Below, piece by piece: positions 1 through 64,000 of a stretch of 64,000 nt of DNA (positions are counted from its first letter, which is position 1; every line of letters begins with the position of its first letter). The translations under genes were made by a program, and so were the position numbers. The DNA is taken from positions 145,929 through 209,928 of the forward strand of contig JAIOOR010000013.1 in NCBI GenBank assembly GCA_021414365.1. The letters run 5' to 3'. The notes below the pieces were generated by a model. It had not been told where the DNA came from. It did no database searches and saw only the letters and a list, made by a program, of their open reading frames with translations. This DNA comes from Nitrosarchaeum sp. (GTDB lineage: Archaea > Thermoproteota > Nitrososphaeria > Nitrososphaerales > Nitrosopumilaceae).

Positions 1-136
1 CTGTTCTGTTTATTTAAAAATCAGAATACTGTAAATTCATTTTACCACTAGACTGTCATTTTAATGAATCCTAAATTTTAGCACTAGATTAATGATTGGC
101 ACTATCTTAAATATGATGAATGCTGATTTTTAAAAT

Positions 137-1030
137 ATGAAAACAACAATTGCCACAATCGTAGCAATACTTCTTGTTGGAACAACTGCTTCATTTGCTA
201 ATGCAAATGGAGTTCCAGATTGGGTTAAAAACAATGCAGGATGGTGGGCAGACGGAACCATAACTGAATCTGAATTTATTCAGGGAATACAATTTCTCAT
301 AAAAGATGGTATTATTGTAATTCCACCTACAGCAGTATCTGAGCAACACTCTCAATCTGTTCCAGATTGGGTTAAAAACAATGCAGGATGGTGGGCAGAC
401 GGAACCATAACTGATAGTGAATTTGTTAATGGCATTCAACATTTGATAAAGACCGGTGTCATTTCTGTTCCTACTGAATCCAAATCATCTGAACCTGTAC
501 CAAATACTGCAAACACTTCTGATTCCAAGATTGTATCTTTACAAGCAGACTTGGGAAAATGCGCAGATATTGGTAAAGCATACGAAAGATTGAACTGTGA
601 AAAAACAGCCAAGTCAAAAATCACTGAATATCAGTATGAGCAAAAAGCCACGCAATATGTCGTTGGTCCTACAACATTTTATTTCATAGGTCCTGAATTT
701 GAGGTGAGTCCAAGCGGACAAGCGCTTTTAACAATTAAGATGCTTGCTAAAAACACTGGTTCAAATGAAAATGTCTCTATGATGTGTACTGGTCCATCAA
801 TTTGTAACTATGATGTGTGGAATGGTGAAAAAGCATTCAAGTACTCAGCAACTGACTTTACTAGTGGAAACATTGTTCTAACTCCAAGACAATCAAGAGA
901 ATTTTCAATGCTGTTTGGCCCTCTCATTCCATATGGTGGAACACAATTCATCTATGATCCTACAAAAGACTATGTCTTTAGGATTTCAGAACCATGGGGA
1001 AGTGCCAATATTCCATTGGAACTCCAATGA
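137..1030 (+). CDS. Secreted protein with two tandem W-rich repeats (VPDWVKNNAGWWADGTIT..F..GIQ.LIK.G.I)
   Basis: ORF with N-terminal signal peptide; two ~35-aa repeats visible in the translation. Confidence 0.8.
   Translation: MKTTIATIVAILLVGTTASFANANGVPDWVKNNAGWWADGTITESEFIQGIQFLIKDGIIVIPPTAVSEQHSQSVPDWVKNNAGWWADGTITDSEFVNGIQHLIKTGVISVPTESKSSEPVPNTANTSDSKIVSLQADLGKCADIGKAYERLNCEKTAKSKITEYQYEQKATQYVVGPTTFYFIGPEFEVSPSGQALLTIKMLAKNTGSNENVSMMCTGPSICNYDVWNGEKAFKYSATDFTSGNIVLTPRQSREFSMLFGPLIPYGGTQFIYDPTKDYVFRISEPWGSANIPLELQ
212..267 (+). repeat. Perfect 56-bp direct repeat, copy 1 (copy 2 at 359-414)
   Basis: Identical gttccagattgggttaaaaacaatgcaggatggtgggcagacggaaccataactga in both places. Confidence 0.9.
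359..414 (+). repeat. Perfect 56-bp direct repeat, copy 2
   Basis: Same as copy 1, offset 147 bp (49 codons, in frame). Confidence 0.9.
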
Positions 1031-1037
1031 TCTTTTT

Positions 1038-1349
1038 TTATCCATAATCAATATACCTGTTATATCTTTTTTCAACATCTTTGTTCAAACCATTTGTGAT
1101 TTTTTCATACTCTTCTTGTTTCCTTATTTTGATGTATTTTACAATTTCTGAAAAGTTTTCATCTGCTTGATATGATTCAAAGATAGGCTCCATCATTTTT
1201 AGATATTCTAAAACTTTATTTCTGTATTCTTCAGGAGTGGGTTTTTTTATTTTATTTAGTCTAAACCAAACCACTGCCCAACTAGAACCTACTATGTGGG
1301 GTAGTAAATCAAAGGCCCTTTCTATCTCAAAGCGTTCATCATTTCTCAT
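1038..1349 (-). CDS. Hypothetical protein, overlaps hemB start region
   Basis: ORF directly downstream of hemB with 4-nt overlap. Confidence 0.6.
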   Translation of the reverse strand: MRNDERFEIERAFDLLPHIVGSSWAVVWFRLNKIKKPTPEEYRNKVLEYLKMMEPIFESYQADENFSEIVKYIKIRKQEEYEKITNGLNKDVEKRYNRYIDYG

Positions 1350-2329
1350 TTCTGAAGAAACTTCGCCGCTGATTTTGCAAAATATGTTACAATCATATCT
1401 GCACCAGCTCGTTTTATGCTGTATAGAATTTCTTCTGTAATGTCTTTTTCATTTACCCACCCTTGTTTGACAGCCCCTTTTACCAATGCATACTCTCCTG
1501 AAACACTATATGCCGCAACTGGCAAATTGAATCTTCGTCTGGTTTCTGCTATCAAATCCAAATATGCCAAAGCTGGTTTTATCATTACAATATCAACTCC
1601 TTCATTAACATCTGTTTCAACTTCCATCATTGCCTCACGTGAATTTGTAAATGGAACTTGGTATGTTTTTCTGTCTCCAAATTTTGGTGCACATTCTGCA
1701 GCATCTCTAAATGGTGAATAAAACGAAGAACGATGTTTTGCAGAATGTGACATTATAGAGACATCTGTAAATCCTTCATTGTCTAACGCCTTTCTTATTG
1801 CTGCAACTTGACCATCCATCATTGCAGAGGGGGAAACCGTGTCGACTCCTGCTTTTGCTTGACTAACTGCAATCTTTGCTAGTGTTTCTAAACTTGAATC
1901 ATTATCAATTTTATCTCCTTTGACAATTCCACAATGACCTGTAGAAGTAAATTGGCACAAACATACGTCTGCCATTATCACTATTTTATCTCCAAAATTT
2001 TTTCTTATTTGAGAAATTGTTTTTTGAACAATTCCATTATCATCATATGCTGAACTGCCACTCTCATCTTTTTTTGTAGGAATTCCAAATAACATGATGG
2101 CAGGAATGCCTAAATCTGAAATCGTTCCTACTTCATCATTGATGTCATCTATTGGCAATCTTTCAATTTCTGACATTGACTCTACTTTGATTCTTGTTTT
2201 TAGATCCTCTTGAACAAACACTGGGCAGATTAAATCTCTGGGAGTTAAAGTGGTTTCTTGAATTAATTCCCGCATCTTTTCAGAAGTTCGTAATCTGCGA
2301 AGACGTCTAATTGGAAATGACATTGTCAA
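1346..2329 (-). CDS. hemB: Porphobilinogen synthase (delta-aminolevulinic acid dehydratase)
   Basis: RRLR..., DVCLCQFTSTGHCG, PSAMMDGQVAAIR, MIKPALAYLDLI motifs. Confidence 0.95.
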   Translation of the reverse strand: MTMSFPIRRLRRLRTSEKMRELIQETTLTPRDLICPVFVQEDLKTRIKVESMSEIERLPIDDINDEVGTISDLGIPAIMLFGIPTKKDESGSSAYDDNGIVQKTISQIRKNFGDKIVIMADVCLCQFTSTGHCGIVKGDKIDNDSSLETLAKIAVSQAKAGVDTVSPSAMMDGQVAAIRKALDNEGFTDVSIMSHSAKHRSSFYSPFRDAAECAPKFGDRKTYQVPFTNSREAMMEVETDVNEGVDIVMIKPALAYLDLIAETRRRFNLPVAAYSVSGEYALVKGAVKQGWVNEKDITEEILYSIKRAGADMIVTYFAKSAAKFLQK

Positions 2330-2354
2330 AATTCATTTGTGGTATGATATAATT

Positions 2355-3626
2355 CTAGTCTAATTCCTTTTGTTTTTTATAGTCAAATAATTTGCTAGCC
2401 ATTTCAATAATGTCAGGCTTGCCTTGCTCTGATGCTTTGCGAATATTATTCATAGGTGTTGATACTATACTTTCTACAACTGCTTTTGTTAATTCTTCTA
2501 TGATTTTGATTTTTTTCTCGTCTTTTTCATTAAGCATTTGAAGTGCCTTTTGCAATTCCTTTTCTCTTAGTGAATCAATGCTTTTGAATACGTCTTTAAC
2601 AAGTGGTTCTGCATCTAATCTTTTCATTGAAGCCTCTAGTACAGATATTTCTTCGTTAATTATATTTTCGACGCTTTTTATCTTGTTTAATCGTGATTTC
2701 ATATTTTTTTCAACCATTTCTGCAATCTGATCCAAATTCATTAGTTTGACCCTTCCAACAGTTGCAACTTTTTCATCAACTGTTCTTGGATTTGATAAAT
2801 CTAAAATCATCATTCCGTTTTTCCTTCCTTTCATCGCTTTAATTATTCTCTCTTGGGTAACTAGAAAGTAAGGTGCAGTTGTAGCAACAAACAAAACATC
2901 ATAATTTTCAAATCCTGATAAAACATCTTCAAATTTTATTGGTCTTCCACCCATAGTTTCACAAAATGCCTGTGATCTTTCAATTGTTCTGCTAGTCACA
3001 ACAAAATCATACCCTCTACGTCCAAGTGATTTTGCAACCAGTGTTGACACTTCCCCTGTACCAATTACCAAAATCTTTTTTAGTTTTAATTCATCAATAT
3101 TTTCTTCTGCTAACTTAACTGCCATTGAACCTACTGAAATTCCACCACGATTAATTCCTGTAGAGTTTCTAATTCTAGTTCCTATTCGTATCGCTTTATC
3201 AAATAAATTATTGAGATGCTGACCTGATGCCTTTGCATTTCTAGCTGATGTTATGGAGTTTTTTATCTGTCCCAAAATTTGTTCTTCTCCTACTACCATT
3301 GAATCTAATCCAGATGTGAGTTTTAGTAAATGATGTAATGCTTCCCCATTTTCTACAAATTCTATATTTTCCTTAAATGCTTCTTCTTCCAAACCCGTCA
3401 GTGAGGCCCATGTTTTTTTAATCTTATTGATGTCATAATTTTCAGCTTTGCCAAATAATTCAATTCTGTTACATGTTTGAATTATCACACATTCATCCAA
3501 GCCTGAATGTTCTTTGAATTGCACATACGCATTTTCCAAATCCCTAATGGTAAATCTCTCAAGAATATGAATTGGTGAATTACGAAAAGTAACACGTGCA
3601 TTTATTATATTTTGGTTCATTTCCAA
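2355..3626 (-). CDS. hemA: Glutamyl-tRNA reductase
   Basis: TCNRIE motif, GLDSMVVGEEQILGQ, NADPH-binding region. Confidence 0.95.
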   Translation of the reverse strand: MEMNQNIINARVTFRNSPIHILERFTIRDLENAYVQFKEHSGLDECVIIQTCNRIELFGKAENYDINKIKKTWASLTGLEEEAFKENIEFVENGEALHHLLKLTSGLDSMVVGEEQILGQIKNSITSARNAKASGQHLNNLFDKAIRIGTRIRNSTGINRGGISVGSMAVKLAEENIDELKLKKILVIGTGEVSTLVAKSLGRRGYDFVVTSRTIERSQAFCETMGGRPIKFEDVLSGFENYDVLFVATTAPYFLVTQERIIKAMKGRKNGMMILDLSNPRTVDEKVATVGRVKLMNLDQIAEMVEKNMKSRLNKIKSVENIINEEISVLEASMKRLDAEPLVKDVFKSIDSLREKELQKALQMLNEKDEKKIKIIEELTKAVVESIVSTPMNNIRKASEQGKPDIIEMASKLFDYKKQKELD

Positions 3627-4270
3627 TTACTCAATACTGTTATTGCTTGCTTTTCAGCTTTTTTCAACTGTCCATCTTTTATTAACTGTTTAATCTCTTT
3701 ATCGCTCATTATGCTTTGCAAATACCTTTTTCTCTTATTTTGAGTCGAGATCGAGTTTTTGGCAAGATCTCTTAGTATATTTTGAATTTTTATCTGATTA
3801 ATCTCCTCTTTGGTGATTATTCTTCTAAATATTTTTTCTGATTCAATTCTCAGTTTTTTTGACATCGCAGGACTCTTCCCCCCAGTAAATATTGCAATCT
3901 GAATAATATTTTCAAAGTCTATGATCGCAGGGTTGGCAAAATCACTTGATTCTGGATTATCTGAACTATATGTCATAATTTTCCTTTTTTTGGATTCATT
4001 GATTATTTTCTGATTTAATTCTTTATTGTCAGTTGTTGTAATTACCATGTATGGTTTGTACGCTAAAAGAGATGCGGTGTTTTGGATTTTTTGTTTTTTA
4101 AATTTTATTTTTTTATTTTTCACCAGTGTTTTTATTTGATTATTTATGACATTGCTAATTACTATGATTTGACAATTTTCTCTTAATAATGAATTAATTC
4201 TCTTTAGAGCTTCATTTCCACCACCAATGACAATAACTAATCTACCTTTCAGATTTAGGTGGATTATCAT
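3617..4270 (-). CDS. Precorrin-2 dehydrogenase / sirohydrochlorin ferrochelatase-like (Met8/CysG N-terminal type)
   Basis: LKGRLVIVIGGGNEALKRINSLL Rossmann start, next to hemA. Confidence 0.85.
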   Translation of the reverse strand: MIIHLNLKGRLVIVIGGGNEALKRINSLLRENCQIIVISNVINNQIKTLVKNKKIKFKKQKIQNTASLLAYKPYMVITTTDNKELNQKIINESKKRKIMTYSSDNPESSDFANPAIIDFENIIQIAIFTGGKSPAMSKKLRIESEKIFRRIITKEEINQIKIQNILRDLAKNSISTQNKRKRYLQSIMSDKEIKQLIKDGQLKKAEKQAITVLSNWK

Positions 4271-4342
4271 CGATCAAAGGGACTAAAGTTTCTATTTATA
4301 GATTCAAAATGTGTGCGTAATGCCACCCAGCTACATTTTTAA

Positions 4343-5395
4343 TTGAATAATGTAGTTAGTGAGATATTGACTCAATCCATGGACAATCTGGATAAAGAGA
4401 TTCTAAACGAAATTCAATGGACTTTTCCTCTTACTCCAAAACCTTTTGATGATATTGCAAAAAAATTTCAAACCACACCTAAAATTATTAAAGAACGACT
4501 AATCAATCTCAAAAAAATTGGAGTGCTTCGACAACTAAGTGCAATATTTGACACTAGACGTCTTGGTTACAAAAGTTCACTGGTCGCAATGGAGATTGAA
4601 CCAAACCAATTGGAATTTGTTGCAAATCAAATTAATCGCCATCCAGGAGTTAGTCATAATTATGAACGAGATCATCAGTTTAATCTCTGGTTTACTCTGG
4701 CAGTACCGCCAGGTTCTGATTTGAAGACTGAAGTGGACAAGTTTTCTGTATTAAAAGGAATCAAAAAAGTCAGGATGTTGCCTACTATTCAATTATTTAA
4801 GATTGGAGTAAAGTTGGATATGGTTGATGAAAAAAAACACGATATTGCTCCAACTGAAGAAAAAAAAGAAATTAAAAACATAAAATTTGTTCCGACGGAA
4901 CAAGACAAAGAGTTTATTCGTGAAATGCAAAAAGATATGGAAATAACTGATAGACCATTTCTAAACTCTGCAAAAAAATTAGGACTAACTGAATCTGAAT
5001 TATTTGAGAAGATGAAATACTATGAAAACATTGGAGTGATGAGACGATTTGCTGCAATTCTAAGACACAGAGAGGTTGGTTTTACAGCAAATGGGATGAT
5101 TGTTTGGAATGTTCCTGATGATAAAATTTCTGAAGTAGGTTCAAAACTAGGTGCCTTCCCGCAAGTAAGTCATTGTTATCAAAGACCAATTTATCCTGAT
5201 TGGCCATACAGTGTATTTTCTATGATTCATTGTAAATCTGAAGAAGAAGCAGGAGAAATGGCAAAAACAATCCAAAACCAAATTCATGTAGATGATTATA
5301 AAATACTGTTTAGTACACGTGAATTCAAAAAGACACGAGTAGAATATTTTGTTGAAAATAATTTTAGTATAGAAGAAACAATCCCACTTTCTTAA
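4343..5395 (+). CDS. Two-domain Lrp/AsnC-like protein, siroheme decarboxylase AhbA/AhbB type (fused)
   Basis: Two repeated HTH+AsnC-like halves (LDKEILNEIQWTFPLTPKPF..., FIREMQKDMEITDRPF...), divergent from heme genes; TTG start assumed, ATG at 4379 also possible. Confidence 0.8.
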   Translation: MNNVVSEILTQSMDNLDKEILNEIQWTFPLTPKPFDDIAKKFQTTPKIIKERLINLKKIGVLRQLSAIFDTRRLGYKSSLVAMEIEPNQLEFVANQINRHPGVSHNYERDHQFNLWFTLAVPPGSDLKTEVDKFSVLKGIKKVRMLPTIQLFKIGVKLDMVDEKKHDIAPTEEKKEIKNIKFVPTEQDKEFIREMQKDMEITDRPFLNSAKKLGLTESELFEKMKYYENIGVMRRFAAILRHREVGFTANGMIVWNVPDDKISEVGSKLGAFPQVSHCYQRPIYPDWPYSVFSMIHCKSEEEAGEMAKTIQNQIHVDDYKILFSTREFKKTRVEYFVENNFSIEETIPLS

Positions 5396-5730
5396 AATTC
5401 ATTTTCGTCATGTCCTACAACATGAATCGTGCAAAAATACTGATCATTCATGTTACAATAATACGCTGAATTATCGCCACAAATTCTACATGCTGGTTTT
5501 TCATCGTGCTCGGATAGCTTTGTATGGTAAACCTTGCTTCTACTTGACACGTTTGAATCTTTATAAATTCTAGATATGTTGGAAAAATATTCCAAATCTT
5601 CTGGATTTAGCTCTTTTTGGTTTTTTAATTTCTTAATTATTGCATTCCATTTTTTATATTCTCCAATTTTTGCTAGCTTCATTCTTTCAATAATCTCTAA
5701 TGTCTTGTTGACATCAATTGATTTGTCCAT
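5392..5730 (-). CDS. Hypothetical protein with C-terminal Cys/His cluster (CRICG..YYC...FC..H)
   Basis: ORF, possible zinc-binding motif. Confidence 0.6.
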   Translation of the reverse strand: MDKSIDVNKTLEIIERMKLAKIGEYKKWNAIIKKLKNQKELNPEDLEYFSNISRIYKDSNVSSRSKVYHTKLSEHDEKPACRICGDNSAYYCNMNDQYFCTIHVVGHDENEF

Positions 5731-5737
5731 TTGATGA

Positions 5738-6733
5738 CTAGTTTGCTTGTGTTGCTTTTAGTTCGTATGATGGCCATGTGTTGTATAGATCATCTATTTC
5801 TTTCATGTCTGAAGAATTTAGATATCTTCCATCTGATATTGCTGCAAAGGTTTCAATCTCTTCCACACTTACAACTGTAGGAAGTACAGACGCAATTGCT
5901 TTTTTTGATAAGATAAATTTTATTGCAAATTCTGTAATGTTTAACCCATTGCGCTCAGCAATTGGTCTGAATTGTTCTACTTTTTTTAGTGCTTCTTGCC
6001 TCCATTCCATTTTTCTGTCTTTTCTGTGATCATTGCTTGGAATTACTGTTTCTGCTTTTACTTTACCCGTTAAAATTCCTGAAGCATCTGGAACTCTAAC
6101 TAAAATTCCGACATTTTGTTTTTCTGCCTTTGCAATTAACTCATTACCTGGTGTTTGCTCTAAAATATTGTATACTGTTTGCACTGCAGACACACTTTTT
6201 CTTTCCATTGCTTCTAGGCCTTCTTGTGTCCATCCTATGGCAGGACCCAATGCAACTTGTGCTGATTTTATTCTTCCTTCTTGAATCAATTTATCAAAAG
6301 TCTCAAAAGTAGAATCATCTCTTATGTGATTTAACTTTGGATTGTGCAATCCATACGAATCAACATAATCGGTTTGTAATCTTTCCAGTGAAGCATTTAG
6401 TGCTTTTTGTGTAAATTCCGGATCAAATCTTTGAGGTAATTCTGCATGGCCTATTTGTTCAACACCTGCAAAGTCATAACCGTATTTTGTTGAAATTATT
6501 ACTTCGTCTCTCATTCCTTTGAATACTTGACCTATGAGTTTCTCGCTAATTCCTTTACCATACATATCTGCAGTTTCAAAAAAGTTAATTCCTAGATCAT
6601 ATGCTTTTTTGAGCATACGTTTTGCTTCGTCTTCTTCAATTTTTTTACCCCACCAATCAAGACCTATTGTCCATGCGCCAAATCCTATTTCAGAAACTCT
6701 GATTCCGCTTTTTCCTAATGTCTTGTATTTCAT
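5738..6733 (-). CDS. Aldo/keto reductase
   Basis: MKYKTLGKSGIRVSEIGFGAW, FFETADMYGKG motifs. Confidence 0.93.
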   Translation of the reverse strand: MKYKTLGKSGIRVSEIGFGAWTIGLDWWGKKIEEDEAKRMLKKAYDLGINFFETADMYGKGISEKLIGQVFKGMRDEVIISTKYGYDFAGVEQIGHAELPQRFDPEFTQKALNASLERLQTDYVDSYGLHNPKLNHIRDDSTFETFDKLIQEGRIKSAQVALGPAIGWTQEGLEAMERKSVSAVQTVYNILEQTPGNELIAKAEKQNVGILVRVPDASGILTGKVKAETVIPSNDHRKDRKMEWRQEALKKVEQFRPIAERNGLNITEFAIKFILSKKAIASVLPTVVSVEEIETFAAISDGRYLNSSDMKEIDDLYNTWPSYELKATQAN

Positions 6734-7275
6734 TCTATTGTCTCCATGAATTTGTCTAGTTTCGGTTTTATTTCTATATCGCTCAAAACTGCTTTTCCGA
6801 CAGGAATTTCTTCATTTATGTTTATCCAAGATTTGCAGCCCTGATACTCGAATTTTAGAGGTATGTTTAACTCTGGAATTTTATATATTTTGAGAAATAT
6901 TGCTTTCATTGGATTCTCTGACTTCCAATTTCTTCTTTCATCGATGTATGAATCACTCCAAATGTGAAATACTGATAATTTTTTGATTGTTTCTTCTGAT
7001 GAAACATCTGCCTCTGATAACACTTCTGCATATGATGTAATTTTATTAAATCCGTTTTTAGGTGGATTTGCTTTTACTTGTTCACAATATTTGTGGAATT
7101 GTGGTTTTATGTGATTGCTTTCTTGATGTTCTTGTGTTGGAAATAGTAAAAATTTTTTTGATTCAATTTTGAATCCTGACGCCACATCCAGTATGCCGCC
7201 TTTTCTCAAAATAACTGTCTGATCACCGTTTTCTAGGGCTTGAACAACTGTAGCCCATTCTTTTAGCGATTTCAC
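6730..7275 (-). CDS. DUF1802-like protein
   Basis: VVQALENGDQTVILRKGGILD...FLLFPTQEHQ pattern; GTG start at 7275-7273 overlaps upstream stop, so the listed ATG at 7320 is probably too far upstream. Confidence 0.75.
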   Translation of the reverse strand: MKSLKEWATVVQALENGDQTVILRKGGILDVASGFKIESKKFLLFPTQEHQESNHIKPQFHKYCEQVKANPPKNGFNKITSYAEVLSEADVSSEETIKKLSVFHIWSDSYIDERRNWKSENPMKAIFLKIYKIPELNIPLKFEYQGCKSWININEEIPVGKAVLSDIEIKPKLDKFMETIE

Positions 7276-7952
7276 TAACCTAAACTTCCTATCAAAGGAA
7301 CAATGTCTTTTTTGACACACACAATCATTGGTATATCGTTTTTGACATATCTTGAAACTTTTGTTTCTCTCAAATCCATGATCAAATCTTGAAAATCTCT
7401 AATCTCATCCACCTCAAATGCTAACATGAAATCTTCATCATGAATTCCAAAAGAGTATGTCGTGTTTAGAATTATTTGCGGATATTTTTTACTAACTTCA
7501 ATATGTTCATCCATTATCGCTTGTTTTTCTTCTTTAGGTAGTAGATACCATTCTCTAGTTTTTGTAAATGGATATACAATTACATGTTTTCTTGTTTCGT
7601 TTTCTACGATAAATCCTAATGGTTTTCCTTTTTCCACATAAATTGATGGTCTTGTACATGAAAGATATGTTTTTGATGGAATTATGTATTTGCCAAAAAC
7701 AGTTGTGTATAGTTTTGCTATTGCATTTTGAATTTCATCAACTGTTTTTGCTTTAAACCAAATTAAAAAATCTGCATCATCTCTTAATCCTAAAGTTGAA
7801 TATGTTCTGAATTTTATTCCTGAATTTTTAAGTACTATTTCTACCTCTTTGGCTGATTCCTCTTTTGCTAAATCTGCCATCCATCTCCATTTAGGATCAA
7901 CTTTGAAGAATGAAAAATTGAAAAAATATTGTTCGCTATTACATTCTTCCAT
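7275..7952 (-). CDS. Chlorite dismutase-like / coproheme decarboxylase-like heme protein
   Basis: YPFTKTREWYLLPKEEKQAIMDEHIEVSKKYP and SFGIHDEDFMLAFEVD motifs. Confidence 0.85.
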   Translation of the reverse strand: MEECNSEQYFFNFSFFKVDPKWRWMADLAKEESAKEVEIVLKNSGIKFRTYSTLGLRDDADFLIWFKAKTVDEIQNAIAKLYTTVFGKYIIPSKTYLSCTRPSIYVEKGKPLGFIVENETRKHVIVYPFTKTREWYLLPKEEKQAIMDEHIEVSKKYPQIILNTTYSFGIHDEDFMLAFEVDEIRDFQDLIMDLRETKVSRYVKNDIPMIVCVKKDIVPLIGSLG

Positions 7953-7996
7953 AGATTCTCTTTTTTTGAACCCTATTTAAACAAAAACTAGATTAT

Positions 7997-8209
7997 CTAA
8001 TGTTGGATTTGTATTATTTTTTGTCTGTATTTGTGCCCTGATTTTATTTGAACCCTTGATGATGGTATTTTGAAATGTTTTGCTAATTTTTTTACTATTT
8101 CTTTATTTGCATCCCCCCTAACTGGCTTTGATTTTATTCCTACTGTGATTTGATTATCTTTGATGATTAGAATTTCTTTGTTAAACTCTACTGCTACTTG
8201 GTATAACAC
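7997..8209 (-). CDS. DUF167 (YggU-like) protein
   Basis: VGIKSKPVRGDANKEIVKKLAKHFKIPSSRVQIKSGHKYRQKIIQI. Confidence 0.85.
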   Translation of the reverse strand: MLYQVAVEFNKEILIIKDNQITVGIKSKPVRGDANKEIVKKLAKHFKIPSSRVQIKSGHKYRQKIIQIQH

Positions 8210-8272
8210 ATAAACTCTACAAAATTATTACTGCATAAACTTGTTTATTCTAAAATTATTGTTAAAAATTGA

Positions 8273-9052
8273 TTATACTTTTTGTTCTAAAACCCAATCA
8301 TATCCCTCGCTTTCTAATTTGTCTGCAAGGGATGCATCACCAGTTTTCAAGATTTGACCTCTAGCAAAGACATGAACATAATCTAATTTGTCTAAGAATT
8401 TCAAAATTCTTGCATAATGGGTAATCACAATTACTGTTGAATCTTTTCCTGAGACTTGGCTTATTGCCTTTGCAACTGCCTGAACTGCATCAATGTCTAA
8501 TCCAGAATCTGGTTCATCTAAAATTGAAATTTTTGGTTTCAGTACGGCCATCTGTAATACTTCGGCACGTTTCTTCTCCCCGCCAGAGAATCCTTCGTTG
8601 AGATATCTAGAAAGAAATTCTTCTTTTAATCCAACTTTATTTAAATTTTCTTTAAGATATTTCTGAAACTCTCTTACTGTGATGAACACTTCTCTGTCTT
8701 CACCTTGCAGTGCCTTGCTTAGTGAATTGTATGCTGTTCTCAAAAAGTGTGAAAATCCTACTCCTGATACCTCTGTTGGATATTGAAATCCCAAAAACAA
8801 TCCTTTTTTTGCACGTTCATCTGCAGATAATTCTAAAATGCTTTCACCGTCTAACAAAATATCTCCTTTTGTTACCTCGTATTTTGGGTGTGCAAGTAAT
8901 GTGTATGCTAAAGTGCTTTTTCCAGAACCGTTAGGTCCCATTATGGCGTGTACTTCTCCTGGACCTGTTTTCAAATTTACTCCTTTGAGAATTTCTTTGC
9001 CTTCACGTGTTACATGAAGATCTTTAATCTCAAGTACTGCCATGGATAACAC
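8273..9052 (-). CDS. sufC: Fe-S assembly ATPase SufC
   Basis: GPNGSGKSTLA, FSGGEKKRAEVLQM, DEPDSGLDIDA. Confidence 0.95.
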   Translation of the reverse strand: MLSMAVLEIKDLHVTREGKEILKGVNLKTGPGEVHAIMGPNGSGKSTLAYTLLAHPKYEVTKGDILLDGESILELSADERAKKGLFLGFQYPTEVSGVGFSHFLRTAYNSLSKALQGEDREVFITVREFQKYLKENLNKVGLKEEFLSRYLNEGFSGGEKKRAEVLQMAVLKPKISILDEPDSGLDIDAVQAVAKAISQVSGKDSTVIVITHYARILKFLDKLDYVHVFARGQILKTGDASLADKLESEGYDWVLEQKV

Positions 9053-9128
9053 TGTTATGTTTCTATATATAATACCGACGAAATTTAGCTAATCCTAACA
9101 GCTTTTTTTAAAATAATAAATAAAATGA

Positions 9129-9138
9129 GGGGGGGGGG
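9129..9138. repeat. Homopolymer G10 (C10 on the tfb coding strand)
   Basis: gagggggggggga 1 nt after the tfb stop codon. Confidence 0.9.
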
Positions 9139-9139
9139 A

Positions 9140-10096
9140 TTAAAATTTGGCCAGAGATGGTCTCAAAGTAATTTTGAGTTTGTAATATGTTAGAATCTCT
9201 TTACATCTGTTTCTGATAGTGACTTCTGTGACACCTGCAATACTTGATACATCTCTTTGAAGGACGTTTTGTCCAAGCAACACTGATGCAACATACAGAT
9301 ATGCTGCAGCAATTCCATTTGGAGCTTTTCCATCTGAAATGCTACTTCCTTTAGTTTTTTCTGCTATTTCCAAAGCTAGTCTTTCAACTCTAACTTCAGT
9401 TTGTGTCATGTTTGCAATCTTTGAGATGTATTTGTCCATGGTAACTACTGGAGCATTAACATGACCCATTTCCATTACCATAGTTCTATAGTATTTTGCT
9501 GCAAGTTTTGTTTTTGACTTGACATCTTTTGGTGCACATATTCCTCTACAAATTTCTTCTAGTGATCTTACTACATCACATTGTTTGCATGCCATGTAAA
9601 TTGTAGCTGCTGTAATACTAGCTACTGATTTTCCCTTTACTTCTACATGTCCATCCAAATTTCTGTATATCATAGAAGCAGTTTCCAAGACATTTTTTGA
9701 AAGATTTAGACCATCACATGTTTCACCTAATTTTGATAAAACATTTGCCAATCTTCTTTCTCTTGGTGAGGAAACGCGGACTCTTTGTTGCCATTTTCTG
9801 AGACTGTGCATTTGATTTGCAACTTGGTGGTTGATTGTTTTTCCACTAAAGTCTTTTGTGCTAATTGATATCTCAGTTGTTATTCCCAAATCGTGTTGAG
9901 AATAAGTTGTTTGTCCTGTTGCTCTTGCTAGCTTCATTCTATCTTCGAGATTCGAGCTTTTTGTTTCTGGACCATAATCTACCATCTGTTCTGCAACAAC
10001 TACGCCGCAGCCAGAGCAGATTATTTCACCATTCTGAATGTCATCTACCAATGATGCTTTACATTCAGGACAGCTTTGTGTTTGTAATATGTTCAT
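9140..10096 (-). CDS. tfb: Transcription initiation factor IIB
   Basis: N-terminal zinc ribbon CPEC..C..CG plus two cyclin repeats. Confidence 0.95.
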   Translation of the reverse strand: MNILQTQSCPECKASLVDDIQNGEIICSGCGVVVAEQMVDYGPETKSSNLEDRMKLARATGQTTYSQHDLGITTEISISTKDFSGKTINHQVANQMHSLRKWQQRVRVSSPRERRLANVLSKLGETCDGLNLSKNVLETASMIYRNLDGHVEVKGKSVASITAATIYMACKQCDVVRSLEEICRGICAPKDVKSKTKLAAKYYRTMVMEMGHVNAPVVTMDKYISKIANMTQTEVRVERLALEIAEKTKGSSISDGKAPNGIAAAYLYVASVLLGQNVLQRDVSSIAGVTEVTIRNRCKEILTYYKLKITLRPSLAKF

Positions 10097-10359
10097 TTTT
10101 TTCTTCTCCTAAATTTTTGTGTATTAGCAGGAGAATAATCATACGCGAAAACACTTTTGCCTATGTATTTTTTGATGTTATTTGTTAACGGAGTTGCTGA
10201 CGCAAACGGTCTTTTTATTGGACCAATTAGTTCCATTACTTTAGCAACTTTAGTTCCTGTCTCGTCACAGAGTATCTGCCCTTCATCTAACTTTCCAGTT
10301 AGTTGAATGATCACTCTGCCGCTACCGGCTAAGTGCATTATTTCACCTACCTCCTGCAA
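10093..10359 (-). CDS. H/ACA RNP protein Gar1-like
   Basis: Small beta-barrel protein: GSGRVIIQL..DEGQILCDETGTKVAKVMELIGPIKRPFAS; ATG overlaps tfb. Confidence 0.8.
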   Translation of the reverse strand: MQEVGEIMHLAGSGRVIIQLTGKLDEGQILCDETGTKVAKVMELIGPIKRPFASATPLTNNIKKYIGKSVFAYDYSPANTQKFRRRKK

Positions 10360-10433
10360 TTAGAAATAATAAATAACATATTCTTATCATAGACTTCTGT
10401 CAACTTTACTTTAGCTAAGAGCTAGATTTGATT

Positions 10434-10733
10434 TTATTTTGTTTGCTTGGCTCTTTTCGATACTAATTTTTCAGAAATTTTGTTAAGAATTTTTATCTTA
10501 GTGGATCCTTTTGGCAACACTATGTAGCCTGACCTGACGTATGGTCTTTTTGGAAATCTCACTTTTTCATCCGTCTCTGTGATTTCAAATCCTGCAGCCT
10601 GTGTAGCTTCTGTTAATTCTTTTAATGAAGGATCAAAAACACATTTTTCTTTTTCTAATTTTCTTCCTTTTGCTCTAGGCAATGTCTTGTTAAAATAATC
10701 CAGCCAGATTACGATGTGCTCGTAATCTTTCAT
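10434..10733 (-). CDS. srp19: Signal recognition particle 19 kDa protein
   Basis: IWLDYFNKTLPRAKGRKL motif. Confidence 0.9.
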   Translation of the reverse strand: MKDYEHIVIWLDYFNKTLPRAKGRKLEKEKCVFDPSLKELTEATQAAGFEITETDEKVRFPKRPYVRSGYIVLPKGSTKIKILNKISEKLVSKRAKQTK

Positions 10734-10737
10734 TTAA

Positions 10738-11118
10738 TCACTTTATTAAAACTGCGCTAACTGTACCTGATTGTCCTGGTTTAGAAACAACTTTGCATTT
10801 ACCTGCCTCCGTTTCTAGTATGGCACCTTTTGTAATGATGCCTCTTCTTTGATAATCGTTGTTTGTAGCATTTTCTAATACTTTGAGAATTTTCATTTTC
10901 TTTACTTTAGAATCACCTGTAGATACATTGACAAAATCAATTGTTTTCAAAGCTGTTTTTTTATTATTTCCTCTTACTCTTCTTGTAATTGTGACTTGAG
11001 CTCCAACAACTGGTTCATTTGGATATCTGTCAATTTCATATTTTCTTCTAATTCTTGCAGGATGTCTTCTTCCACCTGTAATCTTACTTGTTGCAAGATT
11101 TTCTACTGATTTTCTCAC
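10738..11118 (-). CDS. rps8e: Ribosomal protein S8e
   Basis: KITGGRRHPARIRRKYEIDRYPNEP. Confidence 0.95.
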   Translation of the reverse strand: MRKSVENLATSKITGGRRHPARIRRKYEIDRYPNEPVVGAQVTITRRVRGNNKKTALKTIDFVNVSTGDSKVKKMKILKVLENATNNDYQRRGIITKGAILETEAGKCKVVSKPGQSGTVSAVLIK

Positions 11119-11178
11119 GAATGTTATTTTAACTACTCTAATTTATACAAAACGCAAAAAATTAGGCTTAAAAATTAT

Positions 11179-11754
11179 TTAGTTCAGCTTAGTAATAATT
11201 TCAGGTGGTTGGGTTGACTCTGACATCTTTGCTGTCTTTCTTACTTTGGAAAACAATCTCTGTTTGAGATTTTCCACATCTCCTTGTATTCCAAAGTACT
11301 TTTGGAATTTTTCAGTTGTATTGTAAATTTTTAATCTGCCGACATTTTGATGAGTGATAAAATCTAATTGTCTTAATTCTTTAAGATGCTCGTATACTCC
11401 AGAACCTCTTGTTTCTACAAGTTGTTTTGATGAAATTGGTTGCATGTATGCAATGTATGATAATGTCTTCAAAGTTGCATTTGGAAGAATCGGTTTTGAT
11501 GCATATCTTTTGATAGTTGAGCTATATTCTGGTTTTAATTGAAATACGTAAGATCCATCTGGAAGAGTCACTACTTCAAGTGCTTTGAATGATGACTTGG
11601 TCTTTTTCATAATTTCTGCAAGTAATTCATAGGTCTTTGTTCGTGATTCCGTGCCTGAGGCTCTGATCAATTCCTCTATTTTTAAAGGTCTACCTGCAGA
11701 ATATAGGGCAGCTTCGATTCTTGCAGTTGATTCATCATTATCTGTTTTTGTCAA
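11179..11754 (-). CDS. scpB: Segregation and condensation protein ScpB
   Basis: ARIEAALYSAGRPLKIEEL; next to ScpA. Confidence 0.88.
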   Translation of the reverse strand: MTKTDNDESTARIEAALYSAGRPLKIEELIRASGTESRTKTYELLAEIMKKTKSSFKALEVVTLPDGSYVFQLKPEYSSTIKRYASKPILPNATLKTLSYIAYMQPISSKQLVETRGSGVYEHLKELRQLDFITHQNVGRLKIYNTTEKFQKYFGIQGDVENLKQRLFSKVRKTAKMSESTQPPEIITKLN

Positions 11755-11808
11755 TTATCTCTTTTTTCCTGTGAAATATACTTAAAGAAATGCTTTCTTC
11801 ATTTTTGA

Positions 11809-12483
11809 TCAGATTGTTAACTTCTCTTTTATCAAAATAATTTTGATATCCTCTTCTACTTGTTCTAGATCTACTTTTTCATCTCTTGCTAAAAATAATA
11901 TTGCAAAAAAGCATCTGATTGAATCTATTTGGTCCAGATCTTTAATAATTTCTTGAAGCATACCGTATCCGGCATCTGAAATTTTTCTAATAATCAAATC
12001 CTCATATTTTCCAATAATGTTCTCAAGTGAAATAAAATATTCTTGAAAATCTGGGGCTTCAATTGGTTCTATCTCTAACTTGTTTTTTCTGGATTGTGGA
12101 TTGGCTATGGTTCCAATTAAATTCTGTAACAATCCTAACAAATCATCTAGTGAAACAGGATAAGTTGATTCATGTCTGTATGGTATGTCGATTAACTCAA
12201 TGTCTACATCAATTCTTTGTCTGTTTGGTTTTTTTTCCATTGCAGCACGTTGTAATGCAAAAATGCTTTCCACCTTCATTCTGTAAATCAATGATGATGA
12301 CAATGCTGCCATTCCTGCGACTCTTAGATCTTTTTTCCCACTTTTCTCAAGAATTTTTATTAATAAATTGAGAATTTGGATAAGATCTATATCCCATATG
12401 TCTTTTTTGGCAACTGAAGTTGGATTAAATAGAATGTTTACCGGTGCTTGCGAAATACTATCAGGAGCTTGTTCTTCACTCAC
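11809..12483 (-). CDS. scpA: Segregation and condensation protein ScpA
   Basis: IWDIDLIQILNLLIKILEKSGKKDLRVAGMAALSSSLIYRMKVESIFALQ, kleisin-like. Confidence 0.85.
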   Translation of the reverse strand: MSEEQAPDSISQAPVNILFNPTSVAKKDIWDIDLIQILNLLIKILEKSGKKDLRVAGMAALSSSLIYRMKVESIFALQRAAMEKKPNRQRIDVDIELIDIPYRHESTYPVSLDDLLGLLQNLIGTIANPQSRKNKLEIEPIEAPDFQEYFISLENIIGKYEDLIIRKISDAGYGMLQEIIKDLDQIDSIRCFFAILFLARDEKVDLEQVEEDIKIILIKEKLTI

Positions 12484-12555
12484 AGATTAAATCTACTTTT
12501 TATTCAATAATATCTAAGGGCTCTATTTTTTTCTCATATCCAGTCAACTCTTATA

Positions 12556-13632
12556 TTGTTAATATTGAATTGTCAATTTATGAAATCAGCTAGGATTACT
12601 GGTCCTAACGAACCGATAAAAATTGTAGAAATGGAGACTCCACATCCTAAAGGTAATCAGGTTTTAGTTAAAGTCAAAGCAGTAGGTGTTTGTCATAGTG
12701 ATTTGCATCTTTGGGAGGGTGGATATGATTTAGGTGACGGCAAATTCATGAAAGTCACTGACAGAGGAGTCAAATACCCTGTTACTCCTGGACATGAAAT
12801 TGTAGGTACTATTGCAGAATTGGGAGATAGTGTTAAAGGTGTTTTAAAAGGTGATCAAGTTTTAGTTTATCCTTGGATAGGATGCGGTGAATGTCCTGCT
12901 TGTAAAGTTGGAAATGAAAACTTATGTGATACCCCAAAATCTCTCGGTGTTTTCCAAGACGGTGGTTATTCTGAATATTCTCTTGTTCCACATTTCAAAT
13001 ATTTAGCAAAATTAGATGGTGTTGATCCAGAATCTGCTACTTCATTAGCTTGCTCTGGACTCACAGCTTATTCTGCAATCAAAAAATCAAATCAAAACTC
13101 TCCAGAATTTCTTGTTATAATTGGTGCAGGTGGTCTTGGTTTGATGGGTGTACAAATTGCAAAATCTATTACCAAATCTAAAATAATCTGTGTTGATCTT
13201 GATGATCAAAAATTGGAAATAGCAAAAGAAATGGGTGCTGACTATGTAATGAATTCAAAAGATCCTGAAACAACTCAGAAAATTATTTCAGTTTGTAATG
13301 GTAAAGGAGCAGACAGCGTTGTTGATTTTGTTAATGCACCACCCACTGCAAAAATGGGATTAGCTGTTTTAAGAAAAAGAGGAAATCTTGTCTTGGTTGG
13401 TTTGTTCGGAGGTTCTATGGAGTTATCTTTGGTAACAATTCCTCTCAAATCTATTGTTATTCAAGGTGCATACACTGGAAATTATCATGATATGGTGGAA
13501 TTGTTGGATCTTGCTAGAAAAGGTACAATCAATCCAATGATTTCAAAAAGATACTCTCTTGATGGCGCAAATTCTGCCTTGGAGGATCTTAAAGCACGAA
13601 AAATTGTTGGCCGTGCTGTAATTAACCCATAG
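12556..13632 (+). CDS. Zinc-dependent alcohol dehydrogenase
   Basis: GVCHSDLHLWEG, PGHEIVGTI, CGECPACKVGNENLC, GAGGLGLMGVQ. Confidence 0.93.
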   Translation: MLILNCQFMKSARITGPNEPIKIVEMETPHPKGNQVLVKVKAVGVCHSDLHLWEGGYDLGDGKFMKVTDRGVKYPVTPGHEIVGTIAELGDSVKGVLKGDQVLVYPWIGCGECPACKVGNENLCDTPKSLGVFQDGGYSEYSLVPHFKYLAKLDGVDPESATSLACSGLTAYSAIKKSNQNSPEFLVIIGAGGLGLMGVQIAKSITKSKIICVDLDDQKLEIAKEMGADYVMNSKDPETTQKIISVCNGKGADSVVDFVNAPPTAKMGLAVLRKRGNLVLVGLFGGSMELSLVTIPLKSIVIQGAYTGNYHDMVELLDLARKGTINPMISKRYSLDGANSALEDLKARKIVGRAVINP

Positions 13633-13684
13633 TTGCAAATTTCAACTACAAAATGTTATAAAATAAAAAATTGTACTATCTATA

Positions 13685-14434
13685 TTGGATTTAAAGACTA
13701 GTTGCGAGGTAGCACTTACACATCTGAAAAACAAACAATTCATCACCGCTCATAACTTGTTTCTTAATCAAGCAGAATCTGTAAAAAAAACTGATCAACT
13801 AAAATCTTCTCTTTTGTACATGCTTGCATCTGAATGCAAATCTAGACAAGGGAAAGAATCTAAAGATGAAATTGCACAAGCTGCTGAACTTTTTTTAGAC
13901 TATTCTAAAAGTAAAAACTCAAAAAATATTCGTGGGGCATTACTTTGTGCATCGAAATGTTTTTTGAATCTTGGTGAATTTGATAAAGCAAAAACTTCCT
14001 ATCAAAAAGCAAAAACAATCTTCTCTTCTACTGTTGAAAATTATAGACCCATAGTTATCATAGATGACAGCAAAGCTATAGCAATGAAACTCCAATCATT
14101 TGTAGAAAAATTAGGATATCGTGAAATCTTTATTTTTGCAAATGGTAAAACTGGTCTTACGGGATGTGAAGAATTATTTTCTGAGAATAAACAGCCTATT
14201 GTATTTTTAGACATGGATCTTCCAGATTTTGATGGCGACGTGATTTCCACAAAATTATTAAACAAAAAAACAGATTTACAAATTATTATTATTACCGCAG
14301 ATGAAAAAACTACAAGACGAGTAAATAAGACGATTAGTTCTGGAGTTATTGCGTTTATTCAAAAACCATTCACCCTTGATGAAATAAAAAAGGCAGTTGA
14401 TATTGCCGAATCTGAATATTCTTTATTACAATAA
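13685..14434 (+). CDS. N-terminal helical-repeat (TPR-like) protein with C-terminal response regulator receiver domain
   Basis: VIIDDSKAIAMKL...FLDMDLPDFDG...IQKPF receiver motifs; TTG start. Confidence 0.85.
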   Translation: MDLKTSCEVALTHLKNKQFITAHNLFLNQAESVKKTDQLKSSLLYMLASECKSRQGKESKDEIAQAAELFLDYSKSKNSKNIRGALLCASKCFLNLGEFDKAKTSYQKAKTIFSSTVENYRPIVIIDDSKAIAMKLQSFVEKLGYREIFIFANGKTGLTGCEELFSENKQPIVFLDMDLPDFDGDVISTKLLNKKTDLQIIIITADEKTTRRVNKTISSGVIAFIQKPFTLDEIKKAVDIAESEYSLLQ

Positions 14435-14926
14435 TAATAACGACATATTCAAAATATTTACATTTTTGATATCTATCTCATTAATTCTATAATCTGTTAA
14501 CTCATCTGAAAATTTCTCTACTATTTTTTGCGCCGTGTTTGTTTTTGCTGAATCTATTTGAATAATTATGAGCATATTCCACTCTCCTTCTATATTTGAA
14601 ATGAGTAGATAATTATCTAATTTTAGTACAAATTCTTTAATTGAGTTTTTTACCATCTCCAATGATTTTGATGGTTTTATTTTCATCAGTATTGCTTGAT
14701 ATTCATTAATTCCTGAAACATCTGTCAGGACAGCTTTGTATCCTTTGATGATTCCGCTTTTTTCGAGCCTTTCTATTCTTTTTCTAATCGTTCTATCTGA
14801 TACGTCATGACCTGACTTTTTTAGTTCAGATGCAATCTCTTTTGATGGAGTTCTTGCATTATTGTTAAGAATTTCTATAATTTTTTGATCAACTTTGTCC
14901 AAATTTGACCATGCATCTTCACTCAT
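14426..14926 (-). CDS. Lrp/AsnC family transcriptional regulator
   Basis: LDKVDQKIIEILNNNARTPSKEIASEL HTH and AsnC ligand domain. Confidence 0.9.
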   Translation of the reverse strand: MSEDAWSNLDKVDQKIIEILNNNARTPSKEIASELKKSGHDVSDRTIRKRIERLEKSGIIKGYKAVLTDVSGINEYQAILMKIKPSKSLEMVKNSIKEFVLKLDNYLLISNIEGEWNMLIIIQIDSAKTNTAQKIVEKFSDELTDYRINEIDIKNVNILNMSLLLL

Positions 14927-14987
14927 AGCATGACTAAGTTTTACATGCTTTTGAATTTTTGCCTAAAACGTGTGTACAAAAGTATGA

Positions 14988-15551
14988 TTAATTATCCTCT
15001 AAAACCCAACCTGTTTCTATTTGGTCTTTGTCTGATTCTTCTCCTATGCCGGTAGCATATCTCCATATGAAAGTGGCATTTGTAGTCATCTTTGTTTTTA
15101 TTTTTAGAAGTGATTCTATCTCAGAGTTTAAATTTTGCTCAGCAGATCCATGCTCTTTACAAAACTTGCATTTCTGATCTAGTGTAATCGGTCTTGATTC
15201 TATTAATGGATAAGTCATACACGCTAAAGGTCGTTTATCATATATCATACAAGGAAATCCACCATGGGGAGATCTTGATGTGGTCTTTGTATCTAAAAAG
15301 GGACATGTGTTGCCATTTTTTTCCATCCCCATTAGTTGGTATGCTAATATTTTTGTCGGGTTGGACTTTTCTTCTGATATGCCAATTCTTGGTAAAATTG
15401 TTATTTTTAATCCATTTATTTTTGCCAGTTTTTCTATCCTTTCTTTTTCTTCAGGTAGTAGTAAAACTCCAATCTTTCCAAATTTTTTAGATGGGTAATA
15501 CTCTCTTTCAATACAACACTGCGAACAATCTGGCACACACTTAAACTCCAC
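14988..15551 (-). CDS. YkgJ-type cysteine cluster protein
   Basis: CVPDCSQCC...C.FL...CMIYDKRPLACMTYPL...CKFC. Confidence 0.82.
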   Translation of the reverse strand: MEFKCVPDCSQCCIEREYYPSKKFGKIGVLLLPEEKERIEKLAKINGLKITILPRIGISEEKSNPTKILAYQLMGMEKNGNTCPFLDTKTTSRSPHGGFPCMIYDKRPLACMTYPLIESRPITLDQKCKFCKEHGSAEQNLNSEIESLLKIKTKMTTNATFIWRYATGIGEESDKDQIETGWVLEDN

Positions 15552-15642
15552 AAATTGTTTTTATCATCTATAAATAAAATTCATTGGAAGCATATTTTTT
15601 TGAAAATTTTTATATTTTTATTTCAATAATCCCCACAGTTAT

Positions 15643-15978
15643 ATGCTCATAACTGTATTGAATGATATGGGCAAGCGTCAAGTTAAAAATGAAAGCGATT
15701 TAAAAGAAATACATTTGCCAGAAGGAGTAGAACTTTTTGGTAGGGTCCTTAAAATGCTTGGTGGCGAAAACGTCATGGTAAAATGTACTGATGGCATTAC
15801 TCGAAGAGGTAGAATTAGAGGAAAACTAAAGCGTAGAGTGTGGATTCGTGATAATGATATAGTGATAATTGCACCATGGGATTTTAAAGAAAATGAACGA
15901 GGTGATATTATTTGGAGATTCACTTTGCCTCAAGTAGAGTGGTTAAAAGACAATAATCACATTCCAAAAGATTTCTAA
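15643..15978 (+). CDS. Translation initiation factor aIF-1A
   Basis: EGVELFGRVLKMLGGENVMVKCTDGITRRGRIRGKLKRRVWIR; start may be the ATG at 15667. Confidence 0.95.
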   Translation: MLITVLNDMGKRQVKNESDLKEIHLPEGVELFGRVLKMLGGENVMVKCTDGITRRGRIRGKLKRRVWIRDNDIVIIAPWDFKENERGDIIWRFTLPQVEWLKDNNHIPKDF

Positions 15979-16083
15979 GTTTATTTAATTAATATCGCGT
16001 ATTTTGTTTACGTCTGATTATCTTGTATCTGAACTATTTTGATAACTTATCTTAATATACGGAATAATTCTTATAATTATTAA

Positions 16084-16275
16084 ATGGAACAAGGCACAGT
16101 AAAGTGGTTCAACCGCACAAAAGGCTTTGGTTTTATCGAAAGAGAATCTGGTGACGATCTATTCGTTCACAAATCAGATGTTGATGGATTCATCAATGAA
16201 GGCGATAAAGTCGAGTTTGAAGTCGGTCAAGGTCAAAAAGGACCAGCTGCTCAAAAAGTCAAAAAAACAGCATAG
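16084..16275 (+). CDS. Cold shock domain protein (CspA family)
   Basis: [30 protein letters not shown]. Confidence 0.97.
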
Positions 16276-16370
16276 ACAATAGATCTTTTTATTAATTTAA
16301 GAGTTCATCATTGTTTTCTTAAATTATCTATTATTTTTATTATTTTTAATTATTTTAGAAAAAGTTGTGG

Positions 16371-16494
16371 TCCCAAGCGACGGAGTTGAACCATCGACAA
16401 CCCGGTTTCTGTATGCCTGATATGCTGTTATTTGGTCAGCCATCTTAAGCCAACAACTACAGCCGGGAGCTCTACCAGGCTGAGCTAGCTTGGG
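16371..16494 (-). tRNA. tRNA-Tyr (GTA) with a 50-nt intron after position 37; CCA is encoded at 16370-16368
   Basis: Acceptor CCCAAGC/GCTTGGG, D stem GCTC/GAGC, anticodon stem CCCGG/CCGGG with GTA, T arm GATGG-TTCAACT-CCGTC; intron TTGTTGGC...ACAGAA between G37 and A38. Confidence 0.93.
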
Positions 16495-16604
16495 ACAAAA
16501 AAACGAAGCGTTCTAGTATTAAAAAACTATCGAAGACGATAATTTAGCACAAGATCGTCTTATTTTCTATACGCATAAATACCAAGTTTCAAGGAAATTA
16601 TTGA

Positions 16605-17216
16605 GTGTTAAAGCAAGAATTATCTTATTTTGGTTATGTTTGTGCCCCATATCTACACAATCATGAATCTGTTCAATTAAAAGACTCTTGGATGGCTTCA
16701 GAAAACATTGAATCACTATATTTTGTAACTGGAACATTTTCTAATGAAAGCAAGTCCTATTTTTCTGATTCATCTAATCATTATATTTTAGGAAAATTCA
16801 AAGACAGCAAATACATCAATGACGAACTAACCAAATACAATCAAAAAAAAATATCTTTTGTTTTCAATGTTGGGGATGAATTATTTCAAAGAGAAGTACA
16901 TGGAGAAACAAATTTCATTACTGTTTATTATTTAGAATATGGAGAATCTCAAGAAGATTTACAACAGGTTGCAGACATTTTGTTGAAACGAGAAAAAATT
17001 GCTATTGGTGGATTGGGTAATATGACTACATTTTGTACAGTACCTTCAAAATTTACTTTTCCATACTCTGAAAATATTGTGATAATTGAGGTGGCTAGTG
17101 AAAAGGGTCACCAAAGTGTAAAGAAATACTGTGATCAAACTAAACGTGATGTGAATCGAAAAGGATTGACAATGACTAATTTAGTGAGTCTTTCTATTCT
17201 TGAAAAACTAAAGTAG
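16605..17216 (+). CDS. Conserved-looking hypothetical protein
   Basis: Long ORF with protein-like composition; no family recognised. Confidence 0.65.
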   Translation: MLKQELSYFGYVCAPYLHNHESVQLKDSWMASENIESLYFVTGTFSNESKSYFSDSSNHYILGKFKDSKYINDELTKYNQKKISFVFNVGDELFQREVHGETNFITVYYLEYGESQEDLQQVADILLKREKIAIGGLGNMTTFCTVPSKFTFPYSENIVIIEVASEKGHQSVKKYCDQTKRDVNRKGLTMTNLVSLSILEKLK

Positions 17217-17250
17217 AAAAGTTAAATATTCGACTAAAACCTGCTTCTTC

Positions 17251-17661
17251 ATGAGTAAACCCGCAGATCTTGGTTCATTAAAAATTGGTTCTTACATTCT
17301 ATTACCCGTATCTGATCAACCCGATGGCGAGCCATGTAGAATTGTAGAGTATGATACATCAAAACCTGGAAAACACGGTGCAGCAAAAGCAAGGATTGTA
17401 GGAGTCGGCGTATTTGATGGCCAAAAAAGACCTCACGTAGGACCTGTAAGTATGCAAGTACACATTCCACTAATTGACAAGAGAACTGGTCAGGTTATCT
17501 CTATTATTGGTGATACTATCCAAATTATGGATTCAGAAACTTTTGAAACTATCGATGTCACTTTAATCGATGAAGAAATTAATGGTACTGTAGCAAATGG
17601 CCAAAATGTTGAATATTGGAATGTTATGGGCCGAATTAAAATAATGCGTATTAAAAGCTAA
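17251..17661 (+). CDS. Translation initiation factor aIF-5A
   Basis: PCRIVEYDTSKPGKHGAAKARIVGVGVFDGQKR (hypusination-site region). Confidence 0.96.
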   Translation: MSKPADLGSLKIGSYILLPVSDQPDGEPCRIVEYDTSKPGKHGAAKARIVGVGVFDGQKRPHVGPVSMQVHIPLIDKRTGQVISIIGDTIQIMDSETFETIDVTLIDEEINGTVANGQNVEYWNVMGRIKIMRIKS

Positions 17662-17670
17662 ATCCGATTA

Positions 17671-18513
17671 TTAGCCTGAGAATTCTATTCTATCTGATTG
17701 TAATGCCATGCAAACATCCCATGGTGTAACCACATGATTTTGGAAAATGATGTAAGGATGTACCATTCCATACATAATTTTAGAAATCTCTACTAAATTC
17801 ACATCTTTTGAAATATTTTTAGCCTCTTCTAGATTAAATGATTCTGCAACTCTTTGTTCTAAAAATTTTACATTTCTTAAAAAATCAAACTTCTGTGCTA
17901 TCATTTGAATAATCAAACGATCACTGATGAACAAATTTGTATTTCTTAATACTATTTTTCGAGTATTGTTTTGAAGCATTAGGTTAATGATGTCTCTGAT
18001 TGTATCATTGCGATTAAATGTGATGATTTCTTTTTTAGGTAATTCTGAAATTGTCAAATCTGTTACACAGTTAGCACCAATTTCAAGTAATTTTCTTCCA
18101 GATATTGCAGAATATCCTCCTAGATTATTTGGAATTATGGAAAATGCTCTTCTGGTTTGCTTCCATTTTTCAAGTAGTTCTGATAGTTTGGTTTTTTCAG
18201 AGAGAATTATGATATTTTTATCTGTCACTTGCTCTACCGTGATTTTATCAAAAAAATCCGATGTTGGATTTTCAAAAATATTTATAATTACTTCTTTTCC
18301 TCCGATCACTCCTATTGGTTTTTCATCTTCTTCAGTTACAACAAGAGAATCTGTAAATGATTCCAAATAATGCATTAACATACATGTGGCTGTCCACATT
18401 TTGTTTTCTTTTCTGATACTTACAGCAGGTGTCGTTCTCAAAGAAAGAGGTAATAATTCAATTAGAGTTTGATTGTAAATTGGCAATACCTCACCAGTAT
18501 TAAAAAGGTACAA
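17671..18513 (-). CDS. CBS-domain protein
   Basis: Repeated CBS-like patterns (SLVVTEEDEKPIGVIGGKEV; NDTIRDIINLMLQNNTRKIVL). Confidence 0.75.
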   Translation of the reverse strand: MYLFNTGEVLPIYNQTLIELLPLSLRTTPAVSIRKENKMWTATCMLMHYLESFTDSLVVTEEDEKPIGVIGGKEVIINIFENPTSDFFDKITVEQVTDKNIIILSEKTKLSELLEKWKQTRRAFSIIPNNLGGYSAISGRKLLEIGANCVTDLTISELPKKEIITFNRNDTIRDIINLMLQNNTRKIVLRNTNLFISDRLIIQMIAQKFDFLRNVKFLEQRVAESFNLEEAKNISKDVNLVEISKIMYGMVHPYIIFQNHVVTPWDVCMALQSDRIEFSG

Positions 18514-18591
18514 AAGTTTATCTGAAAACGATTATCTATTTTTGAATTACTATCTCTGAATAGACTATATTTTCTCATGAATGCTCAGTAG

Positions 18592-18828
18592 TCAAAGTCT
18601 TACTTTGACGTGCATTCCTTTTCCATGTTGACAAAGATCTCGATTGATTTCTAAAATAATCCATTTTTTACCACAAAGTGTTATTTCTGAAGATTCATTT
18701 TCCAATTCATCGTGTAATTGGGCTGGTAGATCCGTGAAATTCTTGAACTTTTCAATGGTTCTCTCTTTTTCATTATCCCAAGTGGTAAATTCGATAACCG
18801 TGGCTAAATAGAAGCTCTCATGTGTCAA
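18592..18828 (-). CDS. Hypothetical protein
   Basis: Short ORF, no family recognised. Confidence 0.5.
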   Translation of the reverse strand: MTHESFYLATVIEFTTWDNEKERTIEKFKNFTDLPAQLHDELENESSEITLCGKKWIILEINRDLCQHGKGMHVKVRL

Positions 18829-18982
18829 TTTACTCTAAAATATATCTTGAATTTTATATATTTGAGTGCCTACTATTTCATCACACAATTAAAAGTATTT
18901 CATGTCTCTACCATTTCATAAATCTGTGATTCTAAGAACTATTTCTATGCGTACTAAAATAAAAACAGAAAAAATGTTTTGA

Positions 18983-19171
18983 CTAGTCTAGTTTTGCTTT
19001 GATTTTTTTGATTTGTCTCATTTCTTCATTGAGATGACTTTTGAGGAGTCTCTCATGTTCTTTTTTATGAGTACTGTATGCTTTGTTTAAGCTTTGTCTT
19101 GTTTTTGCTTTTTTTAGTGCATCTGCGAATTTTTTATGTATTGAATTCACTTGAGCAGTGTAATTTACCAT
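18983..19171 (-). CDS. Small basic helical protein
   Basis: 62-aa ORF, K-rich, isolated in an intergenic region. Confidence 0.55.
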   Translation of the reverse strand: MVNYTAQVNSIHKKFADALKKAKTRQSLNKAYSTHKKEHERLLKSHLNEEMRQIKKIKAKLD

Positions 19172-19359
19172 AAATTATCTAATATGGCACAGTACATTAA
19201 TGTTGGTTCTCATATTGTTTATTTCAAAATACACTTATTCTTGTAATTATTTTGTATGTTTCTAAAGCAATTTCATATATTCATTGGAATGATGGATTTA
19301 ATAGAATTATTTGTATTAACTAGTAATTCTTAGACTTTCGTTTTTTGATTTAATATTAC

Positions 19360-20673
19360 TTAAATTGTCTTTTTTATTTGCTCAAAGAATCGTTCGATCA
19401 TTCTAATTCCTGCAACTATTTTTGGGGCATTGATTTTTACAAACTTTTCTCTCTCTGAGAGTATTTTTGGTTTTTGATTTTGATAGTTTTCATAAACTTT
19501 GGAACCATTGTAATCTACATATGCAATTCTTGCACTATAATCCGTTCTTTCTAAAACTAGACTATCTCCACCAACTATGGCAGTATGATATGGGTGAACA
19601 ATTAGTGCTTCTGATAATTTTTGTGATGTTGTAATTTTAGCAGTTTGTAGGTCCATTGCATAGTAATTAAAATCTGCCAAAAGATAAAATGTTGCTTCAG
19701 GCTTTGTGACTTTAACACCTTCAATTTCTGATAACTTATTGTATGTGTACTCTCCCATTATCTCATGAATGTTTCTCGTAATTGTAAAATATTCATTCAT
19801 TTCATCGCTAATCTCAAATCCTGAAATTGCTGCATTTTGAATTGGTGTGGAAACTGCAGTGTATTCTGTCGCAAGTATTTTTTTAAACTGCATCTGAAGA
19901 TCTAATGCGTTTTGTGGAAATATGACATATCCCAATCTGTAACCTCCTGCAGCATGAGACTTTGATAATCCGTTTGTTACAAAAGTTCCTTCTGGGTAAA
20001 TCTTTCCCATGCTTACAAACTTTGAAAAATCATATGTTGTTTGAGCATAGATTTCATCAGATATTATTATGATGTTTTGTTCTCTACAAACATCTGCAAT
20101 TTCTTCTAATTCTAATCTATCATATAGTAATCCTGTTGGGTTGTGAGGGTTGTTTAAAATTAATATCTTTTGTCTATCGTGCAATCTTAAGGCAAGTTTT
20201 CTAAGATCATCTGGCGAAATTTTTCTGTTTATCGCAGTTGGCAACATGTGATAATTTTTTTTCAATAATCTAATTTGAGGAAGATATCCAAGCCAAGCAG
20301 GAGTGGGCAAAATTACTGTTCCATGCAAAATTTCAAGCAAATTAAAAATCAGCTCCTTTGTGCCAGGGCCAACATAAATTCTCTGAGGATCAATGTCGAT
20401 TTCAAAATAATGTTTGTTGTATTTTGATATCGCATTTCTTAATTCTGGTATTCCTTGAACTGATGCATATGTCCCTTTACTGGCATTACTTACTAATGCA
20501 TTTTGAACAAGTTTAGGAACTGGAAATGGGGATTGACCAAATGCAAATCCGTAGAATCCAAAACCGCACTCTGGATGAGGACAATCAGAATGAAATTCTT
20601 GTAAAAATGTGTTTAATTTCAGATTCTCAGGCAATTCTATATCTTGTACTTGCTGATCAACAATGAATTCCAC
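19360..20673 (-). CDS. PLP-dependent aminotransferase class I/II
   Basis: NNPHNPTGLLYD, ISDEIYAQTTYD, TNGLSKSHAAGGYRLGY. Confidence 0.93.
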   Translation of the reverse strand: MEFIVDQQVQDIELPENLKLNTFLQEFHSDCPHPECGFGFYGFAFGQSPFPVPKLVQNALVSNASKGTYASVQGIPELRNAISKYNKHYFEIDIDPQRIYVGPGTKELIFNLLEILHGTVILPTPAWLGYLPQIRLLKKNYHMLPTAINRKISPDDLRKLALRLHDRQKILILNNPHNPTGLLYDRLELEEIADVCREQNIIIISDEIYAQTTYDFSKFVSMGKIYPEGTFVTNGLSKSHAAGGYRLGYVIFPQNALDLQMQFKKILATEYTAVSTPIQNAAISGFEISDEMNEYFTITRNIHEIMGEYTYNKLSEIEGVKVTKPEATFYLLADFNYYAMDLQTAKITTSQKLSEALIVHPYHTAIVGGDSLVLERTDYSARIAYVDYNGSKVYENYQNQKPKILSEREKFVKINAPKIVAGIRMIERFFEQIKKTI

Positions 20674-20757
20674 ACTCTGTCCATTTTTTACTCAAATATA
20701 TTGATTTTATAGATTTTATTTGATTAAATCTTAAAAAAAGAAAAAGATGCTTTGGCC

Positions 20758-21462
20758 CTAACTAAATAGTGCCGATAACTCTTTTGATACATCTACTGGA
20801 TTAACTTTTGTTGGTACAACTGCATCTCCAATCGGAGTAATATCTATTTGTCCAACTAATACCAATGGAATTCTTACATTTGCTTGTTCATTAATTATTG
20901 CAGATCTGTGAAATGCAAGTGCAAATGAATCGTCTTTCCCATTTATTGGTGCAAAGTAACCATTGATTTGAATCACTACAGAATCAAATTCACTTGTAGT
21001 TCCTTTGAGTGAAACATGATTTCCTCTAGCAAATCCTTGAAGATCAAATGTGACATTTCTGTCTCCGATATCTGCTGTTGCGGTTCCAGTTATTTTCAAA
21101 CCACGTTGACCTGTTTTTCCAGCTTCTCCGGAAAGATCAAATGTTGCAGGAACTGCTTTTCCACCTATGACTGCCCATCCCGTAACTTTTCCTGAAAATG
21201 TTAATGATGGAACTACATCTGTTTCAGGACTATTCGTTTGTAGGTCATTTCGTAGGTCTCTCAAATCATTTAACTGCGATTTGATGTTCTGTCTTTGTTC
21301 TTTGACTTGGTCACGAATTTGTTTTTGTTCTTCTTTGTAGATTTGTTTGTCTGTGGTTTCAGCATCTGTATTGATATCTGACTGTGCAAATGCTCCACTT
21401 GATGGTGCAATTGCCACTGTCATGATGATTGCCAGCGCTGAAAATAGTTTTACGTACTTCAT
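20758..21462 (-). CDS. Secreted protein with short coiled coil and beta-rich C-terminus
   Basis: N-terminal signal peptide (...PSSGAFAQS). Confidence 0.65.
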   Translation of the reverse strand: MKYVKLFSALAIIMTVAIAPSSGAFAQSDINTDAETTDKQIYKEEQKQIRDQVKEQRQNIKSQLNDLRDLRNDLQTNSPETDVVPSLTFSGKVTGWAVIGGKAVPATFDLSGEAGKTGQRGLKITGTATADIGDRNVTFDLQGFARGNHVSLKGTTSEFDSVVIQINGYFAPINGKDDSFALAFHRSAIINEQANVRIPLVLVGQIDITPIGDAVVPTKVNPVDVSKELSALFS

Positions 21463-21607
21463 TGTGCTTCAGATCACACGAATCTATTAAGTAATTTCGA
21501 AGCTTTGTTACTGATAATTTCTCTGTGCTGTTTACTAACATTATTCTGTGATTTCCATTTTTGGCAATGGTGATTTTTATACTAATTTACGAACAAATTT
21601 TGAACCA

Positions 21608-21685
21608 ATGTCTCTATCATTAGAAAAGAAAAAAAAATTAAAGGAATTAGATGAAAAATTAAAGGACATATTTAATAAAAATTAA
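21608..21685 (+). CDS. Possible 25-aa K/E-rich microprotein MSLSLEKKKKLKELDEKLKDIFNKN
   Basis: ATG-to-TAA read directly; not in ORF track; no other support. Confidence 0.25.
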   Translation: MSLSLEKKKKLKELDEKLKDIFNKN

Positions 21686-21707
21686 AAATAATTTAATTAG
21701 ATATTGA

Positions 21708-22529
21708 TTATTTTATACATAAAATATTTGTATACCATCTTCCCGGTTGATTTTCTTTAGTTTTTTCTACCGGATTTTTTTCTCGTTCTTTTACAATTTT
21801 TAACATTTCTTTAATTGTAACTTGGTATGTTTTTTGTAAAAACTCATCAATATGATATAATGTGAATCCTGACGATATTAATATTTCAAGAAATTCTTTT
21901 GAATCTACATCTGCATTTTTGAAACCCTGAGGCCAAAACTCTGTAATAACTGAAATCTTTTTGTTAAACTCAATGGTTTTTTTCATCCCACTTAATACTT
22001 TTTTTTCAGAACCTTCTACATCCATCTTGATTATATCTACAGTAAGATCTCCCAATTGTTCTAGGAATGAGTCCACTGTGACCACTTTTATTTTTTGAGA
22101 TTTTCCTTTATGTTCTCCAGAACTATAGTGATATTCAAAAAGACTGTGTTCTGATTTGTAATAAGGCGATAAAAATAATTCTCCATATCCATTATGATCT
22201 GATACTGCTGCCTCTACAACAATAATGTTCTCAAATTTGTTTTGTTCTATGCTTTTTTTAATCAATTTTACATTTTCTTTTGCTGGTTCAAATGAGAATA
22301 TTTTTCCATTAGATCCTACTATGCTTCTGGCCAAAAGTGAATAATATCCAATATTTGCCCCAATATCTAAAACAATATGATCTTTTTTTAGCTGTTTTTC
22401 AAATATTTCTGATTCATGTGACTCTGTTGCATATTTTCCCAGCATCATAACTTGTCTTGAAAAATCCAAATCTGTTCTATCCAAAATCATTTTAAATCTC
22501 TCAAAATCATGAATGCAAAAATTATTCAT
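21708..22529 (-). CDS. FkbM-family methyltransferase
   Basis: HIVLDIGANIGYYSLLARSIVGSNGKIFSFEPAKENV ... DIIKMDVEGSEKKVL. Confidence 0.92.
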   Translation of the reverse strand: MNNFCIHDFERFKMILDRTDLDFSRQVMMLGKYATESHESEIFEKQLKKDHIVLDIGANIGYYSLLARSIVGSNGKIFSFEPAKENVKLIKKSIEQNKFENIIVVEAAVSDHNGYGELFLSPYYKSEHSLFEYHYSSGEHKGKSQKIKVVTVDSFLEQLGDLTVDIIKMDVEGSEKKVLSGMKKTIEFNKKISVITEFWPQGFKNADVDSKEFLEILISSGFTLYHIDEFLQKTYQVTIKEMLKIVKEREKNPVEKTKENQPGRWYTNILCIK

Positions 22530-22610
22530 AAATAATTTTAACTTCAGTGCTAAAAATACTATTTGTTCCTACACAAACCTTTTTCATGATGTTCTGGTCT
22601 TGAAAAATTA

Positions 22611-23387
22611 TTGGAACCTGACAAAGTACCAGAAAAATTAACAATTAAGATAAACAAAAAAATACTACTCCTTATACTTGCAATGGTCATTGGTTTTCAA
22701 GGCTTTATCACTATAATGCCCTCATCTGATGAACTGGATGTATTTATCTCGTTTGTTTCCATCATCAATCCTCTTGTAGCGTCAGTTGTTTCATTTTTGA
22801 TCGCAAAACGTTATGGAAATTCTATGGTATTTGGGAAAGCATACTTGATACTTGGAGCAGGTCTATTCATGATGTTTCTTGGTGAGTCTAGTTGGTACTA
22901 CATACAGAATGTATTGGGGGAAGAACCGTTTCCATCTGTTGCAGATGTGTTCTTTTTTGCATTCTATCCTCTTTCTATTGTTCATATTATATTGAATATA
23001 CGATTTTTTGGTGTTAAATTTAATGCTAAAACTAAACTATGGTTAGTGTCTTTACCTACTGTAATAATTGTGCTTTATACAATACTGACATTGCAACAGA
23101 ATAACGAATTAAACTTTGATTTTTTTTATGGATTGCTTTTTGTAGTATTCTCATCTTCGTTAATGTCATTATCTCTACTTGGTGCACTTTCATTTAGAGG
23201 TGGTATGTTAAGTATTGCATGGTCATTATTGATGCTGGGGATAATGTTAACTACAATTGGAGATGTATGGTATTTTTATCTGCAAACATTCAATGCATAT
23301 GTTGAAGGTCATCCTGTAGAGTTATTTTGGTATGCTAGTTATTGGGTTATTACATATGGTCTTTACAAACACAAAAAAGCAATTTAG
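22611..23387 (+). CDS. Multi-pass membrane protein
   Basis: Several hydrophobic segments; TTG start. Confidence 0.65.
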   Translation: MEPDKVPEKLTIKINKKILLLILAMVIGFQGFITIMPSSDELDVFISFVSIINPLVASVVSFLIAKRYGNSMVFGKAYLILGAGLFMMFLGESSWYYIQNVLGEEPFPSVADVFFFAFYPLSIVHIILNIRFFGVKFNAKTKLWLVSLPTVIIVLYTILTLQQNNELNFDFFYGLLFVVFSSSLMSLSLLGALSFRGGMLSIAWSLLMLGIMLTTIGDVWYFYLQTFNAYVEGHPVELFWYASYWVITYGLYKHKKAI

Positions 23388-23890
23388 AGTATTTGAGAAG
23401 GCACATATTCTGTAGTTATGTTTCTCAATCGCTCTAATCTCTTGAGGACAAATCTTGCAGTTTCACTAACATCTGGACTTGGATCATTTACTGCTTTTTT
23501 GATTTCTTCTTCTACTTCAAAAGCCCTCATTAATCCAAGTGATTCTATCGCTTCATGTTTTACCAATGCGCTTGTGTCATGAAATGCCGAATTTACCAAA
23601 TCTGGTATTTTCTCTCTCATGTTTCTTGCAGCAATTTGAAAGCATGCTTCATGTTTTACTACTCCGTTGTCATCATTTTCTAGAATCCATGCCATGAGAT
23701 CTGCAACTTTGTCAAAAATTGGTTCTTTTGGACCTGCAATTTCTGCAATTTCGCCTGCTAACCATACTGCATCCCAACGTTTTGACTCATCTTTTTCTTT
23801 TTTTATAATGGGCAAACAAAATTCTAATCTTTTCTCTAATGACATTTCACGCACTAAATTTTCATCTATTACAGTTGCACTCATTCCCAA
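23384..23890 (-). CDS. HEAT-repeat-like protein
   Basis: Repeated NGVVKHEACFQIA.. / SALVKHEAIESLG.. / SPDVSETARFVLKRL. Confidence 0.78.
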   Translation of the reverse strand: MGMSATVIDENLVREMSLEKRLEFCLPIIKKEKDESKRWDAVWLAGEIAEIAGPKEPIFDKVADLMAWILENDDNGVVKHEACFQIAARNMREKIPDLVNSAFHDTSALVKHEAIESLGLMRAFEVEEEIKKAVNDPSPDVSETARFVLKRLERLRNITTEYVPSQIL

Positions 23891-23966
23891 TACTGGGAAT
23901 TAGTCATTAATAACTTTTTATTTGATTATCAAAAAGAAAATCATTTATTATCAACTATAATTATCT

Positions 23967-24587
23967 GTGAATATGAATGAGATTGATTGTTTTTTTGCAA
24001 AATCTATGGAATCTATAATTATTGAAAATCTTGGCCAGCATACACTTACAAAAATAAAATCACGATTAACTGAAAAATTTGGAATAGGTATCTATGAATC
24101 ATTATCTCAGTTTAGTAAGTTTGATGTTGTTTTAAGAGAATTTTTTGGAAAAGGGGCTGATTCTATAGAGAAAAAATGTTTTGAATCTATTCTATTATTG
24201 AACTCAAAATCTGTGAAAAATAGTGATGTTTATCTCACAATTAAAGATAAAAATTTGACAATGCTGTTTCTTGAAACTTTTGGTGACGAAATGAAAAAAA
24301 ATATGATGAACTCTGTTACAGACAAACAATTAACTATTTATGAAATACTGCAAAAATGTGATATCCCTCAAACTTCTGGATATAGAAAGATTAAACAACT
24401 AATTGAAAATAGATTTTTAACCGTTCAAGACTATGCAACATCATCTGATGGTAAAAAAATACCCAAATACACTTCAGTTTTTGAAAATATCAAAATAAAC
24501 ATTGAAAAAAATAATATCTTGGTTTCAGTTAAAATCAAAAATGCTTTTCAAGAAAGCGACATGTTACATGCAATGAATACTCTTTAG
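23967..24587 (+). CDS. Predicted winged-helix transcriptional regulator-like protein
   Basis: LTIYEILQKCDIPQTSGYRKIKQLIENRFLTVQ HTH-like segment. Confidence 0.55.
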   Translation: MNMNEIDCFFAKSMESIIIENLGQHTLTKIKSRLTEKFGIGIYESLSQFSKFDVVLREFFGKGADSIEKKCFESILLLNSKSVKNSDVYLTIKDKNLTMLFLETFGDEMKKNMMNSVTDKQLTIYEILQKCDIPQTSGYRKIKQLIENRFLTVQDYATSSDGKKIPKYTSVFENIKINIEKNNILVSVKIKNAFQESDMLHAMNTL

Positions 24588-24603
24588 ATTTATGTTTGTA
24601 AGG

Positions 24604-24978
24604 TTAAATTTGAGTTTTAGAAAATAATTCATCAATTGTAGCAAACAACTTTGCCGCGTCAAATGGTTTGAAGATCAACGCTGAAGCTTTAAGTTCATTT
24701 ATTTTTTGAATAGTTCTTTCATTACTTTCTGCAGTCACCATGATAATTTTTGCTTTAGGATCCAGTTTTTTAATATTTTCCAGTCCATAAATTCCATCAT
24801 AATGTGGCATTCTCACATCCATCAAAACAATATCTGGTTTGAATTTTTGATACAATTCTACTGCTTCTAAACCATTATTTCCAATTGCTAGAATAATCAT
24901 GTCATTTAATTCAAGAAGTTCCTTTTCTACTTCACAAAGCTCCAAATCGTCCTCTATGATTATTGCCGTTATTCCCAT
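24604..24978 (-). CDS. Stand-alone response regulator receiver protein (CheY-like)
   Basis: IIEDDLELCEVE, DIVLMDVRMPHYDG, FKPFDAAKL. Confidence 0.93.
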   Translation of the reverse strand: MGITAIIIEDDLELCEVEKELLELNDMIILAIGNNGLEAVELYQKFKPDIVLMDVRMPHYDGIYGLENIKKLDPKAKIIMVTAESNERTIQKINELKASALIFKPFDAAKLFATIDELFSKTQI

Positions 24979-25025
24979 ATTTGGAAATAATGTCTTTAAT
25001 AGTTAAGTTTTTAGTTTTCAAATTA

Positions 25026-25952
25026 TTAATCAGAAATTCTTTTACGTAGAAAAAATATGCCTGTAAAAATCATAATCACCGTAAATATGTTGATAAATGA
25101 AATTGACTCTCCTAATATTGCCCATGAAAATATTACTCCAAATGCTGTTCCAGTTGAGTAAAGAAGTGTTGTTCTTACTGAGCCTATGAATTTGAGTGAT
25201 AGGACAAAACAAAACGTTGCAATTCCTGTACCTAACAAACCACTGAGTAAAATTCCTGGCAAATGTGCAACTGTAATATCAAATGGAATGTTAAATGTAA
25301 ACATCATTACAAGAGCAACTAATCCTGAGACAAATGATGTAATTTGTGTGATCCTTTTTGAATCTATTTTATCTGTAACATACTTTGAAATGTTGATATC
25401 GGCTGCAAAAAATACTCCTGATAGTAAAATCAAAAAATCACCTGTAACCATATTTGAAAACATGACGCCTGTATTGTACATATCATAACCAATTGGTACC
25501 ACTATTACTCCAAGAATTATTAGTGTAAACGGTCCTATCTCTTTTCTCTTTAGACTCTCTCGAAGAATTATTATTGCAATAAAAATGGAAAATATTATTT
25601 CACTACTGTTAAGCACTGCTGCATTTGCAGCACTAGAATTTTTTAGTCCAAAAAAATATGTGATAAGCCCTAGTACTTCAGCAATACCAATTAACACAAG
25701 AAATACCCAATTCTTTTTTGAAATGTTTGAAATTGGAGTAGATTTTTTTGAAATTGTTGTAAAAAATAAACCGTTTATTATGTAAATTACCAGAGATAAA
25801 GTAATGGGATTTACATCATGTATTCCATTATCCAACATTTGTTTTGGAATAACATGCATCAATGCAGACAATGCAGCAGATGCTAAAGCTAAAACATATC
25901 CTGCATTATAAAATCTCTGTTTTGGCTGTCTGAGAATTGCTCTTATTTCCAC
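25026..25952 (-). CDS. EamA/DMT family transporter
   Basis: About 10 TM segments, two-fold repeat. Confidence 0.88.
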   Translation of the reverse strand: MEIRAILRQPKQRFYNAGYVLALASAALSALMHVIPKQMLDNGIHDVNPITLSLVIYIINGLFFTTISKKSTPISNISKKNWVFLVLIGIAEVLGLITYFFGLKNSSAANAAVLNSSEIIFSIFIAIIILRESLKRKEIGPFTLIILGVIVVPIGYDMYNTGVMFSNMVTGDFLILLSGVFFAADINISKYVTDKIDSKRITQITSFVSGLVALVMMFTFNIPFDITVAHLPGILLSGLLGTGIATFCFVLSLKFIGSVRTTLLYSTGTAFGVIFSWAILGESISFINIFTVIMIFTGIFFLRKRISD

Positions 25953-26160
25953 ATTTGGGAATAGATGTCTTTGTTAATATGTGATCTTGCATGCAAATGA
26001 ATCTTTTTAGATCGCTTGGTTTTGTTATATTTTCAATTTTTTAATTTATTTAAAAACTAACGATCAGAATTTTTAAGTACAAAAAATTAATTTTGTTTTC
26101 ATTTTTATAATTATGCGATCATCTTATGATTGTTCTCTTTAAAACCCGATTCTTTGAAAA

Positions 26161-26658
26161 ATGTTTGTATTCAATTACAAACAATTTGTTATAGTCATTA
26201 ATCTCCCACATTATGTCCTGAATAACTCAATTATTGCAATTATAGGCGTAGCTGTACTGGTTATCTCCACTATAGGATTTGGAGCCAGTCTTGCTACAAA
26301 CACTGGTATTGACAGAATAGGCGCAAGTGACAATCAAGTAGTTGCAGCTGCTAGAGGCAATGTGACTGGACTTGGATGGACTGAGGAAGTAAATGTTGAT
26401 GGCAATGTTGCAACTAAACAAATCAAATTTACTGTAGGAAATGAAGATGCTACGGCTGCACACTCTTTTCAGGCATGTGCTGTACTTGAAGGTCCTGTTG
26501 GAGTATTTCAGCCTCCTTTAGGCTCTGCTCCTGGATGTATTGTCACCTCTACTATAGCAGCATCTGATGAACTAACACTTCAAAGTCTTAATTTCACAAA
26601 TACTGTTCCAGTCAGCGAAATTGCAAACATTAGTTTTAGCATTGAAGAATTAAGTTAG
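26161..26658 (+). CDS. Small secreted protein A (two-Cys beta-protein family); start uncertain
   Basis: Signal segment AIIGVAVLVISTIGFGASLATN, tandem paralog of the next ORF. Confidence 0.75.
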   Translation: MFVFNYKQFVIVINLPHYVLNNSIIAIIGVAVLVISTIGFGASLATNTGIDRIGASDNQVVAAARGNVTGLGWTEEVNVDGNVATKQIKFTVGNEDATAAHSFQACAVLEGPVGVFQPPLGSAPGCIVTSTIAASDELTLQSLNFTNTVPVSEIANISFSIEELS

Positions 26659-26722
26659 AACCACGCCTGATTTTAAAATAAACAAGCTAGTCAATATTAT
26701 CTGAAATCAATTAATCTATTTC

Positions 26723-27169
26723 ATGAATATGTCACTTCTTGCACTAATTGGAGTTGCCGTGCTGGTTATCTCCACAATCGGTTTCGGAGCAAGTCTTACT
26801 ACAAATCCCGGAATCAACAGAATTGGTGGTAGTGACAATCAAGTAGTTGCAGCTGCTAGAGGCAATGTAACTGACCTTGCATGGACTGAGATAGTTAATA
26901 CTTTTGGTAACGTTGCATCTAATACAATTACATTTACTGTCGGAAACGAGGATCTTGTTGCTGCACACACATTTCAGGTATGTGCTATACTTGAATCAAC
27001 AAACATGACTCAACAATTTCAGCCAGCTGCAGGTCAACCACCAGTATGTACTACCACATCAAGCATAGCTGCTTCAGGAGAACTTACATCACAATCTCTT
27101 AGTTTCCAAGATTCTGTGGAAACCAGTGATATTGCAAACATTAGTTTCAGCATTGAAGAATTAAGTTAG
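26723..27169 (+). CDS. Small secreted protein B, tandem paralog of A
   Basis: Shares VAVLVISTIGFGASL.TN.GI.RIG.SDNQVVAAARGNVT and ending IANISFSIEELS. Confidence 0.78.
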   Translation: MNMSLLALIGVAVLVISTIGFGASLTTNPGINRIGGSDNQVVAAARGNVTDLAWTEIVNTFGNVASNTITFTVGNEDLVAAHTFQVCAILESTNMTQQFQPAAGQPPVCTTTSSIAASGELTSQSLSFQDSVETSDIANISFSIEELS

Positions 27170-27223
27170 AAGAGTGGTAATCTCATTGTTTTTACATAAC
27201 GAACTATGTAAATGTGAGAAAAA

Positions 27224-28051
27224 TTGAAACAAAAAAAAATCAAAATTATCACACTTTTGTTTCTAATCCCAATTTTAATTTATTTTTGGCCAGCTCAGAT
27301 TTATGGAAACACTCACTACATTATGCTAATTGGTAACAGTATGCATGGAACCATGGAGAGTGGGACTTTTATCGTAGCTAAACCAGATCCACAATACTAT
27401 CTTGGAGATATTATTGCATTCATAAATGAAAAAGATCTAAATGTTGTACACAGAATAGTTGAGCAAACTGATGATGGATTTGTAACAAAAGGTGACAACA
27501 ATCCACGAAACGACCCCAAAGTCATACCTTTTGATCATGTGTTGGGCAGAGTATTGTTTGTTATTCCATATGTTGGATTCACATCACTGTTTTTGCAAAC
27601 ATCTACAGGTATGTCTATTTTTGGAATATTGATGTTGACAATGTTTGTTAGTAAAAAATCCAATAAAAAGAAAATATCTGGATTTAGTGGTGCGCTAATC
27701 TTTAAAATAGCATTTGTTGTAACTCTTGTAAATTATGTGTTGACTCTAGTCATAATCAATACTGATATTCATGTTACTGAGTCAATGAACATTCCTTTCT
27801 CAAATTATTTTGAACCATCAGTAGCAAGTACTATGTCATTTTGCCTGATTAGTCTAGTGATTTTTGTATTGTATTTGATTGATTATACTCTAAGTAGGAA
27901 GAAAACAGATTCTACAAAATTTCTAAAATTACTTTTTACCCTGGGTGGAATAATGATACTTTTGATACAATTAATGGCCACTGTCAATACAATTCCATTT
28001 TTTAGCAATCTGCTTAATCAGCAAGAATGGCTTTTGAATTTTTTTAAATAG
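27224..28051 (+). CDS. Signal peptidase I, Ser/His type (SipW/Sec11-like) with extra C-terminal TM helices
   Basis: GNSMHGTMESGTFIVAKP and NVVHRIVEQTDDGFVTKGDNN; additional TM segments. Confidence 0.88.
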   Translation: MKQKKIKIITLLFLIPILIYFWPAQIYGNTHYIMLIGNSMHGTMESGTFIVAKPDPQYYLGDIIAFINEKDLNVVHRIVEQTDDGFVTKGDNNPRNDPKVIPFDHVLGRVLFVIPYVGFTSLFLQTSTGMSIFGILMLTMFVSKKSNKKKISGFSGALIFKIAFVVTLVNYVLTLVIINTDIHVTESMNIPFSNYFEPSVASTMSFCLISLVIFVLYLIDYTLSRKKTDSTKFLKLLFTLGGIMILLIQLMATVNTIPFFSNLLNQQEWLLNFFK

Positions 28052-28179
28052 TTATTTTCTGATTTTTTTTGTTTTAGTATCTGATCTTCTGATTCTATAA
28101 AGTTCCATTTTGGAATCAATAATTTGGTCTTATTTCCAGCCACACTATTACATATTGTAGAGCAGTTTCTCTGAGAAAA

Positions 28180-28620
28180 GTGATTTTTGAAAAGCTAACT
28201 AGTTTTGGTGTTCTATTCGCAATTCTAGTGATCGCAATAACTTCTGGAATCTTTGCTGAAGAATTTTCATTTGCTTCTCAATCTGTACTAAATGATTTGT
28301 CTGTAGATGAGTTTTCTATATCTGCCCCTGTAGGCCATGTTGAAGATGTGTCATTTGTACAACAAGTATCTCCAACAGGTACTATTGAGATAGGTGCAAT
28401 TACTTTTACTCTAGTTGCTGATGATCCAAATATTCATTTATTTCAGGTTTGTGCCACACTTGAGGGTCCATCTGGAGTTTTTAGTCCATCTATAGATACT
28501 AATACATGTACAAATGCTGAACTACAAGGCAACAAATTATCAAATCAATCAATTAACTTTTTGAATGGGGTCAATGTCAGTGATATTGTAGGTATTAGTC
28601 TAAGTGTTAAAGAAATATAG
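28180..28620 (+). CDS. Small secreted protein C, same family
   Basis: FQVCATLEGPSGVFSP...TC and SDIVGISLSVKEI match paralogs A/B; start (GTG/TTG/ATT) uncertain. Confidence 0.7.
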   Translation: MIFEKLTSFGVLFAILVIAITSGIFAEEFSFASQSVLNDLSVDEFSISAPVGHVEDVSFVQQVSPTGTIEIGAITFTLVADDPNIHLFQVCATLEGPSGVFSPSIDTNTCTNAELQGNKLSNQSINFLNGVNVSDIVGISLSVKEI

Positions 28621-28707
28621 TTATTTCATTTGACTCTAAAAATATTTTCAATATATTTTGTCAATGCAGTTTATTTTAGAATATACAACTAATGCAAACA
28701 ATTTGAA

Positions 28708-29136
28708 TTAACCAATTTCCTGCACTGATATGTCCCAGTCACTCAAATTATTTGGTGCGTTTATGTTATTCGATATGTTTATCACTGCACTTTGTGCCTG
28801 CCCAGATTGACCTTTTCTAGCAGCTTGTGGAGTATCGGCGCAATCTGCACCTGCTCCTATTGCACTGCTTGTCTCAGCTCCTGCTATTAAAAAAGCACAT
28901 ATTCTATACGTATGGGCATTTACGGTGTCTTGATTTTCAACTGTAACAGTTACCCTATTTACATGACCTGCTTGAACTCTTAATACGACATTTGAAATAT
29001 TCACATTTGGTATGTCTACTGAAGTGTTATCCTCACCACCAATTTTATCCACTGAGGGAGCAGTATTCAATGAGGTTCCATAACCCACTGTTGCTAAACT
29101 AAGAATCATAATTCCAATCAACAAAATAATTTTCAT
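28708..29136 (-). CDS. Small secreted protein D, same N-terminal signature
   Basis: LSLATVGYGTSLNTAPSVDKIGG, VTVENQDTVNAHTYRICAFL...DC. Confidence 0.7.
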   Translation of the reverse strand: MKIILLIGIMILSLATVGYGTSLNTAPSVDKIGGEDNTSVDIPNVNISNVVLRVQAGHVNRVTVTVENQDTVNAHTYRICAFLIAGAETSSAIGAGADCADTPQAARKGQSGQAQSAVINISNNINAPNNLSDWDISVQEIG

Positions 29137-29151
29137 ATTTTTATTCTCCTT

Positions 29152-29565
29152 TTATGTTACTGTTACAGTTACACTAGTTAGAATGAATCGTTCTGCAGCT
29201 GTTACCGTATCTGACATTGGAATATTGTTTATTGTTGTGTCTGATCCTGGGCAACTTCCAGTTTGTTGAACGTCGCCTTGTCCAATTAATGTTGCAGTAT
29301 CATCATAGAAAAAAATATGCACCCATGTGTTACAAGGTATGCCCGTTTGGAATGTAAGGTTTGGAACTGTAATAGTATTGGCAGCTTTTAGATTCAAACC
29401 CTTCATTCCATATCCTGTTAAATCATTAACGTGTAAAGCATTTATTTTATCAATGCCTACGCTAGTTGCCAAAGTACTTCCATGACCTACTGTACTGAAT
29501 ACAAATATCACAGACATTCCAAAAACCACTAGTACTATCACACCTAAAAAATTACCATTCATCAT
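29152..29565 (-). CDS. Small secreted protein E, same N-terminal signature
   Basis: VFSTVGHGSTLATSVGIDKIN; start overlaps stop of the coiled-coil gene (ATGA). Confidence 0.7.
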   Translation of the reverse strand: MMNGNFLGVIVLVVFGMSVIFVFSTVGHGSTLATSVGIDKINALHVNDLTGYGMKGLNLKAANTITVPNLTFQTGIPCNTWVHIFFYDDTATLIGQGDVQQTGSCPGSDTTINNIPMSDTVTAAERFILTSVTVTVT

Positions 29566-31724
29566 CCCTCACCATATGATAAATGTTGATTGTTTATGCT
29601 AGATTCAATTGGGATATTTACTTTGATATTTTGCAGTATTACTTTTTTCTCTAGTTCGACTGCTGTCATTTTCTTTTCTAGCTCTTCCATTACTTTCTTT
29701 TTCTCTTCTTTGACCATGTCTAGTCTTTCTTTTAGCTCCATATCTTTCTGAGATAGATTCTCTCGTTCAAGCTCAATCATTGCCTCTTTTCTTTCAAGTT
29801 CTGCCGCGATAGTTTTTTTGGCTAGTTTAATTTCTATGAGACTGTCTTTGAGTTCTTCATCTTTCTGAGACGTGTAATTTTTATCAATATCTGATGCCAT
29901 TAGGTCTTTTTCAAGCTCAACTGCTGCGATACTGTTTTTGAGCTCTTCTGTTTTCTGAGATATGTTCTTTCTTTCTAATTCAATCAGTGATTCTTTTCTT
30001 TCAATCTCAATTCCAGCAATTCTTCTCTCAAATTCTACTAGTGCAATTCTTCTTTCAAGCTCAACTGCTGATATATTGTTTTCAAGCTCTTCTGCCTTTT
30101 GTGCTGTCTTCTTTTTCTCAATCTCTAATTCTAATAATTTGTTTTCTAACTCTTTTTCTTTTTTGATAATGTTTGCCTTTTCAAGATACAGTAAATCATC
30201 TGTCTTTTCTATCTCTATTTGAACATGTTTTCTCTCTAATTCTACTGCAGCTAAATTCTTTTCTAATTCTTCTGTTTTCTGAGATATGTTCTTTCTTTCC
30301 ATCTCTACTTCAGCAATACGGTTTTTGAGTTCTTCTTCTTTCTGGATGATCTTCTTTTTCTCTAGTTCCATCTGCATCGTACTATTTTCGAGCTCTTTTG
30401 CTCTCTGAGATATGTTTTTCTTTATAGTCTCCATTGATTCAATATTTTTCTTGTGTTCTAATACAATTACATCCTTTTCCATCTCTACTGCAGCTAAATT
30501 CTTTTCTAATTCATCTGTTTTTTCAAATATTCTTCTCTTTTCCATCTCTACTGCAGCTAAATTCTTTTCTAATTCATCTGTCTTTTCAAATACCTTCTTT
30601 TTCTCTAATTCCACTATCTCTAAATTATTCTCTAACTCTTTTTCTTTTTTATCTATTTTTATTCTTTCAATCTTTATTGCAGACAAATTATCTTCAAATT
30701 CTTTTTCTTTTTCAGCAATTTTTGTTCTCTCGATCTCAAGCAAACTTTGCTTCTTTTCAAATTCAATTAGGAATCTTTGTCTTTCAGGCTCAATTATAGC
30801 TATTCTACTATCTAATTCATCTGCTTTCTGAGATATGTTCTTTCTTTCAAGCTCTATTGCAGACAAATTATTCTCTAACTCTCTTTCTTTTTCAGCAATC
30901 TTCTTTCTTTCTGCATCTAGTAGATTATTGGTCTTTTCAATCTCTGTCTGAACTTGTTTTCTTTCTAGATTGATTGCAAACAAATTCTTTTCTAGTTCTT
31001 CTGATTTTTTGATTATCTTCTTTTTCTCTAATTCAACTATCTCTGAATTTTTCACTAATTCTTTTTCCTTATCAGCAATGTTTTTTCTTTCAATTTTCAT
31101 TATAACTAAATTCTTTTCTAATTCATCTGCTTTCTTTGCTGTGATCTTTCTCTCGTTTTCTAGTAAAATCTTGCTTTGCTCAAGTTCAATTTGTAATTTC
31201 TTTGCATCAGGTGCTACTGCAGCAATACTGCTCTCTAACTCTCTTTCTTTTTGAGCCACTTCCATTTTATCAAATTTTAACATCTCTGAGTTTCTGTCTA
31301 ACTCTCTTTCTTTTTCAGCAATCTTCTTTTTTTCTAGTTCTACTGCAGCTAAATTCTTTTCTAACTCTTCTGCTTTTTGAGTCATGTTTTTCCTCTCAAG
31401 TGATAGTAGATTATTGGTCTTTTCAAGCTCTATCTGTACATGTTTTCTCTCTAATTCTACTGCAGCTAAATTCTTTTCTAACTCTTCTGCTTTTTGAATC
31501 ATATGCTCTCTTTCAATTTCTAGCAAATTTTTTGTCTTTTCAAGTTCCATCTGAATCTGCTTTCTCTCTAGTTTTATTGCAGCTAAATTCTTTTCAAGAT
31601 CACCTGTCATTTCAAACATCTTCCTCTTTTCAAATTCAACTGATTCTGAGTTTCTATCTAACTCTCTTTCTTTTTCAGCAATCTTCTTTTTTTCTAGTTC
31701 TACTGCAGCTAAATTCTTTTCCAA
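29562..31724 (-). CDS. Giant coiled-coil protein, C-terminal part (E/K-rich repeats ELEKNLAAVELE...); in frame with the upstream ORF
   Basis: 720-aa repeated helical sequence; separated from 31749-33554 by an in-frame TAG and 8 sense codons. Confidence 0.85.
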   Translation of the reverse strand: MEKNLAAVELEKKKIAEKERELDRNSESVEFEKRKMFEMTGDLEKNLAAIKLERKQIQMELEKTKNLLEIEREHMIQKAEELEKNLAAVELERKHVQIELEKTNNLLSLERKNMTQKAEELEKNLAAVELEKKKIAEKERELDRNSEMLKFDKMEVAQKERELESSIAAVAPDAKKLQIELEQSKILLENERKITAKKADELEKNLVIMKIERKNIADKEKELVKNSEIVELEKKKIIKKSEELEKNLFAINLERKQVQTEIEKTNNLLDAERKKIAEKERELENNLSAIELERKNISQKADELDSRIAIIEPERQRFLIEFEKKQSLLEIERTKIAEKEKEFEDNLSAIKIERIKIDKKEKELENNLEIVELEKKKVFEKTDELEKNLAAVEMEKRRIFEKTDELEKNLAAVEMEKDVIVLEHKKNIESMETIKKNISQRAKELENSTMQMELEKKKIIQKEEELKNRIAEVEMERKNISQKTEELEKNLAAVELERKHVQIEIEKTDDLLYLEKANIIKKEKELENKLLELEIEKKKTAQKAEELENNISAVELERRIALVEFERRIAGIEIERKESLIELERKNISQKTEELKNSIAAVELEKDLMASDIDKNYTSQKDEELKDSLIEIKLAKKTIAAELERKEAMIELERENLSQKDMELKERLDMVKEEKKKVMEELEKKMTAVELEKKVILQNIKVNIPIESSINNQHLSYGEG

Positions 31725-31748
31725 ACTGTCTTCTTTCTGAGTAATGTT

Positions 31749-33554
31749 CTATCTCTCAATTTCTAGCAATTTTTTTGTCTTTTCAAGCTCTATCTGTACA
31801 TGTTTTCTCTCTAGTTCTACTGCAGCTAAATTCTTTTTTAGATCATTTTCTTTTTCAGCAATGTTCTTTCTTTCAATATCTAAGGAGTTTTTGATATGCT
31901 CAATTTCCATCAGTCTTTCTTTTCTTTCAATTTCCATCAATCCTTTTTTTCTCTCCATCTCCACCGTGGCTAAATTCCACTCTAACTCTTTTTCAGCTAA
32001 TTTTTTCCTTCCAATGTCTTGAATATCTAATTCTCCAAAATCATCTGAATATTTTACCTTTGAAGGGTTTTTAGTTAATCCTAATGCCGTTAGCAATTTC
32101 GTTTTAATTGATATTGATTCATTGCTAGTTTTTTCTATGGCTTCTTTCTTTGGTCCTTTCTTTAATTTTTTATATATGATCAAACCAGCAATTGCAGTAC
32201 TGGAGATTATGGCTAAATTCATAAATGTTAAAGAATAATCTATGTTCCATTTTGCATTAATTGTTTTTGGACCATTCATCAAAATACTTCCTGTCGTAGA
32301 CATGGCATCAGAGCTTCCCTCCCACCCTTGAAATGTCCTCTGTTGCCAAAATCCTGCAGGATCACGTGGTGTGGTTATTCCAAAAGATGCTAGCACTCCT
32401 TCGTTGTACCAACTTGTACCTTGAGTTGTACCGTATTCAGAATTTACCACGAGTTGATATTGTTTTTTCCATATCCCTTCTATTGACTTTGGTTTGTCCA
32501 TGAATACTTTGGTGTTTGATGAATCTGACTTTACATCTCCATCCCACCCATCAAAAATTACTCTAGTGTTTGCAATTCCTATATCTTGTATTTCAGAATC
32601 AACTGATATCTCTGCAAAAGTTCCTTCATCATAAAACCCACTTCCTACAATATCTCCGTACTTGCTATTTACATTCAAGTAGAACTGATTCTTCCAATCT
32701 ATTGAAACTTTATGAGGACTGTCCATCAAAATATTTGTTGTAGGTGAACTTGAATCAGTAATTGTAGCTGAGTTTGATCCTACGTTGACCCATTCATTTA
32801 ATGTACGTTTTATTTCACCTTTTGATTTCTCTTCAAAATTTTTCATCTCCAATGCTGCACTTGATCCCTCGTTGTGCCAGCTTGTGTTTAGTACCTTCAT
32901 ATCTTGAGATGAATCTAAAATTTCTAATTTGTATTGCTTTGACCAATTTGCAGTAACTGTTTTTGATTCATTCATTTTAATAGAGTTTGACATTAAATTT
33001 GGAGTGTTACCATCACTCCATCCTGTGAATGCGTACCTTACACCATCTTGAAATTTATCATACACATATTGTTCTGCGACATTAAATTTCACAGTTTCTC
33101 CTTCCAAGTAACTTCCACTTCCAACTGTTTCTCCGTATGGAGAAATTATTGTCAGATCATATGCTTTACCATCAATTACATCTTGTGTGGTTACAACAGT
33201 ATTTTGTGATTGTTCTGGATGCAGTGAGTATATTGCAACTACTGTATGCTCTGTGTTCATCCAAACTGTAATTGGATTTCCTCCAACCCAATGATCATCT
33301 ACTTTCCATCCAACAAATTCATATGCTCCCCATTGTTCTTGTGCAGTTTCTGTTTTAACAAAAGAATTTCCTTCATACATACCTGATCCATCAATTGGCA
33401 AACCCGGCGGTGACGATTTGATTTTTAATTCGTAAATATTTGTATGAATTGAATTACTATCAATTCCATTTTCTCCAAAAACATTGTTAAATGATACAAT
33501 AAATAACAAACTAACCGTTAAACATAACACTGTATTTTTGACGTCCAATTTCAT
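31749..33554 (-). CDS. Envelope protein: signal peptide, five InlB-type repeats, one TM helix, start of a cytoplasmic coiled coil; ends at in-frame TAG 31751-31749
   Basis: Five units of the pattern ...GSG.Y.EG......F.GW.G.......V.M......A.W; TM FMNLAIISSTAIAGLIIYKKL; then ELEWNLATVEMERKK. Confidence 0.85.
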   Translation of the reverse strand: MKLDVKNTVLCLTVSLLFIVSFNNVFGENGIDSNSIHTNIYELKIKSSPPGLPIDGSGMYEGNSFVKTETAQEQWGAYEFVGWKVDDHWVGGNPITVWMNTEHTVVAIYSLHPEQSQNTVVTTQDVIDGKAYDLTIISPYGETVGSGSYLEGETVKFNVAEQYVYDKFQDGVRYAFTGWSDGNTPNLMSNSIKMNESKTVTANWSKQYKLEILDSSQDMKVLNTSWHNEGSSAALEMKNFEEKSKGEIKRTLNEWVNVGSNSATITDSSSPTTNILMDSPHKVSIDWKNQFYLNVNSKYGDIVGSGFYDEGTFAEISVDSEIQDIGIANTRVIFDGWDGDVKSDSSNTKVFMDKPKSIEGIWKKQYQLVVNSEYGTTQGTSWYNEGVLASFGITTPRDPAGFWQQRTFQGWEGSSDAMSTTGSILMNGPKTINAKWNIDYSLTFMNLAIISSTAIAGLIIYKKLKKGPKKEAIEKTSNESISIKTKLLTALGLTKNPSKVKYSDDFGELDIQDIGRKKLAEKELEWNLATVEMERKKGLMEIERKERLMEIEHIKNSLDIERKNIAEKENDLKKNLAAVELERKHVQIELEKTKKLLEIER

Positions 33555-33884
33555 TTAATTTCAAATATTTTAGATTATGGCAAGTAATTCATAGTGGTTT
33601 GATCAAGATGATCCAACAAGATTTAGCCCATTTTGTTCTGGACAAATATCTGTGTGTCTATTTTAAACAACATTTACTGTAAATACCTGAATTTTGTTTC
33701 TTTTTACAACGTTTTTTTATTTCAAAACCAATTATTTTTGAAATCTCATTGTATTACAATTAATACTGCTTGACGAATTAAGGTGAATATTTTTATTCTC
33801 TCCAAAACCTGATGTTGTTTTACAATTAGACTTGTGTCAATTATTGTTTACAGTATTTTGTATTAATCCACAAACCAATTTTAA

Positions 33885-35285
33885 GTGAAATACATGCAAA
33901 TTTTTTTATCACTATTCGAAATATTTTTTCTATCATTGCAAAATATCCCAAATGCAGTTGATCTGCCAGGATTTTTTTCTGATCTAGGGGATAAGATTGG
34001 CTTTAATTCTGGTTTTGACTTTACATCTCTTCAAAATCTAACCAATGTTTTTTCTTCACTGTCATCTGATTCAATAGTTTCTGCACCAATACTGCTTCTT
34101 GCTGCTGGCACTGTTATTTTCTTTGGGGTAATTGGAGAAGCGTTCTTTAAAAAAACAGGTATTCCAGATGTTGCATTTCTGATGATTTTGGGAATAATTA
34201 TTGGTCCTGTATTGGGGTTGATTCAACCCGAAGTTGTTCTTCAAGTTGTACCTTACTTTGCAGCTCTCGCACTAATTATTATCATGTATGATGGCGGATT
34301 AAATTTAGATCTAAAAAGTGTAGCAAGCACTGCTCATTTTGCAATAATTTTATCTGTTGTAGGATTTGCTGTTTCGGTTGCAATAGTTGCATTAATTGCT
34401 CATTATGGTCTTGGATGGGAATGGATAGAAGGTATTTTGCTTGGTAGTATAGTCGGTGGAAGTAGCTCTGCTATTGTTTTTGGATTGGTAAGGGATCTTA
34501 AAATTTCAGATAGTGCAAAATCATTACTAAGTTTCGAGTCTGCACTTACAGATATTTTGGCTACTGTTATTGCTTTTGTTTTGTTTGGAGCAGTCCTATC
34601 TGGCACTCTAAATGTTGGTTTTATGGGCTCTACTATTGAAAACGCCCTACTTGTAGGATTGATTCTTGGTTTAGGAGTTGGAATTCCATGGATGTATGTA
34701 ACCACAAAACTCTCTTCAAGCAAACACAGCTATATGCTTACTTTGGCAATTTTGTTTATTCTTTATTTCTTGGCAAATTATTTTGGAGAATCTGGAGCAC
34801 TTACTGCGTTAGTGTTTGGCTTGATGTTGGGAAATAAACGTCGTTTGGCAAAATATCTGAGATTCTCTTTGCCAAAAATTGAAAATGATGATCCAACTCA
34901 CAATCAAATCACTTTTCTAGTCAGAACATTTTTCTTTGTATTTGTTGGCTTGCTTGCAAGCTTTGGAAATATCGAGTTTATTGTATTTGGTATAGTCATA
35001 GCAATTGCAATTTATTTTTCTCGATCAATTCTCACCAAAATGATTTTGACCAAACGATTCTCACACCTAGACAAAAAAGTTACCAGTATTATGATACCTA
35101 GAGGGTTGGCAGCTGCAGTTCTTGCAACGTTTCCACTAACACTTGGATTGCCTAATGCCTCTGCTTATTCACAAATTGTATTTTCTATAATTATGGCATC
35201 CGTAATTATAACGACATTGGGATTGGGAAGTGCAAAAAAAATTCCTCCACCAGATCCTACTAGCGGTGGTTATATTGTTCCATAG
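33885..35285 (+). CDS. Cation:proton antiporter (CPA family)
   Basis: FGVIGEAFFKKTGIPDVAFLMILGIIIGPVLG; about 12 TM; start uncertain. Confidence 0.9.
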   Translation: MKYMQIFLSLFEIFFLSLQNIPNAVDLPGFFSDLGDKIGFNSGFDFTSLQNLTNVFSSLSSDSIVSAPILLLAAGTVIFFGVIGEAFFKKTGIPDVAFLMILGIIIGPVLGLIQPEVVLQVVPYFAALALIIIMYDGGLNLDLKSVASTAHFAIILSVVGFAVSVAIVALIAHYGLGWEWIEGILLGSIVGGSSSAIVFGLVRDLKISDSAKSLLSFESALTDILATVIAFVLFGAVLSGTLNVGFMGSTIENALLVGLILGLGVGIPWMYVTTKLSSSKHSYMLTLAILFILYFLANYFGESGALTALVFGLMLGNKRRLAKYLRFSLPKIENDDPTHNQITFLVRTFFFVFVGLLASFGNIEFIVFGIVIAIAIYFSRSILTKMILTKRFSHLDKKVTSIMIPRGLAAAVLATFPLTLGLPNASAYSQIVFSIIMASVIITTLGLGSAKKIPPPDPTSGGYIVP

Positions 35286-35332
35286 GCCTCAAACCAATAA
35301 AACTCTAATAATATGAGAACTTTTGATAACCA

Positions 35333-35695
35333 TTGAATTACGAAAATTTTTGCGCTCAAATCTTAGATACCAATCCCAAAATTCGCTTTGCCACTGTTTA
35401 TGATCAATGGGCTGTTCGTGTAGGGGGTGGCTTGCGTAAAGGCTTGACTAGTTTGCTCTCAGAGCACAAAGAAAATGAATTGGTAACCCTTGCAATTATT
35501 GACTGGCAGGCTCGCAAAGAAATGTCTCAATGGCTTGGTAAAACAAAATACACATTGGCTGAATATGACAAGGTTAAACGTTTTTCATTTTATTTGGGAG
35601 ATGATTATTTACTTCTAGTAAGCGCAGAAAAAGACGTCGACACAAATGTCGTAGTTGAAGATGTCATAAGACTATATTACAAAAATCAATCCTGA
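35333..35695 (+). CDS. Small alpha/beta protein, paralog of 40384-40740
   Basis: NYENFC.QIL..NP.IRFA.V.D.....V aligned with MDYEKLCDEVLKINPRVRFAGVLDIKGDLV. Confidence 0.7.
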   Translation: MNYENFCAQILDTNPKIRFATVYDQWAVRVGGGLRKGLTSLLSEHKENELVTLAIIDWQARKEMSQWLGKTKYTLAEYDKVKRFSFYLGDDYLLLVSAEKDVDTNVVVEDVIRLYYKNQS

Positions 35696-35767
35696 TCTTT
35701 GACTTTGTATGGAAATTAAAATACCATTAAAATTAACAACGCACTTTTTCCTCACAACTATGGATAT

Positions 35768-35863
35768 TTAGTCAGAATCAAAAATAGATTCAATGTTTCC
35801 ACTTGCGTTTAAGTAATGCATTACTGTCCCATGGGATAGCTTCGTACATCCAACATATTTCAT
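35768..35863 (-). pseudogene. Possible HTH gene remnant: MKYVGCTKLSHGTVMHYLNASGNIESIFDSD
   Basis: 31-aa reading frame with HTH-like pattern in a long non-coding gap. Confidence 0.25.
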
Positions 35864-36189
35864 AATCTCCGGCAATCAAATGGATAGTTAACAAAATGTT
35901 TGTTCAAAATGATCAACATATTCTGTTATGCAATTACTTTAAGATTAGAAATACTGTAAATCTGCTTAAATATTCATTAATTACTATGCGGTTTTGTCAT
36001 CAAGTCAAATTTAGTATAACTTTTGCAAAATTAGAACACTTTGTATTCTCATTTTTATATTATGGGATATATTTGACTAATGTCTGGTAAATACAAGAAC
36101 ATGATAACAGAAAATATGTGTTATGAAGTGGATATACAATTAACATTCATTACTAAAATAATACATGTTAAAAATTAGTATGGGTGCTG

Positions 36190-36239
36190 ATGATGAGCGG
36201 AAAAGCCATCTGATGGATGATGAGGATTATGAGTAATGA
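36190..36239 (+). ncRNA. Candidate box C/D sRNA
   Basis: C ATGATGA (36190-36196), D' CTGA (36210-36213), C' ATGATGA (36217-36223), imperfect D ATGA (36236-36239). Confidence 0.5.
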
Positions 36240-36281
36240 AGCATCCATACATATTTTCTTTAAAAAATTGTTTTTACTGAT

Positions 36282-36971
36282 ATGAAATTAGCATCTCTTT
36301 TTTCAGGCGGAAAGGACAGTGTATATTCTATTTATTTGGCAAAAAAACAAAATCATGAGATTAAATGTCTCTTGAGTGTTTTTCCAAAATCTGATGAAAG
36401 TCATTTACTACATTATCCTAATCTGTCTTGGACTAATTTGCAATCCCAGGCAATGCAAATACCTCAATTAATAATTAAATCTGAATCTGATGAAACTGGT
36501 AATGAAATTACTCTGTTGGAAAAAATATTGATTCAATCAATTGACGAGTACGGGGTGGAGGGATTAATACATGGGGGTATCCAAAGCCAATTTCAAAAAG
36601 AAAAATTTGAAAATTTATGTAATAAATTAAATCTGAAACCAATTACTCCGATATGGAATCGTGAACCTCTCGAATACATGAATGAGTTAATCTCTGAAAA
36701 TTTTGTATTTATCATAACTAGTGTCTCATCAGGCGGATTGGATGATTCATGGCTTGGAAAAATAATTACAAAAAATGATGTTTTCACTCTTTATGATCTC
36801 TCTAAAAAATTTGGTTTTAATTTAAATTTTGAAGGTGGTGAAGCCGAAACATTTGTTGTAGACTGTCCTCTTTTTTCACATGATATTAAAATAATTAAAG
36901 GAAAAAAAACTTGGGATGGTTACAGAGGAAGGTTTGAAATAGTAGAAGCGAGGCTAAATTTCAATGCTTGA
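36282..36971 (+). CDS. Diphthine--ammonia ligase-like (MJ0570/Dph6 family)
   Basis: MKLASLFSGGKDSVYSIYLA and EGGEAETFVVDCPLF. Confidence 0.92.
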   Translation: MKLASLFSGGKDSVYSIYLAKKQNHEIKCLLSVFPKSDESHLLHYPNLSWTNLQSQAMQIPQLIIKSESDETGNEITLLEKILIQSIDEYGVEGLIHGGIQSQFQKEKFENLCNKLNLKPITPIWNREPLEYMNELISENFVFIITSVSSGGLDDSWLGKIITKNDVFTLYDLSKKFGFNLNFEGGEAETFVVDCPLFSHDIKIIKGKKTWDGYRGRFEIVEARLNFNA

Positions 36972-38289
36972 CAGTTTAAAGAACAATCTACGTGACGCAA
37001 TCAAAAAAATTGTAAAATCTTCTGGCATAGATGAGGAGCTAATCAAAGAACTTTCGAAGGATGTTCAAAGAGCATTATTGCAGTCTGATGTTAATGTAAG
37101 ATTGGTTCTTGAAATTACGAAGCAATTAGAAGCACGTTCATTAAATGAGACGCCTCCTCCTGGATTATCTAGAAAAGATCACATTGTGAAAATTCTCTAC
37201 GATGAACTTGCAAAATTACTTGGTAAAGAAACTGATTTTGATTTCAAACCTGGTAAGCAAAACAAGATTATCATGCTTGGAATTCAAGGAAGTGGTAAAA
37301 CAACTGTAACTGCAAAACTTGCTAAATTTCTAACTAAACAAGGTTATTCAGTTGGAGTAATCGGTGCGGATACATACAGACCAGGTGCATTAGTTCAATT
37401 ACGAACCATGTGTGAAAAATCAAATGTTGAAGTGTACGGTGAACCCAACAACAAAGATTCCCCTGATATAGTAAAAAACGGTTTAAAATATTATGAAAAT
37501 TCACCTTTAGATATAATCATAATTGATACTGCTGGAAGACACAAAGAGGAAAAGGATCTTTTATCTGAAATGAAACAAATTAACAAAGTCTCAGATCCTG
37601 ATCTTGCAATTCTTGTAATTGACGGAACAATTGGTCAACAATGTTTCAATCAGGCAGAGGCATTTCATAAAACCATCCCAGTCGGTGGAATTATTATTAC
37701 AAAATTAGATAGCTCTGCAAAAGGTGGTGGTGCAATTGCTGCTTCTGCAGCTACTGGTGCTCAAATCATGTATGTTGGAACAGGAGAAAGAATTGATGAT
37801 TTAGAAAAATTCTCTCCTACTAGATTTGTTGGTAGATTGCTTGGAATGGGTGATATTCAAGCAGTATTGGATTTGGCAAAAAGATTGGAAAATGAAGGAG
37901 ATGATGTCAGATTAAAGCGAATTTCCAGTGGAAAAATGAACATGGATGATTTTTTCTATCAATTAGAAGAAGTGACTAAAGTAGGCTCGCTGAAAGGATT
38001 TCTTGATAACATGCCTGGTCTTTCAGGTATGGTAAAAGATGATCAATTAGATCAAATGGAAGGAAGAGTATCAAAATGGCGATTCATTATTCAAAGTATG
38101 ACTAAAGCAGAAAAAGCAGATCCTGACATATTGAATTCGCCAAGAATTAAAAGAATTTCACGGGGCTCTGGTTGGCCAGAACATGAAGTAAAAGAACTGC
38201 TCAAGAATTATAAAAATTCAAAAAATATGATGAAGGCATCAAAAGGAAGACAGATGCAAGGCACACTTCGTCGTATGGGCTTTGGTTAG
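36964..38289 (+). CDS. srp54: Signal recognition particle SRP54
   Basis: [38 protein letters not shown] domain. Confidence 0.97.
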
Positions 38290-38321
38290 GATCCCAATCC
38301 ATTTGTTAATTAGAAAATAAA

Positions 38322-39470
38322 ATGACTATTAAAGAAATTATTCCTACTGCAAATCAAATTCTAAAATCTCATTATTTATGTGATAGCTGTTTAGGTAGAT
38401 TATTTTCTAAACAAATGAATCTCTCTTCAAATAAATTACTCGGAAAAAAATTAAAGATGCATAAAAAACAATCATCAAAAAAATGTTTTATCTGTAAAAA
38501 TCTTTTAGATAATTTAGCACCGTACTTGAAATTAATGTTGGATTATTCTTCTCAATATGATTTTTCATCAATAATCGTTGGGGCTTTGATTAAACCGTCG
38601 ATTATAGATAGAGATGATTACATTAGATCGAAATACAAACTTAAAGGAATTGACAGTGTTAAAACTGACATCACCAAAGAACTTGGAAAACAATTCATTA
38701 AAAAAACAAAGAAAATAATTGATTTTCTAAATCCTGATCTTACTTTTACAATTAACTTTAAAGATGAATCATGTCAATTACGTTCAAAACCTATTTTATT
38801 ACATGGAAGATATACAAAATCTGAAAGAGGACTTCCTCAAAAACAAAAATCATGTGATAATTGTATAGGCAAGGGTTGCAGAATTTGTAATTTCCACGGT
38901 ATATCTGAATATGATAGTGTTGAAGGAAAAATTTCAAAGTTTCTTTTTGATAAATTTGGAGGAACCACTGTAAAATTTACATGGGTTGGTGGTGAAGATA
39001 AGGACAGTCTAGTTTTGGGCTCAGGTCGTCCATTTTTTGTAAAACTCCAAAACCCATTTAAAAGAAATACACGCATATCAAAAAAAGTAAATCTTACCTC
39101 TATCGTTATTCATAATTTCAAAATAATCTCAGAACCTCCAAAAACCCCTATTCGATTCAATTCTTCAATAGTATTAGAAATTTCTACTGAAAATGAAATT
39201 TCATCCAATGATATGGAGAAATTAAAGAATATCACAAGTAAGCCCGTGGTAGTTTACGAAAAATCTGGTAAACGTTCTGAAAAAACTATATATGATTTAA
39301 AATATGCAAAAGCCACAAAAAATCATTTTACTTTATTTCTCAAAGCAGAAGGTGGGTTGCCCGTAAAGCGATTTATAGATGGTGACGACGTGAGTCCTGG
39401 CATACGCCAAATTATGAACGATAAATGTACTTGTGACTCGTTTGATTTTCTTGAAATTGACTTAAAATGA
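38322..39470 (+). CDS. pus10: tRNA pseudouridine synthase Pus10
   Basis: CDSCLGRLFSK, CDNCIGKGCRICNFHG, GREDKDSLVLGSGRPF-like region. Confidence 0.92.
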   Translation: MTIKEIIPTANQILKSHYLCDSCLGRLFSKQMNLSSNKLLGKKLKMHKKQSSKKCFICKNLLDNLAPYLKLMLDYSSQYDFSSIIVGALIKPSIIDRDDYIRSKYKLKGIDSVKTDITKELGKQFIKKTKKIIDFLNPDLTFTINFKDESCQLRSKPILLHGRYTKSERGLPQKQKSCDNCIGKGCRICNFHGISEYDSVEGKISKFLFDKFGGTTVKFTWVGGEDKDSLVLGSGRPFFVKLQNPFKRNTRISKKVNLTSIVIHNFKIISEPPKTPIRFNSSIVLEISTENEISSNDMEKLKNITSKPVVVYEKSGKRSEKTIYDLKYAKATKNHFTLFLKAEGGLPVKRFIDGDDVSPGIRQIMNDKCTCDSFDFLEIDLK

Positions 39471-39506
39471 TAACAATTAACTAATCCCTAATTTTCTAGA
39501 TTAATC

Positions 39507-39608
39507 ATGCCCATCAGAAAAAAAGGTAAACATAACAGACGTGCAGATCAAAGAGCTGACAGACGCAGAAAAAAGACAGCAAAATCCGGAAAACCAAAAT
39601 CTAGATAG
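39507..39608 (+). CDS. 33-aa highly basic microprotein MPIRKKGKHNRRADQRADRRRKKTAKSGKPKSR
   Basis: ATG-to-TAG read directly; 16 of 33 residues K/R; absent from ORF track; between two + strand genes. Confidence 0.6.
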   Translation: MPIRKKGKHNRRADQRADRRRKKTAKSGKPKSR

Positions 39609-39647
39609 GATTAACATTTTTACGTTCAATTTTCTCAAGATAATCCA

Positions 39648-40355
39648 TTGGATCCGTTAATTCGATTAAAAGATGCACATCTCAAAGGACTAATCCCAGA
39701 TGACATCTATGCTCTTGTTGTAAATCGTTTTCATATCATAACTGATGGCATTAATAGAATTGAAAAAGCATCTGGAATTCGTTATCCTACAGCTTATGTA
39801 GAACCCTCCATTGTCATTTCTTCATCTGACCCAAATTCTTATGAATTTGGAATATTGTTTGCTCGTACTATTCCCGTGTTTTATGATGACAAGTTTCATG
39901 TTGTAATTCAGATTTCTGCACCTCTAGTTGCATATGGTCTTAAAGGTACAATTCATGCTATTTTGGCTCATGAATTTTTACATTTTCTAGACCTGACTAG
40001 AAAAATCTCAAAAATGGATTTACTTTCAGATGAAATAACTGGAAATCTATTTGAAAGTGTTTATGCTGATGAAACAAGACTGTTTGACCCTAAGGCTGTG
40101 TTTAATGACAGAACTTTGTTAAATCATATAACAAAGCGATTCCCTGCAGGTTTTAAAGATTACAAGTTAGAAGATAAAGTGATAAAATTTTGGTTAGAAA
40201 AAAATCTTCCAAAAATAAATATTTCCCTTGATGCAAACACTGTGAAATTATCCGCAGAGTCCTTATCTAAAATAAAATTAGATCCAGCATTTTTACATAA
40301 ATTAGACCAGTTAGAACAAAAAAGTACCAAGATTCGCAGAAAAAAACTTTATTGA
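39648..40355 (+). CDS. Putative HExxH metallopeptidase-like protein
   Basis: HAILAHEFLHFLDLTRK contains HEFLH; TTG start. Confidence 0.65.
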   Translation: MDPLIRLKDAHLKGLIPDDIYALVVNRFHIITDGINRIEKASGIRYPTAYVEPSIVISSSDPNSYEFGILFARTIPVFYDDKFHVVIQISAPLVAYGLKGTIHAILAHEFLHFLDLTRKISKMDLLSDEITGNLFESVYADETRLFDPKAVFNDRTLLNHITKRFPAGFKDYKLEDKVIKFWLEKNLPKINISLDANTVKLSAESLSKIKLDPAFLHKLDQLEQKSTKIRRKKLY

Positions 40356-40383
40356 CTGAGAATATACCCTTTTACTAAAATAA

Positions 40384-40740
40384 TTATTTTAGGAAATTTG
40401 CAATTAATGAATTAGTTTTAGAAATTATGCTTGTATAATCGGTATTTGGGTCAGTACTTAACAAAAAGAGATTTTTGTTAAGATGCAAACTAATCAAAAT
40501 AACATTTTCATATTCAGTAATTGATAGTTTTTCTTTACCAAATTTATATGATAAATTCTGAAGACGTGTCCATCTCTCAAATGTATAGTGGATTGACATT
40601 TTTACTTCATCTGGACTAAGTAATTTTGCATCTGCACGACTTTTTTCTACTACTAAATCTCCTTTGATATCTAAAACTCCTGCAAATCTGACACGAGGAT
40701 TTATTTTTAGTACTTCATCACATAATTTTTCATAATCCAT
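40384..40740 (-). CDS. Small alpha/beta protein, paralog of 35333-35695
   Basis: N-terminal alignment with its paralog. Confidence 0.7.
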   Translation of the reverse strand: MDYEKLCDEVLKINPRVRFAGVLDIKGDLVVEKSRADAKLLSPDEVKMSIHYTFERWTRLQNLSYKFGKEKLSITEYENVILISLHLNKNLFLLSTDPNTDYTSIISKTNSLIANFLK

Positions 40741-40871
40741 TTTTTCACTAATCTTTTTTCCTTCTAATTCTCTTACTATTATATTTTATTTGACTCAATT
40801 TTCATATTTTATAAATTGATAAAATATTTTTAATTATTGATTTGACAATATTTGTTTTTTGAGAACTTTTT

Positions 40872-41063
40872 TTATTGATTAAATTCAGTTAGACCACATT
40901 TACCACATGTGTTTCTGTCTTTGTGTTTTGACATGAAAACTCCTTTTCCACACCTCGAACAATTTTTTCTGCCTCTTGTTAATTTATCTCCCTCAACTTT
41001 GAAATATTTATAGACATTAGGACTGGAACCTTTTTTTCCAGCAGATGCTTTTTTTGCAGCCAT
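40872..41063 (-). CDS. rps27ae: Ribosomal protein S27ae
   Basis: CSRCGKGVFMSKHKDRNTCGKCG zinc ribbon. Confidence 0.93.
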   Translation of the reverse strand: MAAKKASAGKKGSSPNVYKYFKVEGDKLTRGRKNCSRCGKGVFMSKHKDRNTCGKCGLTEFNQ

Positions 41064-41437
41064 TACTCTGTTTTCTCCGGTTTCTCTTCTACACTCTCTG
41101 TTGCAGCCGTTGCCTCAGCAAGTTTTGCTTTTGATTTTTCTAATCTTTCAAATATTACTGGGTTGACGTGTTTTTTTGCAAGCTTTTCATCATCATAAAC
41201 ATAGAAAGTTCCAGTAACAAGTGGTTTTCCAACATGTGTTTTCAATCGTATTGGTATCACTACTTTTCCTGATAACTTGAATTCTTTTGTAATCATGTCG
41301 ATTGCTTCTAGTTTCTTGAGTTTTCCTCCTAATCCAGTAAAATTACAAATTAACTCCCTTCTTGATAAAAAGGCGTTATTTACGTCATTTATCGTCTGAA
41401 TAATAGACATGTACCCAAAAATCTTCAGATATTTCAT
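41063..41437 (-). CDS. rps24e: Ribosomal protein S24e (start may be internal, near MSIIQTIND)
   Basis: NDVNNAFLSRRELICNFTGLGGKLKKLEAIDMI; followed by S27ae. Confidence 0.9.
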   Translation of the reverse strand: MKYLKIFGYMSIIQTINDVNNAFLSRRELICNFTGLGGKLKKLEAIDMITKEFKLSGKVVIPIRLKTHVGKPLVTGTFYVYDDEKLAKKHVNPVIFERLEKSKAKLAEATAATESVEEKPEKTE

Positions 41438-41448
41438 ATAAACCTTGA

Positions 41449-42051
41449 TTGAAATTAGAGAAGAAATTTAAGAAAATTAAGTCAAATAACCCTATGCAAC
41501 GATACATGATTCATTTAAAAAATAATGGATATCTTCCGATTCATTCAACTGAGCTTGTTTATCGAGCAAGAGAATGTTCAGATATGAATGCCTCAGTAAG
41601 AGTTGCACGAGTGGCAAGTACATTTATAGAATTTGATGTATCTGTTGAACCTGATTGTTTAGATTTGTTAATTAAAAAATTAGCCCCAATTGGTGAACTA
41701 GACAATATACGACATGTGGTGGAAGAAAAAATTGGAAAAGAACAAGGAATCAAAGATGGGGTTTATTATTTTAATAATGAACGATTTTGGGAAAGTCATG
41801 AATCTTTGGAAGGTGTTTGGAAACAATGCTACGGTAAAGAAAAAGATCTTGTACAAGGAATTATTCTTCTTGCAGTGGCTTTTGCTCATGGACAAAAAAA
41901 TGAACTTAGTATAGGTATTGGCATGTTAAGCCGCTCCTTGGAAAAACTAGGTGATTCTCCCGCAATGTATAGTAGTATTGATGTTGATAGGATTAGAAGT
42001 AAAATAAAAGAAATGCAAAAAACTAAAGACTTGACTATATTTGCGATTTGA
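41449..42051 (+). CDS. DUF309-domain protein
   Basis: YYFNNERFWESHESLEGVWKQCYGKEKDLVQGIILLAVAFAHGQ. Confidence 0.85.
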   Translation: MKLEKKFKKIKSNNPMQRYMIHLKNNGYLPIHSTELVYRARECSDMNASVRVARVASTFIEFDVSVEPDCLDLLIKKLAPIGELDNIRHVVEEKIGKEQGIKDGVYYFNNERFWESHESLEGVWKQCYGKEKDLVQGIILLAVAFAHGQKNELSIGIGMLSRSLEKLGDSPAMYSSIDVDRIRSKIKEMQKTKDLTIFAI

Positions 42052-43372
42052 TTAAATTAAGAGATGTTGTTACAACATCTGCTCCTGAAATGAGACCTAT
42101 ACTTCCTTTCTTGGCTTGATTCTCTGTCATTCTAGTAGTTCCATCATTTTTGATAAATTTCCCTGACACTAAAATTGGTACAGGATCATCACTATGTCCT
42201 TTGTTAATACATGGTGTTGAATGATCTGCAGAAATCACTATTGCTACTTTATTAAAATCAATATTTTCAAGTAATGTTTTGAAAAATCTACTGTCAATCT
42301 CTTCGATGTTTTTCATTTTTCCAATTGCATCTCCATCATGACCAAATTCATCTGGGCCTTTTAGGTGAACATATATTGCATTTTGAGTCTCCATTGCTTT
42401 TGCAGCCACTTTGGCTTTTTCTTCATAATCTGTTAGTCCTCCAGCTTCAAATGCTTTCATTTTTAGTACTTCTGAAATTCCAAGTTCTACTGGCATATCA
42501 ACAATACATGAAAAATTCATTGCATACATTTCGTTGATGGGTTTCACATCTGGATATTTGTTGCCTGCATCTCTAAGTAAAATACAACTTAGACTTTTCT
42601 TTTTGCTTTCTCTTCGTTTTTTGTTAATTGGACTCTCTTTCATAATTTTTAATGACTGCTCAGTAAATTCATTAACTAATTTTGCAGTCTTTTTGGCATT
42701 TTCTGTTTCATCAAGAGGAAAACATTTTTCAATTCGTAAAAAATCTCCCACTGCCTTTGCTATTCCCATGCCTTCTACTCTGGCATATGCTGGATCTGTG
42801 TTGGTTATTTGTGATGATAGTTTCTCCCCATTTGACCTTATTCTCACTGTGACTCTATGTCCTATTGTGGGTGAAACAACTACGGATGTATTTGGATATG
42901 AAAATTTAATTTTATCTTCTATCTCTTTTGCTATTCCATCTGCATCATTTTTTTCTATGTGTCTTCCTGCTCTTCTGTCAATGATTATTCCTTCATCATC
43001 TAATGTGGCATAATTTCCTCTCAATGCTAAGTCTCCATCTTTAAAGTCAATTCCCACACCTATAGCTTCTATGACTCCCCTACCTGCATAATCTACATGA
43101 TGAAATCTATACCCCAACATATTGAAAACTGCAATATCTGATTCTGGTGCAATTCCTTTTCCAACTGATATTACTTCTCCAATCACTCCGTTTTGTGCTA
43201 ATTTGTCAAGAGTTGGCGTATTGGCAGCTTCAAGTGGTGTTTTACCGTTTAAATCTGGATGTGGTAGATCTCCCACCCCATCTAAAAGAACGTAAATCAT
43301 ATGAATATCTGAATTTTTCATGGCACTCATATTTCCCAACTTTTTTCTGCTCTCCTTTAAATCTTGCATCAA
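42035..43372 (-). CDS. apgM: Cofactor-independent phosphoglycerate mutase (archaeal type)
   Basis: LDGVGDLPHPDLNGKTPLEAANTPTLDKLA; ISADHSTPCINKGHSDDPVPILVS. Confidence 0.95.
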   Translation of the reverse strand: MMQDLKESRKKLGNMSAMKNSDIHMIYVLLDGVGDLPHPDLNGKTPLEAANTPTLDKLAQNGVIGEVISVGKGIAPESDIAVFNMLGYRFHHVDYAGRGVIEAIGVGIDFKDGDLALRGNYATLDDEGIIIDRRAGRHIEKNDADGIAKEIEDKIKFSYPNTSVVVSPTIGHRVTVRIRSNGEKLSSQITNTDPAYARVEGMGIAKAVGDFLRIEKCFPLDETENAKKTAKLVNEFTEQSLKIMKESPINKKRRESKKKSLSCILLRDAGNKYPDVKPINEMYAMNFSCIVDMPVELGISEVLKMKAFEAGGLTDYEEKAKVAAKAMETQNAIYVHLKGPDEFGHDGDAIGKMKNIEEIDSRFFKTLLENIDFNKVAIVISADHSTPCINKGHSDDPVPILVSGKFIKNDGTTRMTENQAKKGSIGLISGADVVTTSLNLIKSQI

Positions 43373-43566
43373 AAAATGCGATCAAAATTAAATTATTCTG
43401 TGTATCTTGAAAAATTTTCTGATTATTTTTTCAATAGGTTGATTTTATTTTTAACATACTTTGCATTTTATCAAAATTATATTTTCATTTGACTGATTTT
43501 TTTCTTATTTTAATTTTTTAGTATATTGGAAAACGTTTTAACATACATAAACTCCAAGTATGAATT

Positions 43567-44583
43567 ATGGGGGATATGCGCAAAGATTATGTTTCTGAGC
43601 GTTTCATGATTGTTTCTAAAAAAGATGACAAAGTAATTGATCCTAAAAAATCTCCGTTTGCTCCGGGAAACGAATCTATGACAAACCCTTCTGTTCTTTC
43701 ACTAGTTGCAAAAGATGGAATGTTACAACGTCTTCAAGACAGTGAGGATGAATATGTTGAAGGTTGGTCCATCAGAGTTTTTGAAAGTAAAAATCCCATC
43801 GTTTCAATTGAAACTGAAAATTCATACAGTGACAGACCTCATTATAGTGAACCCTCTTATGGATACCACTACGTTGTAGTTGCCTCTCCAAAAGAAAAGG
43901 ATACTTTAGCTACTATTGATACGGAGCAATGGTCAAACGTACTAGTTGTTGTCCAAGATAGATTACGATGGCTATACACTCAAAAAGGAGTTACATATGT
44001 CTCAATTTTTGCTGATCAGGGAGAATCTGCAGGTAGTCAAAACCCGCATCCTCATTTGAATATCTTGACATTTTCCACAATCCCTCCAATTATTGAAGAA
44101 GAGGCAGAAGCATCTTACAAAATTCTCAATGAAAAAGGGGTGTGCCCAATGTGTCAAATCGTCAATGATGAAATGGGAGGTCCTCGTCAAATTATTCAAA
44201 CTGAAGGATTCATTGCATTTTGTCCTTGGGCGCCATCATACCCTTTTGAGTTTTGTATTTCTCCAAAAAAGCATACGACTAGTTTTTCTAAAATTACTCA
44301 GAAAGAAATCAATGATTTGTCTCTTATTTTACGAGCAACTCTTGGCGGTCTATCAAAAACCATTAAAGACGTTTCATATAATTTGGTATTTCACTTATCT
44401 CCTGAAAAGAAAAACAGCAGACAAATTCACTGGCATATCGAAATTTACCCAATTACTAAGAATTGGTCCGGTCTTGAACGTGGTTATGGCATTTTCCTAA
44501 ATGATATATCTCCAGAACAAGCAGCAGAAAAACTTGGAGTATCTTGCAGAAAGGAATTGGCCAATCTAGTTGGCATTGTTTGA
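43567..44583 (+). CDS. Galactose-1-phosphate uridylyltransferase-like (GalT/HIT)
   Basis: GAGSQNPHPHLNILTF-like AGSQNPHPHLN, HWHIEIYP. Confidence 0.88.
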   Translation: MGDMRKDYVSERFMIVSKKDDKVIDPKKSPFAPGNESMTNPSVLSLVAKDGMLQRLQDSEDEYVEGWSIRVFESKNPIVSIETENSYSDRPHYSEPSYGYHYVVVASPKEKDTLATIDTEQWSNVLVVVQDRLRWLYTQKGVTYVSIFADQGESAGSQNPHPHLNILTFSTIPPIIEEEAEASYKILNEKGVCPMCQIVNDEMGGPRQIIQTEGFIAFCPWAPSYPFEFCISPKKHTTSFSKITQKEINDLSLILRATLGGLSKTIKDVSYNLVFHLSPEKKNSRQIHWHIEIYPITKNWSGLERGYGIFLNDISPEQAAEKLGVSCRKELANLVGIV

Positions 44584-44616
44584 ATGGTTTAATTATCAAC
44601 ACGATTTGTAAACATC

Positions 44617-45057
44617 ATGTCATTAGAAAAATGGGCTTCTATTGCAAGTGTTGGATTGTATGCAATGTTTGTTGGAGAAATGATCTCAATTTATTATTTT
44701 ATGACTGATCTTCCTGCTAATTTTGAATTTGCGGTTGCATTTGAACCAACTCCAAAAATTCTTCAATTCATTTCTATTGGAGTTGCACCGGCATCAATTT
44801 TAACTGGACTATCGTTTATTCTAGCAAAACGTTATGGCTCTAAACAAATTGGTTCTATAATACTTGGTGGAGGTGTGATTTTGTTAATAGGAATGGCTTA
44901 CTGTTACACTCTTTTAGATAAACTTGTTCCTTCATATGTAATAGATTCCGTAATTATTACACCGCCTGTTTTCATGGGTGTTTCTATTCCTGTGATGATT
45001 GTTGGAATAATTTTAATTAAAACAAACAAGAAACGTCCAAAAAAAGAATATTTCTAA
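44617..45057 (+). CDS. Small membrane protein
   Basis: Four hydrophobic segments. Confidence 0.65.
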   Translation: MSLEKWASIASVGLYAMFVGEMISIYYFMTDLPANFEFAVAFEPTPKILQFISIGVAPASILTGLSFILAKRYGSKQIGSIILGGGVILLIGMAYCYTLLDKLVPSYVIDSVIITPPVFMGVSIPVMIVGIILIKTNKKRPKKEYF

Positions 45058-45503
45058 ACATGATCAAATCTTAATGCATTTGCATTGTGTTTGAAGCCTA
45101 GTTTTTCATAAAATGGCTTTACATCATCTACACAATCTAAAATCGTTTTATAGCACCCGTTATCTTTTGCATATTTTAATAGATACTTTATGATTTTCTC
45201 CCCAATGTCTTTTCTTTGATGGTCTTTATCTATAACTACATCTTCAATATGGCCAACTTTGCCTCCATTGTGAATAAACTTTGTTTCAATTAGAAGTGTG
45301 GTTGATCCAACTATTCTCCCATCCATTACAGCAACTATTATGATGTGATCCGAATTTGAATTTATTTTATCAAATATTTTTTCAGCTGTTTTTTTGTTCA
45401 TATTGCTTGCCTTGCGAAGAGAATCCAATGTTGATAAAAATCCATTTTGAAGATCTTCTTTTTGTAATTTTCTAATAATTATGCCACTCATTTTTTTTAT
45501 CAA
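45054..45503 (-). CDS. GNAT acetyltransferase (GNA1-like)
   Basis: GHIEDVVIDKDHQRKDIGEKIIKYLLKYAKDNGCYKTILDC; overlaps nucleotidyltransferase. Confidence 0.88.
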   Translation of the reverse strand: MIKKMSGIIIRKLQKEDLQNGFLSTLDSLRKASNMNKKTAEKIFDKINSNSDHIIIVAVMDGRIVGSTTLLIETKFIHNGGKVGHIEDVVIDKDHQRKDIGEKIIKYLLKYAKDNGCYKTILDCVDDVKPFYEKLGFKHNANALRFDHV

Positions 45504-46201
45504 ATGTTTCCAAGTTTTTGAAGATATTCCTGATTAGCCTTTCTATACGATGCCTTATTTCCAATATCTAAAAATCCTTTTTTAGAAACTATACTATCAA
45601 CTGGTTTGTTTTTAGTCATTACTTTTTTTATCAAATCATCCATTCCATATGGAACATTTTTTGGAATAAACCCCATGATTTCAGGTTCCATAACATAACA
45701 TCCCATGTTGATATTTGCCTTGATCTCTGGTTTTTCATTCCATGCGATTACTTTGCCTGTTTTTGCGGTTTCAATTACTCCATATGGTAAATTTGTTTTA
45801 TATTCATACAAACTCATTGTGACAAATGATTTTTTTTGCTTGTGTTGTTTTACCATGTTTCGCAAATTAAAGTCAAATATTGAATCTCCATACATACAAA
45901 CAAAAGTTTCATCAATGAATTTTTCAGCCGTTTTTAATTGACCTGCTGTAGCTAATGGTCTGTTAGCAATTGCATACTCTATGTTCACTCCAAATCGTTT
46001 ACCGTCTTCAAAATAATCTTCAATTGCCTTTTTCAAATAGCTGACACATAATACAACTGATTTTATGCCATTTTTCTTTGTCCAGTCAACTAAATGTTCT
46101 AAAATTGGCTTTTCTCCTAATGGCAGCATTGGTTTTGGAAGAAACGTTGTATATGGCTGTAACCTCGTTCCTAGCCCGCCTGCAAGAATTACTGCTTTCA
46201 C
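45500..46201 (-). CDS. Sugar-phosphate nucleotidyltransferase
   Basis: MKAVILAGGLGTRLQPYTTFLPKPMLPLGEKPILEHL. Confidence 0.95.
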   Translation of the reverse strand: MKAVILAGGLGTRLQPYTTFLPKPMLPLGEKPILEHLVDWTKKNGIKSVVLCVSYLKKAIEDYFEDGKRFGVNIEYAIANRPLATAGQLKTAEKFIDETFVCMYGDSIFDFNLRNMVKQHKQKKSFVTMSLYEYKTNLPYGVIETAKTGKVIAWNEKPEIKANINMGCYVMEPEIMGFIPKNVPYGMDDLIKKVMTKNKPVDSIVSKKGFLDIGNKASYRKANQEYLQKLGNI

Positions 46202-46262
46202 AAATCTCTATTTGATATATGGCTATTTATGTTCAAGTGTGTATTTCTATTATAATTTAAAA

Positions 46263-47564
46263 TCAAATAAACAGATTTGAAATTTTTTCAATCACTGATG
46301 TGGGGGTTTTGGCAAAAACGATTATCATCGGCTCTTTTCCAAAATCTCCTTTGTGATAAATGATATCTGGTGGATTTTTCAAATTTCTTATTGCATGTTT
46401 TATTCCCCAGCCAACTGAAGATCTGTCTTTGTTTTTAATTGTCTTTGGCTCATCATTTCTATCATAACTGGAAATAATGACTCTTTTTTTTCTTAATTTT
46501 AATATTATATCTTCACTATATCTTAAATTAATTGCTGAGCATATCTCTGGAAATTTTTTATTCATAACAATTAATGCAGTAGCAACATGTTTTGATCCAC
46601 CATACTCTAAATCTCCTGCAACTGTTACACTGTTTCCAGTTTTCACTATTCTACCCGACACACCTAGTATCTCTTTAATTGATCTTGGACTCTTTTTTGA
46701 AAATACAAAATTTGTTTGACATTCGGGAATGAATTTGTATATGTTTTTAATTTGAACAAATTCATTAATCGCATGAGTTAATTCCTCACGAATATCATCT
46801 TTGTTTTTGATTTGTGTGATTAATATTCCATGTCCGATCTTTTTAGCATTTTTAATTGAATTGAATGTGAATTGTTTTGAAAATTTTACTGCTTCTTTCA
46901 AATGTATTCCGTTTGCTAGTGAAAACAATAATGTTGCTGAATAATTGCATCCACTACCATGATTAGTTTTTAATATTTTTTTGCCTGATATTGTGTATTG
47001 ATTTTTTTGTTCTAAGATGTAGTCTGTTATTTGATCATTTGTTTCTAATCCTGTAATTATGACGTTCTTTGCGCCCATGCCCTGAATTTTTTTAGCAGCT
47101 CTCTGAAGTGATTTTTTTGAATCAATTTTAATTTCAGATAAGAATTCTGCCTCAAATTTATTTGGTGTGATCACTGTGGATAATGGAATTAAAAATTTTT
47201 TAAAATCTTTGATAGCATTTCTTTCAATGAGTAGTCCCCCAGTAGTGGATTTTATAACTGGGTCGACCACAATTGGGATTTTTTTATTTTTTAGTTCTTT
47301 GTAAATTGTTTTTATAATTTCTGAATTGTACACCATTCCAATTTTAATTCCATCTATTTTAAAATCAGAAATTATTGAATCTATCTGATTTTTTACTATT
47401 TTTTGTGACGCTGGTTGAATCATTCCAAAACTAGATGTATTTTGACCTGTAATTGCAGTGATTACTGTTAATCCATAAGCATTTAGGGAATCAAATGTTT
47501 TTACATCACTTTGAATGCCTGCCCCTGATGATGGATCAGAGCCACCTATGGATAGCAAGTTCAT
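46263..47564 (-). CDS. thiD: Hydroxymethylpyrimidine kinase fused to ThiN-type thiamine-phosphate synthase
   Basis: IGGSDPSSGAGIQSDVKTF; C-terminal ThiN-like domain (GWGIKHAIRNLKNPPDIIYHKGDFGKEPM). Confidence 0.92.
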   Translation of the reverse strand: MNLLSIGGSDPSSGAGIQSDVKTFDSLNAYGLTVITAITGQNTSSFGMIQPASQKIVKNQIDSIISDFKIDGIKIGMVYNSEIIKTIYKELKNKKIPIVVDPVIKSTTGGLLIERNAIKDFKKFLIPLSTVITPNKFEAEFLSEIKIDSKKSLQRAAKKIQGMGAKNVIITGLETNDQITDYILEQKNQYTISGKKILKTNHGSGCNYSATLLFSLANGIHLKEAVKFSKQFTFNSIKNAKKIGHGILITQIKNKDDIREELTHAINEFVQIKNIYKFIPECQTNFVFSKKSPRSIKEILGVSGRIVKTGNSVTVAGDLEYGGSKHVATALIVMNKKFPEICSAINLRYSEDIILKLRKKRVIISSYDRNDEPKTIKNKDRSSVGWGIKHAIRNLKNPPDIIYHKGDFGKEPMIIVFAKTPTSVIEKISNLFI

Positions 47565-47686
47565 ATCGAATTTTTAATACCACTTATCCTAATCTATATT
47601 TCCTTTTTTAATTTTTACTTTTTGTATTTTTAATTTGTAATTGTGATAGAGCATTTATAGTTCATCGACAATCAATATTTGTTAAT

Positions 47687-47884
47687 TTGATTAAAAAGAA
47701 AATTCCTCTAATCGATGATGTTCCCGACGAATTACTCTGCACTTCATGTTTGTTGCCTATGCAATATCAAAAAAAGACTAATGATACATATCTTTGGCAA
47801 TGCTTCAAATGCGGTAAAAAATATTTTGTCTCTGATTCATTTACTGATTTTAATATTTCTGAAACTTGGAATTCAGCTAAATAA
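47687..47884 (+). CDS. Small zinc-ribbon protein
   Basis: CTSCLLPMQY...WQCFKCGKKYF. Confidence 0.65.
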   Translation: MIKKKIPLIDDVPDELLCTSCLLPMQYQKKTNDTYLWQCFKCGKKYFVSDSFTDFNISETWNSAK

Positions 47885-48026
47885 TGATACACAAATTTTC
47901 AAAAATTCTCTTTTTTGAAAATTTTTTATAGTTTTCTTTAAAATTGATCGATTTTTTATATTTAAAAGACTGACCAAAATTTGTACATCTATGATTGTTT
48001 AAATCAGGCAAAGATGTAATCAATAC

Positions 48027-49349
48027 ATGGGTACTCAAATGAGTGCAGCCCGAAGAGGTGTTGCCACTGAGGAAATGAAGAGAGTTGCAAAAGATGAGGA
48101 TGTTACATTGGAATGGTTACTTCCTAAAATTGCATGTGGCTCTATAATAATTCCTAGTAATAATATCCGTTCTCAGAAAATTCACAATGTTGGAATTGGT
48201 AAGGGTCTTAAAACTAAAGTAAATGTCAACATTGGTACTTCGACTCTAAATGTTAATTTGGAAGAAGAAATTGAAAAAGCAAAAGTTGCAGTAAAATATC
48301 ATGCTGACACGATAATGGATTTAAGTGATGGTGGAGATGTTAGAAAAATTCGTCAATCTCTATTAGAAGTTGCACCAATTACGTTTGGCACAGTCCCTAT
48401 CTATGAGGCATACAACTATGGTGTTGAAGTTCATAAAAATCCTTTAAACTTGACTGAGGATGATTTCTTAAACGCGTTTGAAAACAATGCAAAAGATGGT
48501 GTTGATTACACAACCATTCACTGTGGTATCACAAAAGATATTGCAAAAAGAATCCTCAAAGTAAAAAGGTATGGTGGTGTTGTGAGTAAGGGTGGAACAA
48601 TCACTGCTGCGTGGATGTTAAAACATGATAAAGAAAATCCATACTTGACACATTATGATTATCTTATTGAAATTGCAAAAAAATATGATATCACATTTAG
48701 TTTAGGTGATGCATTACGACCTGGCTCTATCCTTGATTCTCATGATGAGCTCCAGGTTCAAGAAATGATCAATATATCACAATTAACTAAACGTGCTCAC
48801 GAACAAGATATTCAAGTAATGGTGGAAGGTCCAGGACATGTCCCATTAAATGAAGTGTCTGCTAATGTAATACTTGCAAAATCATTAATCGGTGATGTTC
48901 CTTACTATGTTTTAGGTCCTTTAGTAACTGATGTCGCATCAGGACATGATCACATTGCTAGTGCAATCGGTGCTGCTGTTTCTGCAAGTCAAGGTGTTGA
49001 TTTACTGTGTTATCTTACTCCTTCTGAACATCTTGCATTACCTAATGCTGAAGAAGTTAAAGCTGGTTTGATTGCATATAGAATTGCAGCACATTCAGCT
49101 GATTTGGTAAAAATTCGTGAAAAGGCAATAAAATGGGATATGGCAATGACCGAAGCTCGTCGTACATTAGATTGGGAGAAACAAATCGCATTATCTATTG
49201 ATCCAGAAGAAGCAGCTAGAATTCATAGTCGAACTGGTCAACGTCTTGGAAATAATGTTCCATGTACAATGTGTGGTGGTGCATGTGTCTATATCATGTT
49301 GCCCCAGCAAAGAAAATACGAAAAAGAAGAAAAATTACAACAAATTTAG
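48027..49349 (+). CDS. thiC: Phosphomethylpyrimidine synthase ThiC
   Basis: VNVNIGTS, MVEGPGHVPL, CTMCGGACVY. Confidence 0.96.
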   Translation: MGTQMSAARRGVATEEMKRVAKDEDVTLEWLLPKIACGSIIIPSNNIRSQKIHNVGIGKGLKTKVNVNIGTSTLNVNLEEEIEKAKVAVKYHADTIMDLSDGGDVRKIRQSLLEVAPITFGTVPIYEAYNYGVEVHKNPLNLTEDDFLNAFENNAKDGVDYTTIHCGITKDIAKRILKVKRYGGVVSKGGTITAAWMLKHDKENPYLTHYDYLIEIAKKYDITFSLGDALRPGSILDSHDELQVQEMINISQLTKRAHEQDIQVMVEGPGHVPLNEVSANVILAKSLIGDVPYYVLGPLVTDVASGHDHIASAIGAAVSASQGVDLLCYLTPSEHLALPNAEEVKAGLIAYRIAAHSADLVKIREKAIKWDMAMTEARRTLDWEKQIALSIDPEEAARIHSRTGQRLGNNVPCTMCGGACVYIMLPQQRKYEKEEKLQQI

Positions 49350-49739
49350 TAACACTTTTTCAAGACTGGGAACTGTTTCATAGTTTTTCAATTCATCTAT
49401 TGTAATCCACGCATACTCTGAATTTTCCCAATTCAGTTTAATTTCTGGTTTTTTTGCTTCAAACAAAAACGGAAATATCTCCCACTCGTGATTTTCATAC
49501 TGCGGTGAATTGATTTTTAGCACATCTGCATTTTTTACTAGTCTTATTTTGTCTTCAGAAATACCTGTTTCTTCATAAATTTCAATTTTTGCTCTTGATA
49601 ATGGATTCTCATTTTTTTCTATAATTCCACTAATTCCTGCCCACAAACCTTTCATGGTTTTTACATTTTTGCTTCTTTTTAGAATGAGTATTTTCTGTTT
49701 ATCTTGAATAAACGATGTCACTATTTTGGTTGAGCGCAT
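49335..49739 (-). CDS. NUDIX hydrolase
   Basis: GISGIIEKNENPLSRAKIEIYEETGI. Confidence 0.9.
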   Translation of the reverse strand: MRSTKIVTSFIQDKQKILILKRSKNVKTMKGLWAGISGIIEKNENPLSRAKIEIYEETGISEDKIRLVKNADVLKINSPQYENHEWEIFPFLFEAKKPEIKLNWENSEYAWITIDELKNYETVPSLEKVLLNLL

Positions 49740-49744
49740 TTCTT

Positions 49745-50599
49745 TTATTTTTCAATAGCATTTACCATTTTTGTTAATTTTTTATATGATTCTTCTAGAT
49801 TTGTATTTGCAGAAAGTTTTTCTTGACATGTCTTGATGTAATCTATCACTTCTTCTGTCTTTGATTCTTGTACTGCTGTGAGTAGTCTTCCTATGTCTTT
49901 CCAAAGTTCTTCTGCAGCTCTTCTGATTTCTGGATTTGCGATAATTGTTTCTATTAATTCTGGTGATTCAGTCATGATGCTTTCCGCTAATATTTTTTGA
50001 ACTCTAAAAGTTGTTCCAGACATCTTTTCTGTTAATGCCATTTTTTCATCTTTTGAAATAATGTTTGCAAAAACAAGATTCATCAAATGAGTCAATCCTA
50101 AAATCACAGCGATTTTTTTATCGTGTTCTATAGCATCAATTGTAACAAAGTTTGCACCATCAAAAAGCTCTTTGGCAATAATTAATTCTTTTTTTGCATC
50201 TTTTATTGGAATTGAAATTATGTTTTGTCCTTTGATAGATTTTGCTCCAGGTCCAAACATAGGATGAATACATATTGGATTGATTTTTGCAGGCATTTTT
50301 GATAATGATGTAACTACTTTAGATTTTTCAGATGATATTTCAATTAGATATGTTCCACGTTTCATCTCTTTTGCAATTAATCTGATTATTTCGGGAGTTC
50401 TTCTTGTTGGTGTACATAAAACTACATAATCTGCTTTTAAAATTCCACCTACCAGTGATTCTGATTGTATGATTCCTTTTCCATGAATTTTATTTTCAGT
50501 ATCATAACCTGTTACCTCAAAATCATTTGCTAAGAAATATTTTGCAAACCATTGCCCCATCTGGCCTCCTGCACCAATTATTGTAATCTTCTTTTTCAT
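49745..50599 (-). CDS. tyrA: Prephenate dehydrogenase
   Basis: ITIIGAGGQMGQWFAKYFLANDFEVTGYD; ICIHPMFGPGA; aro cluster. Confidence 0.92.
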   Translation of the reverse strand: MKKKITIIGAGGQMGQWFAKYFLANDFEVTGYDTENKIHGKGIIQSESLVGGILKADYVVLCTPTRRTPEIIRLIAKEMKRGTYLIEISSEKSKVVTSLSKMPAKINPICIHPMFGPGAKSIKGQNIISIPIKDAKKELIIAKELFDGANFVTIDAIEHDKKIAVILGLTHLMNLVFANIISKDEKMALTEKMSGTTFRVQKILAESIMTESPELIETIIANPEIRRAAEELWKDIGRLLTAVQESKTEEVIDYIKTCQEKLSANTNLEESYKKLTKMVNAIEK

Positions 50600-51963
50600 T
50601 ATTTATCTCTCATCTTACTAAGTATATTCATTCCGTCCATTAGTGTTTTTTCATTCTCACAGGCAGATATTCTAATGAAATTTTTATATTCGCCAAATCC
50701 TTCTCCTGGGGCAACTGCCAATCCTTTTTCTAAAAGTTCGTTTGCAAATTGAACCCCGCTAAATCCCTCTTGATTAATACGAGCAAAAATGTACATTGCC
50801 CCATCTGGAGCCACAAAATCTAATTTGATCTCTTTTGCTTTTTCTGCCAATATCTTTAGTCTGCTTTGTATGGTATTAGTGTTGTTTGATGTATCTGCTT
50901 CCAGTGCCTTCATTGCAACATATTGAATAGGCTCAGAAACGTTTGTGAGACAAAGTGCTTCTAATTTTGACATTGTGTTGATTATCTTAGAATTTGCAAT
51001 GGCATAACCTATTCTAAATCCTGTCATTGCATGAGATTTTGAAAATGATTGAGCTATGATGCTTTTTTCATAATTGTAGCACAATACACTTTTCCAATTT
51101 TTAAATGCGTATTGAGAATAAACTTCATCACTTAAAATATACAAATCGTTTTTCATTGCTAACTCTACAATTTCGTCTTGTAATTTTTCAGGAAGAATTT
51201 TCCCTGTTGGATTATTTGGATAATTCAATACTATCATCTTTGTATTGGGATTGATCACTTTTTGGATTTGTTCGATAGTTGGTTCCCATTTTCCTTCCAA
51301 TGTAGTAGTGACGGTTCTTACTTTAATTCCTGAATTTAATGCACAATCCTTGTATGCAGGCCATGCTGGCTCTATTACGATTAACTCATCTCCTGGATTT
51401 AGTAACGTGGTAATCGCGGTAAATATTGAAAATCGTGCACCTGGACTAACTAAAAAATTCTCTTCTGTAACTTTTACATTGAATTTTTTATTCACATACT
51501 TTGCAAGTGCATTTCTAAATGATGGCATTCCTCTTGCTTGACCGTATTTTAAAAATCCTTTGTCGAAAACTTCTTCGAGTGCTTTTCTTACAATTTCTGG
51601 TGGTAAAAAATCCGGCTCTCCAACTTCCATGTGAATTATTTTCCTCCCTTGTTCTTCCATTGATTTTGCTTTGAGAAAAATTGAAAAATGTGTTTGTTTG
51701 TTATCTGATTGTACTTTAATTGATTCATTAAGTAAAAAATTTAAAAATTTTGTTCCAATTGTCTCATCAAAATTTAATTCCTTACATAATGAGATTACTT
51801 GTTTGCGTAGGTTATCTTCTCTAGATTCATCTGTGATTCCTTTACCTGTATTTTTTTTGATTACTCCAATTTTTTTAGATATGTCTGTTCTTAGTTTTAG
51901 CATCTTTATCATCTCAATAGTTATCTCTTCTATCCTATTGCGAAGTTGATTGATATCTGACAT
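50599..51963 (-). CDS. Chorismate mutase domain fused to class I aminotransferase
   Basis: N-terminal LRNRIEEITIEMIKMLKLRTDISKKIGVIKKNTG; C-terminal NYPNNPTGKILP, AQSFSKSHAMTGFRIGY. Confidence 0.92.
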   Translation of the reverse strand: MSDINQLRNRIEEITIEMIKMLKLRTDISKKIGVIKKNTGKGITDESREDNLRKQVISLCKELNFDETIGTKFLNFLLNESIKVQSDNKQTHFSIFLKAKSMEEQGRKIIHMEVGEPDFLPPEIVRKALEEVFDKGFLKYGQARGMPSFRNALAKYVNKKFNVKVTEENFLVSPGARFSIFTAITTLLNPGDELIVIEPAWPAYKDCALNSGIKVRTVTTTLEGKWEPTIEQIQKVINPNTKMIVLNYPNNPTGKILPEKLQDEIVELAMKNDLYILSDEVYSQYAFKNWKSVLCYNYEKSIIAQSFSKSHAMTGFRIGYAIANSKIINTMSKLEALCLTNVSEPIQYVAMKALEADTSNNTNTIQSRLKILAEKAKEIKLDFVAPDGAMYIFARINQEGFSGVQFANELLEKGLAVAPGEGFGEYKNFIRISACENEKTLMDGMNILSKMRDK

Positions 51964-51967
51964 ATCC

Positions 51968-53065
51968 TTACAATACAGGCTTAATTGCTCCAGCTAAAAT
52001 AGCATGATCTGCTAAAGTTAGGGCAACTAGCGAATCTACAACTGGTGGCGCTCTTGGCACTACACATGGATCGTGCCTTCCTTTTACTTCTAGGACTGTC
52101 TCTTTTTTTGTTTTAATGTCTACGGTACTTTGTTTCTGTGCTATTGATGATGCAGGTTTGAATGCAATTCTCATTGTTATTGGCATGCCGTTTGATATCC
52201 CACCTAGTATTCCTCCGGAATTGTTTGTTTTAGTAACAATCTTTCCTTTTTTGATTGTGTATAGATCATTATTTTCTGAACCAAATAGTTTGGCTCCTTC
52301 AAATCCAGAACCAAACTCCACTCCTTTTACAGATGGAATTGAAAACATTGCTTTACTTAAATCTGATTCCAATGATCCAAAAATTGGTTCACCTAATCCT
52401 ATTGGAACATTTGTAGTGATGGATTCAATTATTCCTCCAAGTGAATCTCCATTTTTTCTTGCATCCAGTATTGACTCTTTCATTTTCTCCGCTGTATTTT
52501 CTTCAGGACATCTAACTTCATTTTTATAAATTAAATCGATCATTTTTTCACTGAACTTGTTTTCCATCTTTATTTTTCCAATCTGTGTTGTAAATGAATT
52601 TGTTTCAATCCCTAATGTAATTTTTAATAATTTCTTTGCAATTACGCCTCCCATAACATGAGTTGCAGTTAATCTTCCGGAAAATCTTCCTCCTCCTCTA
52701 TAATCATTGAAATGGTTGTATTTCATCATGGCCGGATAATCTGAGTGTCCTGGTCTGAGTTTTGTTTTCAAATTCTCATAATCTGTTGATTTCTGATCAC
52801 TGTTCCAAACTATCATTGTAATTGGAGCTCCCGTTGTATATCCTCTGAAAACCCCGGAAATAATTTCAACAACATCTTTCTCTTTACGTTGTGTAGAGAT
52901 TAATGATTGACCTGGTTTTCTAAGATCAAGCATTTTTTGAATTTCTTTTTCATCAATTTCTAATCCTGCAGGACAACCATCTAAGACAGCTCCTATGGAT
53001 TTTCCGTGACTTTCACCGAAACTAGTTAAAACAAGTCGCTGACCAATTGAACTTCCTGGCAACAT
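51968..53065 (-). CDS. aroC: Chorismate synthase
   Basis: FGESHGKSIGAVLDGCPAG; RGGGRFSGRLTA. Confidence 0.97.
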   Translation of the reverse strand: MLPGSSIGQRLVLTSFGESHGKSIGAVLDGCPAGLEIDEKEIQKMLDLRKPGQSLISTQRKEKDVVEIISGVFRGYTTGAPITMIVWNSDQKSTDYENLKTKLRPGHSDYPAMMKYNHFNDYRGGGRFSGRLTATHVMGGVIAKKLLKITLGIETNSFTTQIGKIKMENKFSEKMIDLIYKNEVRCPEENTAEKMKESILDARKNGDSLGGIIESITTNVPIGLGEPIFGSLESDLSKAMFSIPSVKGVEFGSGFEGAKLFGSENNDLYTIKKGKIVTKTNNSGGILGGISNGMPITMRIAFKPASSIAQKQSTVDIKTKKETVLEVKGRHDPCVVPRAPPVVDSLVALTLADHAILAGAIKPVL

Positions 53066-53212
53066 ATTGTATGGGTAAATTGATGCTTATAATTGTGATT
53101 TAGAGTCCTTTTTTGGGTAATTCTAATAAAACAGGCTCTGCTTTTGAATTTTTTATAGGGATTATATTTGATAATGATAAAACAGATTTAATATCATACA
53201 TCTTATTTTCCA

Positions 53213-54271
53213 TTGTTGCCTTCAATCAAAGATGACACAGCCATAAAAATACTCTTTGAGGCTTCTCCAGACATGCTGGCAATTCTTGATAAGAATGGAA
53301 AAATTGTTGATTGTAATGCCCAATGTGCAAAAAATTTGGGATATGAGAAAAGTGAAATGATTGGAATGATTGGTCCTATAGATATGGTTTTAGAAAGAGA
53401 TAGACATATTGCAGTTGATGGATTTGAAAAAGTAGTAACAAATGGAATAAACCATAATGTTTCATTTGAAATGAAGCGAAAAAACAATACAACATTTTCG
53501 ACTTTATGGAGTGGTGCAGTATTACATGATGAATCAGGAAATATTGAAGGATATTTGGTGACAGGTAAGGATTTGACAGCAATAAAAAATCTAGAAAATG
53601 AATTAATTGTTTCACGTGATCGAATTAAAATTAATAGGTTTTCAATATTGGGTGAATTATCTGCAAAACTCACACATGATATAAAAAACCCCCTTTCCAG
53701 TATTTTCAACCGTGTAGATCTTATCAAAATGACTACCAAAGAGGAAAAAACATTAGAACACTGTGATAAAATAAAATACTCTCTTGATCAAATTTTACGT
53801 CAAATAAACGATGTAACCGATTTTGTAAGAATTCCACCGATAAAATTACAAAAAAATTCTCTTCAAGAACTATTAAAAAATACACTGGAATACGTTGACA
53901 TTCCAAACAAAATATCTATCGAATTACCAAAAGATGACCATGAAATCAACTGCGACGAATCTCAACTGATCATTGTTTTTACAAATTTAATTTCCAATGC
54001 AGTACAAAAGCTTGGAGATGATGGTAAAATATCAATTCAATATGATAGCACTTCAACATCACATCTTATCTCCGTAATTGATTCTGGAGAATCCATTCCA
54101 GACTATGTGATGCCTAGAATTTTTGAACCACTATTTACAACAAAACAAAAAGGCACAGGTCTAGGCCTTGCAAGCTGCAAATCCGTCATGGTAAATCATG
54201 GTGGAAGCATATCTGTCAAAAATAATCCTGTTACATTTACAATTATTTTGCCAAAAAATCAATTGGCATAA
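53213..54271 (+). CDS. PAS-domain sensor histidine kinase, predicted soluble
   Basis: PAS MLAILDKNGKIVDCNAQ; H box LTHDIKNPLSSI; G box GTGLGLASCKSVM. Confidence 0.93.
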   Translation: MLPSIKDDTAIKILFEASPDMLAILDKNGKIVDCNAQCAKNLGYEKSEMIGMIGPIDMVLERDRHIAVDGFEKVVTNGINHNVSFEMKRKNNTTFSTLWSGAVLHDESGNIEGYLVTGKDLTAIKNLENELIVSRDRIKINRFSILGELSAKLTHDIKNPLSSIFNRVDLIKMTTKEEKTLEHCDKIKYSLDQILRQINDVTDFVRIPPIKLQKNSLQELLKNTLEYVDIPNKISIELPKDDHEINCDESQLIIVFTNLISNAVQKLGDDGKISIQYDSTSTSHLISVIDSGESIPDYVMPRIFEPLFTTKQKGTGLGLASCKSVMVNHGGSISVKNNPVTFTIILPKNQLA

Positions 54272-54406
54272 AACATCGTTCTGCTTTTGTTTGTTACTTA
54301 ATTGAATACACTCAAAATTTCGTGATTTTCTTGTTTTTAATTGATTTTTGCCTATTTTAAAAATTATATCATTTATCATGTTTATTTGTAATAATTTCAA
54401 TTAATC

Positions 54407-54416
54407 CTTAAATATA
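54407..54416 (+). promoter_or_regulatory. TATA-like box upstream of candidate ncRNA
   Basis: CTTAAATATA about 25 nt before the first hairpin. Confidence 0.45.
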
Positions 54417-54431
54417 ATAATAACGCATAAG

Positions 54432-54560
54432 TTACATGCAAAAACATGTAATTCATAACAAATGAATTGCGCGACCCTGCGAAAAATACATGTTATCTTC
54501 GCTTAGGCGTTGCGAGTGAGGAGAATGCTTTTCACTCTATACAGGGTCGCGCCTTTTATC
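54432..54560 (+). ncRNA. Candidate structured ncRNA: 7-bp leader hairpin, then an 11-bp outer stem closing a multi-branch fold
   Basis: Hairpin TTACATG/CATGTAA (54432-54451); GCGCGACCCTG (54469-54479) pairs perfectly with CAGGGTCGCGC (54542-54552); inner hairpins CGAA/TTCG and GAGTGAGGA/TTTTCACTC. Confidence 0.7.
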
Positions 54561-54582
54561 TCTTTAATTTTTTAAAATGATT

Positions 54583-55854
54583 TTATTTTTGTATTGTAAT
54601 TTTTGCACCTAATTTGTTCATCTCATTAATAAAATCTGGATATGATACTGCCACCGATTCATGGTCTGTTACAATACAGTTGCCTACATACATTCCAGCT
54701 ATACAAAATGCCATAAATAATCTATGATCGTTTTCAGAATTTAATAATGCACCATGTAATTCTTTTGCTGGTTCTAAAATTAACCCGTCTTCTTTTTCTT
54801 GTACCTTGATTCCAATTTTTACTAACTCTCTAGATAAAATTAAAATTCTATCTGTTTCTTTTAATCTTGCATGTTTTACATTTATGATTTCAATTGGGTT
54901 TATTATTTTTAATGCCAATATTGCAAGTGGTGGGAGAATGTCTGGTGAATTACTCAAATCAAATCGTCCACCAGTAAGTTTTTCTGGTGATTGAATTGTA
55001 AACTGATCTTCGTTTATTGAAATTTTTACTCCCATCTGTTCTAGAATATCGATAAAAACTTCATCTCCTTGAGGTAGGTCTCCCATCTTGCCATGAATGA
55101 TCACATTTTCTCCGTTTAACACTGATGCTGAAAGAAGTAATGCAAGACTTGAAAAATCTATTGGAATTGTAAATGTTGATGCCTTGTAGACTTGAGGTGT
55201 GATGTCGTATTTCTTGTAAGGAATTAATGTTTGCACTGTAACTCCAAAGTTTCTCATTGTTGCTATAGTTGCATCAAGATATGGTTTTGAAACCAAGTTT
55301 CCATCTATCGTCAAGTTAATTCCTTTTTCAGTTAATGGTCCACAAATTAATAATGCAGAAATAAACTGACTAGAAAAATTTCCAGGAATGGAAACATCGC
55401 CCCCTAAAATTTTTCCAGTTATTTTAATTGGTGGCATACCGTTTGTTGAACTGCACTTGGCCCCTATGCTTTCAAGTGCATCTAATAATGGTTGCATTGG
55501 TCTTTTTTGAAGACTAGTATCTCCTGTCAATGTAATTTCTTGAGTGAACAAACTAGCAATACCTGAAGCAATTCTAATGGTAGTGCCAGAGTTTTTTGCA
55601 TCAATTTTAGGCACAATTGTCTCTGTTTTTATGGATTTTTTGACAATTATTGACGTATTTGTTTCTTCAATTTCAGCTCCAAAATTTCTACATGTTTCTA
55701 TTGTTGCAATTGTATCTGCAGAAAATAACAAATTGTCTATTTTACTGTTATTTCCTGCAAGAGATGCAAGAAAAATTGCTCTGTGCGAATAACTCTTGTT
55801 TGCTGGGCATGTAATGTGTCCTGATAGTTTTGATTTCTCTACTTTACAATTCAT
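54583..55854 (-). CDS. aroA: 3-phosphoshikimate 1-carboxyvinyltransferase
   Basis: ITCPANKSYSHRAIFLASLA; DAKNSGTTIRIASG; KETDRI. Confidence 0.96.
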   Translation of the reverse strand: MNCKVEKSKLSGHITCPANKSYSHRAIFLASLAGNNSKIDNLLFSADTIATIETCRNFGAEIEETNTSIIVKKSIKTETIVPKIDAKNSGTTIRIASGIASLFTQEITLTGDTSLQKRPMQPLLDALESIGAKCSSTNGMPPIKITGKILGGDVSIPGNFSSQFISALLICGPLTEKGINLTIDGNLVSKPYLDATIATMRNFGVTVQTLIPYKKYDITPQVYKASTFTIPIDFSSLALLLSASVLNGENVIIHGKMGDLPQGDEVFIDILEQMGVKISINEDQFTIQSPEKLTGGRFDLSNSPDILPPLAILALKIINPIEIINVKHARLKETDRILILSRELVKIGIKVQEKEDGLILEPAKELHGALLNSENDHRLFMAFCIAGMYVGNCIVTDHESVAVSYPDFINEMNKLGAKITIQK

Positions 55855-56698
55855 GAACTTCTGCCTTTTTGTTGTTGATTTTGGAAACTATTATGCTTCC
55901 TTCCAATGCCGAAAACACTTTTTTGATATTTGATTCATTTTCTTTTTTTGTGATTGCAGCAATTGAAGGCCCATTTCCTGAAACTGATGCCCCCAATGCT
56001 CCTTTTTCTAGTACATCAATGATTATTTTTGGATCAGAATTTAATGTAGCAGCTGTTGCTAACCCATTGACATTCATTGCATTCCAATAATCTGTTTTTT
56101 TAGCTAACTCCCATGCATTTTCAAATACTGCAGAAAGAATTTTTAAATTTTTTAAATTTCCACGTTTTCTGTTTTTTGGAATGAATATCACGGCAATTAA
56201 ATTTACAGGCGCTTTTTCTGAAACAATGCGATTTTTCTTAAGATTATCTGTTACATTAAATCCTCCATAATAACATGAACATGCATCATCATATGCTCCT
56301 GTTATGCTGACCTTGGATTCAATTGATGCTTCTACTCCTGCAAGCAAAATCTGTTTATCTGTCAATTTTGGTTTGAAAATTTTGGAACATGCAAGGGCCA
56401 CTGCACTTGAAATTGCACTAGAGCTTTTTAATCCATATCCTGTAGGTATTTGTGATTCTAAAGTAATGTCTATTTTATTCTCATCGATATCTTTTTTTGA
56501 AATAATTTTTTCAATTGTTTTATTTATCAGTCTTGAGCTAAGATTCTTGTTTTCTGATTGAATGTTAATTCCTTTTCCTGGACTCGTTTCAATAATTGCA
56601 TTTACTTCCAGTTCTATGCCTAATGTGGCACCTTTTTGGGTTGCAATTGCATTTACCAGTGACACTGCACCGTGAACTGTGGCCTTTGCTTTTGTCAT
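55844..56698 (-). CDS. Shikimate kinase, archaeal GHMP type
   Basis: PTGYGLKSSSAISSAVALA; GNGPSIAAI; aro cluster. Confidence 0.92.
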   Translation of the reverse strand: MTKAKATVHGAVSLVNAIATQKGATLGIELEVNAIIETSPGKGINIQSENKNLSSRLINKTIEKIISKKDIDENKIDITLESQIPTGYGLKSSSAISSAVALACSKIFKPKLTDKQILLAGVEASIESKVSITGAYDDACSCYYGGFNVTDNLKKNRIVSEKAPVNLIAVIFIPKNRKRGNLKNLKILSAVFENAWELAKKTDYWNAMNVNGLATAATLNSDPKIIIDVLEKGALGASVSGNGPSIAAITKKENESNIKKVFSALEGSIIVSKINNKKAEVHEL

Positions 56699-57519
56699 TA
56701 TGTTCCTCCTAACAATGCTTTTTTCATGGCATTATAAGGTGCTTCTATCCCGTGCCAAATTTCAAATGCTCTTGTTGCTTGCCCAAGCAGCATTTCATAT
56801 CCGTAAATTATAGTGGCTCCTTTTTCTTTTGCTTTTTTTAGAAAATCTGTATTTATTGGCATGTATACAATATCATATACAATAGTTTTTGAATTAATAT
56901 CGTCTAATGAAATTGGGCTGGATTCATTTTTTAATCCAACTGATGTTGCATTTACAATTATGTCGTAATCTTTTGCAGAGTCTCCAATCTCGTTTATCTT
57001 TATTGCATTTGCATTTAGCCCAATTTTATTCGAAAATTCTACTACTTTTTTTGCATTTTCTATAGTTCTATTTGCAACTGTAATGCTTTGTACATGTTCT
57101 TTTGCAAATCCTGCAATGATGGCTCTTGCAGCACCACCGGCTCCTAACAATAACACTTTTAAATTTTTTATACTGATGCTTCTTTTTTTAAATGGCTCTA
57201 GAAATCCATCCATATCTGTGTTGTATCCTTTTAAAATCCCATCATCATTTGAAACGGTATTTACTGCTCCAATTATGCTGCATGACTCATCTAGTTTATC
57301 TAAATATTTCATCATTTCAATCTTGTGAGGAATTGTAACATTAAATCCATTTATTTTGATTTTTTTAAGAGCCTCTATTCCTTCTTCTAACTCTCCTTTT
57401 GGTATCCTGTATGCAATGTATGAACAATCTAAATTCAATTCTTTAAAAGCTGCACTATGAATATTGGGTGATAACGAATGATCAATTGGATCTCCAATTA
57501 CTGCAAATGTTTTTGACAT
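56698..57519 (-). CDS. aroE: Shikimate dehydrogenase
   Basis: VIGDPIDHSLSPNIHSAAF; GFNVTIPHK; GAGGAARAI. Confidence 0.96.
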   Translation of the reverse strand: MSKTFAVIGDPIDHSLSPNIHSAAFKELNLDCSYIAYRIPKGELEEGIEALKKIKINGFNVTIPHKIEMMKYLDKLDESCSIIGAVNTVSNDDGILKGYNTDMDGFLEPFKKRSISIKNLKVLLLGAGGAARAIIAGFAKEHVQSITVANRTIENAKKVVEFSNKIGLNANAIKINEIGDSAKDYDIIVNATSVGLKNESSPISLDDINSKTIVYDIVYMPINTDFLKKAKEKGATIIYGYEMLLGQATRAFEIWHGIEAPYNAMKKALLGGT

Positions 57520-57652
57520 CTTGTTTTCTAAATTATCTTGATTGATTTAAACTCTCGATTACTCTATGAATATGTCAACGTGTATTTTTATAAAATTGTG
57601 AGTTATGTTGTATATTTGTAAATTGAATTTTTGTTAATTTTGAAATTTTGAT

Positions 57653-58327
57653 TTATGCAATTTTTATTTGTATTATTTTTTTCATTTCATCTACACTGAA
57701 CTGCCCTGGTGCCACCGGTTTTCCTAACGAAACATAAGTGTAAGGGCTGCCCAAATATAGGCATAAAATTCTTGATATTTTGCCACTATCGCCCATTGCA
57801 AATGCTATCAGATTACTCTTTCCACTTTTGCTATACATTTGGAGAATTCTGGTTGAGTCGTCAGTTGACTTTGCTGTGGTGACAATTTTCACATTATCTG
57901 AAAATTTTACCATCTGATTCATTTTGTTTGTTAACTCTGAAAATTTTGGGGTTTTTTTAAAATCATGCCATGAAATCAACAGTTTTGTTTTTGTTGTTTT
58001 AAGATATTTTGCTAAATCTTTATTTTTTTTAATTGTGTTAAACTCTACATCTAATAAAAATGGATTGTATTCTGCAATTAATTTTAAAATTGCAATTCTT
58101 TCTTTTTCACTACCTTCAAATTTCCCGCCTTCTGATTTGGGTCTTAATGTGCATACTGTTTTTTTTATATCTTTTTTGATAATCTTTAATGTTTTTGGTA
58201 TTTCATTTGTTTTTAAAAAATCAAATCTCACTTCAACATAATCTGATTTTTTTAACGCCTCTTTTAGATTTTTTTTAATCTTATCTGCCGAATTTTCTGC
58301 AATTGATACACATGTTTTGTATTTCAT
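57653..58327 (-). CDS. aroD: 3-dehydroquinate dehydratase type I
   Basis: YVEVRFDFL; TLRPKSEGGKFEGSE; LLISWHDFKKTP. Confidence 0.93.
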   Translation of the reverse strand: MKYKTCVSIAENSADKIKKNLKEALKKSDYVEVRFDFLKTNEIPKTLKIIKKDIKKTVCTLRPKSEGGKFEGSEKERIAILKLIAEYNPFLLDVEFNTIKKNKDLAKYLKTTKTKLLISWHDFKKTPKFSELTNKMNQMVKFSDNVKIVTTAKSTDDSTRILQMYSKSGKSNLIAFAMGDSGKISRILCLYLGSPYTYVSLGKPVAPGQFSVDEMKKIIQIKIA

Positions 58328-58332
58328 TTCTT

Positions 58333-59394
58333 TTATTTTTCTAAAATATATTCATCTGATACTTCCATTCCAAAATGTCTGCCTGTAGCCGATTTTGCAT
58401 GCACCATTACAGTATCTCCTTTCTTTAGATGTGTCACAGATATTAGCTGTCCATTTGGTCTTACAAAACGAATAGTTTCTGCGTCTTGAGCAATTATTCC
58501 TCCTATCTCATCACCTACTGATGCTTTAATCATTAACATTGGACGTCGTTCTATTTTTGATCTTCCGACAGTGGCTCTTCTTGCATTGCCTTTTGAATTA
58601 ATAATTAATACTTCTGATCCAGTTTCTACTTCTGAAAGATAGTTTGTTGTCCCATCTGGAGAAAGTGTATAGCAATGTACTGCACCAGCATTTACTCTAA
58701 ATGGTCTTGGTGATGTAAAAGAAGATCCCACTGATTCGTTATGCACTAAAAACAAAAAGTTTGATCTACTTCCAATTAACATTCCCTCTCCTTTATGAAG
58801 CATAGATGCAGTATCAACACATACTCTTTCACCGTCTCCGACTTCCTTGATTTCAACTATTTTTGCAGGTTTTAATTCAAAACTTCTAGTTCCTAAATAG
58901 ATCATAGCTTCTCTGACCTCATTAATTGAAGAAGTATTGAAAATCACTCCATCAACGCCCACTTCTAGGATTGAAAACATCTTTCTTACCTCTTCAGGCG
59001 TATTTGCTATGGCAAAAATTTTGGTATTGATCTTGTGAAGTTTTGCTATGATGTTTTCAAGTGGAATTATTTTCCAATCTTTCACTTCTACTATTACAAA
59101 ATCTAATCCTTTTTTTGCTAATGTCAGGATATTTTCAATATCTGCATTGGATAACACTTCAAATTTTTTGCCTATTTTTTTCCCTTTTGGTTTTGTAGAC
59201 CCTTCTTTTTCAATTACTACATATTTTGCTGCAGGTGATGGGTATACTGTTTCCAATTTTATTTTTTTTTGATCTATTTTTTTTGGATCTAGATACACCA
59301 TTTTGATTTTTTCTTCTTGTAACTGATGAAGAAATTTTGTTAATTGTGTTTGAGACACTTTGGGCAAAATTATTAATTCTCTTATCTTACTCAA
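58333..59394 (-). CDS. 3-dehydroquinate synthase II (archaeal AroB')
   Basis: GTRSFELKPAKIVEIKEVGDGERVCVDTASMLHKGEGMLIGS; NAGAVHCYTLSPDG. Confidence 0.94.
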   Translation of the reverse strand: MSKIRELIILPKVSQTQLTKFLHQLQEEKIKMVYLDPKKIDQKKIKLETVYPSPAAKYVVIEKEGSTKPKGKKIGKKFEVLSNADIENILTLAKKGLDFVIVEVKDWKIIPLENIIAKLHKINTKIFAIANTPEEVRKMFSILEVGVDGVIFNTSSINEVREAMIYLGTRSFELKPAKIVEIKEVGDGERVCVDTASMLHKGEGMLIGSRSNFLFLVHNESVGSSFTSPRPFRVNAGAVHCYTLSPDGTTNYLSEVETGSEVLIINSKGNARRATVGRSKIERRPMLMIKASVGDEIGGIIAQDAETIRFVRPNGQLISVTHLKKGDTVMVHAKSATGRHFGMEVSDEYILEK

Positions 59395-60169
59395 TTTTTT
59401 TCATTGCTTCCTTTGCGGATTCTTTTTTGAAAATTATTGATGCTAATGCTTCTACCATTTTTTCTGGTCTTTTATGTGCAAAAATATTTCTACCATATGT
59501 TACTCCTCTTGCTCCTGCAGTCATTGCATCTTCTGTCATTTGAAGAATATCTAAATCTGTTTTTGCTTTTGGCCCACCTGCAATTACTATTGGTACTGGA
59601 GTACTCTTTACAATTTTTGCAAATGAATCAATGTCTCCAGTGTATAATGTTTTTACAATGTCAGCTCCGCACTCTGCACCTATTCTTGCAACATGCCCTA
59701 CAATTTCTGGGTCATGTGGATCCTTGATGTTTTCTCCTCTTGGATACATCATTGCTAAAAGTGGCATATTCCATTTTTGACATTCCGAAGATGTCATTCC
59801 AAGTTGTTCTAGCATTTCTGGCTCTTCTTTTCCGCCTATGTTGATGTGTAGTGAAACACCGTCTGCTCCCATTCTTACTGCTTCTTCTACTGTACCTGTT
59901 AGCATTTTGCGATTAGGTGATAATGATAATGATGTGCTGCTAGAAAAATGTACTAAAACTCCAATCTTTATTGGTTTAGGTAATGTTTTAAGAATTCCTT
60001 TGTTAATTATTATGCTCGTTAAGCCACGTGTTTCACATTTTTGAATGATAGAAGCAGGATCTGTTAAACCATCAATTGGTCCATTAGAAATACCATGATC
60101 CATTGGAATGCACAACATCTTTCCTTTCCTAAGAATTCGATTAAGTCGAATCTGATGACCTGATACCAT
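59387..60169 (-). CDS. 2-amino-3,7-dideoxy-D-threo-hept-6-ulosonate synthase (archaeal AroA')
   Basis: LNRILRKGKMLCIPMDHGISNGPIDGL; AGARGVTYGRNIFAHKRPEKM. Confidence 0.94.
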   Translation of the reverse strand: MVSGHQIRLNRILRKGKMLCIPMDHGISNGPIDGLTDPASIIQKCETRGLTSIIINKGILKTLPKPIKIGVLVHFSSSTSLSLSPNRKMLTGTVEEAVRMGADGVSLHINIGGKEEPEMLEQLGMTSSECQKWNMPLLAMMYPRGENIKDPHDPEIVGHVARIGAECGADIVKTLYTGDIDSFAKIVKSTPVPIVIAGGPKAKTDLDILQMTEDAMTAGARGVTYGRNIFAHKRPEKMVEALASIIFKKESAKEAMKKIE

Positions 60170-60325
60170 GGCTGAATCTGTTTTTAGTGCCCTACTTAAA
60201 AATAACGTAAATCTCTGAACTCTAAATTATCTTATTTGTGCATGAATTTGTCTTTATGCTGAATTGTTTTTTAATAATTTTTTTATCAAGGCATAAATAG
60301 AAATCAAAACTGCTGTTGAACAAGT

Positions 60326-61444
60326 TTGAGTCAAACCACCGAACAAATCAATCAAAGCGCTATTGGAGACATTCTTGAAAATTCACTACGTGGGAACAGG
60401 CCAACTCCTGCAGATTGTCTTAGATTATTAGAGTCTGATGATGTTCATTTGATGGGTCTTGTTTCTGGTCATCTAACAAGAAAACAATTTGGAAAGAAGG
60501 TCTCTTTTGTAAATAACATTATTCTCAATTATACTAATGTCTGTATTACCGACTGCAAATTCTGTGCATTTTATAGATCTCCTGGATCCGAAGATGCATA
60601 CACATTAACCCTAGATCAAATCGAATCAAGAGTAAAGACAGCATGGGAGATGTTTAAGATAAGACAAGTTTTGATTCAAGGCGGTCATAACCCAAATCTG
60701 AAAATTGAATATTATGAAAATGCATTTAAAATGATTAGGAAAAAATTTCCAGATGTTGGGGTGCATGGGCTTTCCGCATCTGAAATTGATATGATTGCAA
60801 AAATTGAAAAAACATCTACCAGAGAAGTTTTATCGCGATTAAAAGAATCTGGTCTTCAATCTATACCCGGAGCAGGAGCTGAAATTCTAGTAGATTCTGT
60901 AAAAGATGTAATCAGTCCAAAGAAAATATCCAGTGTCGATTGGATTAGAATAATGGAAGAGGCGCATACACTTGGACTTCCAGCATCTGCAACTATGATG
61001 TACGGACATGTAGAAAATAATGATGATATTGCAGAGCATTTTTTTAAAATTGTAAAATTACAAGAAAAAACTAATGGATTTATGGCATTTATCCCTTGGA
61101 ATTTTGAGCCAAATAATACTTTGATGCAACAAGAAAAATTAGTAGAATACGGTACAGGTGGAACTCATCTTCTAAAAATGATAGCGATATCTAGACTCGT
61201 TTTTGATGGACTAATCCAACACATTCAATCTTCTTGGCTTACAAATGGAGTGGGAATGGCACAGCTTGCTCTTCAATACGGTGCAAATGATTTTGGAGGT
61301 ACACTAATTGGCGAAGAGGTTGTATCTTGTACTGGTTCACGTTCTACTGAATTGACTGGTAAATTAATTGTGGATGCAATTCACCAAATTGGGTATCAGG
61401 CAGAAGAGCGAGATAATTTTTACAATCCAATTGCCTTGCTATAA
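60326..61444 (+). CDS. Radical SAM protein of the MqnC/CofH family
   Basis: NVCITDCKFCAFYR (CxxxCxxC), QVLIQGGHNPNLKIEYY; TTG start. Confidence 0.9.
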   Translation: MSQTTEQINQSAIGDILENSLRGNRPTPADCLRLLESDDVHLMGLVSGHLTRKQFGKKVSFVNNIILNYTNVCITDCKFCAFYRSPGSEDAYTLTLDQIESRVKTAWEMFKIRQVLIQGGHNPNLKIEYYENAFKMIRKKFPDVGVHGLSASEIDMIAKIEKTSTREVLSRLKESGLQSIPGAGAEILVDSVKDVISPKKISSVDWIRIMEEAHTLGLPASATMMYGHVENNDDIAEHFFKIVKLQEKTNGFMAFIPWNFEPNNTLMQQEKLVEYGTGGTHLLKMIAISRLVFDGLIQHIQSSWLTNGVGMAQLALQYGANDFGGTLIGEEVVSCTGSRSTELTGKLIVDAIHQIGYQAEERDNFYNPIALL

Positions 61445-62881
61445 TCCATAACTGGACCATTTTGAATCTACTAAATTCTTTGTATCATTATCTGCTTTGA
61501 CCTGTTTTTGAATTTCTCTCTCATATCCTTCCTCTCTTGTTTTTTGGGTGGCATCTATTCCAAGCTTTGAACCCAAATTTACTAGCGGTGATGCTGGATC
61601 AAGTGTATCTGTAGGTGTATTGTTAATTATAGTAGTATCACGTGCAGCATCAGCTCGTGTAGTTATTGCCCATATTACATCGTCTATATTATGTACGTTA
61701 ATGTCTTCATCAACTACAACGAATATCTTTGTTAGAGCAAGCTGTCCCATTCCCCATAACCCCATCATTACTTTTTTTGCTTGTCCTGGATATCTTTTCT
61801 TTATTGATATTATTGCAAATCCTTGAAACCATCCAGCAGCTGGCATGCTAAAGTCTACAACCTCTGGATGGAACATTCGTATTAATGGCAAAAATGATCG
61901 TTCGATTACTTTTCCAATATATGCATCTTCTAAAATTGGTTTTCCTACCACAGTAGTTACATAAATTGGATCTTTTCTTCTCATAATTCCTGTTAATGTA
62001 AAAGTTGGGTATGGTTCAACTGGAGTATAATATCCTGTATGATCTCCAAACGGTCCCTCATCTCTAACGTCGCAAGGATCAACATATCCCTCTAAAACAA
62101 TTTCTGCATTTGCAGGAACTTCCAAATCAATTGTTTTGCATTTAACTGTCTTGATCCCTTTTCTTCTTGTAATTCCTGCAAACAAATACTTGTCCAATCC
62201 TTCTGGGACTGGAGCTATAGATGAAAAAACAGTTGCAGGTTCACATCCTATGATTATTGCTACTGGGATCTTTTCTCCTCTCTCTTTTGAAATATCTCCA
62301 TGATGTGCACCGCGTTTATGTTTCTGCCAATGCATCAGTGCATGTGTGCTATCTAAGATTTGCATTCTGTATACTCCTAGATTTTTTACTCCTGTTTCTG
62401 GATGCTTTGTGGCTACTAATCCCAACGTGATAAAACGTCCCGCATCATTTGGCCATGATTTTAAAATTGGTAAGTCATCAAATGATGCAGAATTTGATGT
62501 AATCTCAGTGACTGGTCCACTACTTTCAAGTTTAGGAAAAGATTCTGCCATTTTTGAAAGTTCTGGAAGTTTTTTAATTTTATTTAGAAATCCTGATGGC
62601 ATATCCATCTTTGTCATATCTACAATTCTCTGTCCAATTTCTGTAAAATCTGTCATCTCAAGACCTATCTCTAATCTTTTCATTGAACCAAATGCATTAC
62701 CTAATACTGGCATAGTGTGATTTTTTACGTTTTCAAAAAGTATGGCAGGGCCTTCTGAATACATCTCTCTTCTTAGAATTTCGGCAATTTCTAAATTCGA
62801 GTCTACTTCTGTTTTAACTCTTTTTAGTTCTCCTTTTTTTTCTAGTTCTGTTACAAACTCATGGATGTCTTCAATTGCCAA
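61439..62881 (-). CDS. UbiD-family decarboxylase
   Basis: GPFGDHTGYYTPVEPYPTFTLTGIMRRKDPIYVTTVVGKP; ITTRADAARDT. Confidence 0.93.
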   Translation of the reverse strand: MAIEDIHEFVTELEKKGELKRVKTEVDSNLEIAEILRREMYSEGPAILFENVKNHTMPVLGNAFGSMKRLEIGLEMTDFTEIGQRIVDMTKMDMPSGFLNKIKKLPELSKMAESFPKLESSGPVTEITSNSASFDDLPILKSWPNDAGRFITLGLVATKHPETGVKNLGVYRMQILDSTHALMHWQKHKRGAHHGDISKERGEKIPVAIIIGCEPATVFSSIAPVPEGLDKYLFAGITRRKGIKTVKCKTIDLEVPANAEIVLEGYVDPCDVRDEGPFGDHTGYYTPVEPYPTFTLTGIMRRKDPIYVTTVVGKPILEDAYIGKVIERSFLPLIRMFHPEVVDFSMPAAGWFQGFAIISIKKRYPGQAKKVMMGLWGMGQLALTKIFVVVDEDINVHNIDDVIWAITTRADAARDTTIINNTPTDTLDPASPLVNLGSKLGIDATQKTREEGYEREIQKQVKADNDTKNLVDSKWSSYGL

Positions 62882-62992
62882 TACTTTTCCTAATTATGAA
62901 ACAAGTATAAGCTTAACTGGATTTATCTTAATGAAACATATTCTAAAATAATTCTAAAACATGCCTTTAATTCCTAATACTCCAAAAATCTG

Positions 62993-63226
62993 TTATTGGA
63001 CCAAGACAAGTGTGCTGTTTGTAAAGGGGCTGGCACTATTACATTGCTAGGATCACAATGTCCTTTTTGCAATGGAACTGGTGAACCAAGTAAAATCGCC
63101 AAATCGTATATTGATTCTCATATTTGCCAGTGCATCTTTCTTGATAGAAAGCAATGTCCCTTATGCGGTAAGAGATGTCATCATGACACTCCAAACAAAC
63201 CTAAAATTTTATTGAGTCCTGAATAG
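62993..63226 (+). CDS. Small DnaJ-type zinc-finger protein
   Basis: CAVCKGAGTITLLGSQCPFCNGTG (paired CxxCxGxG-like); TTG start preferred. Confidence 0.7.
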   Translation, partial: LLDQDKCAVCKGAGTITLLGSQCPFCNGTGEPSKIAKSYIDSHICQCIFLDRKQCPLCGKRCHHDTPNKPKILLSPE

Positions 63227-63228
63227 TT

Positions 63229-63606
63229 TTATCTCATTGGAGGAAGCTCATTCTTTCTATCATGACCACCAGAACCAAATTTGCAATAAAAGCATAATTC
63301 TGATTCCATGTACTTTAACTGCTCAATTTGAATAGCTCCAAGTTTTAATGCAATTTTTGTTAAAATTCTATATTTCAATGGCATTGCAGGAATTACTTCT
63401 TGTGTGTATACTTTGTAGTGATCAGGACAGAATTTCAAAGTAATTTTTGATGGTTCTTTTCCCTTTTGATTTACTTGTCTTGTAAAATTAATTTGTTCTC
63501 TAATGTACTCGTGTTTTGGACATGGACAATCTTTTCCACCTGGATGTTTGTATGCAGGTGTATTCTTCCAATCAAATCCAGGGTATTCTTTCTCAAAATC
63601 ATCCAT
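63229..63606 (-). CDS. Hypothetical Cys-rich protein
   Basis: CPCPKHEY...FCPDHY...CFYCKFGSGGH. Confidence 0.65.
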   Translation of the reverse strand: MDDFEKEYPGFDWKNTPAYKHPGGKDCPCPKHEYIREQINFTRQVNQKGKEPSKITLKFCPDHYKVYTQEVIPAMPLKYRILTKIALKLGAIQIEQLKYMESELCFYCKFGSGGHDRKNELPPMR

Positions 63607-63704
63607 TGGTTCACCTACGTTGTTTATGCATATAAAACTTGATCACATTTTACATTGGTAATTGACCCAAATGTAAATAAACCCCGGAAATTCATCAAAA
63701 TTAA

Positions 63705-64000
63705 ATGTCAGCTGCTAAAAAGCAAACAAAACAAGATCTTGAAGACAAGATTGCAGAATTAGAAGCTAAATTGAATACATTGGCAACACAACTTGAAGCC
63801 AAACCAGCTGAAGTAAAACCAGCTCCGGCAAAACCAGCTGAAGTAAAACCAGCTCCGGCAAAACCAGCTGAAGTAAAACCAGCTCCGGCAAAACCAGCTG
63901 AAGTAAAACCAAAAGGCACATTGCCAAAAGGATTTGAAACAAAACCAGCAGATGCACCAAAACCATCTGAGACAAATGCACAACTACCATCTACTATACA
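63705..64000 (+). CDS. Partial protein: coiled-coil start followed by AEVKPAPAKP tandem repeats; runs off the window
   Basis: Open frame from ATG 63705: MSAAKKQTKQDLEDKIAELEAKLNTLATQLEAKPAEVKPAPAKP...; absent from ORF track because it has no stop in the window. Confidence 0.8.
   Translation, partial: MSAAKKQTKQDLEDKIAELEAKLNTLATQLEAKPAEVKPAPAKPAEVKPAPAKPAEVKPAPAKPAEVKPKGTLPKGFETKPADAPKPSETNAQLPSTI
63801..63910 (+). repeat. 30-bp perfect tandem repeat, about 3.7 copies
   Basis: aaaccagctgaagtaaaaccagctccggca at 63801, 63831, 63861, partial at 63891. Confidence 0.95.

Follow-up and report, generated by a model that had tools for sequence, protein, structure and literature searches.

A previously uncatalogued structured RNA family of Nitrosopumilaceae with a probable leaderless nine-codon reading frame beside its fold

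Ammonia-oxidising archaea of the family Nitrosopumilaceae are among the most abundant marine microbes and, to our knowledge, little is known about their regulatory RNAs. What kind of gene, then, is a strongly folding intergenic element on a contig of Nitrosarchaeum sp. (JAIOOR010000013.1), for which an earlier note, made from the sequence letters, had proposed an undescribed, free-standing noncoding RNA? Throughout, "the window" is the whole stretch of 64,000 nt that was analysed, and coordinates are those of the window unless a contig is given.

The strong folding claimed for the element was evident in a 169-nt stretch, whose folding energy of −48.8 kcal/mol was compared with a shuffled mean of −28.6 (z −5.1), none of the 200 shuffles being as good. 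The proposed 11-bp outer stem is exact in the sequence; the TATA-like box lies where it had been placed, as does the T-rich 3′ side. The inner hairpin also pairs exactly (54514–54523 with 54528–54537), its length being 10 bp, one pair more than the 9 described. The features of the element are listed below (type A is one of two subtypes treated further on).

54408–54414, + strand: TATA box TTAAATA, 28 nt upstream of the start codon, with conserved spacing
54436–54465, + strand: putative leaderless nine-codon mini-ORF, MQKHVIHNK*, with start and stop conserved in 132 of 139 members
54469–54479, + strand: 5′ strand of the outer stem P1, GCGCGACCCTG; 97–99% of cells paired, with compensatory changes
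54480–54498, + strand: segment joining P1 to P2, CGAAAAATACATGTTATCT; hardly varying between type A members from four genera
54499–54510, + strand: short hairpin P2 with a CGC-TTAG-GCG core; both-sided changes in 3 of 4 pairs, 86.7% of cells paired
54514–54537, + strand: hairpin P3 with the loop AAUG; 96% of cells paired
54542–54552, + strand: 3′ strand of P1, CAGGGTCGCGC, pairing with 54469–54479 and covarying with it
54553–54573, + strand: T-rich 3′ flank, a probable terminator and transcript end; T runs of at least 4 lie within 30 nt in most members

By blastn, the element was single in its own genome and present in 17 of the 60 genomes searched, its own included. In an oriented alignment of the relatives, the TTAAATA box was invariant and two stems were conserved. 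Compensatory changes in the outer stem, which the earlier note had suggested looking for with a new covariance model of Nitrosopumilaceae relatives, were found. On the type A alignment, 95.7% of cells were paired in P1, P2 and P3, and nine pairs showed changes on both sides; pairing and covariation score lay above every shuffle, the number of pair types (one of five measures) did not, and slid versions of the structure were only 35–61% paired. Extending the alignment to 75 members of the family, 93.3% of cells pair and 28 of the 33 pairs have both-sided changes, with a covariation score of 0.348, where shuffles gave 0.171 and slid versions no more than 0.08; having been fitted to the model, this alignment is biased in favour of the structure, though by a large margin the score exceeds the controls.

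Conservation and compensatory changes thus bear out the three-way junction with its own TATA box and, together with the G-U pairs, the free-standing structured RNA of the + strand. Two smaller pairings fared otherwise. CGAA/TTCG is not conserved in relatives, the conserved second arm being P2, formed around CGC-loop-GCG (54499–54502 with 54507–54510), and the TTACATG/CATGTAA hairpin is missing from relatives; it straddles the predicted transcript start, and its sequence is that of the mini-ORF start and first codons. As for the strand, the stems contain many G-U pairs when read on +; read on the opposite strand they would turn into A-C mismatches, and this identifies + as the functional one. 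A function of the minus strand was considered, since the antisense folds too, and was rejected on the G-U pairs, the TATA box, the ORF and the T run. We regard the element as belonging, almost certainly, to a real conserved family of structured RNAs.

Several known classes of RNA were compared with it. Against Rfam 15, the window gave no family at the gathering cut-off, in agreement with the description of the RNA as new, and no meaningful match when E-values up to 10 were allowed; at ten loci carrying members of type A or type B, likewise, no family reached the gathering cut-off. The earlier exclusion of tRNA, SRP RNA and RNase P RNA also stands: ARAGORN finds no tRNA or tmRNA in the window, and the genome has its RNase P RNA (RF00373) and SRP RNA (RF01857) at other places, each scoring above its cut-off. 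An archaeal H/ACA guide RNA was rejected because the sequence after P1 is CTTTTATCTC, which is not an ACA box, and no guide RNA of Rfam matched above cut-off. No C/D boxes were seen by eye, the best sub-threshold Rfam match being a C/D family at E 1.5. In the open-access literature no description of this RNA was found; it may exist elsewhere as an unnamed RNA-seq transcript. One conserved noncoding RNA common to N. limnia and N. maritimus is noted, without being specified, in the N. limnia paper (PMC3043068); it may or may not belong to the family. The existence and anatomy of a previously uncatalogued RNA family are strongly supported, while from the sequence comparisons we infer its transcription, translation and function.

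Three covariance models defined the extent of the family: R1 for type A, R2 for type B, and the broader R3. R1 matched 113 of the 251 Nitrosopumilaceae genomes. Type B was discovered through weak full-length matches, which in two genomes lay beside a strong one. Its promoter spacing and kind of P1 are like those of type A; in addition it has an inner stem, GCAGAAC/GUUCUGC, and a P3 of the form GAGAG-GNAAU-CUCUC, the corresponding hairpin being paired in 97.8% of cells. R2 matched 229 of the 251 genomes (18 of 22 genera), often two to four times per genome, and also catches type A copies at lower scores. Among 400 genomes of the class, R2 had no match outside Nitrosopumilaceae, and R3 had none in 22 genomes of other families. 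Since the family is kept across Nitrosopumilaceae, including genomes of 1.2 Mb, its function is likely to be a general one.

Run on eight Nitrosopumilaceae genomes without an earlier match, R3 gave one weak match (G027:C52:3566-3699; 27 bits, E 0.01), in a genus with no other matches. Its P1 starts with CTG instead of GCG and the nine-codon frame is not visible; it is perhaps a very divergent member. In one draft genome (G225), two contigs both end within a type A RNA, as expected where an assembler halts at a hairpin or repeat.

Three copies were found in the genome of the window, namely the window copy and those at C2:128457 and C26:125036. The window copy lies in the interval between aroA (EPSP synthase) and aroC (chorismate synthase), two genes of the opposite strand. 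The second locus of the family adjoins the gene of a DUF1246/DUF1297 protein, which we take to be of the PurP type, and the third lies between an SDR gene and that of a small, secreted-type protein without a Pfam match, which in several genomes is followed by a TFIIB gene. The SDR locus is common to genera g1, g4, g6, g9, g12, g17 and g40 and is probably ancestral. At the level of sequence, these comparisons show the window element to be the aroA-side member of a three-locus paralogous RNA family of Nitrosopumilaceae. Neither the three loci nor the mini-ORF had been seen by the earlier note.

The mini-ORF occupies the conserved 5′ segment. In 132 of the 139 distinct members, the first model position is an ATG (124) or GTG (8) and the first in-frame stop is codon 10, with TAA, TGA and TAG all in use; the window copy reads ATG CAA AAA CAT GTA ATT CAT AAC AAA TGA. 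This codon-10 stop is present in 98% of the sequences of type A and in 96% of those of type B. In-frame stops within the segment are rare, while in the other two frames stops are common (reaching 73% at one offset). Of 27 representatives that share less than 80% identity across the ORF, 22 follow the pattern of start and stop, compared with a shuffled mean of 1.1 and a maximum of 6. The start codon follows TTAAATA by 28–29 nt in nearly all members, and upstream of ordinary genes of these genomes TTAAATA clusters 28–30 nt from the start; this equal spacing suggests that the mini-ORF is leaderless, as is usual for ORFs in these archaea, and the transcript would then start at 54436, on the same base as the ORF. 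Between the stop and P1 there are 3–4 nt in 126 of the 132 members (3 nt in the window copy). In all likelihood, the ORF is genuine.

Four members (in G194, G141, G267 and G023) have the start missing, the codon-10 stop missing, or another length; decay of the copy, an error of assembly or a real loss of the ORF could explain them. The copy at C26 starts with GTG (VLSKPTSTE*), has a shorter distance of 26 nt from TATA to start, and has neighbours other than those of the purP-side copies in other species; on these three grounds, it may have moved.

What the ORF is for is a separate matter, and the strongest rival to a role in translation is a purely noncoding trans-acting RNA, in which translation would play no part: the AUG would be no more than an initiator sequence, and the frame would simply follow from a 5′ hairpin. 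The mini-ORF segment of type B indeed covaries as a hairpin, so that part of its conservation lies at the RNA level and constraints on RNA and frame overlap, and the peptide sequence of type A is not conserved. The ATG, however, is exchanged for nothing but GTG, and the stop, kept at a fixed distance, varies solely between TAA, TAG and TGA; the frame is also kept in type A, where the corresponding 5′ hairpin is not conserved, and the RNase P and SRP RNAs of the same genome start otherwise, as judged by eye. We consider the noncoding explanation unlikely. The structured RNA that had been proposed is upheld, but the word "noncoding" is probably incomplete, the 5′ segment being a conserved leaderless ORF.

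Conversely, the nonapeptide might itself be the functional product, with the fold as a stabilising 3′ UTR. ORF length is strict in all three paralogues, and in type B the last residue stays acidic in most members, as a micropeptide gene would lead one to expect; yet conservation is stronger in the RNA fold than in the peptide, whose letters drift, and codons of type A vary mostly at their second, amino-acid-changing positions. Since the letters vary, there is no protein-level selection to point to, and a micropeptide gene is quite unlikely. What is conserved is probably an open frame of fixed length beside a fold, the peptide itself not being the product.

The RNA would thus probably have a double use, as a template for ribosomes and as a structured RNA, and the reading that we prefer is a trans-acting structured RNA gated by translation. 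According to it, the RNA would be transcribed alone from 54436, with a length of about 120–135 nt; ribosomes would load on the 5′-terminal AUG and translate the nine codons, and at termination their leading edge would lie over the 5′ strand of P1, the core fold being held open by ribosome occupancy and closing on release. The RNA would then act in trans as a structured small RNA or RNP, its activity or stability set by translation of the mini-ORF. Constrained folding of the window copy is consistent with such gating. Blocking the first 43 nt, which mimics a ribosome at the mini-ORF stop codon, abolished P1 and changed the energy from −42.1 to −24.9 kcal/mol, and P1 survived when the ORF alone was blocked; the gated RNA is favoured because a ribosome that terminates on codon 10 would sit on the 5′ strand of P1 and so do away with the stem. 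As to possible targets, sites complementary to the joining segment, the only segment searched, showed no excess over a reversed control in four genomes. For the mechanism as a whole we would give a probability of roughly 45%.

Conservation of the mini-ORF supports a place for the RNA among candidate dual-function small RNAs. In general terms, and with no sequence match, it resembles SgrS, SR1 and RNAIII, which are free-standing and combine a short ORF with a structured part; unlike in these, the archaeal ORF appears leaderless, has a fixed length of nine codons and a drifting sequence, and abuts the fold. With leader-peptide attenuators and other ribosome-gated leaders it shares the short ORF followed by a stem and a T run, the ribosome presumably controlling the fold, but at most loci there is no gene on the same strand to regulate. 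Like tmRNA, it is a structured RNA with a short reading frame, which here would begin at the 5′ end with its own AUG, and like RNase P and SRP RNAs it is a free-standing structured RNA of archaea. It is possible, with the odds against it, that the family constitutes a free-standing translation sensor, confined to Nitrosopumilaceae and present as three paralogues, with a fixed-length leaderless mini-ORF as the switch and no regulated gene downstream. We know of no archaeal example of such a ribosome-switched trans-acting device.

Most copies lie tail to tail with a gene of the opposite strand, and several overlap its stop codon by about 10 nt, an arrangement that would suit a local regulator of these neighbours by antisense or convergent transcription. 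The neighbours differ among paralogues, however (aroA, the PurP-type gene, the gene of the small secreted-type protein), and the type A copy switches neighbours between genera, adjoining other genes in g9, with the fold retained; local regulation is thus improbable. Cis-regulation of aroA or aroC was rejected on account of the other neighbours at the paralogous loci.

A cis-acting leader, riboswitch or attenuator is very improbable. Its likeness to a leader ORF followed by a stem and T run apart, a gene downstream on the same strand was found for one copy in two g17 genomes (at 67–90 nt) and for the C26 copy (at 228 nt), but the window locus and almost every other one are followed by a gene of the opposite strand, which largely refutes regulation of a neighbour and favours independent transcripts. 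A mobile or selfish repeat with a chance fold, suggested by the several related copies per genome, is scarcely credible given that copy types retain their neighbours across species and genera, carry promoter and ORF and covary extensively, and that two exact-pattern scans of viral contigs, which also speak against viral spread, gave no match.

If the mini-ORF of the preferred, translation-gated RNA is translated, it would offer a direct and testable example of how a ribosome, by leaderless initiation, controls an RNA that acts in trans. In any event, the RNA is an annotation missing from hundreds of genomes, and the covariance model is ready for Rfam.

Finally, a gene for a PAS-HisKA-HATPase histidine kinase (53213–54271, + strand) lies between the RNA and aroC in the window, an arrangement shared by G008. 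Since aroC comes directly after the RNA in several other genomes with type A, the kinase gene looks like an insertion into the aroA–aroC gap.
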